This document shows, piece by piece, positions 1-64,000 of a stretch of DNA of 64,000 bases. Made by a program: the position numbers and the translations under genes. Position 1 is the first letter of the stretch. Each line of letters starts with the position of its first letter. The notes under the pieces were generated by a model that was given only the letters and a program-made list of their open reading frames with translations, did no database searches and was not told where the DNA came from. This stretch comes from Caldimonas thermodepolymerans (GTDB taxonomy: Bacteria > Pseudomonadota > Gammaproteobacteria > Burkholderiales > Burkholderiaceae_C): contig NZ_CP064338.1 in the NCBI RefSeq assembly GCF_015476235.1, positions 2,418,001 through 2,482,000 of the forward strand, given 5' to 3'.

Positions 1-94
1 TGGACAGGCAGGCCATCACGGCCGACTGCTTCTGGTCGGGCGGGTACTTGGCGACCTCGCGGGCGAAGCGCTGCTTGGTGGCTTCAGAGATCAT
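1..94 (-). CDS. nuoE: NADH-quinone oxidoreductase subunit E (5' end only)
   Basis: This is the N-terminus of the 24-kDa [2Fe-2S] subunit of respiratory complex I; the gene continues beyond the left edge. The 31 visible residues begin [18 protein letters not shown], as betaproteobacterial NuoE does. The ATG overlaps the nuoD stop in an ATGA arrangement, so translation is probably coupled. The iron-sulfur cysteines lie outside the window. The assignment rests on the operon position and the short N-terminus. Confidence 0.85.
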
Positions 95-1344
95 CGGTCA
101 ATCTCTCCGAACACGATATCCATGGTGCCGATCACGGCCACGGCATCGGCGATCATGTGGCCGCGCGACATCTCGTCCATCGCGGCAAGGTGGGCAAAGC
201 CCGGGGCGCGGATCTTCAGGCGGTACGGCTTGTTCGCGCCGTCGCTGACCAGGTAGATGCCGAACTCGCCCTTCGGGTGCTCGACGGCTGCGTAGGCCTC
301 ACCTTCGGGCACGTGGAAGCCCTCGGTGAAGAGCTTGAAGTGGTGGATCAGCTCTTCCATGCTGGACTTCATCTCCAGTCGCGACGGCGGCGCCACCTTG
401 TGGTTGTCGGTGATGACCGGACCAGGGTTCTTGCGCAGCCAGTCGACGCACTGCTTGATGATGCGGTTGGACTGGCGCATCTCCTCGACGCGCACCAGGT
501 AACGGTCATAGCAGTCGCCGTTGGTGCCGACCGGCACGTCGAACTCGACGCGGTCGTAGACGTCGTACGGCTGCTTCTTGCGCAGGTCCCAGGCGATGCC
601 CGAGCCGCGCAGCATCGGGCCGGTGAAGCCGAGGTTGAGGGCACGCTCGGGCGACACCACGCCGATGCCCACCGTGCGCTGCTTCCAGATGCGGTTGTCG
701 GTCAGCAGCGTCTCGTACTCGTCGACGTGCTTGGGGAAACGGTTGGTGAAGTCCTCGATGAAGTCGAGCAGCGAGCCCTGGCGGTTCTCGTTGAGCTTGG
801 CCACCACCTTCGGGCTGCGCACCTTCGAGGGCTTGTACTGCGGCATGCTGTCCGGCAGGTCGCGGTACACGCCGCCCGGACGGAAGTACGCCGCGTGCAT
901 GCGCGCGCCGGAGACCGCTTCGTACATGTCGAACAGGTCCTCGCGCTCGCGGAAGCAGTAGATGAGCATGTTCATCGCGCCGCAGTCCAGACCGTGCGCG
1001 CCCAGCCACAGCAGGTGGTTCAGCAGGCGGGTGATCTCGGCGAACATCACGCGGATGTACTGCGCGCGGATCGGCACCTCGATGCCCAGCAGCTTCTCGA
1101 TCGCCAGGCAGTAGGCGTGCTCGTTGCACATCATGGACACGTAGTCGAGACGGTCCATGTACGGCAGCGACTGGATGAAGGTCTTGGACTCGGCCAGCTT
1201 CTCGGTGGCGCGGTGCAGCAGGCCGATGTGGGGGTCGGCACGCTGGATGACTTCGCCGTCGAGCTCGAGCACGAGGCGCAGCACGCCGTGCGCAGCCGGG
1301 TGCTGCGGGCCGAAGTTCAGGGTGTAGTTCTTGATTTCCGCCAT
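91..1344 (-). CDS. nuoD: NADH-quinone oxidoreductase subunit D
   Basis: This is the 49-kDa subunit of complex I; with NuoB it forms the quinone-binding site in the peripheral arm at the inner membrane. The 417-residue product starts [20 protein letters not shown], the usual family start; an in-frame ATG 24 codons upstream gives an atypical extension and was rejected. Motifs include [12 protein letters not shown] near the N-terminus, [12 protein letters not shown] around residue 60, and a C-terminus ending near VFGEIDR. It is followed by nuoE with a 4-nt overlap and preceded by nuoC after an unusually long gap of 132 bp. The length is normal and no key motif is missing. Confidence 0.98.
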
Positions 1345-1476
1345 TTCACTCTTCCATGGCACTCGGCCCGGCCGCCCGCGCCGCGCCCGCCTCGCCGACA
1401 GCGGCCCGGCCGTCACGACCGGGTGACGGATGCCGCTTCGAGGAACACGCCGCAGCGCGCAGGGACCGGTCCATCA

Positions 1477-2073
1477 TCAGTGCAGGCCGCCGTAGTTTTC
1501 TTCGCGGATGATGCGCGGCGTGATCTCGCGCGGCTCGATCGTGACCGGCTGGTAGATCACGCGCCGTTGCTCCGCGTCGTAGCGCATTTCCACGTGGCCG
1601 CTGAGCGGGAAATCCTTGCGGAACGGGTGACCGATGAAGCCGTAGTCGGTCAGGATGCGGCGCAGGTCCAGGTGGCCTTCGAAGACGATGCCGAACAGGT
1701 CGAAGGCCTCGCGCTCGAACCAGTTGGCCGAGTTCCAGATCTCGTGGACCGACGGCACCATGGGCAGGTCGTCGTCCGGGCAGAACACCTTCAGGCGCAG
1801 GCGCCAGTTGTGGGTGATCGACAGCAGGTGCACGACGACGCAGAAACGCGGCCCTTCGTAGCGGCCGTCGCCATAGGTGGAGTAGTCCACGCCGCACAGG
1901 TCGATCAGCTGCTCGAAGCGCAGCTCGGGCGCATCGCGCAGCGTGCGGGCGACCTCGAGGTAATCGGCCGCGCCGACCGTGAGGGTCAGCTCGCCGCGGT
2001 CGGCGACAAGGCGCTTGACCTTGGCGCCCAGCACCGTCTCAAGCGCGTTCTGGAGGGTTTGGATCTTGCTCAT
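1477..2073 (-). CDS. nuoC: NADH-quinone oxidoreductase subunit C
   Basis: This is the 30-kDa subunit of complex I in the connecting part of the peripheral arm. It is a 198-residue protein, not fused to NuoD as in E. coli. The diagnostic 30-kDa signature is clear: [12 protein letters not shown], then a [14 protein letters not shown] segment and [15 protein letters not shown] start it at MSKIQTLQ, which aligns with family N-termini. An ATG four codons upstream (2085) lies only 3 nt past the nuoB stop and cannot be excluded; neither start has a good Shine-Dalgarno, so coupling to nuoB is likely. Confidence 0.95.
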
Positions 2074-2088
2074 GAGGCGGGCCATGCG

Positions 2089-2565
2089 TCAGCGGGCGAT
2101 GGTGTTCTCGCGCCGGATCTTGCTCTGCAGCTGCAGGATGCCGTACAGCAGGGCCTCGGCGGTCGGCGGGCAGCCGGGGACGTAGACGTCGACCGGCACG
2201 ATGCGGTCGCAGCCGCGCACCACCGAGTAGCTGTAGTGGTAGTAGCCGCCGCCGTTGGCGCACGAGCCCATCGACAGCACCCAGCGCGGCTCGGGCATCT
2301 GGTCGTACACCTTGCGCAGCGCCGGCGCCATCTTGTTGCACAGCGTGCCGGCCACGATCATCAGGTCGGACTGGCGCGGGCTCGGCCGGAACAGCATGCC
2401 GAAGCGGTCGATGTCGTAGCGGGCCGCGCCGGCGTGCATCATCTCCACGGCGCAGCAGGCCAGGCCGAAGGTCATCGGCCACAGCGAGCCGGTCTTCGAC
2501 CAGTTGATCAGCTTGTCGGCCGTGGTGGTGATGAAGCCTTCCTTGAGGACGCCTTCGATACTCAT
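2089..2565 (-). CDS. nuoB: NADH-quinone oxidoreductase subunit B
   Basis: This is the PSST/NuoB subunit carrying the terminal N2 [4Fe-4S] cluster, which passes electrons to quinone. The product has 158 residues. Cluster cysteines are visible in [12 protein letters not shown] (a tandem Cys pair), in [11 protein letters not shown] and in [15 protein letters not shown]. The start [11 protein letters not shown] has a strong GAGGAG ribosome site and fits the family; the longer frame to 2601 runs into nuoA. It lies between nuoA and nuoC in the standard nuo order. Confidence 0.98.
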
Positions 2566-2581
2566 AGCGGAACTCCTCGGA

Positions 2582-2941
2582 TCATTCCCAGTCCAGGGCA
2601 CCCTTCTTCCACTCGTAGACGAAGCCCACGACCAGGATGCCCAGGAAAATCATCATGGCCCAGAAGCCGACCGGACCGATCTCCCGCAAGGCGATCGCCC
2701 ATGGGAAGAGGAAGGCGATTTCGAGATCGAACAGGATGAACAGGATGGCCACGAGGTAATAGCGCACGTCGAACTTCATGCGCGCGTCTTCAAAGGCCTC
2801 GAAGCCGCATTCGTAGGGGGAGTTCTTCTCGGGGTCGGGCTTGCGGGGGCCCAGCAGGTAGCCCAGCGCCTGGGGAGCGATGCCGACTGCGACGCCGACC
2901 AGGATGAAGAGGATGACGGGGAGGTACTGGTCGAGGCTCAT
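2582..2941 (-). CDS. nuoA: NADH-quinone oxidoreductase subunit A
   Basis: This small membrane subunit of complex I is the first gene of the nuo operon. The 119-residue product has three hydrophobic segments (roughly residues 5-30, 60-82 and 88-110) and the characteristic loop [12 protein letters not shown] with its conserved Cys in the quinone-site loop. The start is MSLDQYLP after an AAGAG ribosome site; an ATG one codon upstream (2944) is equally possible. A longer frame reaching 3055 lacks family support. The tRNA-Leu gene lies about 200 bp upstream on the same strand. Confidence 0.96.
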
Positions 2942-3137
2942 CATGGCTCTTGTACGCGTGGCTCGCTGCTCGAGGTTGGCTGCGCGAAAGATTTCAGAGA
3001 TCCGGCTCAACTCACCAGAGGCAAAAATAAGGCGCGCTGTGATCAGCACGCCCACTTTCCTCTGCGGTTGCCCCTACAGACCACACTCTCAGGGCGCCCG
3101 ATGCGGCACCGGATGACCACCGCATCGATTGAATTCT
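2942..3137 (-). promoter_or_regulatory. nuo operon leader region
   Basis: This is 196 bp between the tRNA-Leu 3' end and nuoA with no credible gene. A promoter for nuoA should lie here, or transcription could run through from the tRNA promoter near 3350. I see no convincing -35/-10 pair; TTGAGC occurs on the minus strand about 65 nt before nuoA without a good -10. No clear tRNA terminator with a T-run was seen, which leaves readthrough possible. Confidence 0.35.
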
Positions 3138-3222
3138 TGGTGCCGACGGCGAGACTCGAACTCGCACAGCTTTCGCCACTACCCCCTCAAGATAGCGTGT
3201 CTACCAATTTCACCACGTCGGC
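3138..3222 (-). tRNA. tRNA-Leu (anticodon GAG)
   Basis: This 85-nt class II tRNA reads on the minus strand from GCCGACGTGG to GCACCA, with the CCA encoded. The acceptor stem pairs GCCGACG with CGTCGGC. The D-loop sequence AAATTGGTAGAC is typical of bacterial tRNA-Leu. The anticodon arm has loop CTTGAGG with anticodon GAG. There is a long variable arm, then a GTTCGAGTC T-loop. It closely resembles E. coli tRNA-Leu(GAG). Placement between secG and nuoA is common in this group. Confidence 0.95.
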
Positions 3223-3349
3223 CGAAGATCACTTGCGTGTCCCGGTTGGCCCAGCCAGCAGCCTCTGCTGAAGGCCTCTGCCCAGGCCCAGGGCTTTGCG
3301 CCGATTGCAAAGTGGCTGTTCAGCACCTCGTTGCAACCGACAGCCTTGT

Positions 3350-3378
3350 ATTCTATCCCGAAAGCGTGCCCCTCTCAA
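3350..3378 (-). promoter_or_regulatory. sigma-70 promoter for tRNA-Leu
   Basis: On the minus strand TTGAGA (3378-3373) is followed after exactly 17 nt by TAGAAT (3355-3350), five of six matches at each element. Transcription would begin near 3343, about 120 nt before the tRNA, and might continue into nuo. It lies just 25 bp after the secG stop codon, so it separates the tRNA from the tpiA-secG transcript. Confidence 0.7.
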
Positions 3379-3403
3379 TGGAGGCGCAGCGTTCGAGAAT
3401 GAA

Positions 3404-3805
3404 TCACTGCGCCGGGATCTGCGCGGCGCCGGACGCCTCGGGCGCCGGGGCCGGCGCGGGCTCGAGGCCCGGGATCTGGTCGGCACCGCCGGCCGGCTGC
3501 CCGGAGGACGGGGCGGTGACCGGCGCGGCGCGCTCGAGCACGCTGCCGTCATCCGCCTCGACCGGACGGGCGTTGGACAGGTAGGCCAGCGCCAGCGTGC
3601 AGGCGAAGAAGATGGTGGCGCACACCGCGGTGGTGCGCGACAGGAAGTTGGCACTGCCGGTGGCGCCGAACAGGCTGCCGGAGGCGCCGCTGCCGAACGA
3701 GGCCCCCATGTCCGCGCCCTTGCCGTGCTGGATCAGCACGAGCCCGATCATGACCAGCGCCGCCAGCAACTGCACGACGAGGATCAAGGTGGTCATCAAC
3801 TGCAT
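3404..3805 (-). CDS. secG: Sec translocase subunit SecG
   Basis: This is the inner-membrane SecG subunit, which assists SecYE-mediated protein export. The 133-residue product starts MQLMTTLILVVQLL after a GGAGAA ribosome site. Its first membrane helix is followed by the family signature LIQHGKGADMGASFGSG and a second helix (ATIFFACTLALAYLS), then an Ala/Pro-rich tail. It lies 32 bp downstream of tpiA on the same strand, a classical pairing. The low-complexity tail after residue 80 is common and poorly conserved. Confidence 0.95.
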   Translation of the reverse strand: MQLMTTLILVVQLLAALVMIGLVLIQHGKGADMGASFGSGASGSLFGATGSANFLSRTTAVCATIFFACTLALAYLSNARPVEADDGSVLERAAPVTAPSSGQPAGGADQIPGLEPAPAPAPEASGAAQIPAQ

Positions 3806-3837
3806 AGAAGTTCTCCAGGGTATCGGTGCGGCGCGCC

Positions 3838-4578
3838 TTACAGGGCCGCGCGGCAGATGGCGACGAAGTCCGCCGCCTTCAGGGAGGCCCCGCCGATCAG
3901 GCCTCCGTCGATGTCGGGTTGCGCGAACAGCGCCGCCGCGTTGTCGGGCTTGACGCTGCCGCCGTACAGGATGCGCATCGCGCCGGCATGCTCGGTCGCC
4001 GCGGCCAGCTGCTTGCGCAGCACGGCGTGCACCTCCTGTGCCTGCTCGGGCGTGGCCGTCTTGCCGGTGCCAATGGCCCAGACCGGCTCGTAGGCCACCA
4101 CGGCCTGCGGGATGCACTGGCCCAGGGTGTGGATCACCGCCGACAGCTGGCGCTTGACCACCGCCTCGGTCTGGCCGGCTTCACGCTCGGCCAGCGTCTC
4201 GCCGACGCAGACGATGGGCACCAGCCCCTTGCCGATCACCATCTTCGCCTTGTCGGCCACCAGCTGGTCGCTCTCGCCATGGTAGGCGCGGCGCTCGGAG
4301 TGGCCCACGATCACGTAGCGGCACCCGACGTCGGCCAGCATCGCGGCCGACACCTCGCCGGTGTAGGCGCCCTGCTCATGCGCCGAGCAGTCCTGCGCGC
4401 CCAGCCCGATGTGGCTGCCCTGCAAGGCCAGCAGGCAGGTGGAGAGATAGGGGAAAGGCACGCACACGGCGGCCTCGCAAACGAAGGGCTCCGCCGCCCG
4501 GATGCCGGCCAGCAGTTCGGCGTTGGTCGCCAGGCTGCCATGCATCTTCCAGTTGCCGACGACCAGTTTGCGACGCAT
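3838..4578 (-). CDS. tpiA: Triose-phosphate isomerase
   Basis: This cytosolic glycolytic enzyme interconverts dihydroxyacetone phosphate and glyceraldehyde 3-phosphate. The 246-residue length is normal. Catalytic elements are present: NWKMHG with the Asn/Lys pair near the N-terminus, the electrophilic His in VGHSERR, the catalytic Glu in [12 protein letters not shown] including loop 6, and the phosphate-binding YGGSVK. The start [11 protein letters not shown] has a GGAGAC ribosome site. A possible minus-strand -10 (TAGAAT, 4619-4614) precedes it. It probably forms a transcript with secG. Confidence 0.98.
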
Positions 4579-4635
4579 CTCGTAAGTCTCCGTTCCTGCT
4601 CAAAAAGCTGCAAATTCTAAGAGCAAGCGAGCCGC

Positions 4636-5622
4636 TCACCACTGCAGCACGATCTTGCCGATGTGCTGGCTGGTCTCCATCAGCGCGTGCGCCTGTGCCG
4701 CCTCGCGGGCGGCGAAGGTGCGGAACAGCACCGGCCGGATCCGCCGCTCGGCCAGCAGCGGCCAGACCTTCTCCCGCAGCTGGCGCGCGATCGCCGCCTT
4801 GAAGGCGACCGGGCGCGGCCGCAGGGTCGAGCCGGTGATGGTCAACCGGCGCCGCATCAGCGCGCCGAAATCGACCTCGGCCCGGCTGCCGCCCAGCTGC
4901 GCGATGATCACCAGCCGGCCGTCCTCGGCCAGGCAGTCCAGCTCGCGCGGCACGTAGCTGCCGCACACCATGTCCAGGATCACGTCCACGCCGCGCCCGC
5001 CCGTCAGCCGCTTGGCCTCGGCGGCGAAGTCCTGGGTGCGGTAGTTGATGGCGTGGTCCGCGCCGAGCCGTACGCAGGCCGCACACTTCTCGTCGCTGCC
5101 CGCCGTGGCCAGCACGGTCGCGCCGAACGCCTTGCCCAGCTGGATCGCGGTCACGCCGATGCCGCTGCTGCCGCCCTGCACCAGCAGGGTCTCGCCGGCG
5201 GCCAGCCGCCCGCGGTCGAACACGTTCGACCAGACGGTGAAGAAGGTCTCCGGCAGGCCGGCGGCCTCGGTATCGCTCCAGCCGTCCGGCACCGGCAGGC
5301 ACTGGGCCACCGGCGCGACGCACAGCTCGGCATAACCGCCGCCCTGGACCAGGGCGCAGACCCGGTCGCCCGCCTTGAAGCCGGCGTCGGCCATCGCGGC
5401 GGCATCGCCGCCGACGATCTCGCCGGCCACTTCCAGCCCGGGCAGGTCCGAGGCCCCGGGCGGCACCGGGTACAGCCCCTTGCGCTGCAGCACGTCGGGG
5501 CGGTTCACCCCCGAAGCGCGCACCCGGATCAGCACCTCTCCGGCGCCGGGCACCGGGTCGGGCCGCTCGCACGGACGCAGCACCTCGGGCGGGCCATACT
5601 GGGTGATTTCGATCGCGTGCAT
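4636..5622 (-). CDS. NAD(P)H-quinone oxidoreductase (PIG3/zeta-crystallin-like MDR)
   Basis: This is a medium-chain dehydrogenase/reductase of the zinc-free quinone oxidoreductase branch, likely reducing quinones with NADPH in the cytosol. The 328-residue product has a GroES-like N-terminal half (GEVLIRVRASGVNRPD, DVLQRKGLYP), the nucleotide-binding loop GGSSGIGVTAIQLGKAFG near residue 150 and a GADHAINY segment. No zinc-binding cysteine cluster is seen. The start MHAIEITQYG was chosen from family alignment; the frame extends 16 codons upstream but runs into the hairpin after pnp. The exact substrate cannot be read from sequence. Confidence 0.88.
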   Translation of the reverse strand: MHAIEITQYGPPEVLRPCERPDPVPGAGEVLIRVRASGVNRPDVLQRKGLYPVPPGASDLPGLEVAGEIVGGDAAAMADAGFKAGDRVCALVQGGGYAELCVAPVAQCLPVPDGWSDTEAAGLPETFFTVWSNVFDRGRLAAGETLLVQGGSSGIGVTAIQLGKAFGATVLATAGSDEKCAACVRLGADHAINYRTQDFAAEAKRLTGGRGVDVILDMVCGSYVPRELDCLAEDGRLVIIAQLGGSRAEVDFGALMRRRLTITGSTLRPRPVAFKAAIARQLREKVWPLLAERRIRPVLFRTFAAREAAQAHALMETSQHIGKIVLQW

Positions 5623-5649
5623 GGCGGATGGATGTGAGGTCGGATGCAG

Positions 5650-5688
5650 ACGGGCCGGCCCCCGCTGCACGCGGGGCGCCGGCCCGTG
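5650..5688 (-). terminator. GC-rich hairpin after pnp
   Basis: A large inverted repeat, ACGGGCCGGC-CCCCGC against GCGGGG-C-GCCGGCCCGT with a tiny loop, lies directly between the pnp stop and the next gene. It has no T-run on either strand, so it is either a weak terminator or a 3'-end stabilising structure for the pnp mRNA. Confidence 0.45.
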
Positions 5689-5692
5689 CGGA

Positions 5693-7849
<2,157 letters not shown>

Positions 7850-7920
7850 GGGTTGTCTCCAGTCTGGGGCGCGCACTGAGGCGGCGCACCGGTTGCCGGA
7901 GTCAAAACGCTGGAGCGGAG

Positions 7921-7964
7921 TGCCATTCCAGCAGGGCTCGCATGCAAGCCTTGTTGGAATGACA
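7921..7964 (-). promoter_or_regulatory. Long stem-loop in the pnp leader
   Basis: Positions 7921-7941 and 7944-7964 form a near-perfect inverted repeat (17 of 21 identical, loop of 2). In minus-strand RNA two of the four differences become G-U pairs. It sits 72 nt upstream of the pnp start codon. In E. coli the pnp leader is cut by RNase III and this controls PNPase autoregulation; an equivalent role here is inferred. Confidence 0.5.
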
Positions 7965-8002
7965 CAGCAACCCCATTCAGTCGCCTCGACTCCAAAATGG
8001 AC

Positions 8003-8041
8003 GAAGAGCCTGTACTGGCTGGTCCAGACAGGCTCCTCTTC
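8003..8041 (-). promoter_or_regulatory. Second stem-loop in the rpsO-pnp spacer
   Basis: GAAGAG (8003-8008) pairs with CTCTTC (8036-8041), CCTGT with ACAGG (8028-8032) and CTGG with CCAG (8024-8027), giving a bulged hairpin. It lies upstream of the 7921-7964 stem. Together they make the spacer highly structured. No T-run follows, so an RNA processing or stability role is more likely than termination. Confidence 0.4.
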
Positions 8042-8176
8042 TCACGACGCCGCTCCTGCCATCCCGCAAAGGACTGTGACCTGCCCCATCGGGGCCCGGC
8101 ACCGCAGTGCCGCAACCCCTTGCGGGAACCCTGCCACGCCCTGGGCGAGGCTTGCGGGAGCGGTTGCCAACTTGGC

Positions 8177-8446
8177 TTACTTGCGCAGACCCAGCTTCTG
8201 GATCAGCGCGGTGTAGCGGTCGGCGTCCTTGTTCTTCAGGTAGGCCAGCAGGCGCTTGCGACGGTTGACCATGCGCAGCAGGCCGCGACGACCGTGGTGG
8301 TCCTTCTTGTGCTGCTGGAAGTGCGGGGTCAGCTCGTTGATGCGGGCAGTCAGCAGGGCCACCTGCACTTCGGGCGAACCGGTGTCGGCCGGGCCGCGCG
8401 CGTTCGCCTTGATGATTTCGGCGGTGTTGATATCAGCGATGGACAT
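8177..8446 (-). CDS. rpsO: 30S ribosomal protein S15
   Basis: This primary-binding small-subunit protein binds the central domain of 16S rRNA. It has 89 residues, the normal length, with [16 protein letters not shown] near residue 20, the [21 protein letters not shown] core and a C-terminus ending QKLGLRK. The start [11 protein letters not shown] was chosen from family alignment; longer frames are leader sequence. The order rpsO-pnp is conserved. A 160-nt leader precedes it, in which S15 autoregulation is plausible but not shown. Confidence 0.98.
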
Positions 8447-8611
8447 CTTTCGGATTTCCTGGGAAGTGAAACCGCCCCGCGGGAATCGTTCCGCATGCGG
8501 GAGACGGTCTCGTTGCCACTTGCGGTCGCAGGTGAAACCGACCCGCGCCGTGCCTTGTCTTGCCGCACGGGAAACGCCGTTCCAGCCCTTTCCGGGCGGC
8601 AAAACTGGTTG

Positions 8612-8617
8612 ATTATA
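8612..8617 (-). promoter_or_regulatory. -10 element of the rpsO promoter
   Basis: A perfect TATAAT on the minus strand (8617-8612) lies 166 nt before the rpsO start. The -35 is weak (CTGAAC about 19 nt upstream). This is the only perfect -10 in the 190-bp gap and fits a strong ribosomal-protein promoter. The leader would be about 160 nt long. Confidence 0.5.
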
Positions 8618-8638
8618 CGGGAGTTCCAGCCCGCCCGT

Positions 8639-9904
8639 TCAGGGCCGCTCCATCCGGCAGGCGTGGGGCAGCTCGGTCTGCGCCGCCGGGACGTGGCGCA
8701 CCGTGCGGAAGCCGAAGCCCGAACCCTCGTTGTCGAAGCGGGTGCCGGCCTCGCCCGCGCGCCGCATCTCGCTGACGTACAGCGGCTGGATGAACTGGTG
8801 GTCCGCCGCGCGCATCACCCCTTCGTGCAGGCCGCCGAGCGTGCCGCCGTCGAAGCGCGCGCCTTCCAGCGCCCGCGCCACCGCGACCGCGTCGGTGCTG
8901 CCGGCGCGCTCGATGGCCGCGACCAGCATCTCGATCATCGCCTGCATGCGGGCGTGGACGTAGTCGTCCTCGGGCCGTGGGAAACGCTGGCGGAACGCCG
9001 CGTAGAACGCGTCCGAGGCCGGCGTGCCGACGTTCGGGTGCCATTCGGCCACCGCCAGCACCCGCCCCACCCCGGCCTCGCCGATCGCCGCCGGCGCGCC
9101 CAGCGCGTTGCCGTAAAAGGTGTAGAACTTCGCGTCCAGCCCGGCCTCGCGCGCGGCCTTGATCATCAGCGTCAGGTCGTTGCCCCAGTTGCCCGTGACC
9201 ACCGCCTGCGCGCCGGCGGCCTTGATCTTGGCCACGTACGGCAGGAAGTCCTTGATGCGGCCGATCGGGTGCAGTTCCTCGCCGACCACCTGCAGGTCCG
9301 GGCGCCGCTGCGCCAGCATCTCGCGCGCCTTGCGCACCACATGCTGGCCGAAGCTGTAGTCCTGCCCGATCAGGTAGACCTTGCTGACCGTCCGGTCGGC
9401 GGCCAGCACGTCCATCAGCGCGGCCAGGCGCATGTCGGCATGGGCGTCGAAGCGGAAGTGCCAGAAGCTGCAGCGCTCGTTGGTCAGGCTCGGCTCCACC
9501 GCCGAGTAGTTCAGGAACAGCGCGCGGCGCTGCGGCGAGCGCTGGTTGTGCTTGTTGAGCGCATCGATCAGCGCGGCAGCGACGGCCGAGCTGTTGCCCT
9601 GCAGCACGAAACCGATGCCCTGGTCCATCGCCGACTTGAACATCGCCAGCGCCTCCTCGGTCGTGCCCTTGCTGTCGAAACGCACGATCTCCAGCGGCCG
9701 GCGCCCGCCAGGCAGGTTCACGCCGCCGCGGGCGTTGACGCGCTCGGCGGCCCACACCAGGTTGCGGTGCACTGCCTCGCCGGCGTTGGCGAAGCTGCCC
9801 GACAGCCCCTCGATCAGGGCGAGGCGAATGGGTTGCTGCGCACCGGCCGCGCAGGCCAGCAGCAGACCGACGCACAGGACGAACAGGTGACGAACGAAGC
9901 TCAT
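8639..9904 (-). CDS. Periplasmic binding protein of branched-chain amino-acid type
   Basis: This is a type I periplasmic solute-binding protein of the Leu/Ile/Val family. The 421-residue precursor has a signal peptide (MSFVRHLFVLCVGLLLACAAGA, cleavage near residue 22), then IRLALIEGLSGSFANAGEA, where the ligand-binding fold begins. No permease or ATPase genes are adjacent, so it may serve a transporter encoded elsewhere or be an orphan. The ligand is unknown: amino acids, amides and aromatic acids are all bound by this family. An upstream ATG (9916) would add four residues; neither start has a clear ribosome site. Confidence 0.85.
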   Translation of the reverse strand: MSFVRHLFVLCVGLLLACAAGAQQPIRLALIEGLSGSFANAGEAVHRNLVWAAERVNARGGVNLPGGRRPLEIVRFDSKGTTEEALAMFKSAMDQGIGFVLQGNSSAVAAALIDALNKHNQRSPQRRALFLNYSAVEPSLTNERCSFWHFRFDAHADMRLAALMDVLAADRTVSKVYLIGQDYSFGQHVVRKAREMLAQRRPDLQVVGEELHPIGRIKDFLPYVAKIKAAGAQAVVTGNWGNDLTLMIKAAREAGLDAKFYTFYGNALGAPAAIGEAGVGRVLAVAEWHPNVGTPASDAFYAAFRQRFPRPEDDYVHARMQAMIEMLVAAIERAGSTDAVAVARALEGARFDGGTLGGLHEGVMRAADHQFIQPLYVSEMRRAGEAGTRFDNEGSGFGFRTVRHVPAAQTELPHACRMERP

Positions 9905-10016
9905 GGAGGGTGTCATGTTGGATGAGGCAACGCGCCAGGCCAGGACCGGGTCGCGCCTGGGGCGCGCCATGCCCCTGCGCCAGCGGCCCGGCCGGTCGAT
10001 GCGCGCGATCACGGGG

Positions 10017-11066
10017 TCAGGCCGAGGCGGCGGCCGACACGCTGGCCAGGTCCCAGCGCGGCTTCACGTCGAAGGCGTAATCGTGCACCGCCTGGCTGCA
10101 GCCGGCCTGCAGCCGCATCGCGGCCGCCAGCGCGATCATCGCGCCGTTGTCGGTGCACAGCGCCAGTTCCGGGTAGTGCACGCGCACGCCGCGGCGTGTG
10201 CAGGCACGGTCGAGCTGCTCGCGCAGCAGCCGGTTGGCGCCGACGCCGCCGGCGACCACCAGCCGCCTGAGCCCGGTCTGCTTCAGTGCCGCCAGCGACT
10301 TCTTCACCAGCACCTCGACGATGGCCGCCTGGGTGGCTGCCGCCAGGTTGGCGCGGTCCTGCTCGCAGACGTTGGTGCCGAGCTTGCGCACCTGGGTCAG
10401 CACCGCGGTCTTCAACCCGGCGAAGGAGAAGTCGAGGTTGCCGCTGTGCAGCAGCGGCCGCGGCAGGTCGAATGCGGTCGGGTCGCCGAACTCGGCCAGG
10501 CGCGACAGCTGCGGGCCGCCCGGGTAGCCCAGGCCGAGCAGCTTGGCCGACTTGTCGAAGGCCTCGCCGGCCGCGTCGTCGACCGTCTCGCCCAGCAGCT
10601 CGTACGCGGCCACGCCGTCGACCCGCATCAGCTGGGTGTGGCCGCCCGAGACCAGCAGCGCGACGAACGGGAACTCGGGCGGATCGGCCGACAGGAAGGG
10701 CGACAGCAGGTGCCCTTCCAGGTGGTGCACGCCCAGCACCGGCTTGCCCAGCGCGGCGGCCAGCGCACAGGCCGCGCCGGCGCCGACCAGCAGCGCCCCG
10801 CCCAGCCCCGGCCCTCGGGTGTAGGCGATGACGTCGATGTCGGCCAGCGCATGGCCGGCCTGTTCCAGCACCTGGCGCGTCAGCGGCAGCACGCGGCGGA
10901 TGTGGTCGCGCGAGGCGAGCTCCGGCACCACGCCGCCGTAGGCCTGGTGCATGTCGATCTGGCTGTGCAGCGCGTGTGCCAGCAGGCGCGGCACGCCGGC
11001 CTCCTGCGTCTTGACGAGCGCAACGCCGGTTTCATCGCAGGAGGATTCGATACCGAGGACGAACAT
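10017..11066 (-). CDS. tsaD: tRNA N6-threonylcarbamoyladenosine transferase catalytic subunit
   Basis: TsaD transfers threonylcarbamoyl to A37 of ANN-decoding tRNAs, acting with TsaB and TsaE. The 349-residue product starts [17 protein letters not shown], the family signature of this ASKHA-fold enzyme. The metal-binding HxxxH is seen in [12 protein letters not shown] near residue 110, followed by [10 protein letters not shown]. The extended frame upstream of MFVLG was rejected because all homologues start here. It is transcribed with the same polarity as the preceding cluster but after a 112-bp gap. Confidence 0.97.
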
Positions 11067-11184
11067 CCCGGCAGTGTATCGCCCGCCCTGTGCCCGGACG
11101 GGACGCACGGTCGCCGGTGCGATCTGCGGACCCGCACCGCGTTCTCCTGCGCCAGCTCAGAGTCCGGGCGAATTTGCATCCTAA

Positions 11185-11211
11185 TGTGACAGCAGCTAGC
11201 GTTTTGTCACA
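11185..11211. promoter_or_regulatory. Perfect inverted repeat TGTGACA-N13-TGTCACA
   Basis: A 7-bp perfect inverted repeat (11185-11191 and 11205-11211) lies in the divergent gap between tsaD and the 93-aa gene. Its size suits a dimeric transcription factor. Half-sites resemble Crp/Fnr-type TGTGA, but the 13-bp spacing is too wide for a normal CRP site. The right arm overlaps TTGTCA, a possible -35 for the plus-strand gene. The regulator is unknown. Confidence 0.5.
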
Positions 11212-11342
11212 TCTCGAATCCAGGGTTTGTACCAAAGTACGCCCGTTTCCCCTTTGCAGGCGATCCGCCCCCCGGTAGGCTGCGGGTCCCCATGAATGGA
11301 ATAACTACACGAGGTGCACGAACACCCGGAGTCGTTGGAGCC

Positions 11343-11624
11343 ATGAAGGAATACAAGCTCTCTGGCTGGCCCGAGCTGCCGGCAAGCTACCAGCGCACCG
11401 CCTACCAGCGGATGCTGCACCAGATGTCGCAAGGCTTTGTTCCCCTCGGCCAGCTGCTGCGTGTCAGCGGGCTGGGCCGCGACGCGGTCCGACGTTTCCT
11501 CGCCTACCTGCAGGCCAGCGGCGTGCTGGTCGAGCGCGAGCACGCCCAGACGCCGCGCACCCTGCTGGTGATGGACTGGATCCGCCGCACGCTGGGCGGC
11601 ACCGGCCCGCGCCGCCAGGCCTGA
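11343..11624 (+). CDS. Unrecognised 93-residue protein
   Basis: I do not recognise this gene. It begins MKEYKLSGWPELPASYQRTA; the middle (LGQLLRVSGLGRDAVRRFLAYLQASGVL) looks like a winged-helix or helix-turn-helix segment followed by ERE and a short basic tail, so DNA binding is plausible but not shown. The start at 11343 follows GGAG; an ATG at 11292 would add 17 residues of unlikely composition. It is followed by a strong terminator and then by the ANTAR regulator gene, and is preceded by the 11185-11211 palindrome. It has no signal peptide or membrane segment. Confidence 0.7.
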   Translation: MKEYKLSGWPELPASYQRTAYQRMLHQMSQGFVPLGQLLRVSGLGRDAVRRFLAYLQASGVLVEREHAQTPRTLLVMDWIRRTLGGTGPRRQA

Positions 11625-11646
11625 CCGCGCTCCTGCCCCCTGCACG

Positions 11647-11672
11647 ACGCCGGCCCTCGAGGCCGGCGTTTT
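11647..11672 (+). terminator. Intrinsic terminator after the 93-aa gene
   Basis: ACGCCGGCC and GGCCGGCGT form a perfect 9-bp stem with loop CTCGA, followed by a short T-run. It lies 22 bp after the stop codon and separates this gene from the ANTAR gene. Confidence 0.8.
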
Positions 11673-11712
11673 CGTTGGCCGCGCTGGCCTGGATGTTGCT
11701 GCCCCCACCGGC

Positions 11713-12351
11713 ATGGCCCCGACTCCTGCATCATCTTTGCGCATCGTCATCGTCGCGCCCGAGACCCTCAATCCGGACCCGTCGGATGTCGAAGCCGGAT
11801 GGGAGGCCGAGCGCTCGCGCAGCCTGCGCATCGGCCTGCTGCAAGGCGGCTACGACGTCGTCGCGGTGCTGCCGGCCGACGTCTTCCTGCCCGACCGCCT
11901 GGCGCAGATCCAGCCGGACATGATCATCGTCGACGCCGAAAGCCAGGCGCGCGACACGCTGGAACACGTGGTGGTGGCCACCCGCGACGCGCGGCGCCCC
12001 ATCGTGCTGTTCACCGACGACGACGACACCTCGCATGTCAAGGACGCGATCGCCGCGGGCGTGACGGTCTACGTCGTGGCGGGCCTCGCGCCCGAGCGCA
12101 TCAAGCCGGTGCTCGACGTCGCGCTGGCGCGTTTCCAGCACGAGGAAGCACTGCGCCGCGAACTGGCCAAGACGCGCACCCAGCTGCAGGACCGCAAGCT
12201 CGTCGAGCGCGCCAAGGGCATCCTGATGAAGCGCTACGGCTGCGACGAGCAGCAGGCCTACGAACGGCTGCGCAAGGCCGCGATGGACAAGGGCCTGCGC
12301 ATCGCCGAGGTGGCCCAGCGGCTGATCGACGTCGCCGACGTGATCGGCTGA
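11713..12351 (+). CDS. nasT: ANTAR-domain antiterminator, NasT-like
   Basis: This RNA-binding antitermination regulator has a receiver-like N-terminal domain (about 8-130, with DMIIVDAES at the usual phospho-acceptor strand) and a C-terminal ANTAR domain (about 150-210: LVERAKGILMKRYGCDEQQAYERLRKAAMD, with the family's AKG-LM pattern). The 212-residue length fits NasT. Family members bind paired hairpins in nitrate or nitrite assimilation leaders and prevent termination. Exactly such a leader follows 95 bp downstream before nrtA. NasT is usually held by the nitrate sensor NasS, which is not in this window. Confidence 0.85.
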   Translation: MAPTPASSLRIVIVAPETLNPDPSDVEAGWEAERSRSLRIGLLQGGYDVVAVLPADVFLPDRLAQIQPDMIIVDAESQARDTLEHVVVATRDARRPIVLFTDDDDTSHVKDAIAAGVTVYVVAGLAPERIKPVLDVALARFQHEEALRRELAKTRTQLQDRKLVERAKGILMKRYGCDEQQAYERLRKAAMDKGLRIAEVAQRLIDVADVIG

Positions 12352-12356
12352 ATGCC

Positions 12357-12371
12357 GCACCCGCATGGTGC
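12357..12371 (+). promoter_or_regulatory. NtrC-like binding site
   Basis: GCACC-N5-GGTGC forms a perfect dyad matching the core of the NtrC consensus (TGCACC-N5-GGTGCA). It is centred about 84 bp upstream of the predicted sigma-54 transcription start of the nrt operon, a sensible position for an enhancer-bound activator. A second, poorer half-site (GCACC) is at 12378-12382. Confidence 0.6.
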
Positions 12372-12421
12372 CGCAGCGCACCGATTGCGGGCCGAAAACG
12401 GCACCGGCGCCCCGTTGGCGC

Positions 12422-12437
12422 TGGCACAGGGGTTGCA
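12422..12437 (+). promoter_or_regulatory. Sigma-54 promoter of the nrt operon
   Basis: TGGCAC-AGGGG-TTGCA matches the sigma-54 consensus TGGCAC-N5-TTGCA at every conserved position, with GG at 12423-12424 and GC at 12435-12436 separated by 10 bp. Transcription should begin near 12448, immediately at the first leader hairpin. With the NtrC-like dyad upstream it indicates nitrogen-limitation control. Confidence 0.85.
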
Positions 12438-12446
12438 AGAGTCAGC

Positions 12447-12506
12447 GCGGGTATCAATGGCGATTCCCGCAGGAACTGCAGGTGCCGCACCGATCGCTGC
12501 ATCTGC
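12447..12506 (+). ncRNA. ANTAR-binding tandem hairpins in the nrtA leader
   Basis: Hairpin P1 (12447-12470) pairs GCGGG and ATC with GAT and CCCGC around a six-base loop AATGGC, with A at position 1 and G at position 4, the known ANTAR loop rule. After a 7-nt linker, hairpin P2 (12478-12506) pairs GCAGGTGC with GCATCTGC, then GC with GC, around loop ACCGATC, again A1 and G4 but seven bases. This two-hairpin plan is the known target of ANTAR proteins such as NasR and NasT. The encoded NasT-like protein lies just upstream. Confidence 0.8.
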
Positions 12507-12515
12507 GCCGGGACG

Positions 12516-12577
12516 AAGGCGTCCTCACCGTACCGCCCTTGCGAGCGGTCCGCGTGTGGACGCCTTTTCTGTTTTTT
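12516..12577 (+). terminator. Leader terminator controlled by antitermination
   Basis: AAGGCGTCC (12516-12524) pairs with GGACGCCTT (12558-12566), followed by TTCTGTTTTTT. The loop itself holds a small hairpin (ACCGC/GCGGT). The left arm can instead pair locally, GGACG (12511-12515) with CGTCC (12520-12524), which would block the terminator. It lies between the ANTAR hairpins and the nrtA start, so readthrough should need the antiterminator. Confidence 0.75.
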
Positions 12578-12598
12578 GCGATGAACACAAGGGTCGAG

Positions 12599-13861
12599 AT
12601 GAACGACAACTCCTCGCTGAAAGCCGCGCTGAGCCGGCGCACCGTGCTGAAAGCCACCGCTGCCGCGGCCGCCGGCGCCGGCGGCATGGTCCCGGGCCTG
12701 CAAAGCGCCGTCTGGGCCCAGGGCTCGGACAAGCCCGAGAAGGAAGAAGTGCGCATCGGCTTCATCCCGCTGACCGACTGCGCCTCGGTGGTGATGGCCT
12801 CGGTGCTGGGCTTTGACAGGAAGTACGGCGTGAAGATCGTGCCGACCAAGGAGACCTCCTGGGCCGGCGTGCGCGACAAGCTGGTCAACGGCGAGCTGGA
12901 CATGGCGCACGTGCTGTACGGCCTGATCTACGGCGTGCACCTCGGCGTCAGCGGGCCGAAGAAGGACATGGCGGTGCTGATGAGCCTGAACAACAACGGC
13001 CAGGCCATCACGCTGTCGAAGAAGCTGGCCGACAAGGGTGCGGTCGACGGTGCCTCGCTGGCCAAGGTGATGGCCGCCGACCGGCGCGACTACACCTTCG
13101 CGCAGACCTTCCCCACCGGCACGCACGCGATGTGGCTGTACTACTGGTTGGCCTCGGCAGGGATCAACCCGTTCAAGGACGCCAAGGTCATCACCGTGCC
13201 GCCGCCGCAGATGGTCGCCAACATGCGCGTGGGCAACATGGACGGCTTCTGCGTGGGCGAGCCGTGGAACCACCGCGCCATCATGGACGGCATCGGCATC
13301 ACCGCCGTGACGTCGCAGGAAGTGTGGAAGGACCATCCCGAGAAGACGCTCGGCACGACGGCGGACTTCGTCAGGAAGTACCCCAACACCTGCCGCGCCG
13401 TCATCGCCGCGGTGCTCGAGGCGAGCAAGTGGATCGACGCCGGCCTGCAGAACAAGCTGAAGATGGCCGAGACGGTGGCGGCCAAGTCCTACATCAACAC
13501 CAGCGTCGATGCGATCAACCAGCGCATCCTGGGCCGCTACCAGAACGGCCTGGGCAAGACCTGGGACGATCCCAACCACATGAAGTTCTTCAACGACGGG
13601 GCGGTCAACTTCCCTTACCTGAGCGACGGCATGTGGTTCCTCACGCAGCACAAGCGCTGGGGCCTGATCAAGGAGCACCCGGACTACCTGGCCGTGGCCA
13701 GGCAGGTCAACCAGATCGACCTCTACAAGGAGGCCGCCGCAGCCGCCAAGGTCAGCGTCCCGACGCAGGTGATGCGCAGCAGCAAGCTGATCGACGGCGT
13801 GGTCTGGGACGGCAAGGACCCCGCGAAGTACGCCGACGGCTTCAAGGTCAAGGTCGGCTGA
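12599..13861 (+). CDS. nrtA: Nitrate-type ABC transporter substrate-binding protein
   Basis: This periplasmic binding protein of the NrtA/CmpA/SsuA class has 420 residues. It has a twin-arginine signal (SRRTVLK near residue 13, then an Ala-rich stretch ending VWAQ), and the mature part begins VRIGFIPLTDCASVVMAS. The segment GNMDGFCVGEPWNHRA is typical of nitrate/bicarbonate binders. The start at 12599 follows AAGGGTCGAG; an ATG at 12581 is possible. Nitrate or nitrite as ligand is inferred from the sigma-54/ANTAR leader and the NasT-like neighbour, not from a binding site. It is first in nrtA-nrtB-nrtD. Confidence 0.88.
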   Translation: MNDNSSLKAALSRRTVLKATAAAAAGAGGMVPGLQSAVWAQGSDKPEKEEVRIGFIPLTDCASVVMASVLGFDRKYGVKIVPTKETSWAGVRDKLVNGELDMAHVLYGLIYGVHLGVSGPKKDMAVLMSLNNNGQAITLSKKLADKGAVDGASLAKVMAADRRDYTFAQTFPTGTHAMWLYYWLASAGINPFKDAKVITVPPPQMVANMRVGNMDGFCVGEPWNHRAIMDGIGITAVTSQEVWKDHPEKTLGTTADFVRKYPNTCRAVIAAVLEASKWIDAGLQNKLKMAETVAAKSYINTSVDAINQRILGRYQNGLGKTWDDPNHMKFFNDGAVNFPYLSDGMWFLTQHKRWGLIKEHPDYLAVARQVNQIDLYKEAAAAAKVSVPTQVMRSSKLIDGVVWDGKDPAKYADGFKVKVG

Positions 13862-13889
13862 TCCCGTTGCCCCACTGAAAGGACCCACC

Positions 13890-14789
13890 ATGGTGAGCGC
13901 CGTCTTCCATCCGTCGGTCGCGGAGCACCGCGCCCAGGCCCCTGCCGCCACCCCGGCCGCGGCGACCGCCGCCCCTGCGGCGGCCGTCGCTGCCCCGCCC
14001 CGTCCGGCCGCGATGCCGGACTGGCGCGGGCTGGCGCTGAAGGTGCTGCCGCCGCTGTTCGGCATCGCGCTGCTGGTCGCGATCTGGGCCGTGGCCACCG
14101 CCGGCAGCAGCAGCTTTCCGACGCCGGCCGCGACCTTCGATTCCGCCGTCGAGGTGTTCAGCGATCCGTTCTATCGCAACGGCCCGAACGACCAGGGCAT
14201 CGGCTGGAACGTACTGAACTCCCTGCAGCGCGTGGCGCTGGGCTTCGGCCTCGCGGCGCTGGCGGGGATTCCGCTGGGCTTCATGATCGGGCGCTTCGCG
14301 GTGCTCAACCGCATGCTCACGCCTCTGATCAGCCTGCTGCGGCCGGTCTCGCCGCTGGCCTGGCTGCCGATCGGCCTGCTGGTGTTCCAGTCCGCCAACC
14401 CGGCGGCCATCTGGACCATCTTCATCTGCTCGATCTGGCCGATGATCATCAACACCGCGGTGGGCGTGCAGCGCGTGCCGCAGGACTACCTCAACGTCGC
14501 CAGGGTGCTGAACCTCAGCGAATGGAAGGTCATCACGCGCATCCTGTTCCCCGCGGTGCTGCCCTACATGCTGACCGGGGTGCGCCTGTCGGTGGGCACG
14601 GCCTGGCTCGTGATCGTCGCCGCCGAGATGCTGACCGGCGGCATCGGCATCGGCTTCTGGGTGTGGGACGAGTGGAACAACCTCAACGTGCACCACATCC
14701 TGATCGCGATCTTCGTGATCGGCATCGTCGGCCTGCTGCTCGAACAGGCCCTGGTGCTGGTGGCGCGACGCTTCAGCTTCGAGGACTGA
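13890..14789 (+). CDS. nrtB: Nitrate-type ABC transporter permease
   Basis: This inner-membrane permease of the NrtB/SsuC family has 299 residues. After an unusual Ala/Pro-rich N-terminal stretch of about 40 residues it has a first membrane helix (LFGIALLVAIWAVATA) and four to five further helices. The EAA-like loop is around LNVARVLNLSEWKVITRILF. The start MVSAVFHPS has AAAGGA upstream. It lies 28 bp after nrtA and 12 bp before nrtD, so the three genes form one operon. Confidence 0.9.
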   Translation: MVSAVFHPSVAEHRAQAPAATPAAATAAPAAAVAAPPRPAAMPDWRGLALKVLPPLFGIALLVAIWAVATAGSSSFPTPAATFDSAVEVFSDPFYRNGPNDQGIGWNVLNSLQRVALGFGLAALAGIPLGFMIGRFAVLNRMLTPLISLLRPVSPLAWLPIGLLVFQSANPAAIWTIFICSIWPMIINTAVGVQRVPQDYLNVARVLNLSEWKVITRILFPAVLPYMLTGVRLSVGTAWLVIVAAEMLTGGIGIGFWVWDEWNNLNVHHILIAIFVIGIVGLLLEQALVLVARRFSFED

Positions 14790-14801
14790 GGGAGCAACGA
14801 C

Positions 14802-15608
14802 ATGAGCCGGCATTTCATCGACGTGCAGGACGCCGGGATGGTGTTCCACACGCGCAAGGGACGCTTCCACGCGCTGCGCGACATCCACCTCGGCATCGAG
14901 CAGGGCGAGTTCGTCGCGCTGATCGGCCACTCGGGCTGCGGCAAGTCCACGCTGCTCAACCTGATCGCCGGGCTGCTGAAGCCCACCTCGGGCGTGCTGC
15001 TGTGCGACAACCGCGAGATCGACGCCCCCGGGCCGGAACGCGCGGTGGTGTTCCAGAACCACTCGCTGCTGCCGTGGCTGACCTGCTACGAGAACGTTTA
15101 CCTCGCGGTCGAGCGCGTGTTCGGGCGTCGCGAGACCCGCGCCCAGCTGCGCGCGCGCACCGAGGCGGCGCTGCAGCTGGTCGGCATGGGGCACGCGATG
15201 GCCAAGCGGCCGCACGAGGTCTCGGGGGGCATGAAGCAGCGCGTGGGCATTGCCCGCGCGCTTGCGATGGAACCCAAGGTGCTGCTGATGGACGAACCCT
15301 TCGGCGCGCTCGATGCGCTGACGCGCGCCCACCTGCAGGACGAGCTGCTGAAGATCGTCGCCGCGACGCGCAGCACCGTGGTGATGGTCACGCACGACGT
15401 GGACGAGGCGGTGCTGCTGTCGGACCGCATCGTGATGATGACCAACGGCCCGGCGGCCACGATCGGCGAGATCCTGCGCGTGGACCTGCCGCGCCCGCGC
15501 GACCGCGTCGCGCTGGCCGAGGACCCGCGCTACATCGCCTGCCGCAAGCAGGTGCTGGATTTCCTCTACACCCGCCACGGCCAGGCCGCCGCGGCCCTGG
15601 CCGCATGA
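14802..15608 (+). CDS. nrtD: Nitrate-type ABC transporter ATP-binding protein
   Basis: This is the cytoplasmic ATPase of the transporter, 268 residues. Walker A is GHSGCGKSTLLN near residue 45, the Q-loop is FQNHSLLPWLTCYENV, the signature is VSGGMKQRVGIARALAMEP and Walker B is VLLMDEPFGALDALTR, followed by the switch His in VMVTHDVDEAV. It is a single ABC domain without the C-terminal sensor domain of NrtC, hence NrtD-like. The start MSRHFIDVQD follows GGAG. It ends the operon; a sigma-54 promoter starts 14 bp after its stop codon. Confidence 0.9.
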   Translation: MSRHFIDVQDAGMVFHTRKGRFHALRDIHLGIEQGEFVALIGHSGCGKSTLLNLIAGLLKPTSGVLLCDNREIDAPGPERAVVFQNHSLLPWLTCYENVYLAVERVFGRRETRAQLRARTEAALQLVGMGHAMAKRPHEVSGGMKQRVGIARALAMEPKVLLMDEPFGALDALTRAHLQDELLKIVAATRSTVVMVTHDVDEAVLLSDRIVMMTNGPAATIGEILRVDLPRPRDRVALAEDPRYIACRKQVLDFLYTRHGQAAAALAA

Positions 15609-15621
15609 GAACCCCCGGGGC

Positions 15622-15637
15622 TGGCACGCCGCTTGCG
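15622..15637 (+). promoter_or_regulatory. Second sigma-54 promoter, downstream of nrtD
   Basis: TGGCACG-CCGC-TTGC fits the extended sigma-54 consensus exactly at the conserved bases, with GG (15623-15624) and GC (15635-15636) 10 bp apart. It points away from nrtD toward a terminator 65 bp downstream, with no gene between. A weak NtrC-like dyad (GGTGC half-site near 15550) lies inside nrtD about 95 bp upstream of the predicted start. Confidence 0.7.
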
Positions 15638-15646
15638 TAAGGTACA

Positions 15647-15739
15647 GCGCACGCCACCCGGCGGTTTGCTCCTTGTCTCCTCAGGGCGTCTGCCCCTTCG
15701 CGGGCCTTTGCGCTTCACGGCGCAAAGGCCGCTTTTTTT
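15647..15739 (+). ncRNA. Candidate sigma-54-dependent small RNA
   Basis: A transcript from the 15622 promoter to the terminator ending at 15739 would be about 92 nt. It contains no ATG. The predicted layout is a 5' hairpin (CGCC/GGCG, 15652-15663), a single-stranded C/U-rich stretch around 15664-15683 (TTTGCTCCTTGTCTCCTC, resembling an anti-Shine-Dalgarno seed), a second hairpin (GGGC/GCCC, 15684-15695), then an 11-bp terminator hairpin with seven T. This is the classic architecture of a base-pairing small RNA. It is inferred only from sequence; readthrough from nrtD would share the terminator. Confidence 0.5.
15703..15739 (+). terminator. Intrinsic terminator of nrt operon and candidate sRNA
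   Basis: GGCCTTTGCGC (15703-15713) and GCGCAAAGGCC (15720-15730) form a perfect 11-bp stem with a six-base loop, followed by GC and seven T. It ends 3 bp before the convergent lgt stop codon. Confidence 0.92.
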
Positions 15740-15742
15740 GCC

Positions 15743-16555
15743 TCAGGCCCGGGCGCGCCGGGTGGCCAGGCTCCAGATCAGTGCACCAGCGACGATCATG
15801 GGCACGCACAACCATTGCCCCATGCTCATGTTCAGTGCAAGCAGGCCGAGGAAGCTGTCGGGCTCGCGGAAGTACTCGGCGATGAAGCGGAACACGCCGT
15901 AGCCGACCAGAAAGGCCCCCGAGACCTGGCCCGTGGCGCGCGGCCTGCGTGCGTACAGCCACAGCAGCACGAACAGCAGCAGCCCCTCGAGCAGGAACTG
16001 GTAGAGCTGCGACGGATGGCGCGGCTGCATCGAGCCGCTGTGCGGGAACACCATCGCCCAGGGCAGTTCGGGACTGGCGAAGCGCCCCCACAGCTCGCCG
16101 TTGATGAAGTTGCCGATGCGCCCGGCCGCCAGCCCCGTCGGCACGCAGGGCGCGACGAAGTCCATCACCTGCCAGAACGGCTTGCCGCGCGAGCGCGCGA
16201 ACCATGCCATCGCGGCGATCACGCCGAGCAGCCCGCCATGGAAGCTCATGCCGCCGCGCCAGACCATGAAGATCTCCAGCGGGTGGCCCAGGTAGTAGCC
16301 CGGCTTGTAGAACAGGCAGTAGCCGAGGCGCCCGCCCACGATCACGCCCATGATGCCGATGAACAGCATGTCCTCGACGTCCTTGCGCGACCAGGCTGCC
16401 GCCCCGGTGAGCGAGCGGTACGGCTCGTGCCGGAGCCGGCGCGTGGCGAGGAAGTAGAACAGCCCGAAGGCGACGAGGTAGGTCAGGCCGTACCAGTGGA
16501 TGGCCACCGGGCCCAGCTGCAGGGCCACGGGATCGATCTGGGGGTAGGTCAGCAT
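15743..16555 (-). CDS. lgt: Prolipoprotein diacylglyceryl transferase
   Basis: This inner-membrane enzyme adds diacylglycerol to the lipobox cysteine of prelipoproteins, the first step of lipoprotein maturation. The 270-residue protein has about seven membrane segments. Family motifs are [12 protein letters not shown] near the N-terminus, the Lgt signature [12 protein letters not shown] and [13 protein letters not shown] (essential Arg/Asn), and HPSQLYQ near residue 190. The product is probably needed for the two lipoproteins encoded in this window (BamC and the PAEQ protein). The LysR gene is upstream on the same strand, 40 bp away. Confidence 0.97.
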
Positions 16556-16595
16556 AGGCGCCCATTGTGCCCGCGGCAGGGCAGGCGCTGAGCCC

Positions 16596-17528
16596 TCAGC
16601 CGCCCACCAGCTCGCGCACGAAGCCGACGAAGCGCGCCAGCGCCGGCGAGGTGGGTCCGGCCGGCCAGACCAGGCTGGTCTCGCACACCGGCAGCACCGT
16701 GCCGTGGCGGCCGGCGCCGCGCAGCTCCCGGCCCGAGCGGTACACCACCCCGGCGCGGCGGAACTGGGTCACGCTCTCGGGCACCCAGGCCACGCCGATG
16801 CCGCCGGCCACCAGGTTGACGATGGTCTGCATCTGGATCGCCTCCTGCGCGACCTGCGCCGCGCAGCCGGCCTGCGCGTACAGCGCCATCACCGCGTCGT
16901 ACAGCGAGGGCACGATGCGGCGCGGGAAGATCACCAGCGGCTCGGCGAGCACCTGCGCGAGCGCCGGCCGCGGCGCCTGCGCGAGCGGATGCCGCGCCGG
17001 CAGTGCCAGCACCATCGGCTCGGTCGCCACCGGCAGGCGCGCCAGCCCGGCCGGCGCCGAGCCGGGCGTGTGCAGCATCAGGCCGGCGTCGATCTCGCTG
17101 CGCGCGAAGGCGCCCAGCTGCACGTCGCCGGTGGCTTCCACCAGCTCCAGCGCCACGCCCGGGCTGTGCGCGCGGAACGCCCGCACCCAGGCAGGCACCT
17201 GCTCGAAGCCGGCAGTCGAGACGAACGCCAGCCGCACCCGCCCCACCTCGCCGGCCGCGGCCGCGCGGGCGCGCGCCGGCAGCGCCTGGGCCTGGGCCAG
17301 CAGCGCGCGCACCTCCGGCACCAGCGCCTCGCCGGCCGGCGTGAGCGCGACGCGGCGGCGCGTGCGGTCGAACAGCCGCACCCCCAGCGTGCGTTCCAGC
17401 CGGGCGATGGCCTGCGTCAGCGGCGGCTGGGTCATCGCCAGGCGCTGCGCGGCGCGGCCGAAGTGCAGCTCCTCGGCCACGGCCAGGAACTGGCGCCAGA
17501 CGCGCAGGTCGATGCTGTCCTCACTCAT
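16596..17528 (-). CDS. LysR-family transcriptional regulator
   Basis: This 310-residue LTTR has an N-terminal winged helix-turn-helix ([20 protein letters not shown], then [17 protein letters not shown]) and a periplasmic-binding-type effector domain from about residue 90. It is transcribed divergently from ilvD with 112 bp between, the usual layout for an LTTR controlling its neighbour; control of ilvD is therefore a reasonable but untested guess. It may be cotranscribed with lgt, 40 bp downstream. The effector is unknown. Confidence 0.92.
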
Positions 17529-17562
17529 TCGTCCAGCATATCAACAAGCGCTCGAAATAACA

Positions 17563-17602
17563 TTGGAAGGAATGAGAGAGCGGCGCGACAATCGCCCATT
17601 CC
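17563..17602 (+). promoter_or_regulatory. Possible ilvD promoter with flanking dyad
   Basis: TTGGAA (17563-17568) and GACAAT (17587-17592) are spaced 18 bp, four of six matches each. A dyad GGAATG (17569-17574) / CATTCC (17597-17602) spans this region and could be the operator of the divergent LysR protein. Both assignments are tentative. Confidence 0.35.
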
Positions 17603-17640
17603 CACGATCTTCCACCTCCCGAAGAGCAAGCGAGCAGACG

Positions 17641-19338
17641 ATGGACACCAAGACGATCCGGATCAACCGCCGCAGCGCCAACATCACCGAAGGGAAGTCG
17701 CGCGCTTCCAACCGTTCGATGTTCTACGCGCTGGGCTACAAGGAAGACGACTTCAGCAAGCCGATGGTCGGCGTGGCCAACGGTCACAGCACCATCACGC
17801 CCTGCAACGCCGGCCTGCAGAAGCTGGTCGACGCGGCGGTGGCCGGCATCCAGGAAGCGGGCGGCAACGCCCAGGTGTTCGGCACCCCCACCATCTCCGA
17901 CGGCATGGCGATGGGCACCGAGGGCATGAAGTACTCGCTGGTCAGCCGCGAGGTGATCGCCGACTGCATCGAGACCTGCGTGCAGGGCCAGTGGATGGAC
18001 GGCGTGCTGGTGGTCGGCGGCTGCGACAAGAACATGCCGGGCGGCATGATGGGCATCCTGCGCGCCAACGTGCCGGCCATCTACGTCTACGGCGGCACCA
18101 TCCTGCCGGGCAAGTGGCGCGGCCAGGACCTGAACATCGTCAGCGTCTTCGAGGCGGTGGGCCAGAACGCCGCCGGCAAGATCAGCGACGAGGAACTCAA
18201 GGAGATCGAGCAGCACGCCATCCCCGGCACCGGCTCGTGCGGCGGCATGTACACCGCCAACACCATGTCCAGCGCCTTCGAGGCCCTGGGCATGAGCCTG
18301 CCCTATTCCTCGACGATGGCCAATCCGCACGACGAGAAGCAGAACTCGGCCCGCGAATCGGCCAAGGTGCTGCTGGAGGCGATCAAGAAGGACCTCAAGC
18401 CGCGCGACATCGTCACCAAGAAGGCGATCGAGAACGCCGTCTCCGTCATCATGGCCACCGGCGGCTCGACCAACGCGGTGCTGCACTTCCTGGCCATCGC
18501 GCACGCGGCGGGCGTGGACTGGACCATCGACGACTTCGAGCGCATCCGCAAGCGCGTGCCGGTGATCTGCGACCTCAAGCCCAGCGGCAAGTACCTGGCC
18601 GTGGACCTGCACCGCGCCGGCGGCATCCCGCAGGTCATGAAGATCCTGCTCAACGCCGGCCTGCTGCACGGTGACTGCATCACGATCACCGGCAAGACCA
18701 TCGCCGAGACGCTGGCCGACGTGCCCGACCAGCCGCCGGTGGACCAGGACGTGATCCGCCCGATCGACAAGCCGCTGTACAAGGAAGGCCACCTGGCGAT
18801 CCTGAAGGGCAACCTGTCGCCCGAGGGCGCGGTCGCGAAGATCACCGGCCTGAAGAACCCGGTCATCACCGGCCCGGCGCGCGTGTTCAACGACGAGCAG
18901 TCGGCGCTGCAGGCCATCCTGGACGGCAAGATCAAGCCGGGCGACGTGATGGTGCTGCGCTACCTGGGCCCGAAGGGCGGCCCGGGCATGCCGGAGATGC
19001 TGGCGCCCACCGGCGCGCTGATCGGCGCGGGCCTGGGCGAGAGCGTGGGCCTGATCACCGACGGGCGCTTCTCGGGCGGCACCTGGGGCATGGTGGTCGG
19101 CCACGTCGCACCGGAAGCGGCCGAGGGTGGCACGATCGCGCTGGTGGAAGAAGGCGACTCGATCACCATCGACGCCCACCAGCTGCTGCTGCAGCTCAAC
19201 GTCAGCGACGAGGAGATCGCCCGCCGCCGTGCGGCCTGGACGCCGCCTGCGCCGCGCTACACCCGCGGCGTGCTGGCCAAGTTCGCGAAGAACGCCTCCA
19301 GCGCGAGCTGCGGTGCGGTGCTCGACAAGTTCGAGTGA
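17641..19338 (+). CDS. ilvD: Dihydroxy-acid dehydratase
   Basis: This cytosolic iron-sulfur enzyme dehydrates 2,3-dihydroxy-3-methylbutanoate (and the methylpentanoate homologue) in valine, isoleucine and leucine synthesis. The 565-residue product is of the shorter class. Cluster cysteines appear at C55 (TITPCNAG), in [10 protein letters not shown] near 127 and in [16 protein letters not shown] near 200, consistent with a [2Fe-2S] type. The start [12 protein letters not shown] follows a weak GAG-rich site; a longer frame upstream overlaps the LysR gene and was rejected. A strong terminator follows. Confidence 0.97.
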
Positions 19339-19368
19339 ACGTGCACGGGGTGGCGCGCCCCGGCATGC

Positions 19369-19397
19369 AAAAGGCGGCCCGCGCGGCCGCCTTTTTT
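19369..19397 (+). terminator. Intrinsic terminator of ilvD
   Basis: AAAAGGCGGCC (19369-19379) pairs with GGCCGCCTTTT (19385-19395) around a short loop, ending in six T. It can also act on the minus strand for the Trp-rich gene because the left arm begins with A residues. Confidence 0.9.
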
Positions 19398-19419
19398 CAT
19401 GGTCGGAGCCTGCGCGGCC

Positions 19420-19662
19420 TCAGCGGCGCTTGCGCTCCTGCAGGCCCAGCGCGACGATGTTCTTGCGGCGGCGCTCCTGCTTGCGCTCTTCCATCTTCTC
19501 CATCTGCTTGCGTTTGGTGTAGCCGGTCTTGTCCGCCCACCACCACCAGACCATCGCGCACGGGAACGGCCAGAGCACCCCGAGCCAAGACCATTCCCCG
19601 ACCGGCCCGAGCTCGGCGAGCTTGAGCAGGATCAGGAACACCCCGATCACGACGAACCACAT
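19420..19662 (-). CDS. Small Trp-rich membrane protein (TIGR04438-like)
   Basis: This 80-residue protein has an N-terminal hydrophobic segment (MWFVVIGVFLILLKLA), a Trp-rich second hydrophobic stretch (WSWLGVLWPFP, then AMVWWWWADKTGYTKRK) and a highly basic C-terminal tail (KMEERKQERRRKN). This matches the small Trp-rich proteins common in Burkholderiales, whose function is unknown. The start has AGGAGA nine bases upstream. It runs convergently with ilvD and divergently from the cytochrome gene. Confidence 0.85.
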   Translation of the reverse strand: MWFVVIGVFLILLKLAELGPVGEWSWLGVLWPFPCAMVWWWWADKTGYTKRKQMEKMEERKQERRRKNIVALGLQERKRR

Positions 19663-19776
19663 GCTGCGTTTCTCCTGCAACTTTGCTGCACCCTCTGCAC
19701 GGCTGCGGCCACGCCCCGGCGCGTAGAATGCACGCGCAGAATGTAGCTGATTCCCCACGTTCACCGAAAGGACATG

Positions 19777-20085
19777 ATGAAACACGCCCTCGCTCTCGCT
19801 GCCGCCCTCGGTGCGCTCGCCGCGGGCCCCGCGCTGGCGAACCAGCAGCTCGCCCAGCAGAAGAACTGCCTGATCTGCCACAACGTCGACAAGCGCGTGG
19901 TCGGCCCCTCCTTCAAGGAAATTGCCGCCAAGTACGCGGGCCAGAAGGATGCCGTGGACAAGCTGGCCCAGAAGGTGATCAAGGGCGGCTCGGGCGTGTG
20001 GGGCCAGGCCCCGATGCCGGCCAACCCGCAGGTCAGCGAAGCCGAAGCCAAGACCCTGGTGCAGTGGATCCTCACGCAGAAGTGA
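19777..20085 (+). CDS. c551/c552-type cytochrome c
   Basis: This small periplasmic class I cytochrome c carries electrons between respiratory complexes. The 102-residue precursor has a signal peptide cleaved after ALA (about residue 21), a CLICH haem motif at C31/C34/H35 and an axial Met at M80 in GQAPMPANP. I start at the second ATG (19777), which has better spacing from AAAGGA than the ATG at 19774. A -10-like TAGAAT is at 19724-19729. It is monocistronic, bounded by a terminator. Confidence 0.93.
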   Translation: MKHALALAAALGALAAGPALANQQLAQQKNCLICHNVDKRVVGPSFKEIAAKYAGQKDAVDKLAQKVIKGGSGVWGQAPMPANPQVSEAEAKTLVQWILTQK

Positions 20086-20112
20086 GCTGAGCGCCTCGTG
20101 CGCCTGCTTGCC

Positions 20113-20151
20113 AGCCCGCAACGGCCCCGGCCCTTGCGGGCTTCGTCTTTT
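20113..20151 (+). terminator. Intrinsic terminator of the cytochrome gene
   Basis: AGCCCGCAA (20113-20121) pairs with TTGCGGGCT (20134-20142), followed by TCGTCTTTT. It ends at the stop codon of the convergent pabBC gene. Confidence 0.8.
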
Positions 20152-21893
20152 CAGTGCCGGCGCAGCATCGCGGGAATCCAGCCGCGCAGGCTGCTCAGGA
20201 AGGCCAACCCCTCGGCCCGCGCCAGGTCCTCGACGCGCACCACCGCCTCGGCCAGGCGCCCGTCGCGCAGCGCCTCGGCGCGCGCCACGCCACCCAGCAG
20301 GCCGCAACGCAGCGGCGGCGTGACCCATCGGCCGTCCAGCCGCACCGCGACGTTGCCGCGCGTGAATTCCGTCACTTCGCCCTCGGCATTCCACAGCAGC
20401 GTGTCGAACACCGCCGGGTCGTCCGGTGCATGCACCTCGTAGTGCTCGCGCCGCGTGGTCTTGTAGCGCAGGAAGTCCGGCAGCGCCGCCCGCACCGGCT
20501 CGCGCGCCAGCTGCACCGTCACCCGCCCGGGGACAGCGGCCGCCATCGGATGTGCCTCGGCCTGCGCCGCTCCGGCCGCATCGAGCAGCAGGCGCACGCG
20601 CCACGGCCCCTGCGGATGCGCGGCCGCCAGCGCCTGCAGGGCGCCGCGCACGCGCGCCTCGTCCCAGGGGTAACCGAAATGCACCGCGGCAGCGGCCATG
20701 CGCTGCAGGTGCAGCGCCTCGGCGCGGAAGCGGCCGTCCTCCAGCCGCAGCGTCTCGACCAGCCGGAACGGCTGGCGCGCCAGTTCGAGGAAGCGGCGCT
20801 TGCCGCCCCACTCGGCCCACTCGCCGTCCGTGCCCGCGTCGGCCGTGATGCCGCTGCCGATGCCGCACTGCGCCTGGCCGTCCTGCAGCACCACGGTGCG
20901 GATCGGCACGTTGAAGGTGGCCGAGCCGTCCGGGCGCAGCACGCCGACCGCGCCGCAGTAGACGCCGCGCGGCGCGCGCTCCAGTGCGCGGATCCAGTGC
21001 ATCGCCCGCACCTTGGGCGCACCGGTCACCGACCCGCAGGGAAACAGCGCCGCGAAGACGTCGCGCAGCGTCGTGCCCGGGCGGGTCTCGGCCATCACGT
21101 CGGAGGTCATCTGCCACACCGTCGGCAGCGCCTGCGTGTGGAACAGCCGCGGCACCCGCACCGAGAACGGCCGCGCGATGCGCGAGAGGTCGTTGCGGAT
21201 CAGGTCCACGATCATCAGGTTCTCGGCGCGCTCCTTCTCGGTCGTGCGCAGTGCCTCGGCGCGCGCCCGGTCTTCCTCGGGCGTGGCGCCGCGCAGCGCC
21301 GTGCCCTTCATCGGGCGGCACAGCAGGCGGCCGTCGCGCCAGTCGAAGAACAGTTCCGGCGAGACCGACAGCACCTGCAGCTCGCCCGTGTCGAGGAACG
21401 CCGCATAGCCCTCGGGCTGGGTGCGGTGCAGCGCGCGGAACAGCTCCAGCGCTGCCCCGGCATGGGGACTGCGCACCGCTGCGGTGTAGTTGACCTGGTA
21501 GACCTCGCCGTCGGCGATGGCCTGGTGGATGCGGGCCAGCGCGGCATCGAACCCGGCCCGACCGATCGACGCCTCCCACTGCAGTGGCGGGTACGCGGGC
21601 GCCAGGCCGTCCGGCCAGGGCGCGGCGTCGTCGAACGCGGCGAACCAGGCCAGCGGGCCGCAGGACGGATGCACCTCGAACGCCGCATCGAACGCAGGCG
21701 CCGCCTCGTAGGCCACGAAGCCCACGCACCAGCGGCCCGCCGCCGCGGCCTGCTGCGCCGCCTCCAGCACCGCGGGCACCTCGGCGGCGGTGCGTGCCGT
21801 CCAGGCCTGCTCCGGCGTGCCGAACGCCAGGCGCGTGCGCGTCCCCGATCCGTGCGGATCGATGAAGTCGATCAGGGCGCTCGGGGCAGGCAT
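20151..21893 (-). CDS. pabB: Fused aminodeoxychorismate synthase component I / aminodeoxychorismate lyase
   Basis: This bifunctional folate-pathway enzyme has 580 residues. The N-terminal part (to about 335) is the chorismate-binding PabB domain: CRPMKGTALRGATPEED, LMIVDLIRNDLSRIA, FPCGSVTGAPKVRAM and CGIGSGITADA. The C-terminal part is a class IV PLP-dependent lyase like PabC, with the probable PLP lysine in LRYKTTRREHYE and the motif LLWNAEGEVTEFTRGNVAV. Together they convert chorismate plus ammonia to 4-aminobenzoate; the glutaminase PabA is not nearby. The start MPAPSALIDF was chosen because upstream sequence belongs to the MATE gene. Confidence 0.92.
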   Translation of the reverse strand: MPAPSALIDFIDPHGSGTRTRLAFGTPEQAWTARTAAEVPAVLEAAQQAAAAGRWCVGFVAYEAAPAFDAAFEVHPSCGPLAWFAAFDDAAPWPDGLAPAYPPLQWEASIGRAGFDAALARIHQAIADGEVYQVNYTAAVRSPHAGAALELFRALHRTQPEGYAAFLDTGELQVLSVSPELFFDWRDGRLLCRPMKGTALRGATPEEDRARAEALRTTEKERAENLMIVDLIRNDLSRIARPFSVRVPRLFHTQALPTVWQMTSDVMAETRPGTTLRDVFAALFPCGSVTGAPKVRAMHWIRALERAPRGVYCGAVGVLRPDGSATFNVPIRTVVLQDGQAQCGIGSGITADAGTDGEWAEWGGKRRFLELARQPFRLVETLRLEDGRFRAEALHLQRMAAAAVHFGYPWDEARVRGALQALAAAHPQGPWRVRLLLDAAGAAQAEAHPMAAAVPGRVTVQLAREPVRAALPDFLRYKTTRREHYEVHAPDDPAVFDTLLWNAEGEVTEFTRGNVAVRLDGRWVTPPLRCGLLGGVARAEALRDGRLAEAVVRVEDLARAEGLAFLSSLRGWIPAMLRRH

Positions 21894-21946
21894 CGCGGCA
21901 TCGTGGTGGCTGGGCCAGGCCGGCAGTCTATATGCGCCGCGGCCGG

Positions 21947-23371
21947 CTACGCCCCGCTCGCGCCGGGATGCACGCGGGCGCTCCCCTGCGGCACGGCGCT
22001 GCCGCGCCCCTCCTCGATCGCGGTGCGCGAGACCACGCGCAGCGTCAGGCTGAACGCGACGGACACCAGCACCAGCCCGACCACCAGGCCGATCCAGAAC
22101 CCGTAGACCTGCAGCGGCTCGCCGCCCGGCAGGCCGACGTAGCCCAGCCAGGCGCCCAGCGGGATCCCGACGCCCCAGAACGCCACCAGCATCATCAGCA
22201 TCGGCACGAAGGTGACCTTGTAGCCGCGCAGCGCGCCGATCGCGCAGACCTGGGTGGCGTCGAAGAACTGCCACAGGGCCGCGAACAGCAGCAGCGTGGC
22301 GGCCAGCTGGCGCACCGCCGTGTCGTTGCTGTACAGCTCGGTGATCAGGTGACGACCGGCGACGATGGGGCCGATCGCGGTGGCCGCGATCAGCAGGCCC
22401 AGGCCGATGCCGGTCCATGCGACGAAGCGGGCCCCGCGCGGATCGCCCGCCCCGAGCCGGTGGCCGACGCGGATCGACAGCGCCGAGGACAGCCCCATCG
22501 GCAGCATGAAGATCAGCGCCGAAAAGTTCAGCGCCACCTGGTGCGCGGCGATCTGCACCGCCCCGAACCGGCCCACCAGCACCGCGATGCCGGAGAACGC
22601 CGCCACCTCGGCGAGCCCGGCGCCGCCCATCGGCAGCCCGATGCGCAGCAGCTGCTTCTGGCCGCGCCAGGTCGGCCAGGACCAGCCGTCCCACAGGTAG
22701 TACGGCTTGTAGATGCGCCCGCGCGCGGTCCAGATCACGAGGCCGACCAGCCCCACCCACATGCTGATGCCGGTGGCCCAGCCACAGCCCGCGCCCCCCA
22801 TCGCCGGCATGCCGAGGTGGCCGTAGATCAGCACCCAGTTGAGGAAGGTGTTGACCACCAGCCCGACGAAGGCCAGCACCATCAGCGGCCGGGGGTGGTT
22901 GATGCTGGCCGAATAGAACCCGATCGCGCGGAACACCAGCGCCGCCGGCATCCCCAGCGCCACGCCCCAGAGGTACCACGCCGTCCCCGCCGCGATCGGC
23001 GGCTCGATGCCGGCCGCCAGCAGCAGCGGCTGCACCAGCGGCAGCAACGCGAACGGCAGCAGGCTGCCGAAGGCGGCCAGCCACACGCCTTCGCGCGTGT
23101 CGGCCACGATGCCGGCCCGGTCGCCCGCGCCGTAGTGATGCGCGACCACCGGGCTGACCGCCTGCACCACGCTCATCAGGCCGATGAACACCGGCATCCA
23201 CAGCGCCACGCCCAGCCCGACGATGGCCTGCTCCGCCGCGCCGGCGTGTCCCGACATGACCGTGTCGGTCAGGCCCATGAGCACGTAGGCGACCTGCGAC
23301 AGCACGATCGGGGTGGCCAGCCGCACGAGGGCGCGGCTTTCGGCCAGGAAGGCGGAGAAGGAACGGGACAT
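21947..23371 (-). CDS. MATE-family multidrug efflux transporter
   Basis: This cation-coupled exporter has 474 residues and twelve predicted membrane helices in two homologous halves. The N-terminus MSRSFSAFLAESRALVRLATP leads into the family start region LSQVAYVLMGLTDTVMSGHAG. The substrate is unknown; NorM-type members export cationic drugs and dyes. The start was placed at MSRSF because upstream sequence is repeat-rich and not family-like. It lies 53 bp upstream of pabBC on the same strand and downstream of the 23.6-24.0 kb repeat array. Confidence 0.9.
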   Translation of the reverse strand: MSRSFSAFLAESRALVRLATPIVLSQVAYVLMGLTDTVMSGHAGAAEQAIVGLGVALWMPVFIGLMSVVQAVSPVVAHHYGAGDRAGIVADTREGVWLAAFGSLLPFALLPLVQPLLLAAGIEPPIAAGTAWYLWGVALGMPAALVFRAIGFYSASINHPRPLMVLAFVGLVVNTFLNWVLIYGHLGMPAMGGAGCGWATGISMWVGLVGLVIWTARGRIYKPYYLWDGWSWPTWRGQKQLLRIGLPMGGAGLAEVAAFSGIAVLVGRFGAVQIAAHQVALNFSALIFMLPMGLSSALSIRVGHRLGAGDPRGARFVAWTGIGLGLLIAATAIGPIVAGRHLITELYSNDTAVRQLAATLLLFAALWQFFDATQVCAIGALRGYKVTFVPMLMMLVAFWGVGIPLGAWLGYVGLPGGEPLQVYGFWIGLVVGLVLVSVAFSLTLRVVSRTAIEEGRGSAVPQGSARVHPGASGA

Positions 23372-23621
23372 GGCGGGGCCGGCGGGAAAACCGGTGAGGG
23401 TACCGCGGATTGGCGGCAATGGGCGAATGGCCCCGGGATGGCGGGCGTCGTCGGGGGGCCGCGGGAGCCGCGGGCAGCGGAGGGAGGTTCGCAGGCGTCC
23501 GAACGCTCGAAATCCGGGGCGGCCTGCGCTCGAAGCGATGCGCAACGCCCCACCGCCGCCGGATGTGCCGACGGCCCTTGCGGGCCGACTGGATCAGCGG
23601 GACTGGGTGATGACGCCCCCG
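23372..23621. other. Non-coding spacer upstream of the MATE gene
   Basis: This 250-bp stretch has no credible gene: open frames in it are low-complexity. It should hold the MATE promoter on the minus strand, but no good -35/-10 pair is visible. It runs into the tandem hairpin array. Confidence 0.4.
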
Positions 23622-23970
23622 GGGCCGGGTTCTGGTGTTCGCTCACATCGCTGAAGCGACATGAGCGAACCCCGTCCCCGCGACCGGGGCCGCGCCCCGG
23701 GGCCTCGGGGGTCGCGTGGATCGGTCGGACCACGCACAGCGCTGCCCCGCGGGCCGGGTTCTGGTGTTCGCTCACATCGCTGGCGCGACGTGAGCGAACC
23801 CCGTCCCCCGCGATCGGGGCTGCGCCCCGGGGCCTCGCGGGCCGCGTGGATCGGTTGGACCAGGCACAGCGCTGCCCCGCGGGCCGGGTTCTGGTGTTCG
23901 CTCACATCGCTGGCGCGACGTGAGCGAACCCCGTCCCCCGCGATCGGGGCTGCGCCCCGGGGCCTCGCGG
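23622..23970. repeat. Tandem array of hairpin repeats, period about 130 bp
   Basis: Three copies begin at about 23622, 23751 and 23881; the third is cut at about 90 bp by the end of acs. Each holds a near-perfect 15-bp dyad, GTTCGCTCACATCGC with GCGACGTGAGCGAAC around a 4-nt loop (23637-23670, 23766-23799, 23896-23929), then a second hairpin CGGGGC-TGC-GCCCCG flanked by CCGCGA/TCGCGG. Copies 2 and 3 are almost identical; copy 1 has diverged. The array sits directly after the acs stop. It may act as an mRNA 3' structure or BIME-like element. Confidence 0.85.
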
Positions 23971-23979
23971 CTCCCTTGA

Positions 23980-25953
23980 TCAGTTGGACTGGGCCAACTG
24001 CTCGAGGATCGCGGGGTTCTCCAGCGTGGAGGTGTCCTGGGTGATCTGCTCGCCGCGGGCGATCGAGCGCAGCAGGCGACGCATGATCTTGCCCGAGCGG
24101 GTCTTGGGCAGGTTGTCGCCGAAGCGGATGTCCTTGGGCTTGGCGATCGGGCCGATCTCCTTCGCGACCCAGGCGCGCAGTTCATCGGCGATCTTCTTCG
24201 CCTCCTCGCCGGTCGGGCGCGGACGCTTGAGCACCACGAAGGCGCAGATCGCCTCGCCGGTGGTTTCGTCCGGACGGCCCACCACCGCGGCTTCGGCGAC
24301 CAGCTCGGTGCAGGACACCAGCGCGGACTCGATCTCCATCGTGCCCATGCGGTGCCCCGAGACGTTCAGCACGTCGTCGATGCGGCCGGTGATCGTGAAG
24401 TAGCCGGTGTTGGCGTCGCGCACCGCGCCGTCGCCGGCGAGGTAGTAGCGGCCCTGGAAGTCGGCCGGGTAGTAGCTCTTCTTGAAGCGCTCCGGGTCGC
24501 CCCAGATCGTGCGGATCATGCTGGGCCACGGCTTCTTGATCACCAGCACGCCACCCTGCCCGTTCGGCACGTCGGCACCGGTCTCGTCAACCACCGCGGC
24601 CATGATGCCCGGGAATGGCAGCGTGCAGGAGCCGGGCACCAGCGGGGTGGCGCCGGGCAGCGGGGTGATCATGTGCGCACCGGTCTCGGTCTGCCACCAG
24701 GTGTCCACGATCGGGCAGCGGCTGCCGCCGACGTTCCGGTAGTACCACTCCCAGGCCGCCGGGTTGATCGGCTCGCCCACCGAGCCGAGGATGCGCAGCG
24801 ACGACAGGTCGTAGTTGCGCGGATGGGTCGCCGGGTTGGCCTCGGCCGCCTTGATCAGCGAGCGGATCGCGGTCGGCGCGGTGTAGAAGATCGTGACCTT
24901 GTGCTGCTGGATCATCTTCCAGAAGCGGCCGGCATCCGGCCAGGTCGGCACGCCCTCGAAGACGATCTGCGTCGCGCCGTTGGCCAGCGGTCCGTAGGCG
25001 ATGTAGGTGTGGCCGGTGACCCAGCCGATGTCGGCCGTGCACCAGAACACATCCTCGGGCTTGAGGTCGAAGGTCCACTTGGTGCTCAGCGCCGCCTGCA
25101 GCAGGTAGCCGCCGCTGGAGTGCTGCACGCCCTTGGGCTTGCCGGTCGAGCCGGAGGTGTAGAGCAGGAACAGCGGGTGCTCGGCATCGACCCACTCGGG
25201 CTCGCAGGTGGTCGCCTGCTTGGCAAGCACCTCGTGCAGCCAGACGTCACGCGCGTTCCAGGCGATGTTGCCGCCGGTGCGGCGGTACACCAGCACGTTG
25301 CGCACGGTGTCGCAGCCGCCCATGCCCAGGGCCTCGTCAACGATGGCCTTCAGCGGCAGCTGCTTGCCGCCACGCATCTGCTCGTCGGCCGTGATGACCA
25401 GCACCGCGCCGGCGTCCTGGATGCGGTCGCGCAGCGACTGCGCCGAGAACCCGCCGAACACCACCGAGTGCGTCGCGCCGATGCGCGCGCAGGCCTGCAT
25501 CGCGACCACGCCCTCGACCGACATCGGCATGTAGATGACGACGCGGTCGCCCTTCTTGACGCCCAGCTCGCGCAGCCCGTTGGCCATGCGGCAGGTCTTC
25601 TCGAGCAGCTCGCGGTAGGTGACGCGGGTCACCTGGCCGTCGTCGCTTTCGAAGATGATCGCGACCTTGTCGCCGCGGCCCTGCTCGACGTTGCGGTCCA
25701 GGCAGTTGTACGAGACGTTGAGGAGGCCGTCCTCGAACCACTTGAAGAACGGTGCGTTGCTGTCGTTGAGGACCTTGGTGAAGGGCTGCTTCCAGGTCAC
25801 GAATTCCTTGGCCAGTCGGGCCCAGTAGCCTTCGTAATCGGCCTCGGCCTCCTCGCAGAGCTTGCGATAGGCCTCCATGCCGGATACATGAGCTGCCTTC
25901 ACCGTCGCGTCGGACGGCACGTAGAGCTGGTTTGCCTGCTCACTGGTCGACAT
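23980..25953 (-). CDS. acs: Acetyl-CoA synthetase
   Basis: This AMP-forming cytosolic enzyme makes acetyl-CoA from acetate, ATP and CoA. The 657-residue length is normal. Visible motifs are the P-loop-like [18 protein letters not shown] near residue 265, [11 protein letters not shown] near 415, [17 protein letters not shown] near 500, the hinge [18 protein letters not shown], and the acetylatable lysine in [15 protein letters not shown] near the C-terminus. The start has an ideal AAGGAGA site. Its 3' end abuts the hairpin array. It is divergent from the yqhA-like gene. Confidence 0.98.
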
Positions 25954-26140
25954 GAGCGTCTCCTTTTATATGTGGATAGTTCGACGAAACTGGCCCGGAA
26001 ATCGCGCCGCACCATAAGGCGATGCTCTTACAAACGCCTTACTCTGCCTCAAATGACCGGCCTCCGGGGAGAGCGATATTCTGACAATAAAATCCGCAGC
26101 ATCCGGACTATCCCTGAGTCCGTTTCGCAGTCCCCTCCCG

Positions 26141-26737
26141 ATGACCCCGATTCCCGATCCGCGTACTGCCCGGTTGCGTCCGTTGCCGAACCTGATTTTT
26201 GCCAGCCGTTGGCTGCAGTTGCCGCTGTATCTCGGCCTGATCGTGGCGCAATGCGTCTACGTCTTCCATTTCTGGGTGGAACTGGTGCACCTGATCGAGG
26301 CCGCGTTCGGCAACCAGCATGCGCTGGACCAGCTGGTGCGCGGCATCGGCTACCGCAGCGACGCGCCGGTGACCCAGCTCAACGAGACCATCATCATGCT
26401 GGTCGTGCTGGCGCTGATCGACGTGGTGATGATCTCCAACCTGTTGATCATGGTGATCGTCGGCGGCTACGAGACCTTCGTCTCGCGCATGCGGCTGGAA
26501 GGCCACCCCGACCAGCCGGAATGGCTCAGCCACGTCAACGCCTCGGTGCTGAAGGTCAAGCTGGCCACCGCGATCATCGGCATCTCGTCGATCCACCTGC
26601 TCAAGACCTTCATCAACGCCGGCAACTACGAGCTGAAGGTGCTGCAGTGGCAGACCCTGATCCACGTCGTGTTCCTGCTCTCGGCGCTGGCGATCGCGCT
26701 GACCGACCGGCTGCTGGCCCCGCCGGCGCACGACTGA
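26141..26737 (+). CDS. YqhA-family (UPF0114) membrane protein
   Basis: This 198-residue inner-membrane protein of the TIGR00645/UPF0114 family has about four hydrophobic segments (near 27-47, 85-110, 135-160 and 170-190). Typical segments are [18 protein letters not shown] and [22 protein letters not shown]. The function of the family is unknown. It is divergent from acs across 187 bp containing an AAGGCG/CGCCTT dyad, and 95 bp upstream of the fumarase gene on the same strand. Confidence 0.9.
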
Positions 26738-26782
26738 GGCGCCAGGCCCGCGCAGCGCCCCCGCTGCCATGCGGCGGGCGCT

Positions 26783-26805
26783 GCGGCTGAGATAATCGCA
26801 GCCGC
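26783..26805 (+). promoter_or_regulatory. -10 element embedded in a dyad before the fumarase gene
   Basis: GATAAT (26791-26796), five of six matches to a -10, is flanked by the perfect dyad GCGGCTG (26783-26789) / CAGCCGC (26799-26805). The -35 is weak. A dyad over a -10 would suit a repressor. It lies about 30 bp before the fumarase start. Confidence 0.35.
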
Positions 26806-26832
26806 CCCCGCAACCCACCGCACTTCAAGACC

Positions 26833-28359
26833 ATGACCACCACGATCAAGTACGACGACCTCGTCGAAAGCGTCGCTGCGGCCCTGCAGTACATCAGCTA
26901 CTACCACCCGGCCGACTACATCCAGCACCTGGCGCGCGCCTACGAGCGCGAGGAATCGCCGGCGGCCAAGGATGCCATCGCGCAGATCCTGACGAACTCG
27001 AAGATGTGCGCCGAAGGCAAGCGCCCGATCTGCCAGGACACCGGCATCGTCAACGTGTTCCTGAAGATCGGCATGGACGTGCGCTGGGAAGGCTTCTCCG
27101 GCTCGATCGCCGACGCGATCAACGAAGGCGTGCGCCGCGGCTACCTGAACCCGGACAACAAGCTGCGCGCCTCGGTCCTGGCCGACCCGCAGTTCGAGCG
27201 CAAGAACACCAGGGACAACACGCCCGCGGTGATCCACATGGAGGTGGTGCCGGGCGACAAGGTCGACGTGATCGTCGCGGCCAAGGGCGGCGGCTCGGAG
27301 AACAAGTCCAAGTTCGTGATGATGAACCCGAGCGACAACCTGGTCGACTGGGTGCTCAAGACCGTGCCGACCATGGGCGCGGGCTGGTGCCCGCCCGGGA
27401 TGCTGGGCATCGGCATCGGCGGCACGGCCGAGAAGGCCATGCTGCTGGCCAAGGAAGCGCTGATGGAAGACATCGACATGTACGAGCTCCAGCAGCGCGG
27501 CCCGCAGAACAAGCTGGAAGAACTGCGCCTGGAGCTGTACGAGAAGGTCAACGCGCTGGGCATCGGCGCGCAGGGCCTGGGCGGCCTGACCACGGTGCTG
27601 GACGTCAAGATCAAGATGTACCCGACGCACGCCGCGTCCAAGCCGGTGGCCATGATCCCGAACTGCGCGGCCACCCGCCACGCGCACTTCGTGCTCGACG
27701 GCTCCGGCCCGGCGTATCTGGAGCCGCCGAGCCTGGACCTGTGGCCCGACGTCAGCTGGGCGCCGGACTACAACAAGAGCCGCCGCGTCAACCTCGACAC
27801 GCTGACGAAGGAGGAAGTCGCCAGCTGGAAGCCGGGCGAGACGCTGCTGCTGTCGGGCAAGATGCTGACCGGCCGCGACGCCGCCCACAAGCGCATCCAG
27901 GACATGCTGGCCAAGGGCGAGAAGCTGCCGGTGGACTTCACCAACCGCGTGATCTACTACGTCGGCCCGGTCGATCCGGTACGCGACGAGGTGGTCGGCC
28001 CGGCCGGCCCGACGACCGCCACCCGCATGGACAAGTTCACCGAGATGATGCTGAGCCAGACCGGCCTGATCGCGATGATCGGCAAGGCCGAGCGCGGCCC
28101 GGTGGCGATCGAGGCGATCAAGAAGCACAAGAGCGCCTACCTGATGGCCGTCGGCGGCGCCGCCTACCTGGTCTCCAAGGCGATCAAGTCGGCCCGCGTG
28201 GTCGGCTTCGAGGACCTGGGCATGGAGGCGATCTACGAGTTCGAGGTCAAGGACATGCCGGTCACCGTCGCGGTGGACGCGGGCGGCACCTCCGCCCACG
28301 TCACCGGCCCGCGCGAATGGCAGGCCCGCATCGGCAAGATTCCGGTCGCGACCGCCTGA
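26833..28359 (+). CDS. fumA: Class I fumarate hydratase ([4Fe-4S], aerobic type)
   Basis: This cytosolic iron-sulfur hydratase interconverts fumarate and malate. The 508-residue protein has the N-terminal alpha-type domain and C-terminal beta-type domain in one chain. Candidate cluster cysteines are in RPICQDTGIV near residue 65, GAGWCPPGMLG near 185 and IPNCAATRHAHF near 278. The C-terminal part contains YYVGPVDPVRDEVVGPAGPTTATRMDKF. Both the N-terminus MTTTIKYDDLVES and the length fit the family. A strong terminator follows 25 bp after the stop. Confidence 0.96.
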   Translation: MTTTIKYDDLVESVAAALQYISYYHPADYIQHLARAYEREESPAAKDAIAQILTNSKMCAEGKRPICQDTGIVNVFLKIGMDVRWEGFSGSIADAINEGVRRGYLNPDNKLRASVLADPQFERKNTRDNTPAVIHMEVVPGDKVDVIVAAKGGGSENKSKFVMMNPSDNLVDWVLKTVPTMGAGWCPPGMLGIGIGGTAEKAMLLAKEALMEDIDMYELQQRGPQNKLEELRLELYEKVNALGIGAQGLGGLTTVLDVKIKMYPTHAASKPVAMIPNCAATRHAHFVLDGSGPAYLEPPSLDLWPDVSWAPDYNKSRRVNLDTLTKEEVASWKPGETLLLSGKMLTGRDAAHKRIQDMLAKGEKLPVDFTNRVIYYVGPVDPVRDEVVGPAGPTTATRMDKFTEMMLSQTGLIAMIGKAERGPVAIEAIKKHKSAYLMAVGGAAYLVSKAIKSARVVGFEDLGMEAIYEFEVKDMPVTVAVDAGGTSAHVTGPREWQARIGKIPVATA

Positions 28360-28383
28360 GCGCCCCTGGCCTGGCCATGAAGC

Positions 28384-28408
28384 AAGCCGCCCCTCGGGGC
28401 GGCTTTTT
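28384..28408 (+). terminator. Intrinsic terminator of the fumarase gene
   Basis: AAGCCGCC and GGCGGCTT form a stem with loop CCTCGG, followed by TTTTT counting the last stem bases. It is symmetric enough to serve the convergent HDAC-like gene as well. Confidence 0.88.
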
Positions 28409-28429
28409 CGTGGCGCGAGAGCACGCGCC

Positions 28430-29365
28430 CTAGACGTCGGCCAGCACGCGCACGTGCGCGGCCACGCTGCGCGCCAGCGCGTCGAGGTGGTAGCCGCCCT
28501 CCAGGCAGGAGACGATGCGCCCCTTGGCGTGGCGCTCGGCCACGTCCTTCACCCGGCGCGTGATCCACTCGTAGTCGGCCTCGACCAGCCCGAGCTGGCC
28601 CAGGTCGTCCTCTCGGTGCGCGTCGAAGCCCGCAGAGATGAAGATCATCTCGGGCTTGAAACGCTCCAGCCGCGGGATCCACAGCGCCTCGACCAGCTCG
28701 CGGATTTCCATGCCGCGGGTGTAGGCCGGCACCGGCAGGTTGACCATGTTGTCGGCCGGCGCCTCGGTGCCGCTGAACGGGTACAGCGGGTGCTGGAAGA
28801 AGCTGACCATCAGCACCCGCTCGTCGCCGGCGAAGATGTCCTCGGTGCCGTTGCCGTGGTGCACGTCGAAGTCGACGATGGCCACGCGCTTGAGCCGGCG
28901 CACGTTGAGCGCGTGGCGCGCAGCCACCGCGACGTTGTTGAAGAAGCAGAAGCCCATCGCCTGCGAGCGCGTCGCATGGTGCCCGGGTGGGCGCACGGCG
29001 CAGAAGGCATTCTCGATCTCGCGGTCGATCACCGCGTCGGTGGCTGCCACCGCGGCCCCGGCGGCGCGCAGCGCCGCCTGCCAGGTGTGCGGGCACACCA
29101 CCGTGTCCATGTCGATGGTGCGGCGCTCGCCGCTTTGCGCCACCTGCTCCATCAGGTCCTTCATCGTGGCCACGTAGGCGGCGCTGTGGGCCAGCTCCAG
29201 GTCGCGCAGCCCGGCCAGCGGTGCCTCGCGTTTTTCCAGCCCGAGCTCGATGCCGGTGGCCAGCAGGTAGTCCTCGATGACGTCCAGGCGCTCAGGGCAT
29301 TCAGGATGACCGGCGCCCATGTCGTGGCGGCGGCAATCAGGATGGCTGTAGTAGCCGGTGGCCAT
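28430..29365 (-). CDS. Histone-deacetylase-family hydrolase (acetylpolyamine amidohydrolase-like)
   Basis: This zinc hydrolase of the arginase/deacetylase fold has 311 residues. Catalytic motifs are RPPGHHA (tandem His), DFDVHHGNGTEDIF (zinc Asp/His) and SAGFDAHREDDLG (second zinc Asp), with a late EGGYH (Tyr). Bacterial relatives remove acetyl groups from polyamines, acetoin-pathway proteins or lysines; the substrate here cannot be told. The start MATGYYSHPDC was chosen over a longer frame that would overlap the divergent moxR promoter region. Confidence 0.9.
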   Translation of the reverse strand: MATGYYSHPDCRRHDMGAGHPECPERLDVIEDYLLATGIELGLEKREAPLAGLRDLELAHSAAYVATMKDLMEQVAQSGERRTIDMDTVVCPHTWQAALRAAGAAVAATDAVIDREIENAFCAVRPPGHHATRSQAMGFCFFNNVAVAARHALNVRRLKRVAIVDFDVHHGNGTEDIFAGDERVLMVSFFQHPLYPFSGTEAPADNMVNLPVPAYTRGMEIRELVEALWIPRLERFKPEMIFISAGFDAHREDDLGQLGLVEADYEWITRRVKDVAERHAKGRIVSCLEGGYHLDALARSVAAHVRVLADV

Positions 29366-29415
29366 GTGATTTTGTCCCCGTGTCGTGGCGCGGAATTCGG
29401 GTAATGTGCTCGGCC

Positions 29416-30350
<935 letters not shown>

Positions 30351-30354
<4 letters not shown>

Positions 30355-31367
30355 GCACCGCCGCAGCCGCCGCACGCCCCGGCGCGCGCCGCCGCCCGGC
30401 CGGCCGGTTGCACCAGCGCCTGCGCGCCTGGTGGCACCAGCGCCTGCCGGCCAGCGACACGCTGGTGCTGACGCAGCACAACGTCTACATCCTGCCGACC
30501 CGGCCGGGCCTGCTGTTCGCAGCCACGCTGGTGGTGCTGCTGGTCGCCTCGATCAACTACCAGCTCAACCTGGGCTACCTGCTGACCTTCCTGCTGGCCG
30601 GCGCCGGGGTGGCCGGCATGTACGTCACCCACAGCACGCTGCGCGGGCTGACGCTGCACCTGAAGCCGCCGGCGGCGGTGTTCGCCGACCAGGCTGCGCT
30701 GCTGGAGGTCGCGCTGACCAACGAGGCACGCCGCGAGCGCTACGGCATCGGCCTGCGTGTCCTGCCCGAGCCGGGCGAGGCCCCCCCGCCGGGCTGGGCC
30801 TGGACCGACGTGCCGGCGCAGGCGCAGGCGGTCGCGCACGTGAGCTTCCAGCCGCAACGGCGCGGCTGGCATGCAGTGCCGATGCTGACCGCCGAGACGC
30901 GCTTCCCGCTCGGGATCTTCCGCGTCTGGACGCTGTGGCGCCCGGCCTCGCGGCTGCTGGTCTACCCGGCCCCCGAGAGCTTCCCCCCGCCGCTGCCGGC
31001 ACCGCTGCCGCACCCGGGCCAGGGGCAGCCGCTGCGCCAGGGCGAAGGCGGCGAGACCGACGGCGTGCGCGCGTACCGGCGCGGCGACCCGCTCAAGCAC
31101 GTGGTGTGGAAGAAGGTGGCCAAGACCGGCGAGCTGGTCAGCCGCGAGACCGGTGGCGCGGCGCTCCGCGAGCTGTGGCTGGACTATCTTCACACCGGCG
31201 CCCAGGGTGCCGAGCAGCGCCTGTCGCGCCTGGCCGCCTGGGTGCTGGCGGCCGAGCAGGCAGGCCTGCGCTACGGCCTGCGCCTGCCCGGCGTGCCGGA
31301 GCTGCTGCCCGACCACGGCGAGGCGCACAAGCGCCGTTGCCTGGAACAACTGGCCCTGTACCGATGA
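30351..31367 (+). CDS. DUF58 domain protein
   Basis: This 338-residue protein has two N-terminal membrane helices (roughly 50-90: LLFAATLVVLLVASI, then LLTFLLAGAGVAGMYV) and a C-terminal DUF58 domain with the signature GVRAYRRGDPLKHVVWKKVA. DUF58 proteins are the usual partners of MoxR ATPases. It starts at GTG within the moxR stop (GTGA) and ends in an ATGA overlap with tgpA, so three genes are translationally coupled. The role is probably in envelope or proteolytic quality control; not established. Confidence 0.92.
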
Positions 31368-33442
31368 CGACCGCCCTTGCCTCCCGTACCGGCACGACGC
31401 CGCGCCTGGCGGCCTGGCGACACCTGCCGCGCGAGACGCGCGACACGCTGTTCCTGCTCGGCGTGATCGCCTGGGTCATCGCGCCGCACGCCGCTCACCT
31501 GCCCTGGTGGTGCACCGCACTCGCCGCAGTGGTGCTGCTCTGGCGCGCCCGGCTGGCCCTGACCGGCGCGCCGCTGCCCGGGCGCTGGGTGCTGGGGGCG
31601 CTGCTGCTGGCCGCGGTGGCCGCCACCTTGGTCACGCACCGCACGCTGTTCGGCAAGGAAGCCGGCGTGACGCTGGTGGTGGTGCTGATGGCGCTCAAGA
31701 CGCTGGAGCTGCGCGCGCGGCGCGATGCCTTCGTGGTGTTCTTCCTCGGCTTCTTCCTGGTGCTGACCAACTTCCTCTATTCCCAGTCACTGCCGCTGGC
31801 GCTGGCGATGGTGCTGGCCGTGTGGGGCCTGCTGACCGCGCTGGTGGTCTCGCAGATGCCGGTCGGGCAACCCTCGCTGGCCAAGGCCGCCGCGCTGTCT
31901 GCACGCCTGTGCCTGTTCGGTGCGCCGGTGATGGTCGCGCTGTTCGTGCTGTTCCCGCGCTTCGCGCCGCTGTGGGGCTTGCCGACCGACGCGCACGCCG
32001 GGCGCACCGGGCTGTCGAACATGATGGAGATGGGCTCGGTGGCCGAGCTGGCGCTGGACGACAGCATCGCGATGCGGGTCAAGTTCGACGGCCCCGCCCC
32101 GCCGCCGCAGGCGCTGTACTTCCGCGGGCCGGTGCTCGCCGAGTTCGACGGGCGGCACTGGCGCCCCCTGCCCTACCGCGGCTGGCCGCGCAGCCAGCGC
32201 GCCGACGGCAACCTGCAGCTCGGCACGCAGGCCTTCCGCTACTCGCTGACCATCGAGCCGACCCGCATCGCCTCGCTGCCGCTGCTCGAGGTCACGCCGG
32301 AGGTCCCCAGGCTCGGCGAGATCCTCCCGCGCATGCGCGAGGACCTGGAATGGGTCACCGGCCAGCCGCTGCGCGAACGGCAGCGCCTCGAGGCCACGGC
32401 CTACACCGGCTTCCGCCACGGGCCGGTGGCCTGGACGGCCGGGCTGCGCGACTACCTGCAGCTGCCCGAGGGCTACAACCCGCGCACGCTGGCCTGGGCG
32501 CAGGCCCTGCGGCAACAGCTCCCCGATGCCGATGCCCGCCGGCTGGCGCAGGCGGTGTTCGCCCACATCCGCACCCAGGGCTACGCCTACACGCTGGCGC
32601 CCGGCCGCTACGGCGACGAGCAGGGCCGCCATGCCATCGACGAGTTCTGGCTGGACCGCAAGCAGGGCTTCTGCGAGCACTTCGCCGCCGCCTTCGTCGT
32701 CGTGATGCGCGCGATGGGGGTGCCGGCGCGCATCGTCACCGGCTACCAGGGCGCCGAGTACAACCCGGTCGACGGCTACCACCTGGTGCGCCACGCCTAT
32801 GCCCACGCCTGGGCCGAGTACTGGCAGCCCGGCGCCGGCTGGGTGCGCGCCGACCCGACCGGCGCCGTCGCGCCCGAGCGCATCCGCATGGCGCTCGACC
32901 TGGGGCCGGCCACGGGGGTGGTCGCCGCGACGCTGAGCACGGTCAATCCCGAACTGTGGCGGCGGCTGCGCAACCACTGGGACGCGGTCAACAACGCCTG
33001 GAACCAGTGGGTGCTGAACTACTCGCGCGGCACGCAGTTCGAGCTGCTGCGCCACCTCGGCTTCGACGCGCCCGGCTGGCAGGACCTGGTGGTGCTGCTG
33101 CTCGGCCTGGTCGCCGCGGCGGCGTCCGCGGGCGCCGCCTGGGCCTGGTGGGAACGCCACCGGCAGGACCCGTGGGTGCAGGCCTACCGGCGCATGCAGG
33201 CGCAGCTGGCCGCCGCCGGCCTGCCCAGCGGACCGCACGTGCCGCCGCGCACGCTGGCCGCGCAGGCACGCGCGCGCTGGGGCGAGCAGGCCGCCCGCGT
33301 CGCCGAGCTGCTGTCGCGCATGGAAGCGCTGCGTTACGCACCGGCCGCGGGGGCAACGCCCCGCTCCTCTACACTGGCGCGCTCACTGGCGCGCGAGCTG
33401 CGCCGCGCCGTCCTCGAGCTTCGACATGCCCCACACCCTTGA
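31364..33442 (+). CDS. tgpA: TgpA-like transglutaminase with N-terminal membrane domain (DUF3488)
   Basis: This 692-residue inner-membrane protein has five or six N-terminal helices (to about 190), a periplasmic transglutaminase core and a late helix near 570 (LVVLLLGLVAAAASAGAAWAW). The catalytic triad is visible: C437 in KQGFCEHFAAAF, H481 in HAYAHAWAEYW and D497 in RADPTGAV. Pseudomonas TgpA is an essential protein of this type with periplasmic transglutaminase activity. It is coupled to DUF58 upstream and overlaps mltB by 17 bp. Confidence 0.92.
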   Translation: MTTALASRTGTTPRLAAWRHLPRETRDTLFLLGVIAWVIAPHAAHLPWWCTALAAVVLLWRARLALTGAPLPGRWVLGALLLAAVAATLVTHRTLFGKEAGVTLVVVLMALKTLELRARRDAFVVFFLGFFLVLTNFLYSQSLPLALAMVLAVWGLLTALVVSQMPVGQPSLAKAAALSARLCLFGAPVMVALFVLFPRFAPLWGLPTDAHAGRTGLSNMMEMGSVAELALDDSIAMRVKFDGPAPPPQALYFRGPVLAEFDGRHWRPLPYRGWPRSQRADGNLQLGTQAFRYSLTIEPTRIASLPLLEVTPEVPRLGEILPRMREDLEWVTGQPLRERQRLEATAYTGFRHGPVAWTAGLRDYLQLPEGYNPRTLAWAQALRQQLPDADARRLAQAVFAHIRTQGYAYTLAPGRYGDEQGRHAIDEFWLDRKQGFCEHFAAAFVVVMRAMGVPARIVTGYQGAEYNPVDGYHLVRHAYAHAWAEYWQPGAGWVRADPTGAVAPERIRMALDLGPATGVVAATLSTVNPELWRRLRNHWDAVNNAWNQWVLNYSRGTQFELLRHLGFDAPGWQDLVVLLLGLVAAAASAGAAWAWWERHRQDPWVQAYRRMQAQLAAAGLPSGPHVPPRTLAAQARARWGEQAARVAELLSRMEALRYAPAAGATPRSSTLARSLARELRRAVLELRHAPHP

Positions 33443-34511
33443 TTCCTTCCGCCGGCGCCTGTGCATCCTGGGCGCCGGCCTGCTGGTCGGGACGGCCATG
33501 CCCGGCACCGTCCTGGCCCAGGCGACCGAACCACCCGACAGCTTCGTCTACGGCGAACGCGACGACGTGATGGCCTTCGCGCTGGAGGTCGCGCAACGCC
33601 AGAACCTCGATCCCGGCTGGGTGCGCCGCACGCTGGCGCAGGCGCGCTACCTGCCGTCGGTGGCGCGGCTGATCATGCCGCCGCCGGCCGGCACCGCGAA
33701 GAACTGGGCCGCCTACCGTGCCCGCTTCGTCGAACCGCGCCGCCTGCGCGCCGGCCTCGAGTTCCGCAAGGCCCACGCGAAGTGGCTGGCGCAGGCCGAG
33801 GAGATGTACGGGGTGCCGCCGGAGATCGTGGTCGGCATCGTCGGGGTCGAGACGCTGTACGGCCGGCACATGGGCAGCTTCCGCGTGCTCGACGCGCTGG
33901 CCACGCTGGGCTTCGACTTCCCCAGCGGGCGCAGCGACCGCAGCGCCTTCTTCCGCGCCGAGCTGGAGCAGTTCCTGCTGCTGTGCCACAGCGAGGGGCA
34001 CGACCCCCTGGAGCTGCGCGGCTCGTACGCCGGCGCGATGGGCATGCCGCAGTTCATGCCCAGCAGCTGGAACCGGTACGCGGTGGACTTCGACGGCGAC
34101 GGCCGCGTCGACCTGCACCGCAGCCCGGCCGACGTGATCGGCAGCGTGGCCCATTACCTTGCCGAACACGGCTGGCAGCGCGGCGAGCCGACCCACTTCG
34201 AGGTCGCCGCCCCGGTCGACACCGCCGACCGCGCCTACCTGCTGCAGCCGGACATCGTGCCGAGCTTCACCGCCGAGGAGTTCGCCGCGCGCGGTGCGAG
34301 CCTGTCGGAAGAGGGGCGAGGCTACGGCGGCCTGCTGGCGCTGGTCGAGCTGCAGAACGGCGGTGCCGCGCCGAGCTACGCCGCCGGCACCGGCAACTTC
34401 TACGCGATCACGCGCTACAACTGGTCCAGCTACTATGCGATGGCGGTCATCGACCTGGGCCGCGCGGTCGAGGCACTGTACGGCTCGCGCGCGGTCTCGA
34501 GCGCACGCTGA
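33426..34511 (+). CDS. mltB: Lytic murein transglycosylase B
   Basis: This enzyme cleaves peptidoglycan glycan strands with formation of anhydro-muramic acid. The 361-residue precursor has an Arg-rich signal sequence (SFRRRLCILGAGLLVG...VLAQA). The catalytic Glu is in VVGIVGVETLYGRHMG near residue 140. The family motif GSYAGAMGMPQFMPSSWNRYAVDFDGDG follows near 200. No lipobox is seen, so it is probably soluble in the periplasm. It overlaps the tgpA end by 17 bp, placing it in the moxR-DUF58-tgpA operon and linking that operon to cell-wall remodelling. Confidence 0.93.
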   Translation: MPHTLDSFRRRLCILGAGLLVGTAMPGTVLAQATEPPDSFVYGERDDVMAFALEVAQRQNLDPGWVRRTLAQARYLPSVARLIMPPPAGTAKNWAAYRARFVEPRRLRAGLEFRKAHAKWLAQAEEMYGVPPEIVVGIVGVETLYGRHMGSFRVLDALATLGFDFPSGRSDRSAFFRAELEQFLLLCHSEGHDPLELRGSYAGAMGMPQFMPSSWNRYAVDFDGDGRVDLHRSPADVIGSVAHYLAEHGWQRGEPTHFEVAAPVDTADRAYLLQPDIVPSFTAEEFAARGASLSEEGRGYGGLLALVELQNGGAAPSYAAGTGNFYAITRYNWSSYYAMAVIDLGRAVEALYGSRAVSSAR

Positions 34512-34514
34512 GGT

Positions 34515-35480
34515 TCAGGCGGCCACCGGGACCAGGAAGTCGCGGCTGATGCCCGTGCCCAGGTCGTTGACGCGGTCGAGGAACTGCGTCAGGAACGCGT
34601 GCAGGCCGGTGGCGAGGATCTCGTCGATGCGGCCGTACTTGAGGTCCGCCTGCAGGCGCCCGGCGCGCCGCTGGGTCTCGCCGGACTGCTCGTTGGCCAC
34701 CGCCGCGAGGTTGTGCACCACCTCGTTGACGCAGGCCATCAGCGAGCGCGGCATGTCCGGGCGCAGGATCAGCAGCTCGGCCACCTTCTCCGGCTGCAGC
34801 ACGGTGCGGTAGACCTTGCGGTAGACCTCGAAGCCCGAGACCGAGCGCAGCACCGCGGACCAGTAGTAGAAGTCGAACTCCACGTCCTTCTCGCGCGGGC
34901 CGGTGCTGCCGAAGAACTCGTCGCTGACGCCGTGGAACTTCACGTCCAGCAGGCGGGCGGTGTTGTCGGCGCGCTCGAGGAAGGTGCCGATGCGCAGGAA
35001 GTGGAAGGCCTCGTCCTGCAGCATGGTGCCCAGCGTCACGCCGCGCGACAGGTGCGAGCGGAACTTCACCCATTCGAAGCACTCGCCCGGGTCGCGCAGG
35101 AAACGGTTGCCGTCGAACTGCCGGTGGAACTCCAGCCAGGTCTGGTTCTGTGTCTCCCACACCTCGGTGGTCAGGGCGCCGCGCACCGCCCGGGCGTTCT
35201 CGCGCGCCGCGCGCAGGCAGCTCGCGATGCTCGACGGGTTGCTCTCGTCGCGCACCATGTAGTCCATCACCTCGCGCGCCGAGAAGCCCCGGTAGCGGCG
35301 CGCGAAGTCCTCGGTCAGGTCACTGATGCCCAGCAGGCTGCGCCAGCCCTGCTCGGCCATCTCGGCCGAATGGGGCAGCAGGCTCATCTGGTAGTTCACG
35401 TCGAGCATGCGCGCGGTGTTCTCCGCACGCTCCATGTACCGGGCCATCCAGAACAGGTGATCCGCGGTGCGTGACAACAT
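34515..35480 (-). CDS. Alpha-E domain protein (DUF403)
   Basis: This 321-residue all-helical alpha-E protein starts with the typical MLSRTADHLFWMARYMERAEN and contains a SLLGISDLTEDFARRYRGFS region. Alpha-E proteins occur with circularly permuted ATP-grasp ligases and transglutaminase-like proteins in predicted peptide-synthesis systems. It lies 15 bp after the ATP-grasp gene and stops 3 bp short of the convergent mltB stop. Its biochemical role is unknown. Confidence 0.93.
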   Translation of the reverse strand: MLSRTADHLFWMARYMERAENTARMLDVNYQMSLLPHSAEMAEQGWRSLLGISDLTEDFARRYRGFSAREVMDYMVRDESNPSSIASCLRAARENARAVRGALTTEVWETQNQTWLEFHRQFDGNRFLRDPGECFEWVKFRSHLSRGVTLGTMLQDEAFHFLRIGTFLERADNTARLLDVKFHGVSDEFFGSTGPREKDVEFDFYYWSAVLRSVSGFEVYRKVYRTVLQPEKVAELLILRPDMPRSLMACVNEVVHNLAAVANEQSGETQRRAGRLQADLKYGRIDEILATGLHAFLTQFLDRVNDLGTGISRDFLVPVAA

Positions 35481-35495
35481 GGCCGGCCTCCTTCT

Positions 35496-36932
35496 TCACT
35501 CCTCGAGCACCCACGTGTCCTTCGTCCCGCCGCCCTGGCTGCTGTTGACCACCAGCGACCCATCCTTGAGCGCCACCCGCGTCAGCCCCCCGGGCACCAT
35601 CTGCACCGTGCGCCCGCTCAGCACGAAGGGCCGCAGGTCTATGTGCCGCGGCGCGATGCCGGACTCCACGAAGGTCGGGCAGGTCGACAGCGACAGCGTC
35701 GGCTGCGCAATGTAGTTGCCCGGCTGCGCGACAAGCCGCTCGCGGAAGGCCTCGATCTCTTCCTTCGTCGCCGCCGGGCCCACCAGCATCCCGTAGCCGC
35801 CCGCCCCGTGCACCTCCTTGACCACCAGCTCCGGCAGGTGCGCCAGCACGTACTTCAGGTCCTCCTCGCGCCGGCACACCCAGGTGGGCACGTTGTCGAG
35901 CAGCGGCCTCTCCCCCAGGTAGAACTCGATCATCTGCGGCACGTACGGGTAGATGGACTTGTCGTCCGCGATGCCCGTGCCGATGGCATTGGCCAGCGTC
36001 ACGTTGCCCGCCCGGTACACCGACAGCAGCCCCGCGCAGCCCAGCACCGAGTCGGCCCGGAACGCCAGCGGGTCGAGGAAGTCGTCGTCCACGCGCCGGT
36101 AGATGACGTCCACCCGCTTCGGCCCCTGGGTGGTGCGCATGTAGATGAACTGGTCCTTGACGAACAGGTCCTGCCCCTCCACCAGCTCCACGCCCATCTG
36201 CTGCGCCAGGAACGCGTGCTCGAAGTACGCGGAGTTGTACATGCCCGGCGTGAGCACGACCACGACGGGATCGTTGACGCTGGGCGGGGCCACCGCCCGC
36301 AGCGACTCCAGCAGCAGGTCGGGGTAATGCGCCACCGGCGCGACGCGGTATTCGCTGAACAGCTCCGGAAACAGCCGCATGGTCATCCTGCGGTTCTCCA
36401 GCATGTAGCTCACCCCGCTGGGCACCCGCAGGTTGTCCTCGAGCACGTAGTAGGTGCCGCTGCCGTCCGCGTTGGCCGCGCGCACGATGTCGATGCCGGC
36501 AACGTGCGCGTACACGCCCCCGGGCACCTCCAGCCCCAGCATCTCGGCGCGGAACTGCCCGTTGCCGCACACCTGCTCGGCCGGCACCACCCCGGCCTTG
36601 ATGATCTCCTGCTCGTGGTAGACGTCGTGGATGAAGCGGTTGAGCGCCGTCACGCGCTGCGCCAGCCCGCGCTCGAGCACCTGCCACTCGTGCGCCGGGA
36701 TGATGCGCGGGATCAGGTCGAACGGGATCAGCCGCTCGGTGCCCGCCCCGTCCTCGTCCTGCGCCCCGTACACCGCAAACGTGATGCCCACCCGCCGGAA
36801 GATCACCTCGGCTTCCTCTCGCCGCGAGCGCATCACGTCCCGCGGTTGCCTGGCCAGCCACCGGTCGTACACCCGGTAGTGCTCCCGCACCACCGCGCTG
36901 CTGGCGTGCATCTCGTCGTAGGTCGGGGTCAT
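35496..36932 (-). CDS. Circularly permuted ATP-grasp protein (DUF404/DUF407)
   Basis: This 478-residue predicted amide- or peptide-forming ligase contains GITFAVYGAQDEDGAGTERL near residue 50, YVLEDNLRVPSGVSYMLENR near 165, KQPF-like metal/ATP elements later, and DLRPFVLSGRTVQMVPGGLTRVALKDGSLVVNSSQGGG at the end, all typical of the family. Its start overlaps the comEC stop (ATGA), so it is coupled to comEC. It and the alpha-E gene form the usual pair. Substrates are unknown. Confidence 0.94.
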   Translation of the reverse strand: MTPTYDEMHASSAVVREHYRVYDRWLARQPRDVMRSRREEAEVIFRRVGITFAVYGAQDEDGAGTERLIPFDLIPRIIPAHEWQVLERGLAQRVTALNRFIHDVYHEQEIIKAGVVPAEQVCGNGQFRAEMLGLEVPGGVYAHVAGIDIVRAANADGSGTYYVLEDNLRVPSGVSYMLENRRMTMRLFPELFSEYRVAPVAHYPDLLLESLRAVAPPSVNDPVVVVLTPGMYNSAYFEHAFLAQQMGVELVEGQDLFVKDQFIYMRTTQGPKRVDVIYRRVDDDFLDPLAFRADSVLGCAGLLSVYRAGNVTLANAIGTGIADDKSIYPYVPQMIEFYLGERPLLDNVPTWVCRREEDLKYVLAHLPELVVKEVHGAGGYGMLVGPAATKEEIEAFRERLVAQPGNYIAQPTLSLSTCPTFVESGIAPRHIDLRPFVLSGRTVQMVPGGLTRVALKDGSLVVNSSQGGGTKDTWVLEE

Positions 36933-39427
36933 GGGGCCTCCACCGGCTGGCTGCCTCCTTGCAAGGCGGGGTTCACGCCCCCATGGTGCCAGTATCGGCG
37001 CCGCAGGTCACGCTCGCAGACCCCATCCCCCTCAAACCAGCGGTAGGCACCGCAGGCCGGGCTTGCGACGACCTCGATGCCGCGCTCGGCATAGCGCGCC
37101 AGCACCGGCGCGGCCGGATGCCCGAAGCGGTTGCGGTAGCCGGCCTGGATCACCGCCACGCGCGGCGCGACCGCGTCGAGGAAACCCGCCGAGCTGGAGG
37201 TCTTGCTGCCGTGGTGCGGCACGAGCAGCAGGTCGGCACGCAGCCGCCCGGCCTGTTCGACCACCAGGCGCGCTTCCTCGCGCCGCTCGATGTCGCCGGT
37301 CAGCAGCGCCGCGTGGCCGCCGCCGCTGACCTTCAGCACGCAGGAGACCTGGTTGGGCTTGAGCGGCGGCGAGTGCTCGTCAGGGCCGGGATGCAGCATC
37401 TCGAAGTGCACGCCGTCCCATGTCCACGACGGCGACGCCGCACAGTGCACCGCATCCGCACGGCCCTGCAGCAGCGGATGCCCCGCCTCCAGCGAGCTGG
37501 TCACCTGGGCCTCGGGGTAGGCCTGCAGCACCGCGCGGGCGCCGCCGACATGGTCGACGTCGCGGTGCGACAGCACCAGCCGGTCGATGCGCCGCTCCCC
37601 GAGCGCGCGCAGCAAGGGCAGCAGCACCCGCTGGCCGGCATCGCTGTCGGGCGAGTACTGCGGGCCGGCGTCGTACAGCAGGGTGTGGCGGGCGGTGCGC
37701 ACCAGCACCGCGGTGCCCTGCCCGACGTCCACCGCCAGCAGCTCGAAGCTCCCCGCCGGCGGCCGCGGCGGCGCGGGCCAGGCCAGCGGCAGCAGCAGCG
37801 GCAGGGCCAGCAGGCGCACGCGCCACGGCAGGGGCAGCACCACCAGCACCCCGCCGGCCACGGCCGCCGCCACCGCCCAGCCGGGACCGGCTGCGGTCAG
37901 CCACAGCGCGGCCGGCCAGCCGGCCATGGCCTGCAGCAGCGCGCCCAATCCCTCGACGCAGGCGGCGCCCAGGGTCCACAGCGGCGGCGCCAACACGCCG
38001 AGCAGGCCCAGCGGCGTGATCGCCAGCGTCACCAGCGGGATCGCGACCAGGTTGGCGAGCAGCCCCACCAGCGAGACCTGGTGGAAGAAGGCCATGGTCA
38101 GCGGGGCCAGTCCCACGGTGGCCACCAGCTGGGTGCGCAGCATGCCGCGCACGCTGGCCCACGCCTGCCCGCGCAGGCGCCGCCACAGGCTGGCGCCGGC
38201 ATCGACGCGCCAGGTCGCGGCGACCACCTGGTCGGCATCGGTGGCCATCAGCAGCGCCACCGCCACGAAGGACAGCCAGAAGCCCGGCTGCAGCAGCGCC
38301 CAGGGATCGCACAGCGTGACCACCGCGGCGGTCGCGCACAGCACCGCCGGCCAGGGCCACTGGCGGCCCGCCTGCGCCAGCAGCGTGACCGCGCCCAGCA
38401 TCAGCACCGTGCGCTGCGCCGGTACACCCCAGCCGGCAAACACGGCATAGGCCGCTGCCAGCGCCAGTCCGCCCCAGCGCGCGGCCACCGGCGCCGGCAG
38501 CGCGAGCATCAGGCGGGCGCTGCACCGCCACAGCCGCCGCAGCACGGCCGCGGCCAGCCAGGCGAACATCGTGACGTGCAGGCCGCTGATCGCCATCAGG
38601 TGCGCGACGCCGGTGATGCGGAACACCTCCCAGTCATCGCGGTCGATCGCTGCCTGGTCGCCGGTGACCAGCGCCGCCAGCACGCCCGCGGCGCGCTCGT
38701 CGTCGACCTGCGCGTGGATCGCGTCGCGCACCGCCTGGCGCCACCGCTCGACCGGATGGCCCACCGCGGCATCGAGCAAGCGCGGTGGGGCCGCACCGGT
38801 GTCGCGCACGTAGCCGGTCGCGCCGATGCCCTGCTCGAACAGCCACAGCTCGTAGTCGAAGCCGTGCGGGTTGAGGTTGCCGTGTGGCTGCCGCAGGCGC
38901 ACGCGCAGCTGCCAGCGTTGCCCGGCCTTCAGCTCGACCGGCGGTCGCCCCTGCGCCGGGCCGCCTTCGCGCCAGCCGGTGTACCAGCCGAGCAGCACCT
39001 CGCGCGGCACCGGGACCGGGCCGTGCGTGTCATGCGCCGACTCGATTGCGAAGCGGAAGCGGATGCCCGAAGGCTGCACGCGCGGCATGGCCGCGACCAC
39101 GCCGACCACGTCGAGGTCGACGCCTTCCAGCGCGGGAGCAAGCCGCTCGGCCAGCCGCTGCTGCGCCTGCCAGCCGGCCCCGCCCCAGCCGAGCGCCAGC
39201 GCGGCCAGCAGGGCCGCCGGCACATGCCGCCGCGGCCGCCACCAGGCGAGCACGGCCAGCAGCGCGACGGCCGCCAGCGCCGCCAGCGCATAGCCCACCC
39301 CCGCCCACAGCGCGCGCTCCTGCAGCTGCAGGGCTGCGCCGAGCACGATGCCCAGCGACACGACCCAGGCCGCCGGGCCCGATCCGGCCTCCTCCCTCAC
39401 CCTGGTCTCTCCCTGATCGGACGCCAA
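36929..39427 (-). CDS. comEC: ComEC/Rec2 DNA-uptake channel protein
   Basis: This inner-membrane protein takes up single-stranded DNA in natural transformation. The 832-residue protein has N-terminal membrane helices and a DUF4131-like region (to about 220), a Competence domain with many helices (HLMAISGLHVTMFAWLAAA near 290), and a C-terminal metallo-beta-lactamase domain (LVLSHRDVDHVGGARAVL; LLLVPHHGSKTSSSAGFL). All three are complete. It starts 50 bp from the divergent RidA-like gene. The coupling to an ATP-grasp gene downstream is unusual. Confidence 0.95.
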   Translation of the reverse strand: MASDQGETRVREEAGSGPAAWVVSLGIVLGAALQLQERALWAGVGYALAALAAVALLAVLAWWRPRRHVPAALLAALALGWGGAGWQAQQRLAERLAPALEGVDLDVVGVVAAMPRVQPSGIRFRFAIESAHDTHGPVPVPREVLLGWYTGWREGGPAQGRPPVELKAGQRWQLRVRLRQPHGNLNPHGFDYELWLFEQGIGATGYVRDTGAAPPRLLDAAVGHPVERWRQAVRDAIHAQVDDERAAGVLAALVTGDQAAIDRDDWEVFRITGVAHLMAISGLHVTMFAWLAAAVLRRLWRCSARLMLALPAPVAARWGGLALAAAYAVFAGWGVPAQRTVLMLGAVTLLAQAGRQWPWPAVLCATAAVVTLCDPWALLQPGFWLSFVAVALLMATDADQVVAATWRVDAGASLWRRLRGQAWASVRGMLRTQLVATVGLAPLTMAFFHQVSLVGLLANLVAIPLVTLAITPLGLLGVLAPPLWTLGAACVEGLGALLQAMAGWPAALWLTAAGPGWAVAAAVAGGVLVVLPLPWRVRLLALPLLLPLAWPAPPRPPAGSFELLAVDVGQGTAVLVRTARHTLLYDAGPQYSPDSDAGQRVLLPLLRALGERRIDRLVLSHRDVDHVGGARAVLQAYPEAQVTSSLEAGHPLLQGRADAVHCAASPSWTWDGVHFEMLHPGPDEHSPPLKPNQVSCVLKVSGGGHAALLTGDIERREEARLVVEQAGRLRADLLLVPHHGSKTSSSAGFLDAVAPRVAVIQAGYRNRFGHPAAPVLARYAERGIEVVASPACGAYRWFEGDGVCERDLRRRYWHHGGVNPALQGGSQPVEAP

Positions 39428-39477
39428 GTGTAGGATTGCCGGTCAACCGTCCATACCCCTCAGAGGAGCGATACACG

Positions 39478-39933
39478 ATGTCCGTCTACGACCAACTCAA
39501 GGCCCTGAACATCGAGCTGCCGCCGGTCGCCACGCCCGCGGCCGCCTATGTCCCGTTCGTGCGCACCGGCAACCTGGTGTTCCTGTCGGGACACATCGCG
39601 CGCAAGGACGGCAGGCCCTGGGTCGGTCAGCTGGGCAAGGACCTGGGCACGGCCGACGGCCAGGCCGCCGCGCGCGCGATCGCGATCGACCTGCTGGGCA
39701 CGCTGCAGGCCGCCGTCGGCGACCTGAACAAGGTGCGCCGCATCGTCAAGGTGATGAGCCTGGTCAACAGCACGCCGGACTACACCGAGCAGCACCTGGT
39801 GACGAACGGCGCCTCGGAGCTGTTCGTGCAGGTGTTCGGCGACAAGGGCGCGCACGCCCGCAGCGCCTTCGGCGTCGCGCAGATCCCGCTCGGCGCCTGC
39901 GTCGAGATCGAGCTGATCGCCGAGGTCGAGTGA
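39478..39933 (+). CDS. RidA-family (YjgF-like) protein
   Basis: This 151-residue cytosolic protein belongs to the RidA/YjgF superfamily, in the branch with an extended N-terminus. Visible parts are GNLVFLSGHIARKDGRPWVGQLG, DLNKVRRIVKVMSLVNSTPDY, and ARSAFGVAQIPLGACVEIELIAEVE, which includes the conserved Arg of the active-site cleft. RidA proper deaminates reactive enamines; this branch is less well defined. A GAGGAG ribosome site lies upstream. It is divergent from comEC and 25 bp before dsbB. Confidence 0.92.
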   Translation: MSVYDQLKALNIELPPVATPAAAYVPFVRTGNLVFLSGHIARKDGRPWVGQLGKDLGTADGQAAARAIAIDLLGTLQAAVGDLNKVRRIVKVMSLVNSTPDYTEQHLVTNGASELFVQVFGDKGAHARSAFGVAQIPLGACVEIELIAEVE

Positions 39934-39958
39934 CCCGGCCGCAACGATCCAGCGTGGA

Positions 39959-40438
39959 GTGACCTTGCGCCTGACCCGCAACGCCCTGCTCGGCTTCACC
40001 TGCCTCGCGAGCTTCGCCGCGGTCGCCGCGGCCCTGCTCTCGCAGTACCAGTTCGGGATGCTGCCCTGCCCGTGGTGCATCCTGCAGCGCTTCCTGTTCG
40101 TCATGCTCGGCGTCGTCGCCGGCCTGGCCTGGCTGCTGCCGTGGCGCGGCCTCAAGGCGGCGCTGGCCGGGCTGGCGGTGCTGCTGACCGGCGCCGGCCT
40201 GGCCGCCGCGCTGTGGCAGCACTTCGTCGCGGCGCGCTCGGAATCGTGCGCGCTCACCTTTGCCGACCGCGTCGTGGCCGCGCTGCACCTGGAAAGCCTG
40301 GCGCCGAAGCTGTTCGCGATCCAGGCCTCCTGCGCGGATGCCGCGGTGTCGCTGCTCGGCCTGCCCTACGAGGCGTGGAGCGGCGCGCTGTTCGCCGTGC
40401 TGGGCCTGGCCTGCCTGGCCGCCGCGCTGCGGCGCTGA
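39959..40438 (+). CDS. dsbB: Disulfide bond formation protein B
   Basis: This four-helix inner-membrane quinone reductase reoxidises periplasmic DsbA. The 159-residue form has the first redox pair C37-P-W-C40 (LPCPWCILQRF) and the second periplasmic pair at C97 and C125. Helices are near 12-30, 45-60, 68-88 and 135-155. There is no ATG: translation begins at GTG 39959 or more likely at TTG 39965, which is better spaced from GGAG. The RidA-like gene is 25 bp upstream. Confidence 0.93.
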   Translation: MTLRLTRNALLGFTCLASFAAVAAALLSQYQFGMLPCPWCILQRFLFVMLGVVAGLAWLLPWRGLKAALAGLAVLLTGAGLAAALWQHFVAARSESCALTFADRVVAALHLESLAPKLFAIQASCADAAVSLLGLPYEAWSGALFAVLGLACLAAALRR

Positions 40439-40534
40439 CCGCCGGCCGCGTCGCCCCTGGGCGGCCAGGGTTGTTACGGCCCGGGCCGCACGCAGCGCTA
40501 GGCTGGGGTGCCCCACCTGCGCGAAAGGCCCGAG

Positions 40535-40867
40535 ATGCCCCCCTGGTTCACGTTCTGGACGCACGTCGCGGACATCGCGTTCGGCACGCCCGAAGTGATG
40601 CACCGGCGGCTGTCGATGATGGGGCAGCCCGGCCCCTGGCCGCTGGCCACCGTGCTCGAATCGCAGCGCATGGTGTGGGAGAAGGCGCTGGCGGCTTGGC
40701 AGACCGGCGTGGTGCTGTGCACTGCCGCCTGGCCCGCGCTGTGGCTCGGGGCCGCCCGGCCGCAGGCGACGCTCGAGGCGGTGCGCCTGGCCAACCGGGC
40801 CATGCTGCCCTACAGCCGCGCCGTCAACGCCAACGTCAGGCGCCTGCGCAAGGCGCGCCGGCGCTGA
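40535..40867 (+). CDS. Phasin-like small protein
   Basis: This 110-residue protein begins MPPWFTFWTHVADIAFGTPEVM and continues as amphipathic helices (LESQRMVWEKALAAWQTGVVL), ending in a basic tail (NVRRLRKARRR). It resembles short polyhydroxyalkanoate-granule-associated phasins of Burkholderiales, but the match is from memory and low-complexity helices are easily confused. AAAGG precedes the start. It converges on parC with only 16 bp between the stops. No pha genes are in the window. Confidence 0.6.
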   Translation: MPPWFTFWTHVADIAFGTPEVMHRRLSMMGQPGPWPLATVLESQRMVWEKALAAWQTGVVLCTAAWPALWLGAARPQATLEAVRLANRAMLPYSRAVNANVRRLRKARRR

Positions 40868-40883
40868 CCGGCTTCGGGTCCCC

Positions 40884-43205
40884 TCAGGCCGGCAGTACGC
40901 GCTGCGCCTGCTTCATGCCCAGCTCGGTGGCCTTGCCCTTGCGGGCGCGTTTGCCGGCGTGGGCGGCCAGCGCCGCACCGCGCAGCGTCTCGGACTTGGG
41001 CTTGCCGCCGCGGCCGACGCCCTCCACGACCAGCGCCTCGGCGAACACCGCCACCGACACCAGCGGGTCCTTGGCGTCCACGTCCATCAGCGTCAGGCCG
41101 CGTCCGCCGTTGGACTGCAGCTTGAGCTCCTCCAGCCCGAACACCAGCAGCCGGCCGCTGTACGACAGGCAGGCCACCTTGGACCCGGCGCCGACGCGCG
41201 CCGGCGCGAGCAGCCGGGCGCCCTCGTCCAGCGTCAGGAAGCCCTTGCCGCCCTTCTGGCGCGAGACCATGTCGCCGATGCGCGCCAGCAGGCCGTAGCC
41301 CGCGGTGTTGGCCAGCAGCAGGGTCGTGTCTGCCGGGCCGGCGTGGTAGTGCACCAGCTGCGTGCCGGACTCCAGCTCGATCATCGTCGTGACCGGCTGG
41401 CCGTCGCCGCGCGCCCCCGGCAGCGCCGAGACGGGCACGCTGTAGACGCGCCCGTTGCTGCCGAACACCAGCAGCGTGTCGACGGTGCGGCACTCGAAGG
41501 TGCCGTACAACCCATCGCCCGCCTTGAACGCGAAGCTGGCCGCGTCGTGGCCATGGCCCTGGCGCGCCCGCACCCAGCCCTTCTGGCTGACCACCACGGT
41601 GACCGGCTCGTCGATCACCTTGACCTCGGCCACCGCGCGCTTTTCCTCCTGGATGAGGGTGCGACGCTCGTCACCGAACTGCCTGGCGTCCGCCTCGATC
41701 TCCTTGATGACGGTGCGGCGCAGGCTGGCCGGGCTGTTGAGGATGTCCTCGAGCTTCTCCTGCTCGGCGCGCAGCTCCTTCAGTTCCTGCTCGATCTTGA
41801 TCGCCTCCAGCCGCGCCAGTTGCCGCAGGCGGATTTCCAGGATGTCCTCGGCCTGCCGGTCGGTGAGCCGGAAGCGCTCGATCAGCGCCGGCTTGGGCTC
41901 GTCCGCGTTGCGGATGATGCGGATCACCTCGTCGATGTTGAGCAGCACCAGCTGCCGGCCCTCGAGCACGTGGATGCGGTCCAGCACCTTGTCGAGGCGA
42001 TATCGCGTGCGGCGCTGCACCGTGGCCAGGCGGAACTGGATCCATTCGGTGAGGATCTGGCGCAGCGACTTCTGCGTCGGCCTGCCGTCGCCGCCGACCA
42101 CGGTCAGGTTGATCGGCACCGAGCTTTCCAGGCTGGTGTGGGCCAGCAGCGTGTTGACCAGCTCCTGCTGGTCGACGCGGCTGGTCTTGGGCTCGAACAC
42201 CAGGCGCACGGGCGACTCCTTGCTCGACTCGTCGCGCACGGTGTCGAGCACGCTGAGCACGGTGGCCTTGAGCTGCTGCTGCTCGGCGGTCAGCGTCTTC
42301 TTGCCGGCCTTGACCTTGGGGTTGGTCAGTTCCTCGATTTCCTCGAGCACCTTCTGCGCGCTGGTGCCGGGCGGCAGCTCGGTGACCACCAGCTGCCACT
42401 GGCCGCGCGCCAGGTCCTCGATCTTCCAGCGCGCGCGCACCTTCACGCTGCCGCGCCCGCTGGCGTAGGCCTCGCGGATGTCGGCCGCGCTGCTGATGAT
42501 CTGGCCACCGCCCGGGAAGTCGGGTCCCGGCAGCAACGCATGCAGCTCGTCGTCGGAGAGCTTCTCGTTGCGGATCAGCGCCACCGTGGCGGCCGCGACC
42601 TCGCGCAGGTTGTGGCTCGGCACCTCGGTCGCCAGGCCCACCGCGATGCCGCTCGCGCCATTGAGCAGCACGAAGGGCAGGCGCGCGGGCAGCTGGCGCG
42701 GCTCCTGGAACGAGCCGTCGTAGTTCGGCACGAAGTCCACCGTGCCCTCGTCGATCTCGTCGAGCAGCAGCCGCGCGATCGGGGCCAGGCGCGCCTCGGT
42801 GTAGCGCATCGCGGCCGCCCCGTCGCCGTCGCGCGAGCCGAAGTTGCCCTGCCCGTCGATCAGCGGATAGCGCTGCGAGAAATCCTGCGCCATGCGCACC
42901 AGCGCGTCGTAGGCCGCCTGGTCCCCGTGCGGGTGGTATTTGCCGAGCACGTCGCCGACCACGCGGGCGCTCTTGACCGGCTTGGCGCCGTTGGGCCCGG
43001 TGTAGGCCAGCCCCATGCGCTCCATCGTGAACAGGATGCGCCGCTGCACCGGCTTCTGGCCGTCGGTCACGTCGGGCAGCGCGCGGCCCTTGACCACCGA
43101 CAGCGCGTACTCCAGGTAGGCGCGCTCGGCGTAGTGGGCGAGCGTGATGTCGTCGCCCTCGCCGCCGATGGTGCCTTCGAACAGGTCGATCGTCTCTTGC
43201 GTCAT
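40884..43205 (-). CDS. parC: DNA topoisomerase IV subunit A
   Basis: This breakage-reunion subunit decatenates chromosomes together with ParE. The 773-residue protein has the catalytic Tyr at Y135 ([11 protein letters not shown]), the quinolone-determining helix [19 protein letters not shown], the coiled-coil region near 430-490 and a shorter C-terminal beta-pinwheel. The Gln in HPHGDQ replaces the Ser of E. coli ParC; this is common in the group as far as I recall. It is the last gene of parE-GNAT-parC. Confidence 0.97.
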
Positions 43206-43229
43206 GTTTCAGTCCGGTGTTGCTCGCCT

Positions 43230-43754
43230 TCAGGCGTCCTCCAGGCTCGCACGGCGGCGCTCGGCGTATTCGCGGTCGAGCAGCGACATCACCACCAGCG
43301 ATTCGTAGCCGCCCTCGGTGCGCACGCATTCGCGCAGCCGCCCTTCCTCGACGAAGCCTTCCTTGTCGTACAGGGCCTTGGCGCGCACGTTGTGCACCTT
43401 CACGTCCAGCCAGAAGCGGTGCGCGCCGAGGTCCTCGAAGGCGATCTTCTTGAGCAGCCGCAGGCAGGCGCGTCCCAGGCCCTCGCCCTTGCGCTGGATC
43501 ACCATGCGCTTGAGCTCGATGGAGCGGTGCGGGCTGCGGCAGCCCACCAGGATCACGAAGCCGGCCGGCTCGGCGCTGTCGCCCGCCTCGACGATGAAGT
43601 GCCGGAAATCCGGGAAGCGCACCGCGGCCTCGTGCTGGGTGCGCTCCCACGGGGTGATGGCGGGCCGGTTGACGGGATCGTTCTCGACCGTGAGCACGTA
43701 GTCCAGGTCGTCGACCAGCGTCGGCCGCAGCCGGATGCGGGCGTTGCCGATCAT
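43230..43754 (-). CDS. GNAT-family N-acetyltransferase
   Basis: This 174-residue RimJ/RimL-like acetyltransferase begins IRLRPTLVDDLDYVLTVEND. The acetyl-CoA-binding motif A appears as IELKRMVIQRKGEGLGRACLR (Q/RxxGxG/A pattern), followed by DVKVHNVRAKALYDKEGFVEEG. The substrate is unknown; protein N-termini, amino acids or small metabolites are possible. It lies 10 bp after parE and 24 bp before parC, hence in one operon. The start MIGNARIRL was preferred to a longer frame overlapping parE. Confidence 0.88.
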   Translation of the reverse strand: MIGNARIRLRPTLVDDLDYVLTVENDPVNRPAITPWERTQHEAAVRFPDFRHFIVEAGDSAEPAGFVILVGCRSPHRSIELKRMVIQRKGEGLGRACLRLLKKIAFEDLGAHRFWLDVKVHNVRAKALYDKEGFVEEGRLRECVRTEGGYESLVVMSLLDREYAERRRASLEDA

Positions 43755-43764
43755 GCCGGCGCCG

Positions 43765-45750
<1,986 letters not shown>

Positions 45751-45835
45751 GGCGGCGGATTCTAGGCGCCTCGTCGGCCGCTCCGTCGCCCCCGTTCCGG
45801 CAAAACAGTGCAGGTTTCGCTACAGTCACCGCATC

Positions 45836-47053
45836 ATGCAGTCCTCCCCCCCTCCCAAGCTCTCGATGGTCCAGGTGCTGGTGTGCAGCGCCCTGATCGT
45901 CACCCTGTCGATGGGCATCCGTCACGGTTTCGGCCTGTGGCTGCAGCCGATCACGATGGACCGCGGCTGGAACCGCGAAACCTTCGCCTTCGCGATGGCG
46001 GTGCAGAACCTGATGTGGGGCGTGGCCGGTCCGTTCGCCGGCATGCTGGCCGACCGTTTCGGGGCATTCCGGGTGCTGATCGTCGGCACGCTGCTGTACG
46101 CCGGCGGCCTGGTGCTGATGGCGCTGGCGACTTCCGGACTGGCATTCACCGGCAGCGCCGGGGTGCTGATCGGCATGGCGCAGGCCGGCACCACCTACGC
46201 GATCATCTACGGCGTCATCGGGCGCAACGTCGCGCCGGAGAAGCGCTCCTGGGCCATGGGGGTGGCGGCAGCCGCCGGCTCGTTCGGGCAGTTCCTGATG
46301 GTGCCGGTGGAGAACTGGCTGATCGGCGGCTTCGGCTGGCAGAACGCGCTGTTCATCCTGGGCTGCCTGGCGCTGGCGATCATCCCGCTGTCCTGGGGGC
46401 TGAAGGAGCCCAAGGTCGCGGCCGCGGCCGGGGGAGTGCAACAGAGCATCGGCCAGGCGCTGCGCGAGGCCTTCACCTACCCGAGCTTCCAGCTGCTGAC
46501 GGCCGGCTACTTCGTCTGCGGCTTCCAGGTGGTGTTCATCGGCGTGCACATGCCCAGCTACCTGAAGGACCAGGGCCTGGCACCGGAGGTCGCCACCTAC
46601 GCGCTGGCCCTGATCGGCCTGTTCAACGTGTTCGGCACCTACATCGCCGGCGTGCTCGGACAGCGGCTGCAGAAGCGCCACATCCTCGCGAGCATCTATT
46701 TCCTGCGCTCGGTGGCGATCGTGATCTTCCTGTTCGTCCCGCTGTCGCCGGCCAGCGTCTACGTCTTCTCGTCCGTCATCGGCCTGCTGTGGCTGTCCAC
46801 CGTGCCGCCGACCAACGCGGTGGTCGCGCAGATCTTCGGGGTGCGCTACCTCTCGATGCTGGGCGGCTTCGTGTTCCTGTCGCACCAGATCGGCTCGTTC
46901 CTGGGCGTGTGGCTGGGCGGCAAGCTGTACGACAGCACCGGCAGCTACGACGTGGTCTGGTGGCTGGCCGTGGCGCTGGGCGTGTTCGCCGCGCTGGTGA
47001 ATCTCCCCGTGCGGGAAAGCGCCATTTCGCGTCCGGCGCAGGCCGCGGCATGA
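45836..47053 (+). CDS. Major facilitator superfamily transporter
   Basis: This 405-residue carrier has twelve predicted helices. Typical MFS features are GPFAGMLADRFGAFRVLIVG between helices 2 and 3 and a central loop near 200-215. The N-terminus contains SMGIRHGFGLWLQPITMDRGW, a pattern of the monocarboxylate/oxalate-like branch. The substrate is not predictable. The start MQSSPPPKLS was chosen; the frame extends upstream into parE. The 47-aa peptide gene follows after 9 bp. Confidence 0.9.
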   Translation: MQSSPPPKLSMVQVLVCSALIVTLSMGIRHGFGLWLQPITMDRGWNRETFAFAMAVQNLMWGVAGPFAGMLADRFGAFRVLIVGTLLYAGGLVLMALATSGLAFTGSAGVLIGMAQAGTTYAIIYGVIGRNVAPEKRSWAMGVAAAAGSFGQFLMVPVENWLIGGFGWQNALFILGCLALAIIPLSWGLKEPKVAAAAGGVQQSIGQALREAFTYPSFQLLTAGYFVCGFQVVFIGVHMPSYLKDQGLAPEVATYALALIGLFNVFGTYIAGVLGQRLQKRHILASIYFLRSVAIVIFLFVPLSPASVYVFSSVIGLLWLSTVPPTNAVVAQIFGVRYLSMLGGFVFLSHQIGSFLGVWLGGKLYDSTGSYDVVWWLAVALGVFAALVNLPVRESAISRPAQAAA

Positions 47054-47062
47054 TGGCAGGCC

Positions 47063-47206
47063 ATGGACACGCCCCGCTCCACCCCGTTGTGGCTGCGCGC
47101 CCTGCTGTGGGCGCTGGCGCTGGCGGCGCTGGCTGCCGTCTTCATGTGGTACCAGCAGCCCGACCTGATGGTCGAGATCGCCAACCAGATCTGGAGTTGC
47201 TTCTGA
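47063..47206 (+). CDS. Small single-pass membrane protein (47 aa)
   Basis: This short gene encodes MDTPRSTPLWLR, one membrane helix (ALLWALALAALAAVFMWY), and a polar end with PDLMVEIANQIWSCF. Its composition is that of an N-in single-pass protein with a conserved-looking C-terminus ending in Cys-Phe. I recall similar unnamed peptides in Comamonadaceae, but cannot confirm. It is 9 bp after the MFS gene, so it may be a small partner of that transporter or an independent peptide. The spacing to a ribosome site (GGCAGG) is modest. Confidence 0.65.
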   Translation: MDTPRSTPLWLRALLWALALAALAAVFMWYQQPDLMVEIANQIWSCF

Positions 47207-47288
47207 GCCTGCCCGCCCGTTCCGTCGCGGCACGCCCGTGCCGCCCTGCCGCCTGCCCCGGGGCAAGCGCCCTGCGCGGAGGCCGGCG

Positions 47289-47849
47289 ATGAGCGCCCCG
47301 ATCCCCCACGCCAGCCAGGCGCCCTCGCCCTGGGTGCAGCGCTACGGCCACCTGGTCCCGGCCGGCGCCACCGTGCTGGACGTGGCGTGCGGCGCGGGCC
47401 GGCACGTGCGCTGGTTCGCCGCGCGCGGTTGCCGCGTCACCGCGCTGGACCGCGACGCCGCCGCCGTCGCGCCGCTCGCGGACTGCGCCGAGGTCGTCGT
47501 GGCCGACATCGAGCAGGGCCCCTGGCCGCTCGGCGAGCGCCGTTTCGACGCGGTGGTCGTCACCAACTACCTGTGGCGGCGGCTGCTGCCCCTGCTGGTC
47601 GAGCGGGTCGCCCCGGGCGGCGTGCTGATCTACGAGACCTTCGCGGTCGGCAACGAAACGGTCGGCCGGCCGTCGCGGCCGGATTTCCTGCTGCGTCCGG
47701 GCGAGCTGCTGCAGGCGGTCCAGGGCCGGCTGCGCCCGGTGGCCTACGAGGACGGATTCCTCGACGCGCCGCCGCGCTACGTGCAGCGCCTGGTCGCGGT
47801 CCACGAGCGGGCGGACGTCGCCGCGCCCCGTTACCGGCTGCCCGGATGA
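47289..47849 (+). CDS. Class I SAM-dependent methyltransferase
   Basis: This 186-residue Rossmann-fold methyltransferase has motif [20 protein letters not shown] near residue 30, an acidic ALDRD after strand 2, and motif [14 protein letters not shown]. It resembles small TehB/UbiE-like enzymes of unknown substrate. The start [10 protein letters not shown] was chosen over an Arg-rich extension. It lies 47 bp before dapA on the same strand, and may share its transcript. Confidence 0.85.
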
Positions 47850-47896
47850 GCCTCCGGGCACGAGTAAAATCCCCAGATTCCAAGGAACCAGGACCC

Positions 47897-48778
47897 ATGA
47901 CTCCGATTGTTGGCAGCATCGTCGCGCTCGTGACGCCGATGCACGAAGACGGCAGTGTCGACTACGACACCCTGCGCGCACTGATCGACTGGCACATCGC
48001 CGAAGGCACCAACTGCATCGGCGTGGTCGGCACGACCGGCGAGTCGCCGACGGTCACCGTCGAGGAGCAGGCGGAGATCATCCGCGCCGCGGTGGAACAC
48101 GCCAAGGGCCGCGTGCCGATCATGGCCGGCGCCGGCGCCAACTCCACCGCCGAGGCCATCGAGCTGTCGCGCTACGCCAAGCAGGTCGGCGCGGACTGCA
48201 CGCTGCAGGTGGTGCCCTACTACAACAAGCCCACCCAGGAAGGCCAGTACCAGCACTTCCGCACCATCGCCGAGAAGGTCGACATCCCGATGGTGCTGTA
48301 CAACGTGCCGGGCCGCACCTCGGCCGACCTGCAGCACGACACCGTGCTGCGCCTGGCGCAGGTGCCGGGCATCGTCGGCATCAAGGAAGCCACCGGCAAC
48401 ATCGAGCGTGCGGCCTGGCTGATCAAGCAGGCCCCCAAGGGCTTCTCGATCTATTCCGGTGACGACGCGACCGCGGTCGCCCTCATGCTGCTCGGCGGCC
48501 ATGGCAACGTCAGCGTCACCGCCAACGTGGCCCCGCGCGCGATGAGCGAGCTGTGCCGCGCCGCCCTGGCCGGCGACGCCAAGCGCGCCGCCGAGCTGCA
48601 CCTGCAGCTGCTGCCGCTGCACAAGCTGCTGTTCGTCGAACCGAACCCGATTCCCGTGAAATGGGCGCTGGCCCGCATGGGCAGGATCGGCGGCGCACTG
48701 CGCCTGCCGCTGGTGCCGCTGTCCGCCCCCCACCACGCCGCGCTGGAACAAGCCCTGCGCGAAGCGAATCTGATCTGA
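47897..48778 (+). CDS. dapA: 4-hydroxy-tetrahydrodipicolinate synthase
   Basis: This cytosolic enzyme condenses pyruvate with aspartate semialdehyde in lysine and diaminopimelate synthesis. The 293-residue length is normal. The Schiff-base Lys is K163 (GIKEATGN), the catalytic Tyr is Y135 (VLYNVPGR), and [10 protein letters not shown] is present at 43-52, with YYNKPTQEG near 109. AGGAACCAGG precedes the start. It is followed by bamC after 62 bp, an arrangement shared with E. coli (dapA-bamC). Confidence 0.98.
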
Positions 48779-48840
48779 GCGCCGCGCGCGGCGGCCTGGC
48801 AGGCACGGCCGCGCCGGCATCCCCTCAGCTCGAAACGGAG

Positions 48841-50010
48841 ATGTCTTCTGTGAATGCGCCCCTGTACCGGCTGGCAGCACCCGCGACCCGGCTGACTGCG
48901 CTGGCCCTTGCCGCCGCGCTGGCCGGCTGCTCGTCCCTCGGTTCCATGCTCGAGGGCGACAAGGTCGATTACCGCTCCGGCGGCGCCAAGACGGCGCGTC
49001 TGGAAGTGCCGCCCGACCTCACCCAGCTGGCCCGTGACCCGCGCTACCAGGTGCCCGGCAGCGGCTCGGTCAGCGCGACCGTTTACCAGCAGCAGGTCGC
49101 CGCCGCGCCGGCGGCCGCCGCGGCCACCCCGGTGGCGCCGGACGCGGTCGGCGACGTGCGCATCGAACGCGCCGGCAACCAGCGCTGGCTGGTCACCTCG
49201 CAGACGCCCGAGCAGCTCTGGCCGCAGCTGAAGGAGTTCTGGGAGGAACTCGGCTTCAACCTGACGACCGACTCGCAGGACACCGGCGTCATGGAGACCG
49301 ACTGGGCCGAGAACCGCGCCAAGCTGCCGATGGACATCATCCGCCGCACGGTCGGCCGGGTGCTGGACTCGCTCTACTCCACCGGCGAGATGGACCGCTT
49401 CCGCACGCGCGTCGAGCGCACCGCGGGCGGCACCGAGATCTTCATCAGCCACCGGCGGATGGAAGAGGTCTACACCAACCAGCTGCAGGACCAGACCCGC
49501 TGGCAACCCGCGCCGGCCGATCCGGAACTGGAAGCGCAGATCCTGGCCCGCCTGATGGTCAAGCTGGGCGCGGCCAAGGAAACCAAGGACGCCGAAGCCG
49601 CCGTGGCGGCGGCCCCGGCCGCACCCGAGCGAGCCCGCGTCGTCTCGGCCGATGGCCAGCCTGCGGTGCAGGTGGACGACGGCTTCGACCGCGCCTGGCG
49701 GCGCGTCGGCCTGTCGCTGGACCGCGCCGGCTTCACGGTCGAGGACCGCGACCGCGCCCAAGGCCTGTACTTCGTCCGCTACGTCCAGCCCTCGCCCGAG
49801 GACGGCCGCCGTGAACCAGGCCTGCTGACGCGCTGGTTCGGCATCGGCGGCAAGGCCGAGGACATCGCCCCGGCGCGCTACCGCATCGCCGTGCGCGGCG
49901 ACGGCGAGCAGCGCACCCTCGTGTCGGTGCAGAACGCCCAGGGCGCGCCCGAGACCGGAGCCGTGGCGCAGCGCATCGTCCAGCTGCTGGCCGAAGACCT
50001 CAAGCGCTGA
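48841..50010 (+). CDS. bamC: Outer membrane assembly lipoprotein BamC
   Basis: This lipoprotein of the BAM complex assists beta-barrel insertion in the outer membrane. The 389-residue precursor has a signal peptide with lipobox LAGC (C30). Its N-terminal part (DKVDYRSGGAKTARLEVPPDL) is the loop that binds BamD in the family; two helix-grip domains follow, separated by an Ala-rich linker near 250-265. I use ATG 48841; a GTG three codons later is better spaced from GGAG. It follows dapA, as in E. coli. Confidence 0.92.
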   Translation: MSSVNAPLYRLAAPATRLTALALAAALAGCSSLGSMLEGDKVDYRSGGAKTARLEVPPDLTQLARDPRYQVPGSGSVSATVYQQQVAAAPAAAAATPVAPDAVGDVRIERAGNQRWLVTSQTPEQLWPQLKEFWEELGFNLTTDSQDTGVMETDWAENRAKLPMDIIRRTVGRVLDSLYSTGEMDRFRTRVERTAGGTEIFISHRRMEEVYTNQLQDQTRWQPAPADPELEAQILARLMVKLGAAKETKDAEAAVAAAPAAPERARVVSADGQPAVQVDDGFDRAWRRVGLSLDRAGFTVEDRDRAQGLYFVRYVQPSPEDGRREPGLLTRWFGIGGKAEDIAPARYRIAVRGDGEQRTLVSVQNAQGAPETGAVAQRIVQLLAEDLKR

Positions 50011-50029
50011 CCTCCCCCGCTGCCGGCCG

Positions 50030-50812
50030 ATGATCCGCTTCTGCAGCCTGGGCAGCGGCAGCACCGGCAACGCCACGCTGATCGAGGCCAGCAGCGGCAC
50101 CGGCCCGGCCACCCGGCTGCTGGTGGACTGCGGCTTCTCGCTGCGCGAGCTCGAAGCCCGGCTGGCCCGCGCCGGCGTGGCCGCCACCGAGCTGTCCGGC
50201 GTGTTCATCACCCACGAGCACGGCGACCACGTCGGCTGCGCGCTGACCCTGACGCGCCGCCACCGCGTGCCGCTCTACACCAGCCGCGGCACCTGGCAGG
50301 CGATCGGCGCGCCCGAGGAGGCCGGCCTTCCGGTGCATTTCGTGCACGACGGCCTGCCCGTCGATCTGGGCGAGCTGGCCATCACGCCCTACACCGTGCC
50401 GCATGACGCGCGCGAGCCGCTGCAGCTGACCTGCACCGACGGCGACGCCAAGCTCGGGCTGCTCACCGATGCCGGCTGTGCCACCGCGCACCTGCTGGCG
50501 CAGCTGCAGGCCTGCACTGCGCTGCTGCTGGAATGCAACCACGACCTGCAGATGCTGCAGGCCTCGCGCTACCCGGCCTCGCTGAAGGCGCGCATCGCCG
50601 GGCGCCTGGGGCACCTGTCCAACGACACGGCCGCGCAGATCCTGGCCGCCTGCGGCCATGACGGCCTGCGCCACGTCGTGGCCGCGCACCTGAGCGAGCA
50701 GAACAACACCCCGGCGCAGGCAGCCCGGGCGCTGGCGACGGCGCTGGATTGCGCGGCGGACGAGATCGTGGTCGCCGGGCCGCTCGACGGTTTTTCCTGG
50801 CTGCGCGCCTGA
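50030..50812 (+). CDS. Metallo-beta-lactamase-fold hydrolase (YycJ/WalJ-like)
   Basis: This 260-residue metallohydrolase begins MIRFCSLGSGSTGNATLIEA, the signature of the YycJ-type branch. The dinuclear metal motif is ITHEHGDHVG near residue 60, later His/Asp ligands follow (TVPHDARE, LTDAG), and HLSNDTAAQIL and HLSEQNN come near the C-terminus. Relatives act on nucleic acids, but the substrate here is unknown. It lies 19 bp after bamC and is terminated by a bidirectional terminator. Confidence 0.92.
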   Translation: MIRFCSLGSGSTGNATLIEASSGTGPATRLLVDCGFSLRELEARLARAGVAATELSGVFITHEHGDHVGCALTLTRRHRVPLYTSRGTWQAIGAPEEAGLPVHFVHDGLPVDLGELAITPYTVPHDAREPLQLTCTDGDAKLGLLTDAGCATAHLLAQLQACTALLLECNHDLQMLQASRYPASLKARIAGRLGHLSNDTAAQILAACGHDGLRHVVAAHLSEQNNTPAQAARALATALDCAADEIVVAGPLDGFSWLRA

Positions 50813-50844
50813 TAATCCGCTTAACGTTCGTAACAAAAAGGCAA

Positions 50845-50872
50845 CAAAAAAGCCGCCCGCAGGCGGCTTTTC
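50845..50872. terminator. Bidirectional intrinsic terminator
   Basis: AAAAGCCGCC and GGCGGCTTTT flank loop CGCA, with A-runs on the left and T on the right. It lies between the convergent metallohydrolase gene and the PAEQ lipoprotein gene and can serve both. Confidence 0.92.
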
Positions 50873-50891
50873 ACGAGTGGCCTCGAACCGA

Positions 50892-51146
50892 TCAGTTGGA
50901 GGCGGGCTCTTCGGCGGCCGGAGCAGCGTCGGAAGCGGCTTCCTCGGCGGGCTGTGCGGCTTCGGCCGGCTGCTCGCCAGCGGGCTGCTCGGCCGGTTGC
51001 TCGGCCGGCTGCTCGGCAGGTTGTTCCGCGGGAGCCGGAGCCGGGGCCTCGACGGCCGGAGCAGGAGCCGGTTCTTCCTTCTTGCCGCAGGCGGCCAGGG
51101 CCATGGCGGCAGCGATCACGGACGTCAACAGAAGCGACTTGTTCAT
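50892..51146 (-). CDS. Small lipoprotein with PAEQ repeats
   Basis: This 84-residue protein has a lipoprotein signal peptide (MNKSLLLTSVIAAAMALAAC, lipobox LAAC, C20), then GKKEEPAPAP and a run of four tandem PAEQ units followed by acidic Ala/Glu/Pro sequence. No folded domain is expected; it may be an extended spacer in the periplasm. GAGGAA lies upstream with good spacing. The 12-bp DNA repeats behind PAEQ could vary in number by slippage. The function is unknown. Confidence 0.85.
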   Translation of the reverse strand: MNKSLLLTSVIAAAMALAACGKKEEPAPAPAVEAPAPAPAEQPAEQPAEQPAEQPAGEQPAEAAQPAEEAASDAAPAAEEPASN

Positions 51147-51260
51147 TCCTTATTCCTCAGTAAGTTTTTTCGACCAATCACCGGTGTTCGGCAGAACCCT
51201 GATGAACTGAGTCCCAGCCGAGCGCAAAATGTTCAGTTTCACGTGACCATTTCCACGCTA

Positions 51261-51297
51261 ATCGAAAATTATATCCCCGGGAAAACCAGAATTCACA
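51261..51297 (-). promoter_or_regulatory. Promoter of the PAEQ lipoprotein gene
   Basis: A perfect TATAAT occurs on the minus strand (51273-51268); the -35 is weak (TGTGAA at 51297-51292, spacing 18). Transcription from about 51261 gives a leader of about 115 nt. The surrounding DNA (51147-51292) is noticeably richer in A+T than the rest of the window, as expected for an active promoter region. Confidence 0.55.
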
Positions 51298-51793
51298 GCC
51301 CAAGTGTGTAGACAGGAAACGCATCGGTGCCTTGGTGCCACAGCTCGTCCAGCGCCTCGGCGGCCCTGAGCATCGACGCGGCCCGGTTCTCCGCCACCCC
51401 GCGGTACAGCCGGTCATCCAGCAACCGCACCCCGTGCAACCCCGGTGCGAGCCACGCACGCGGCACCTGCTCGGGGCGCAGGTTCTCGATCGACCGGCAC
51501 TCGACGATGTGCGCCCAGTCACGGCGCCAGTTCACCCAGCGCGCATGCCGCCGCACGATCTCGTCGAAGTGGAGCGCCAGCACCCGCAGCCGCCGGTGGC
51601 TGTGCGCCCAGCGCGCGAGGCTGTCCACCACCGCCCGCTCGCCCAGCGGCCAGTCGGCGTAGTCGACGTCGCACAACCAGATCTCGCGGGCCCCCTGCGT
51701 GGCCGCCAGCTCGAAGGCGGCACGCAGCTCGTCCTGGAACTGTGAACGCGACTCGAACCGACGGTAGACGTCGGTGCCGGAAGTGGGGTCCAT
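51293..51793 (-). CDS. Unrecognised 166-residue protein
   Basis: I do not recognise a named family. The product has no signal peptide or membrane helix. It contains IWLCDVDYADWPLGERAVVDSLARWAHSH and LALHFDEIVRRHARW, which could be part of a phospholipase-D-like or other alpha/beta fold, but no catalytic motif is evident. The start has an ideal AAGGAG site, located in the 11-bp gap after the JmjC-type gene, so both are in one operon. Confidence 0.75.
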   Translation of the reverse strand: MDPTSGTDVYRRFESRSQFQDELRAAFELAATQGAREIWLCDVDYADWPLGERAVVDSLARWAHSHRRLRVLALHFDEIVRRHARWVNWRRDWAHIVECRSIENLRPEQVPRAWLAPGLHGVRLLDDRLYRGVAENRAASMLRAAEALDELWHQGTDAFPVYTLGL

Positions 51794-51804
51794 GGTCAGC
51801 TCCT

Positions 51805-52935
51805 TCAGGAGGGGTCCAGGGCGTGCAGCCAGCCGTCATCGGCCCACTGCTCGAGCAGCTGGCGCGCGCCGTCGCTCAGGCGGGCCACCTCGGCCGCGCC
51901 GAGCTCGCGGCGGTCCGCCAGCCGGCGCATCAGCACCGCGTCGCGCCCGCCGGCACGATACGACTCGCCGTTGATGAACACGTGACGCGCGTCATACATC
52001 ATGCGGGTGCGCCGGTCCAGGCGCACGCCGCCGGAGAGGTCCGCCGCCTCCCGCGCTGCGGCACCGTCGAACCAGACATGCGGCTTGGGCTCGGTCAGGT
52101 ACTCGCCCAGCGCGCAGTCCAGCGCCGTGCGGTCGCCCAGCAGCCGTGCAATGGCCCGCTCGGCATGGTCGCGCAGCGGCGGCGGGATCAGCCCGGGCGT
52201 CCCGGTGGCCGGCTGGCCGGGATCCCGGTACAGCACCTCGTCCTCCTCCTGCGCTTCCAGCATGCGCACGAGCACCTCGCGCGCCAGCTCGCTGCGGCGC
52301 GGCGAGCGGAAGCCCACCGAGTAGGTCATGCACTCGCCCTCGGCGATGCCGTCGTGCGCCCAGCGCGGCGGCAGGTACAGCATGTCGCCCGGCTCGAGCA
52401 CCCATTCCTCCTCGGGCTCGAAGTTGGCGAGGATCTTCAGTGGCACGCCGGGCACCAGCTGCGGGTCGTCCAGCCGGCCGATGCGCCAGCGCCGCCGGCC
52501 GTGCACCTGCAGCAGGAACACATCGTAGGTATCGAAGTGCGGGCCGACGCCGCCGCCGTCGGTGGCGTAGGAGATCATCAGGTCGTCCAGCCTCGCGTCC
52601 GGCACGAAGCGGAACTGCTGCATCAGCGCGTGCACCGCGTCCACCTGCAGGTCCACGCCCTGCACCAGCACCGTCCAGCCCGGACGCGACAGCGGTGGCA
52701 GCGCGCGGCGCGGCAACGGCCCGTGGCGCAGCGTCCAGCCGCGCTCGCCGTGCACGATCAGGCGGGATTCGACGTCGTCGCGCCCGGCCAGCTCGAAGAG
52801 CTCGGCGCGCGACACCAGCGGCTCGAGGCCCGGGACGGCCTGGCGGATCAGCAGGGGTTTCTTGTGCCAGTGGCGACGCATGAACTGCGCGGGAGTCAGA
52901 CCCCCGAGCAGGGAAAGCTTCTTGTCGATGTCCAT
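51805..52935 (-). CDS. JmjC-type cupin, RoxA-like ribosomal oxygenase
   Basis: This 376-residue 2-oxoglutarate/Fe(II) oxygenase resembles E. coli YcfD/RoxA, which hydroxylates an Arg of ribosomal protein L16. The iron ligands appear in VGPHFDTYDVFLLQ (HxD) and PPRWAHDGIAEG (distal His), with ISYATDGGGVGP before. The N-terminus MDIDKKLSLLGGLTPAQFMRRHWHKKPLLIRQA is typical. A longer frame to 53040 overlaps the divergent FKBP gene and was rejected. The target protein is inferred, not shown. Confidence 0.9.
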   Translation of the reverse strand: MDIDKKLSLLGGLTPAQFMRRHWHKKPLLIRQAVPGLEPLVSRAELFELAGRDDVESRLIVHGERGWTLRHGPLPRRALPPLSRPGWTVLVQGVDLQVDAVHALMQQFRFVPDARLDDLMISYATDGGGVGPHFDTYDVFLLQVHGRRRWRIGRLDDPQLVPGVPLKILANFEPEEEWVLEPGDMLYLPPRWAHDGIAEGECMTYSVGFRSPRRSELAREVLVRMLEAQEEDEVLYRDPGQPATGTPGLIPPPLRDHAERAIARLLGDRTALDCALGEYLTEPKPHVWFDGAAAREAADLSGGVRLDRRTRMMYDARHVFINGESYRAGGRDAVLMRRLADRRELGAAEVARLSDGARQLLEQWADDGWLHALDPS

Positions 52936-52960
52936 GAAGGCATTGTGCGATGATTGCCTG

Positions 52961-53482
52961 ATGTTGATCGCGAATCCTTGCGTCGTCAGCCTCACCTGGC
53001 GACTCGAAGACACCCTGGGCCGCCTGATCGACGAGCTCACCGAGCCGGTCGAGTTCTTCTACGGCGGAGACGACCTGCTGGCCAAGGTCGAGGAAGTGCT
53101 GGAAGGCCAGACCGTCGGCTTCGAAGCCCGCCTGCACCTCGAACCCGAACACGCCTTCGGCGACTACCGCCCCGAACTCGTGTTCTTCGAGGAGCGCCGC
53201 ATCTTCCCGGAACACATCGAGCCGGGCATGCAGTTCGACGGCGTGCCCGAGGGCGCCACCACCCAGGGCATGCCCAACGACGTGATCTACACGGTCACCG
53301 AGGTCTACGACAGCCACGTGGTGCTCGACGGCAACCATCCGCTGGCCGGCATCGCGCTGCGCCTGCTGCTCAAGGTGCGCGACGTGCGCGAAGCCACCCC
53401 CGAGGAGATCACCAACCGCTCGGTCGGCCAGCCGGTCTTCACCGTGCTGAACAGCGCGCCGCCCGGCACCTCGGTGCACTGA
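52961..53482 (+). CDS. FKBP-type peptidyl-prolyl isomerase, SlyD-like
   Basis: This 173-residue SlyD/SlpA-type FKBP has the pattern VEFFYGGDDLLAKVEEVLEGQTVG and FEARLHLEPEHAFGDYRPELV, where the chaperone insert begins. It lacks the His/Cys-rich metal tail of E. coli SlyD. It acts as a cytosolic folding helper. The start MLIANPCVVS was chosen because the longer frame overlaps the divergent JmjC-type gene; only 25 bp separate the two start codons. Confidence 0.9.
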   Translation: MLIANPCVVSLTWRLEDTLGRLIDELTEPVEFFYGGDDLLAKVEEVLEGQTVGFEARLHLEPEHAFGDYRPELVFFEERRIFPEHIEPGMQFDGVPEGATTQGMPNDVIYTVTEVYDSHVVLDGNHPLAGIALRLLLKVRDVREATPEEITNRSVGQPVFTVLNSAPPGTSVH

Positions 53483-53588
53483 CCGGCACCCGCGGCCGGT
53501 CCCGCACCGGTCGCAGCGACATCAGCCCCCCGCCCCGCCGCAGCCCGCTGCGCCCCGCGCGGCGGTTCCTTTTCCCGGAGTTGCCGAC

Positions 53589-54491
53589 ATGCCGAGTACG
53601 CCGCGTGCTCGCCCCGAGCTCTATGCCCTGAGCGCCGCCATCCTGAACGGCACGCTCGGTTCGTGGAACCGCCTTGCGTTCCGGGGCGGGGCCTCGTACC
53701 ACGAGATCGCGTTCCTGAAGTGCTTCTTCGCCTTCCTGGTCGTGCTCGCGCTGTGCGCCGTCGATCCCGGCCGGCGGCGGCAGGTCGTGGCGCTGCGCCA
53801 CCAGGCGCCGCGGCTGGCGGTGCTGGCCTTCCTCGGCATGTTCAGCCTGTACTACCTGGAAACCTGGGCCTTCAAGGAGGCCAGCATCCCGCTGGCGTCG
53901 TTCCTCACCTATGCGGCCGGCGGGGTCACGATCCTGCTGTCGGCCCTGTGCCTGGGAGAACGCATCGGGCTGTTCCGCGCGCTGGCCTTCGGGCTGATCG
54001 TCGGCGGCGTCTGGATGATCTTTTCGCACGAGGCGGATGTCTCGGGCAGCCCGCTGGGCATCGCGCTGGCGCTGCTGGCCGGCCTCGGCTACGCGCTGTT
54101 CATCTTCGTCTCCAAGCTGTGGCGCATGGGCAGCGGGCTGGCGCACCTGGCATGGTTGTTCGGGCTGGGCAGCCTGTACCTGCTGGTGCCGGTGCTGCTC
54201 GAGGGCTTCTCCTGGCCCGGCCTGCAGGCCGGGGCCGCGATCGCCGGGATGGTGCTGCTGCCGACCATCGGCGGCTTCTACTTCACGACCCGCGCGGTGC
54301 ACACCGGCCCAGCCAGCAGCGTGCAGATCATCGAGACCAGCGACCCGCTGTTCGCCACGCTGTTTGCCTTCGCGCTGTTCGGCGACCGCCTCACCCCCGC
54401 AGGCTGGGCCGGCGCGGCCTGCATCATGGCCGGCCTGCTGCTGGCGCTCAGGCGCGTGCCCTCAGCGCTGCCCCGCCCGGCGCACGGCTGA
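53589..54491 (+). CDS. EamA-family drug/metabolite exporter
   Basis: This 300-residue inner-membrane transporter has ten predicted helices in two EamA repeats (first about 10-140, second about 150-290). Features are LSAAILNGTLGSWNRLAF at the start and ETSDPLFATLFAFALFGDRLTPAGW in the second repeat. Substrates may be amino acids or other metabolites; none is indicated. GGAG precedes the start. It converges with dut with 16 bp between. Confidence 0.88.
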   Translation: MPSTPRARPELYALSAAILNGTLGSWNRLAFRGGASYHEIAFLKCFFAFLVVLALCAVDPGRRRQVVALRHQAPRLAVLAFLGMFSLYYLETWAFKEASIPLASFLTYAAGGVTILLSALCLGERIGLFRALAFGLIVGGVWMIFSHEADVSGSPLGIALALLAGLGYALFIFVSKLWRMGSGLAHLAWLFGLGSLYLLVPVLLEGFSWPGLQAGAAIAGMVLLPTIGGFYFTTRAVHTGPASSVQIIETSDPLFATLFAFALFGDRLTPAGWAGAACIMAGLLLALRRVPSALPRPAHG

Positions 54492-54507
54492 GGCGCGCCG
54501 CGCGCGC

Positions 54508-54969
54508 TCAGAGCCGCCCGGTGCTGCCGAAGCCGCCTTCGCCGCGCGCGGTGGTGGTGGAGAAGTTGTCGACGAACTGCAGGCCCACCTGCACCACCGG
54601 CTGGAACATCAGCTGGGCGATGCGCTCGCCCGGCTCGATGGTGAAGGGCTGCTCGCCGTCATTGGCCAGGATCACGCCGATCTCGCCGTGGTAGTCGGCG
54701 TCGATCACGCCGATGCCCTGCGCGACGCGGATGCCGTGCTTGAGCGACAGGCCCGAGCGCGACGCGACGATCGCGACCAGCCCCGGGTCCATCATGTTGA
54801 TCGCCAGGCCCGTCTTGACCAGCGCGCGCTGGCCGGGCGCCAGCACCAGCGGCTCCTCCAGGCAGGCGCGCAGGTCCATCGCGGCGGCGCCGTCGGTGGC
54901 ATAGGTCGGCAGCGGGATGCGGGTGCCCAGCAGCGGGTTGACGATGCGGGCCTCGATGCGTCGGAGCAT
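54508..54969 (-). CDS. dut: dUTP pyrophosphatase
   Basis: This trimeric cytosolic enzyme hydrolyses dUTP to dUMP and keeps uracil out of DNA. The 153-residue length is normal. Motifs are [12 protein letters not shown] near the N-terminus, [11 protein letters not shown] (70-80), [15 protein letters not shown] (88-100), [11 protein letters not shown], and the C-terminal [10 protein letters not shown] that closes over the site. The start [12 protein letters not shown] follows a weak site and lies 14 bp after coaBC, its usual partner. Confidence 0.97.
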
Positions 54970-54983
54970 GGAACGGGTCTTCT

Positions 54984-56228
54984 TCAGGCAGAGTGGGGAG
55001 CGATGCGCGCGGCGATCTCGCGCACCAGTTCGCGCGCCAGCGTGAGCTTGTCCGCGGTGGAGCCGTCGGCCGGCAGCGGGCGGTGCCCCTGCGCGTCGAC
55101 GATCAGCAGGGCGTTGTCGTCGCGGCCGAAGGTGGCCGGGCCCAGGTTGCCGACGACCAGCGGCACCTTCTTGCGCTCCAGCTTGGCGCGCGCGTGGGCG
55201 AGCAGGTTCTCGCTCTCGGCGGCGAAGCCGACGCAGTACGGGCGGTCGGGCAGCGCCGCGACGGTGGCGAGGATGTCCGGGTTCTCGACCAGCTCGAAGG
55301 TCGGCGCGAGCTTCTTGCCTTCCTTCTTGATCTTGTGTTCGGACAGCGTCGCCGGCCGCCAGTCGGCCACCGCGGCGGTGGCGACGAACACGTCGTGCTG
55401 CGGCGCGCGCGGCAGCACCGCCTCCAGCATCTGCCGGGCGCTGCGCACGTCCACGCGCGTGACGCCGCGCGGCGTGGGCAGCGCCACCGGGCCGGCCACC
55501 AGCGTGACCTCGGCGCCGGCCTCGCGTGCCGCGCGCGCGATCGCGAAGCCCATCTTGCCACTGGACAGGTTGGTGATGCCGCGCACCGGGTCGATCGCCT
55601 CGAAGGTCGGCCCGGCCGTGACCAGCACGCGCTTGCCCGCCAGCGCCTTGGGCTGGAAGGCCGCGACGATCTCCTCGAACAGGTCGGCCGGCTCCAGCAT
55701 GCGGCCGTCGCCGACCTCGCCGCAGGCCTGGTCGCCCCGGTCCGGGCCCAGCACGATCGCGCCGTCGGCGATCACCTGCGCGACGTTGCGTTGCGTGGCC
55801 GGGTGCGCCCACATCTCGCGGTTCATCGCCGGGGCGACCAGCAGCGGGCAGCGCCCCTCGGCTGCACCCCAGGGCCGCGCCAGGCAGGTCAGGCTCAGCA
55901 GGTCGTCCGCGCGGCCGTGCGCCAGCCTCGCGATGCAGTCGGCGCTGGCCGGCGCGATCACGATGGCGTCGGCCCCGCGCGTCAGGTTGATGTGCGCCAT
56001 GTTGTTGGGCTCGCGCGCATCCCACTGGTCGGTGTAGACCGGGTGGCCCGACAGCGCCTGCATCGTCACCGGGGTGATGAACTGCTGCGCCGCCTCGGTC
56101 ATCACCACCTGCACGCTGGCGCCCGCCTTGGTCAGCAGGCGCACCAGCTCGGCGCTCTTGTAGCAGGCGATTCCTCCGCTCAGGCCGAGCACGATGCGCC
56201 GGCCCTGCAGCTCCAGCCCGCAGCTCAT
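54984..56228 (-). CDS. coaBC: Bifunctional phosphopantothenoylcysteine decarboxylase / phosphopantothenate-cysteine ligase
   Basis: This coenzyme A biosynthetic enzyme has 414 residues. The N-terminal flavoprotein decarboxylase (CoaC) shows [19 protein letters not shown] and [27 protein letters not shown], with [13 protein letters not shown]. The C-terminal ligase (CoaB) shows [27 protein letters not shown] and [11 protein letters not shown], with KIKKEGKK. The start [15 protein letters not shown] fits the family; the longer frame is not conserved in character. It is followed by dut. The ileS-lspA genes often seen upstream in related genomes are absent here. Confidence 0.96.
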
Positions 56229-56699
56229 CGCGCCTCGCGGCAGGCGGGGTGACGCTGCCCGCGGCACGGGGCGACGGGGACCGGAAGACGACGGCGCGAT
56301 GGAGTCATGGCACTTCCCTTCGGGGCAAGACGAAAAGTTCGCCGGATTATCGCGGCAGACCGGACGCCGGCTCGTCGACGAGCGGTTGCCACAAGTCCTG
56401 CGCACGCAGTCCCCCGGGGCACTGGAGCGCCCCGGTCGAGGGCTTCGTGCGGCAGCCCGGCCGGCCAGGGACGCACCATCGCCTGCGGCGGCCCTGCCCG
56501 GGCGGCACGGCGCCCTCCGGCGGCCGGCAGCAGCGCGCGGCGCACGCGGGAGGCGACAGGAACACGGGACCGGGACATCGCTGGCAGCGAGGCAGGGGCA
56601 ACGGTCGATTATCGGCAGCCGGCCCGGCCGGCAGGGGGAACCGCCGCGGCATCCGCCTGCGGCACAGGGAAATCCGAGTGAATCACCTGGTCATTCTGT
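56229..56699. other. Gap of about 530 bp with no recognised gene
   Basis: This stretch between coaBC (minus) and the GbsR-type gene (plus) holds several overlapping open frames, all Arg/Ala/Pro-rich and without family features; I do not call any. GATAAT on the minus strand at 56351-56346 may be the coaBC -10, and a second copy of the same octamer, GATTATCG on the plus strand, is at 56345-56352 and 56607-56614. The middle part is very G+C-rich. Confidence 0.4.
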
Positions 56700-56733
56700 A
56701 ATTTCAGAATTTCTTGAAATTTCAGACTATACT
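56700..56733 (+). promoter_or_regulatory. Operator-like repeats and -10 before the GbsR-cydAB operon
   Basis: AATTTCA (56700-56706) and TGAAATT (56715-56721) form a dyad; TGAAATTTCA (56715-56724) is itself a perfect palindrome, and ATTTCAGA occurs twice as a direct repeat (56701, 56719). A -10 TATACT is at 56728-56733. The A+T-rich block stands out in this window. A site for the adjacent regulator acting on its own operon is likely. Confidence 0.6.
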
Positions 56734-56761
56734 TGATGCAACGCAATTCCAGGAGTCTTCC

Positions 56762-57325
56762 GTGAGCACGTTGTCGCCGCTCGTCCGCAGCTTCGTGTCG
56801 CACTTCGGCGAGATGGGCAGCCGCTGGGGCATCAACCGCACCGTCGGCCAGATCTATGCGCTGATCTTCGTCTCCCCCGAACCGCTCAACGCCGAGCAGA
56901 TCGCCGAGCAGCTGGAGTTCTCGCGCTCCAACGTCAGCATGGGGCTGAAGGAGCTGCAGGCCTGGCGTCTGGTGCGGCTGCGGCACCTGCCGGGCGACCG
57001 GCGCGAGTATTTCGAGGCCCCCACCGACGCGTGGGAAATCTTCCGCACGCTGGCCGAGGAACGGCGCCGGCGCGAGATCGAGCCGACGCTGTCGATGCTG
57101 CGCAACGCGCTGCTGGAGACCCCCTCCACCGAGGAAGACCGCATCGCGCAGGAGCGCATGAAGGGCATGCACGACCTGATCGAGCTGATGCTCACCTGGT
57201 TCGACGACGTGCAGCGCCTGGACGCCCAGACCCTGTCGCAGCTGATGCGCATGGGCTCCAAGGTGCAGAAGGTGCTCGAGTTCACCGGCAAGGTGAAGGC
57301 CCTGCCCGGCGGCAAGGTGCATTGA
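56762..57325 (+). CDS. GbsR/MarR-family transcriptional regulator
   Basis: This 187-residue winged-helix regulator has the helix-turn-helix around NAEQIAEQLEFSRSNVSMGLKELQAW near residue 45 and the wing LVRLRHLPGDRREYFEAP. A long helical C-terminal part (RRRREIEPTLSMLRNALLETPS) probably dimerises. Translation starts at GTG after AGGAG; the ATG at 56714 lies inside the promoter. It is 10 bp before cydA and likely controls the operon from the 56700 repeats. Its signal is unknown. Confidence 0.9.
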   Translation: MSTLSPLVRSFVSHFGEMGSRWGINRTVGQIYALIFVSPEPLNAEQIAEQLEFSRSNVSMGLKELQAWRLVRLRHLPGDRREYFEAPTDAWEIFRTLAEERRRREIEPTLSMLRNALLETPSTEEDRIAQERMKGMHDLIELMLTWFDDVQRLDAQTLSQLMRMGSKVQKVLEFTGKVKALPGGKVH

Positions 57326-57335
57326 GGAGGCCGCC

Positions 57336-58712
57336 ATGGACGCCCTGTTGCTGGCCCGCATCCAGTTCGCGGCCAACATCACCTTCCACATCCTGTTCCC
57401 GACCATCAGCATCGCGCTGGGCTGGACCCTGCTGTTCTTCCGCTGGCGCTGGCTGCGGACCCAGGCCACCGGCTGGCTCACCGCGTACCGCTTCTGGACC
57501 AAGGTCTTCGCGCTGACCTTCGCGCTCGGCGTGGTCTCGGGCATCACGATGAGCTTCCAGTTCGGCACCAACTGGCCGGGCTTCATGGAGCGCGCCGGCA
57601 ACATCGCCGGCCCGCTGCTCGGCTACGAGGTGCTGACCGCGTTCTTCCTCGAGGCCACCTTCCTCGGCGTGATGCTGTTCGGCCACGGCAAGGTCTCCGA
57701 GCGCATGCACCTGATCGCGACCTTCCTGGTGGCCTTCGGCACCACGCTGTCGGCGTTCTGGATCCTGAGCCTGAACTCCTGGATGCAGACGCCTGCCGGC
57801 TACGAGCTGGTCAACGGGGAGGTGCACGTGCGCTCGTGGGTCGAGGCGGTGTTCAACCCCTCGTTCCCGTACCGGCTCGCGCACATGCTGCTCGCCTCGG
57901 GGCTGACGGTGGCATTCCTGGTGGCCGGCGTGAGTGCCTGGCAGGTGCTGCGCGGCACGGCCAACCGTTCCACGCCGCTGGCGCTGCGCACCGGCCTGAC
58001 GCTGGGCGCGGTGCTGATCCCGCTGCAGATCCTGGCCGGCGACCTGCACGGGCTGAACACGCTCGAACACCAGCCGCAGAAGATCGCCGCGATGGAAGGC
58101 ATCTGGCAGACCGAACGCGGTGCCCCGCTGCTGCTGTTCGCGGTGCCCGACGAGGCCGAGCGGGCCAACCACTACGCGGTCGCCATCCCGCGCGGCGCGA
58201 GCTGGATCCTGACCCACCGCAGTGACGGCGAGCTCAAGGGGCTGGACGAGTTCCCCGGCGAGCATCCCCCCGTGGCGCCGCTGTTCTATGGCTTTCGCGT
58301 GATGGTCGGCGTCGGCGTGCTGATGCTCGCGGTCAGCTGGACGGGCTGGTGGATCGCCCGCCGCCGCGGCTGGGTGGCCGAGCGGCTGCCGCGGCCCCTG
58401 CTGTGGTCGCTGGCGGCGATGAGCTTCTCCGGCTGGGTGGCCACGGTCGCCGGCTGGTACGTCACCGAGATCGGCCGCCAGCCCTACATCGTGTTCGGCG
58501 TGCTGCGCACCGCCGAGGTCGCCTCCACGGTGCCTCCGCCGATGATCGGGCTGACGCTCGCCGCGTACCTGGTCGTCTATGCCGTGCTGATCGTCGCCTA
58601 CGTCGGGGTGCTGCGCTACCTGGCCGAAAAACCCGAGGAAGCCTTGCTGCCCGACGCCCCTCGTGCCGGTGCCCGTACGGCCGTGGCAGCCGCCCAAAGG
58701 AGCCCCGCATGA
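57336..58712 (+). CDS. cydA: Cytochrome bd-type ubiquinol oxidase subunit I (CioA-like)
   Basis: This inner-membrane quinol oxidase subunit binds the b and d haems. The 458-residue protein has about nine helices. Haem-ligand regions are visible: RIQFAANITFHILFP (N-terminal His), the Met-containing central region, and the GRQPYIVFGVLRTAEV motif near 385. The Q-loop is short, as in the cyanide-insensitive oxidase group. GGAGG lies upstream. It overlaps cydB by 4 nt. Confidence 0.96.
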   Translation: MDALLLARIQFAANITFHILFPTISIALGWTLLFFRWRWLRTQATGWLTAYRFWTKVFALTFALGVVSGITMSFQFGTNWPGFMERAGNIAGPLLGYEVLTAFFLEATFLGVMLFGHGKVSERMHLIATFLVAFGTTLSAFWILSLNSWMQTPAGYELVNGEVHVRSWVEAVFNPSFPYRLAHMLLASGLTVAFLVAGVSAWQVLRGTANRSTPLALRTGLTLGAVLIPLQILAGDLHGLNTLEHQPQKIAAMEGIWQTERGAPLLLFAVPDEAERANHYAVAIPRGASWILTHRSDGELKGLDEFPGEHPPVAPLFYGFRVMVGVGVLMLAVSWTGWWIARRRGWVAERLPRPLLWSLAAMSFSGWVATVAGWYVTEIGRQPYIVFGVLRTAEVASTVPPPMIGLTLAAYLVVYAVLIVAYVGVLRYLAEKPEEALLPDAPRAGARTAVAAAQRSPA

Positions 58713-59704
58713 ACGCCGAAACGCTGCTGCCCGTGATCTTCATGGCCGTCATGGGCCTGGCCCTGCTGGCCTACGTGGTGCTCGACGGCTACGACCTCGG
58801 CGTGGGGATGCTGATGCACCGCGCCAACGACGCCGAGAAGGACACCATGGTCGCCTCGATCGGCCCGTTCTGGGACGCCAACGAAACCTGGCTGGTGCTC
58901 GGTGTCGGCCTGCTGCTGATCGCCTTCCCCAAGGCCCAGGGCGTGGTGCTGACCGCGCTGTACCTGCCCACCGCGGCAATGCTGATCGGGCTGATCCTGC
59001 GCGGCGTCGCGTTCGACTTCCGCGTCAAGGCGCGCGCGCACCACAAGCCGCTGTGGGACCGCGCCTTCATGGCCGGCTCGGCGATCGCCGCGCTGGCGCA
59101 GGGCTGGATGCTGGGGCGCTACGTCACCGGCTTTGCCGACGGGGCGCTGGCCACGGGGTTCGCCGCCGCGATCGCGCTGACCCTGCCGGCGGCCTACGTG
59201 ATGCTCGGTGCCACCTGGCTGGTCATGAAGACCGACGGCGCACTCCAGGCCAAGGCGGTGCGCTGGGCCAAGCTGGCCTGGGCGCCGATGGTGGCCGGCA
59301 TCGTGCTGATCTCGCTGGCCACGCCGCTGGTCAGCGCCACGGTGCGCGAGCGCTGGTTCAGCATGCCCGGCATCATCGCGCTGCTGCCGATCCCGCTGAC
59401 CACCGCCGTCGCGCTGGTGGCCGCGCGCCTGCTGCTGAACTCCTCGCGCATCCTCGGCAAGGACTGCTGGGCGCCGTTCGCGCTGGTCGTCGGGGTGTTC
59501 GTGCTGAGCTTCTTCGGCCTGGCCTACAGCCTGTACCCGTACGTCGTGATGGACCGCATCACGATCTGGCAGGCCGCCAGCGCTCCCGCCTCGCTGGCAG
59601 TGATCCTGATCGGCACGGCGATCTCGGTGCCGGCCATCATCGTCTACACGGTGTTCGCCTACCGGGTGTTCTGGGGCAAGACCGGCGAGCTGCGCTACGC
59701 GTGA
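58709..59704 (+). CDS. cydB: Cytochrome bd-type ubiquinol oxidase subunit II (CioB-like)
   Basis: This membrane subunit partners CydA. The 331-residue protein has eight helices, with FMAVMGLALLAYVVLDGYDLGVGML at the N-terminus and SIGPFWDANETWLVLGVG near residue 50, both family signatures. The ATG overlaps the cydA stop; AAAGGAG lies upstream. I see no small cydX gene behind it; only a hairpin follows. No cydDC transporter genes are nearby. Confidence 0.96.
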   Translation: MNAETLLPVIFMAVMGLALLAYVVLDGYDLGVGMLMHRANDAEKDTMVASIGPFWDANETWLVLGVGLLLIAFPKAQGVVLTALYLPTAAMLIGLILRGVAFDFRVKARAHHKPLWDRAFMAGSAIAALAQGWMLGRYVTGFADGALATGFAAAIALTLPAAYVMLGATWLVMKTDGALQAKAVRWAKLAWAPMVAGIVLISLATPLVSATVRERWFSMPGIIALLPIPLTTAVALVAARLLLNSSRILGKDCWAPFALVVGVFVLSFFGLAYSLYPYVVMDRITIWQAASAPASLAVILIGTAISVPAIIVYTVFAYRVFWGKTGELRYA

Positions 59705-59706
59705 AC

Positions 59707-59734
59707 GGAATATGGCCCCGCGGGGCCTTATTCC
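59707..59734. terminator. Hairpin after cydB
   Basis: GGAATA, then GGCCCC, pair with GGGGCC and TATTCC to form an almost perfect dyad. It sits between convergent genes. There is only a weak T-run, so termination is probable but not certain. Confidence 0.6.
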
Positions 59735-59740
59735 TTGCCG

Positions 59741-60424
59741 TCAACGTGCCGGCATGCCGTCCGGGTCGTAGCGCGACGTGCGCGCCACCGGGGCGAGGTG
59801 GAAGGCCTGCACGCCGGGCTGTTCGGTCAGGGTGGTGACGGCGTCGATGCCGAAGTCCTGGTAGCCGCCGGCGCGGCGGTAGCGCCACTGCAGCTGGCGG
59901 CGCCAGGTGCCACCGCGCTCGATGTGCCGCTCCAGCGTCTTCTCCAGCCGCCCGGTGCGGCCGGCCAGCTCGCCCAGGGCGCGCAACAGCGCCTGGTGGG
60001 TGGCCGGGCCCACGGCGCCCTCGGCCCAGACGATGCAGCGCCCGCCGGACATGGCCACGAGGTAGACCGGCGCGGCATTGCCCGGCATCAGGAACACCGA
60101 GCCGGCGCGCCCGTCGAGCAGGGTCTGTGCCTCGGACGACAGCGGATCGCGCGGCAGGTAGCCTTCGGAGATCGCCCAGTCGACCACCGCGGTCAGGTCG
60201 CCCTCGTGGGCGATGCAGCCCTCCACGAAGGCGCGTGCCACCGCCTCCGGAGCGGGCGGCGCGATGGCGTAGACCACGCCCGGCGGCTGGTCGAGCGTGC
60301 GTGCCTGGATCACGCCGGGCGGCGACACCGGCTGGGTCTGCGCCACGGGTTCGGAGTCCTGCGCGGCCGCCGCGGCCATCCAGGCCGCCGCCAGCGCCGC
60401 CGACAGTCGCCGGATCGCGCCCAC
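59741..60424 (-). CDS. Exported protein of unknown function
   Basis: This 227-residue protein has a signal peptide (VGAIRRLSAALAAAWMAAAAA, start read as Met) and a mature part with VARAFVEGCIAHEGDLTAVVDWAISEGYLP and a second block QALLRALGELAGRTGRLEKTLERHIERGG. I do not recognise the family. The GTG start at 60424 follows GGAGGG with good spacing; longer frames run into alaS. It lies 14 bp downstream of alaS on the same strand, so they are probably cotranscribed. Confidence 0.78.
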   Translation of the reverse strand: MGAIRRLSAALAAAWMAAAAAQDSEPVAQTQPVSPPGVIQARTLDQPPGVVYAIAPPAPEAVARAFVEGCIAHEGDLTAVVDWAISEGYLPRDPLSSEAQTLLDGRAGSVFLMPGNAAPVYLVAMSGGRCIVWAEGAVGPATHQALLRALGELAGRTGRLEKTLERHIERGGTWRRQLQWRYRRAGGYQDFGIDAVTTLTEQPGVQAFHLAPVARTSRYDPDGMPAR

Positions 60425-60438
60425 GGGTCGCCCTCCGG

Positions 60439-63078
<2,640 letters not shown>

Positions 63079-63148
63079 CCGGATGTCTTTCTGGCTCGCG
63101 CGCCCTGCCCTGGTCGCAGAAGCGGCATGAATGCTGGCTTTGACGAAG

Positions 63149-63183
63149 GAAGCTTTCCAGCTCTGGCGAAGCTTTCCATTATA
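63149..63183 (-). promoter_or_regulatory. alaS promoter with direct repeats
   Basis: A perfect minus-strand TATAAT (63183-63178) lies about 100 nt before alaS. Just downstream, GAAGCTTTCC occurs twice (63149-63158 and 63168-63177) and each copy is nearly palindromic. In E. coli alanyl-tRNA synthetase represses its own gene by binding a palindrome around the start site; a similar role here is a guess. Confidence 0.5.
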
Positions 63184-63313
63184 GGTGGGGTGCCTGCGGA
63201 AGACCCGGCCGGCAAGGCGGTGGCACGCAGGCGACAGGTGCCGCCCGGCGCCGCCCTTTATGATGGTTTTCACGCTTTTTTCCGTCCTGCATCCCGCCGA
63301 GGAGCCCGCGAAC

Positions 63314-64000
<687 letters not shown>

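Follow-up and report, generated by a model that had tools for sequence, protein, structure and literature searches.

A conserved candidate sigma-54-dependent small RNA with an exposed anti-Shine-Dalgarno stretch in Caldimonas thermodepolymerans and related Burkholderiales

Described small RNAs and the Caldimonas locus

NrsZ of Pseudomonas is a small RNA that depends on NtrC and sigma-54, and the small RNAs CrcZ and CrcY relieve Crc-Hfq repression. CrcZ/CrcY, Qrr and GlmY/GlmZ are driven by sigma-54 together with an enhancer-binding protein; a link of CrcZ/CrcY to sigma-54 has been reported (PMC6292655). Other small RNAs, namely MmgR/suhB (RF00519, alpha-r8) and NfeR1 of Sinorhizobium, are anti-Shine-Dalgarno-like and tied to nitrogen status. 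In Burkholderiales, a described RNA with an exposed C/U-rich stretch is the betaproteobacterial toxic sRNA family RF02278 (bdhR1; Bordetella S17). S17 is made from a sigma-70-type promoter as a processed transcript and represses its targets, with Hfq, by pairing of exposed regions near ribosome-binding sites (PMC11722255). A 2022 review of nitrogen-related regulatory RNAs draws its examples from alpha- and gammaproteobacteria, cyanobacteria and archaea only (PMC9170634).

Here we describe a predicted small RNA (sRNA) of Caldimonas thermodepolymerans, encoded between nrtD (14802-15608, + strand) and lgt (15743-16555, - strand) in the window, the whole 64,000-nt stretch of DNA that was analysed. 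The features assigned to it are the following:

15622-15636, + strand: predicted sigma-54 (-24/-12) promoter TGGCACG-CCGC-TTGC, an exact match (TGGCACGCCGCTTGC)
15648-15739, + strand: predicted sRNA of about 92 nt, its start placed about 12 nt past the -12 element (15647-15650) and its end at the T run
15652-15663, + strand: predicted 5' hairpin H1 (CGCC-ACCC-GGCG), folded with the core held open, weak in this genome
15669-15687, + strand: conserved C/U-rich core CTCCTTGTCTCCTCAGGGC, invariant across the genus bar one position
15676-15682, + strand: proposed seed TCTCCTC, complement of the Shine-Dalgarno sequence GAGGAGA, invariant in 41 of 41 homologues
15684-15695, + strand: predicted hairpin H2 (GGGC-GTCT-GCCC), with 93% of cells paired and one compensatory change (in G087)
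15703-15739, + strand: predicted intrinsic terminator H3, with 11 pairs and a G-U followed by T7, based on folding and covariation

The sRNA is like S17 in being short, in carrying an exposed C/U-rich stretch able to mask ribosome-binding sites, in its hairpin and terminator and in its occurrence in Burkholderiales; unlike S17, it is preceded by a conserved sigma-54 promoter, is predicted to form a 5' hairpin and finds no match in Rfam. With NrsZ it has in common a sigma-54 promoter and a proposed link to nitrogen, but it lacks an NtrC dyad (at most one mismatch, within 350 bp upstream) and has no Rfam match to any Pseudomonas sRNA. The sigma-54 promoter also differs from that of NfeR1, which is a sigma-70 promoter repressed by NtrC (PMC10746234). 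From their descriptions, CrcZ/CrcY, Qrr and GlmY/GlmZ differ from the sRNA in sequence, targets and bacteria.

Rfam scans of the window and 13 homologue loci returned no family above threshold, and the homologue loci had no match at E<=1. In the same run RF02278 was recovered in a control locus, L190, at 53.5 bits (the toxic sRNA at 2027-2090 of that locus), and another locus, L189, matched RF02278 and anti-hemB below threshold at 1999-2076. The RF02278 covariance model did not match our sRNA, in which an exposed C/U-rich anti-Shine-Dalgarno stretch is nevertheless present (UCUCCUC 0.87 unpaired). A match of the window to RF00519 (suhB/MmgR) was rejected, as it reached 19.6 bits against a cut-off of 41 and did not recur in the homologues. 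The initial annotation had known of no described RNA at this position, and we likewise found none in Rfam or in the open-licence literature. A different RNA-like unit, with TTGTCTCCTC and a terminator, was seen after a phasin-like gene in several family genomes (L030, L037 and L044); it has an anti-Shine-Dalgarno motif in common with the sRNA and no Rfam match.

Conservation of the promoter and the RNA

A DNA search of 60 relatives turned up the RNA part in four genomes of the genus besides this one, and the resulting alignment of five sequences is invariant at TGGC, TTGC and TTGCTCCTT-R-TCTCCTCAGGGC. Three genus genomes (G004, G005 and G008) had no match with either of the two models used, and no sRNA unit follows nrtD in G004 and G005. 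Reading the stretches downstream of nrtD in family genomes added 15 homologues from other genera. A covariance model built from 20 sequences, with the promoter left out, reached >=35 bits in 38 of the 401 genomes of the family, with one copy each; among 274 class-level genomes it gave one weak match besides the window's own genome. The final set comprised 41 homologues, one per genome, in 16 genera (counted by genus codes), and 21 of them had not been used for the model. A strict fixed pattern of promoter plus core had two other matches in 399 order-level genomes.

The consensus promoter TGGCACG-N4-TTGC that had been proposed for this locus was found exactly at 15622-15636. The 3.86-Mb genome contains four copies of this string, close to the chance number of about two by base count, so it is conservation that gives the promoter its meaning. 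Its GGC and TG are invariant and its final C is kept in 37 of 38 aligned homologues. By pattern match, a -24/-12 element stands at a set distance before the RNA in 38 of 39 aligned homologues, and the promoter lies 34-41 nt ahead of the seed, a nearly fixed spacing. Because the first 20 homologues were delimited with a promoter-like pattern, these are partly circular, and the independent test is provided by the 21 homologues found with the model only. When NGGC[AC][CT]-N6-TGC was sought 31-43 nt before the seed, 19 of these 21 held-out homologues carried the element at the expected spacing, versus 0.07 expected from dinucleotide shuffles. Taken together, the comparisons make a sigma-54 promoter for the predicted sRNA well supported. 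Two other exact TGGCACGGGCCTTGC elements of the genome (L001 1501-1515 and L004 1501-1515) lie shortly ahead of apparent protein genes, whose products were judged by eye to be iron/2-oxoglutarate oxygenase-like and glycoside-hydrolase-like proteins.

The region without ATG or GTG and the 11-bp hairpin with T7 at its end agreed with what had been read from the sequence, where two short hairpins and a single-stranded C/U-rich stretch containing TCTCCTC had also been proposed. ATG and GTG are absent from 15647-15739, although TTG triplets occur at 15666, 15673 and 15708, and no reading frame is conserved. The terminator pairs 15703-15714 with 15719-15730 (12 pairs, of which 11 are Watson-Crick and one is G-U), and T7 follows at 15733-15739. 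The sRNA folds better than dinucleotide shuffles (z = -2.8; 4 of 200 shuffles as good). In the model UCUCCU is wholly unpaired in a loop, and in free ensembles UCUCCUC has a mean unpaired probability of 0.87, versus 0.38 for the remainder of the RNA.

The structure was assessed by per-sequence folding and by model-guided alignment. When its core is kept unpaired, each homologue forms H1, H2 and a terminator. H1 varies in sequence and measures 6-11 bp in most other genera; its segments are more stably folded than their shuffles (mean z -2.7; p<0.05 for 74%), and within the genus it is significant in one of five genomes, G006, and not in that of the window. In the model-guided alignment, which was fitted to the structure and is hence biased toward it, 88.7% of cells pair versus 69.5% in shuffles. 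Changes on both sides of a pair were found in 106 cells, nearly all of them in the terminator; shuffles gave 28 such cells and slid structures no more than 34. All 11 modelled terminator pairs have compensatory changes across the homologues, and two such changes are already seen in the stem in the five-sequence genus alignment. In the relatives, then, the promoter is kept in sequence and the terminator in structure only, the opposite of the outcome that the initial annotation had named as refuting its candidate sRNA. The comparison showed promoter, core, predicted hairpins and terminator to be conserved as one unit. We judge this to be a real and conserved family of predicted sRNAs that is apparently undescribed. 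Conservation gives strong support to its assignment as an sRNA that depends on sigma-54 and exposes a C/U-rich anti-Shine-Dalgarno stretch.

Genomic context and the nitrogen link

In the window, matches to TIGR01183 and TIGR01184 identify nrtB and nrtD as nitrate ABC transporter subunits, and Pfam matches identify an ANTAR protein (11713-12351), the NMT1-like binding protein nrtA, lgt and tsaD, the last of which lies nearby, ahead of the ANTAR gene and the nrt operon. The gene upstream of the sRNA is nrtD in 26 of 41 copies; in eight, tsaD is upstream with no intervening nrt operon, and the other seven have other or undetermined upstream genes. Downstream we found fdx in 21 copies and lgt in 14, both on the opposite strand, and a phosphoglycerate-mutase-like gene in four. 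The steadier neighbour is the downstream fdx or lgt rather than the upstream nrtD. The simplest reading of these arrangements is that the sRNA belongs to a slot running from tsaD to fdx or lgt, with the nrt operon as a frequent but not universal neighbour, and this weakens the argument from position for nitrogen control of the sRNA.

Sigma-54 control of the nitrate operon, on which that argument had been built, was supported: the promoter of nrtA contains a sigma-54 element (12422-12436) and, at 12357-12371, the perfect NtrC dyad GCACCCGCATGGTGC. The nitrogen-responsive role that had been suggested from the position after nrtD fared less well. A search of the 350 bp ahead of the sRNA promoter gave no NtrC dyad with one mismatch or fewer in the window or in any of the homologues, and for 15 of the 41 homologues a position after nrtD was not found. 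One dyad with a single mismatch occurs 465 bp upstream of the sRNA promoter, inside nrtD. No convincing conserved enhancer dyads were seen upstream of the promoter among the homologues; the dyads shared in this region were rejected as apparent coding sequence of nrtD or fdx. If NtrC is the activator, it may work without a good site or from a different place; alternatively, the sRNA may answer to some other activator. A nitrogen role of the sRNA is no more than plausible.

The nrtA promoter and leader (12357-12580 of the window) have features of their own. The NtrC dyad is 65 bp upstream of the sigma-54 promoter, and the leader is long and structured (z -3.3), ending in a terminator-like hairpin and a T-rich run just ahead of the start codon. 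It weakly matches the Pseudomonas sRNA P11 (21.7 bits, cut-off 70), and, given the ANTAR protein encoded next door, it looks like an antitermination leader.

Proposed mechanism and alternative explanations

The best explanation, and one we hold to be probable, is that the locus is an independent gene, with its own terminator, from which sigma-54 RNA polymerase makes a trans-acting sRNA that would block Shine-Dalgarno sequences by UCUCCUC pairing. From sequence we infer transcription of the sRNA, its pairing mechanism, a part for Hfq, its targets and a nitrogen signal. Sigma-54 RNA polymerase would transcribe the sRNA from its own gene up to the intrinsic terminator, and the transcript would fold into three hairpins that leave UCUCCUC exposed (in the genus within CUCCUUGUCUCCUC). 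The exposed sequence would most likely pair with a set of mRNAs at their purine-rich Shine-Dalgarno regions (GAGGAGA and variants), blocking translation, probably with Hfq. The sRNA would be switched on when a sigma-54 activator fires, plausibly at nitrogen limitation. S17, with its pairing near ribosome-binding sites, is a precedent, and we regard an anti-Shine-Dalgarno mechanism as likely.

Candidate targets were sought by complementarity. The 11-mer CCCTGAGGAGA is found in this genome opposite the sRNA and nowhere else but in the leader of a gene that we take to be DUF2069-like. TGAGGAGA lies shortly ahead of ATG in six cases here and 18 in C. mangrovi, with at most one for the reversed pattern, an excess that is to be expected from ribosome sites and is no proof. 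The tctB-like orthologues of both species carry TGAGGAGA just ahead of ATG. Duplex energies with the sRNA, uncorrected for length or selection, are -23.4 kcal/mol for the tctB-like leader, -31.1 for the DUF2069-like leader and -14.8 for a generic ribosome site. Across five Caldimonas-group genomes no long complementary site (16 nt, at most two mismatches) recurs near orthologous genes. The candidate targets therefore depend on short seeds, and any ribosome site with GAGGAGA would match these. Transporters are enriched among seed-complementary leaders, which is only a hint, the background frequency of such ribosome sites in transporters being uncontrolled. Just ahead of nirB in G227 (L129), the leader ACGAGCCCTGCTGAGGAG is perfectly complementary over 18 nt to the sRNA core of G298 and G124, and over 13 nt to G227's own sRNA. 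As a general target nirB was rejected, since other nirB leaders are without this complement.

Several other explanations were weighed. That the sRNA is merely the 3' untranslated region of the nitrate operon with its terminator, the promoter-like sequence being incidental, would fit the strong terminator and the position directly after nrtD here and in most homologues; we consider it very unlikely, as the promoter is kept at nearly fixed spacing and the whole unit also occurs after tsaD or other genes with no nrt operon ahead. Since the unit persists without a preceding nrt operon, it is more than the operon's 3' end. Still less credible is a short peptide read from a TTG start, for which the three TTG triplets in the transcript could be cited: ATG and GTG are absent, loop indels that are not multiples of three disrupt any common frame, and conservation resides in structure and seed.

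The remaining two concern origin and mode of action. The sRNA could be a divergent RF02278 member of common origin that gained a sigma-54 promoter, and both do have an exposed UUGUCUCCUC-type motif followed by a hairpin and terminator; the true RF02278 member in L190 even scores weakly with the sRNA covariance model (29 bits). This descent seems improbable, if the least so of the alternatives, because none of the 13 homologue loci reached RF02278 at E<=1 in the run that recovered L190, the promoter type differs and the sRNA has an additional 5' hairpin. Slightly less probable again is that the sRNA titrates a protein (Hfq or another RNA-binding protein) in the manner of CrcZ instead of pairing with Shine-Dalgarno sequences. 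CrcZ/CrcY set the precedent, and proteins could bind to the U tail and to the single-stranded pyrimidine tract, but there is one short conserved exposed tract only, no protein motif is repeated, and it is the bases able to pair with Shine-Dalgarno sequences that are invariant.

A broader version of the pairing mechanism can be put forward tentatively, as a possibility that we think has the odds against it: an undescribed Burkholderiales sigma-54 RNA family may silence many mRNAs that carry GAGGAGA-type ribosome sites, often those of organic-compound transporters, at nitrogen limitation or upon another sigma-54 signal, and may thereby couple nitrogen status to carbon uptake. The sRNA raises the sharp question of the identity of the enhancer-binding protein that drives it. 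Alongside the S17/toxic sRNA family it would be a second anti-Shine-Dalgarno RNA, under separate control, and, as a conserved sRNA driven by sigma-54 in 16 genera, it would supply a betaproteobacterial candidate for a nitrogen-related RNA.

Follow-up and report, generated by a model that had tools for sequence, protein, structure and literature searches.

The ordinary-looking tandem array beside acs in the window (the 64,000-nucleotide stretch of Caldimonas thermodepolymerans DNA analyzed here) belongs to a family of hairpin elements that duplicate the ends of their host genes. We think it probable that the repeated unit is a small structured insertion element which either carries or copies the end of its host gene, and that it was amplified here by tandem duplication. 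This proposal builds on computed observations: the hairpin family and its range of host genes, the joint occurrence of element and gene-tail copy, complementarity specific to each locus, and coding-type divergence of the tails.

Tandem Repeats Finder reported one array only, at 23617-23970 (period 130, 2.7 copies, 95% matches, score 631), in agreement with the three tandem units of about 130 bp, the last partial, described by the first-pass annotation; the measured period is 129-130. The minus-strand gene acs ends in a stop codon at 23980-23982, which places the array on its 3' side, and the 9-bp gap between array and stop codon fits the claimed distance of less than 10 bp. Two units (23676-23805 and 23806-23935) are 95% identical, and both share 92% identity with the far copy over the 65 nt that hold its dyad, as expected from the earlier description of two near-identical units and a diverged third. 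The near-identity of E1 and E2 (Table 1) points to later duplication or conversion inside the array, the same direction taken by the earlier proposal of recent duplication or gene conversion. Each unit contains the two structures first noticed, a dyad (arms of 18-19 nt, 84-89% complementary) and a GC-rich hairpin, for example GGGGCTGCGCCCC. Allowing up to 3 mismatches, we counted three instances of the dyad pattern in the window and none in 100 window shuffles. The genome count proposed at the outset for the 34-bp perfect dyad gave three occurrences in 3,858,501 bases, all in the acs array. The predicted fold of a unit was more stable than those of 200/200 shuffles (z -5.7).

Table 1. Features of the acs 3' region, in coordinates of the window.
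Feature	Position	Strand	Basis
acs, acetate--CoA ligase, host gene; stop 23980-23982	23980..25953	-	ORF; NCBIfam TIGR02188 981.8 bits, NF001208 1034 bits
T, acs tail, 13 codons + stop, duplicated in relatives; first bases (X) pair with the element's X'	23980..24021	-	
Element copy E1: left foot GGGGACGGGG, hairpin P5, right foot CACC-AGAACCC	23881..23946	-	model R1, 86.3 bits
Element copy E2	23751..23816	-	model R1, 86.3 bits
Element copy E3, diverged	23622..23686	-	model R1, 82.0 bits
E1 dyad (hairpin P5), arms 18 nt, 89% complementary	23893..23932	.	
E2 dyad (hairpin P5)	23763..23802	.	
E3 dyad (hairpin P5), arms 19 nt, 84% complementary	23634..23673	.	
hp2, second GC-rich hairpin, acs-nearest unit	23946..23958	.	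sequence + fold
hp2 counterparts in the other two units	23816-23828 and 23686-23698		
E1-E2 spacer, proposed decayed acs-tail copy (GGTCCAACCGATC vs acs AGTCCAACTGATC)	23850..23892	-	by eye; local alignment score 18, within chance
E2-E3 spacer, proposed decayed tail copy	23720..23762	-	by eye; not significant
Beyond E3, proposed last decayed tail copy (CAGTCCCGCTGATC)	23590..23633	-	by eye; not significant
MATE efflux transporter, next gene downstream of acs + array	21947..23371	-	NCBIfam TIGR00797 276.8 bits

The refuting outcome named at first pass, a unit confined to this locus whose dyads are not conserved in relatives, did not occur: relatives have kept the hairpin, and it is present at other genes as well. 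A search of the same genome with one unit gave weak matches 132-133 bases apart at a second place. There, behind the gene for ornithine carbamoyltransferase, lies another array that shares the hairpin core and whose 132-base unit includes that gene's end; a third group of hairpins lies behind metK. Within the genus, the element is found downstream of acs in this genome (G000) and in G002, G005 and G008, and is absent there from the other five of the nine genomes; in G002, G005 and G008 it is followed by a copy of the species' own acs tail. We built a covariance model, R1, from five hairpins on the acs side, including two of the window. It matched 6 of the 9 genus genomes at E<=1 and 81 of 299 genomes from the window's bacterial family at E<=0.01 (50 of 141 genera), a threshold at which chance alone should give about 3 of the 299. 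A class-wide draw gave matches in 2 of 369 genomes at E<=1e-4, both from the same family and one of them the window's own genome. In these searches the hairpin family is restricted to one bacterial family. A pattern scan of named genomes returned 22 stretches, from Caldimonas, Roseateles, Rubrivivax, Aquabacterium, Paracidovorax, Alicycliphilus, Melaminivora, Inhella, Hydrogenophaga and relatives. The hairpin family was undescribed in the literature searched, which left out most subscription journals, so that this absence is weak evidence.

Certain features recur across loci. Element spacing is 125 bases in G002, 127 in G256, 132 in G062, 135 in G066 and 132 at argF, and within an array all copies score best in one and the same orientation, as is the case for the three in the window and for the other listed arrays. 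The 5' foot is GGGG, within GACGGGG in the window and some relatives and within TTCGGGG, TTTGGGG or CTCGGGG in others. The most constant feature is the right junction, where ACC is joined to host A(G/C/A)AA at most of the loci read. A second hairpin class (CGGCGCAGG...GGCCGMAGCC; L219 in G130, L034, L076, L080, L084, L087, L090, L148) shows the same gene-end duplication at acs, argF, proB, metK and other genes; its model, R2, built from eight sequences including L219, was found in 5 of the 9 genus genomes. In the window's genome R1 gave 11 rows at four loci at E<=1 (both strands counted), and R2 gave three, all at argF, one of those four. Separately, twelve of the matches belong to a dispersed intergenic repeat that has a P5-like hairpin (GGGG-P5-ACC) and similar feet, with a gene-end copy at 0 of these 12 loci (L124, L125, L129, L135, L136, L137, L140, L141, L146, L155, L078, L083); it is present in several copies in G131 and in two in G002.

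Next, we read 37 matches, and then 40 more, for their host genes, naming representatives by NCBIfam and the rest by eye from similar tails. The strongest R1 matches lie directly behind acs, and elsewhere the element follows metK, alaX (alanyl-tRNA editing protein), argF, proB and glmS. At three loci it adjoins tRNA-Ser, where an extra copy of the tRNA's 5' half precedes the intact gene, and at L120 and L151 it lies near the start of a biotin-carboxylase-like gene whose first codons are duplicated upstream of the intact gene. We then turned to acs loci that had not been chosen by element (150 family genomes, 143 with an acs tail; 149 matches, of which 144 were examined and 143 had enough downstream sequence). 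R1 matched 21 of the 143. A downstream copy of the locus's own acs tail, taken as the gene's last 42 bases at a local score of at least 30 (the maximum over all shuffles was 29), accompanied the element at 20 of these 21 and was present at 1 of the 122 loci without it (Fisher p 3e-22). The one R1-negative locus with a tail copy is L219, which carries the second-class hairpin, and the one R1-positive locus lacking a copy is the window's own. There the likeness between spacers and acs tail is confined to short stretches and is not significant (local score 18 against the shuffle maximum of 29). Judging from the relatives, we infer that the window's spacers are old, decayed acs-tail copies; the host-gene ends lying between the hairpins escaped the first-pass annotation, as they are by now unrecognizable in this genome. 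Among 35 matches at other genes or tRNAs, 25 had a repeat across the element (score at least 30; shuffle maximum 28). No significant copy was found at the remaining 10, nor at 8 of 49 element-bearing acs loci. The acs arrays usually terminate in a tail, not a hairpin, and there are empty acs sites in the same genus and empty sites in sister species.

Two individual loci deserve mention. At the acs 3' end of L236 (G172), the coding tail, its hairpin and the following hairpins are kept and P5 and the second tail are missing, which looks like the excision footprint of an element lost through recombination between the tails. At L147 (G180), an array with a 214-base period has a unit holding an argF-tail-like fragment.

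We compared the working tail (T) with the displaced one (T') at 31 loci where T' aligned gap-free with at least 32 of 42 identical bases, a requirement that favours well-kept copies. All 31 displaced tails read 12 codons and a stop, and 21 encode the same 12 residues. Of 111 differences between T and T', 84 fall at third codon positions and 86 are synonymous (expected: 23% at random, 38% if only T were constrained). These alignments suggest that both tails diverged mostly as coding sequence, and hence that the element imported its tail from elsewhere or that the displaced tail is still used at times. At several loci the first 15-20 nt of T' have diverged and the remainder is identical to T, which would call for gene conversion besides insertion. 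The GC content of third codon positions (GC3) is lower in the tails of element-bearing acs genes than in element-free ones (0.743 vs 0.816, p 0.009), and it drops from that of the preceding codons (p 0.0015). T and T' are alike in GC3 (p 0.48) and in their likeness to element-free tails, so neither measure tells a native from a foreign tail; the idea that T' is nearer than T to element-free tails was accordingly dropped.

The predicted fold of the acs units has an outer helix of about 10 bp between X, the first bases of the tail, and X', just left of GGGG. Inside it lie a hairpin formed by the coding tail with the post-stop sequence and two GC-rich hairpins, and P5 follows the helix. Among 19 units folded, this arrangement is clean in L094, L097, L105, L107, L109, L114, L115 and L117 and disturbed in the others. 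In predicted RNA folds of four units, the G's of GGGG pair with CACC, with one bulged A. Pairing between coding tail and post-stop sequence was 0.84 for working tails (n=49), 0.65 for displaced tails (n=31) and 0.49 for acs genes without an R1-type element (n=122). When 3' strands were dealt among species, in a sample that still included 5 false positives, this pairing fell from 0.80 to 0.71 (maximum of 2000 deals 0.74), and X-X' pairing fell from 7.53 of 9 to 6.51 (maximum of 500 deals 6.75). Each locus thus has complementarity of its own, which may be kept by selection or may have been made by copying.

Such a fold could also be a conserved RNA structure of the acs 3' UTR, acting in stability, decay or antitermination, with the tandem duplication as a side effect. 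The high stability of the fold, its position right after the stop codon, and the locus-specific pairing of a coding tail within it would all suit such a structure. However, only those 21 of 143 acs loci carry the element, the same hairpin occurs at metK, alaX, argF, proB, glmS, tRNA-Ser and a gene start, and an RNA acting in cis would have no need of a second gene tail. In Rfam, the window stretch gave six miRNA matches, all below threshold, and at 15 related loci only tRNA reached threshold, the element itself being unmatched. We consider this explanation unlikely.

Among the readings offered by the first-pass annotation were a BIME-like element and a mobile palindromic repeat. A propagating palindromic repeat is what we still favor, but membership in the REP/BIME class, with mobilization by a Y1 transposase (RAYT), now looks quite improbable. 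REP/BIME-RAYT systems (REPtrons) have a short palindrome with a tetranucleotide at its 5' foot, often lie just downstream of genes, and are proposed to be guided and cleaved through that tetranucleotide (PMC3733652, PMC8266576), and our element resembles them in palindrome, foot and position. A change of the REP guide from GTAG to GTGG shifted cleavage to CC (PMC8266576); the foot here is likewise G-rich, the element ends in ACC, and Y1_Tnp matches are present in 222 of 299 family genomes, mostly one per genome. Against this, the search for a REP-associated transposase suggested at first pass found no Y1_Tnp in the window's genome, and Y1 matches occur independently of the element across the family (62 of 81 element-bearing and 160 of 218 other genomes, p 0.66). 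None of 20 Y1 loci had a significant element (best 15.5 bits, E 0.16), so no RAYT flanked by the element was seen among them. GGGGTCAGA-type hairpins lie close to Y1 genes at two of these 20 loci (L169, L171), with a weaker one at L179. Moreover, the foot is GGGG and not GTAG or CGTC, there are few copies per genome where REP/BIME elements exceed 100, copies run head-to-tail where those of BIMEs alternate, and the element contains and duplicates a host gene end.

Palindromes promote rearrangement, and the array might have arisen without any insertion, by plain slippage or unequal exchange: the hairpin would stall replication and duplicate neighboring sequence, with the tail copies as by-products. 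The tandem period and the near-identity of neighboring units are what this would produce. It does not account for the ACC-A(G/C/A)AA junction of most loci read, for acs arrays that usually end in a tail, for the same hairpin at unrelated loci with empty sites in sister species, or for the coding type of T' divergence, and we rate it just as improbable as mobilization by a RAYT. An intrinsic terminator was rejected (no terminator-like sites in 23300-24100 on either strand, and no T run after the hairpin), as was phage or plasmid cargo (the array had no match in either collection in a distant-mode search); we also considered and set aside group II intron domain V and integron attC.

We therefore return to a small structured insertion element. 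It would measure about 125-150 nt including the gene tail, and the window array would be three tandem copies. Its right end would be fixed, consisting of P5 with the GGGG 5' foot and the ACC 3' foot joined to host A(G/C/A)AA, and its left part would be the host's last codons and stop (T), with X paired to X'. Pairing of the coding end of T with post-stop sequence, together with two further hairpins, would complete a multi-branched fold. Upon insertion, the gene would read into the element's tail copy, so that the C-terminus of the protein is kept, and the older tail would be pushed downstream. At gene starts and tRNA-Ser the 5' part would be duplicated instead, and recombination between tail copies would add or delete units with periods near 130. 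The mirrored geometry at tRNAs and gene starts speaks against this model, as one insertion scheme does not cover both; likewise, transposition was not seen and no enzyme was linked to the element. We propose that the element moves; it is probably non-autonomous.

Its possible mode of movement is suggested by known systems. At IS200/IS605 ends, a guide tetranucleotide lies 5' of the hairpin and the cleavage site is chosen by pairing (PMC8266576), a rule that GGGG 5' and CC just 3' of the hairpin would fit. Given the REP guide change that led to cleavage at CC, and the GGGG/CACC pairing predicted here, an enzyme acting on single-strand hairpins is an attractive guess: by analogy with IS200/IS605 and REP systems, P5 would be the single-strand hairpin, GGGG the guide, and cleavage would follow ACC. 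Unlike IS200/IS605, the element has no transposase gene, adds 8-10 nt of X-X' pairing, and has a coding tail in its fold. Mobile GC clusters of yeast mitochondria (PMC4478555) and double-hairpin elements are, in the descriptions compared, similarly small, GC-rich, palindromic, patchy and protein-less, but they are organellar and those descriptions contain no built-in host-gene end. MITEs differ in that their duplications are short and fixed, whereas here a gene tail of about 40 nt or more, variable in length, is duplicated and the inverted repeats X/X' are host-specific. In Allomyces atp6, a mitochondrial insert reportedly supplies a new gene 3' end and displaces the old one downstream, as we propose here; that insert is said to encode an endonuclease, and our element is too small for a protein.

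A more specialized reading, possible but doubtful in our estimation, is that of a protein-less, gene-specialized element, each lineage of which holds its target gene's end as a folded arm, lands at a defined codon, replaces the gene end and displaces the old one. If true, it would allow spread through essential genes at no cost, and the coding-type divergence of displaced tails would then point to exchange of tails between species, or to loss of the element in some cells or transcripts. Small palindromic repeats are usually regarded as intergenic debris. This family offers a near-fixed junction, a fold that recruits host coding sequence, and a displaced gene end as a record of each event. An insertion element of this kind would explain why, in this bacterial family, short tandem arrays and pieces of gene ends are seen at acs, metK, alaX and tRNA-Ser. 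With many essential-gene insertions available for comparison among strains, the spread of protein-less hairpins in bacterial chromosomes becomes testable.
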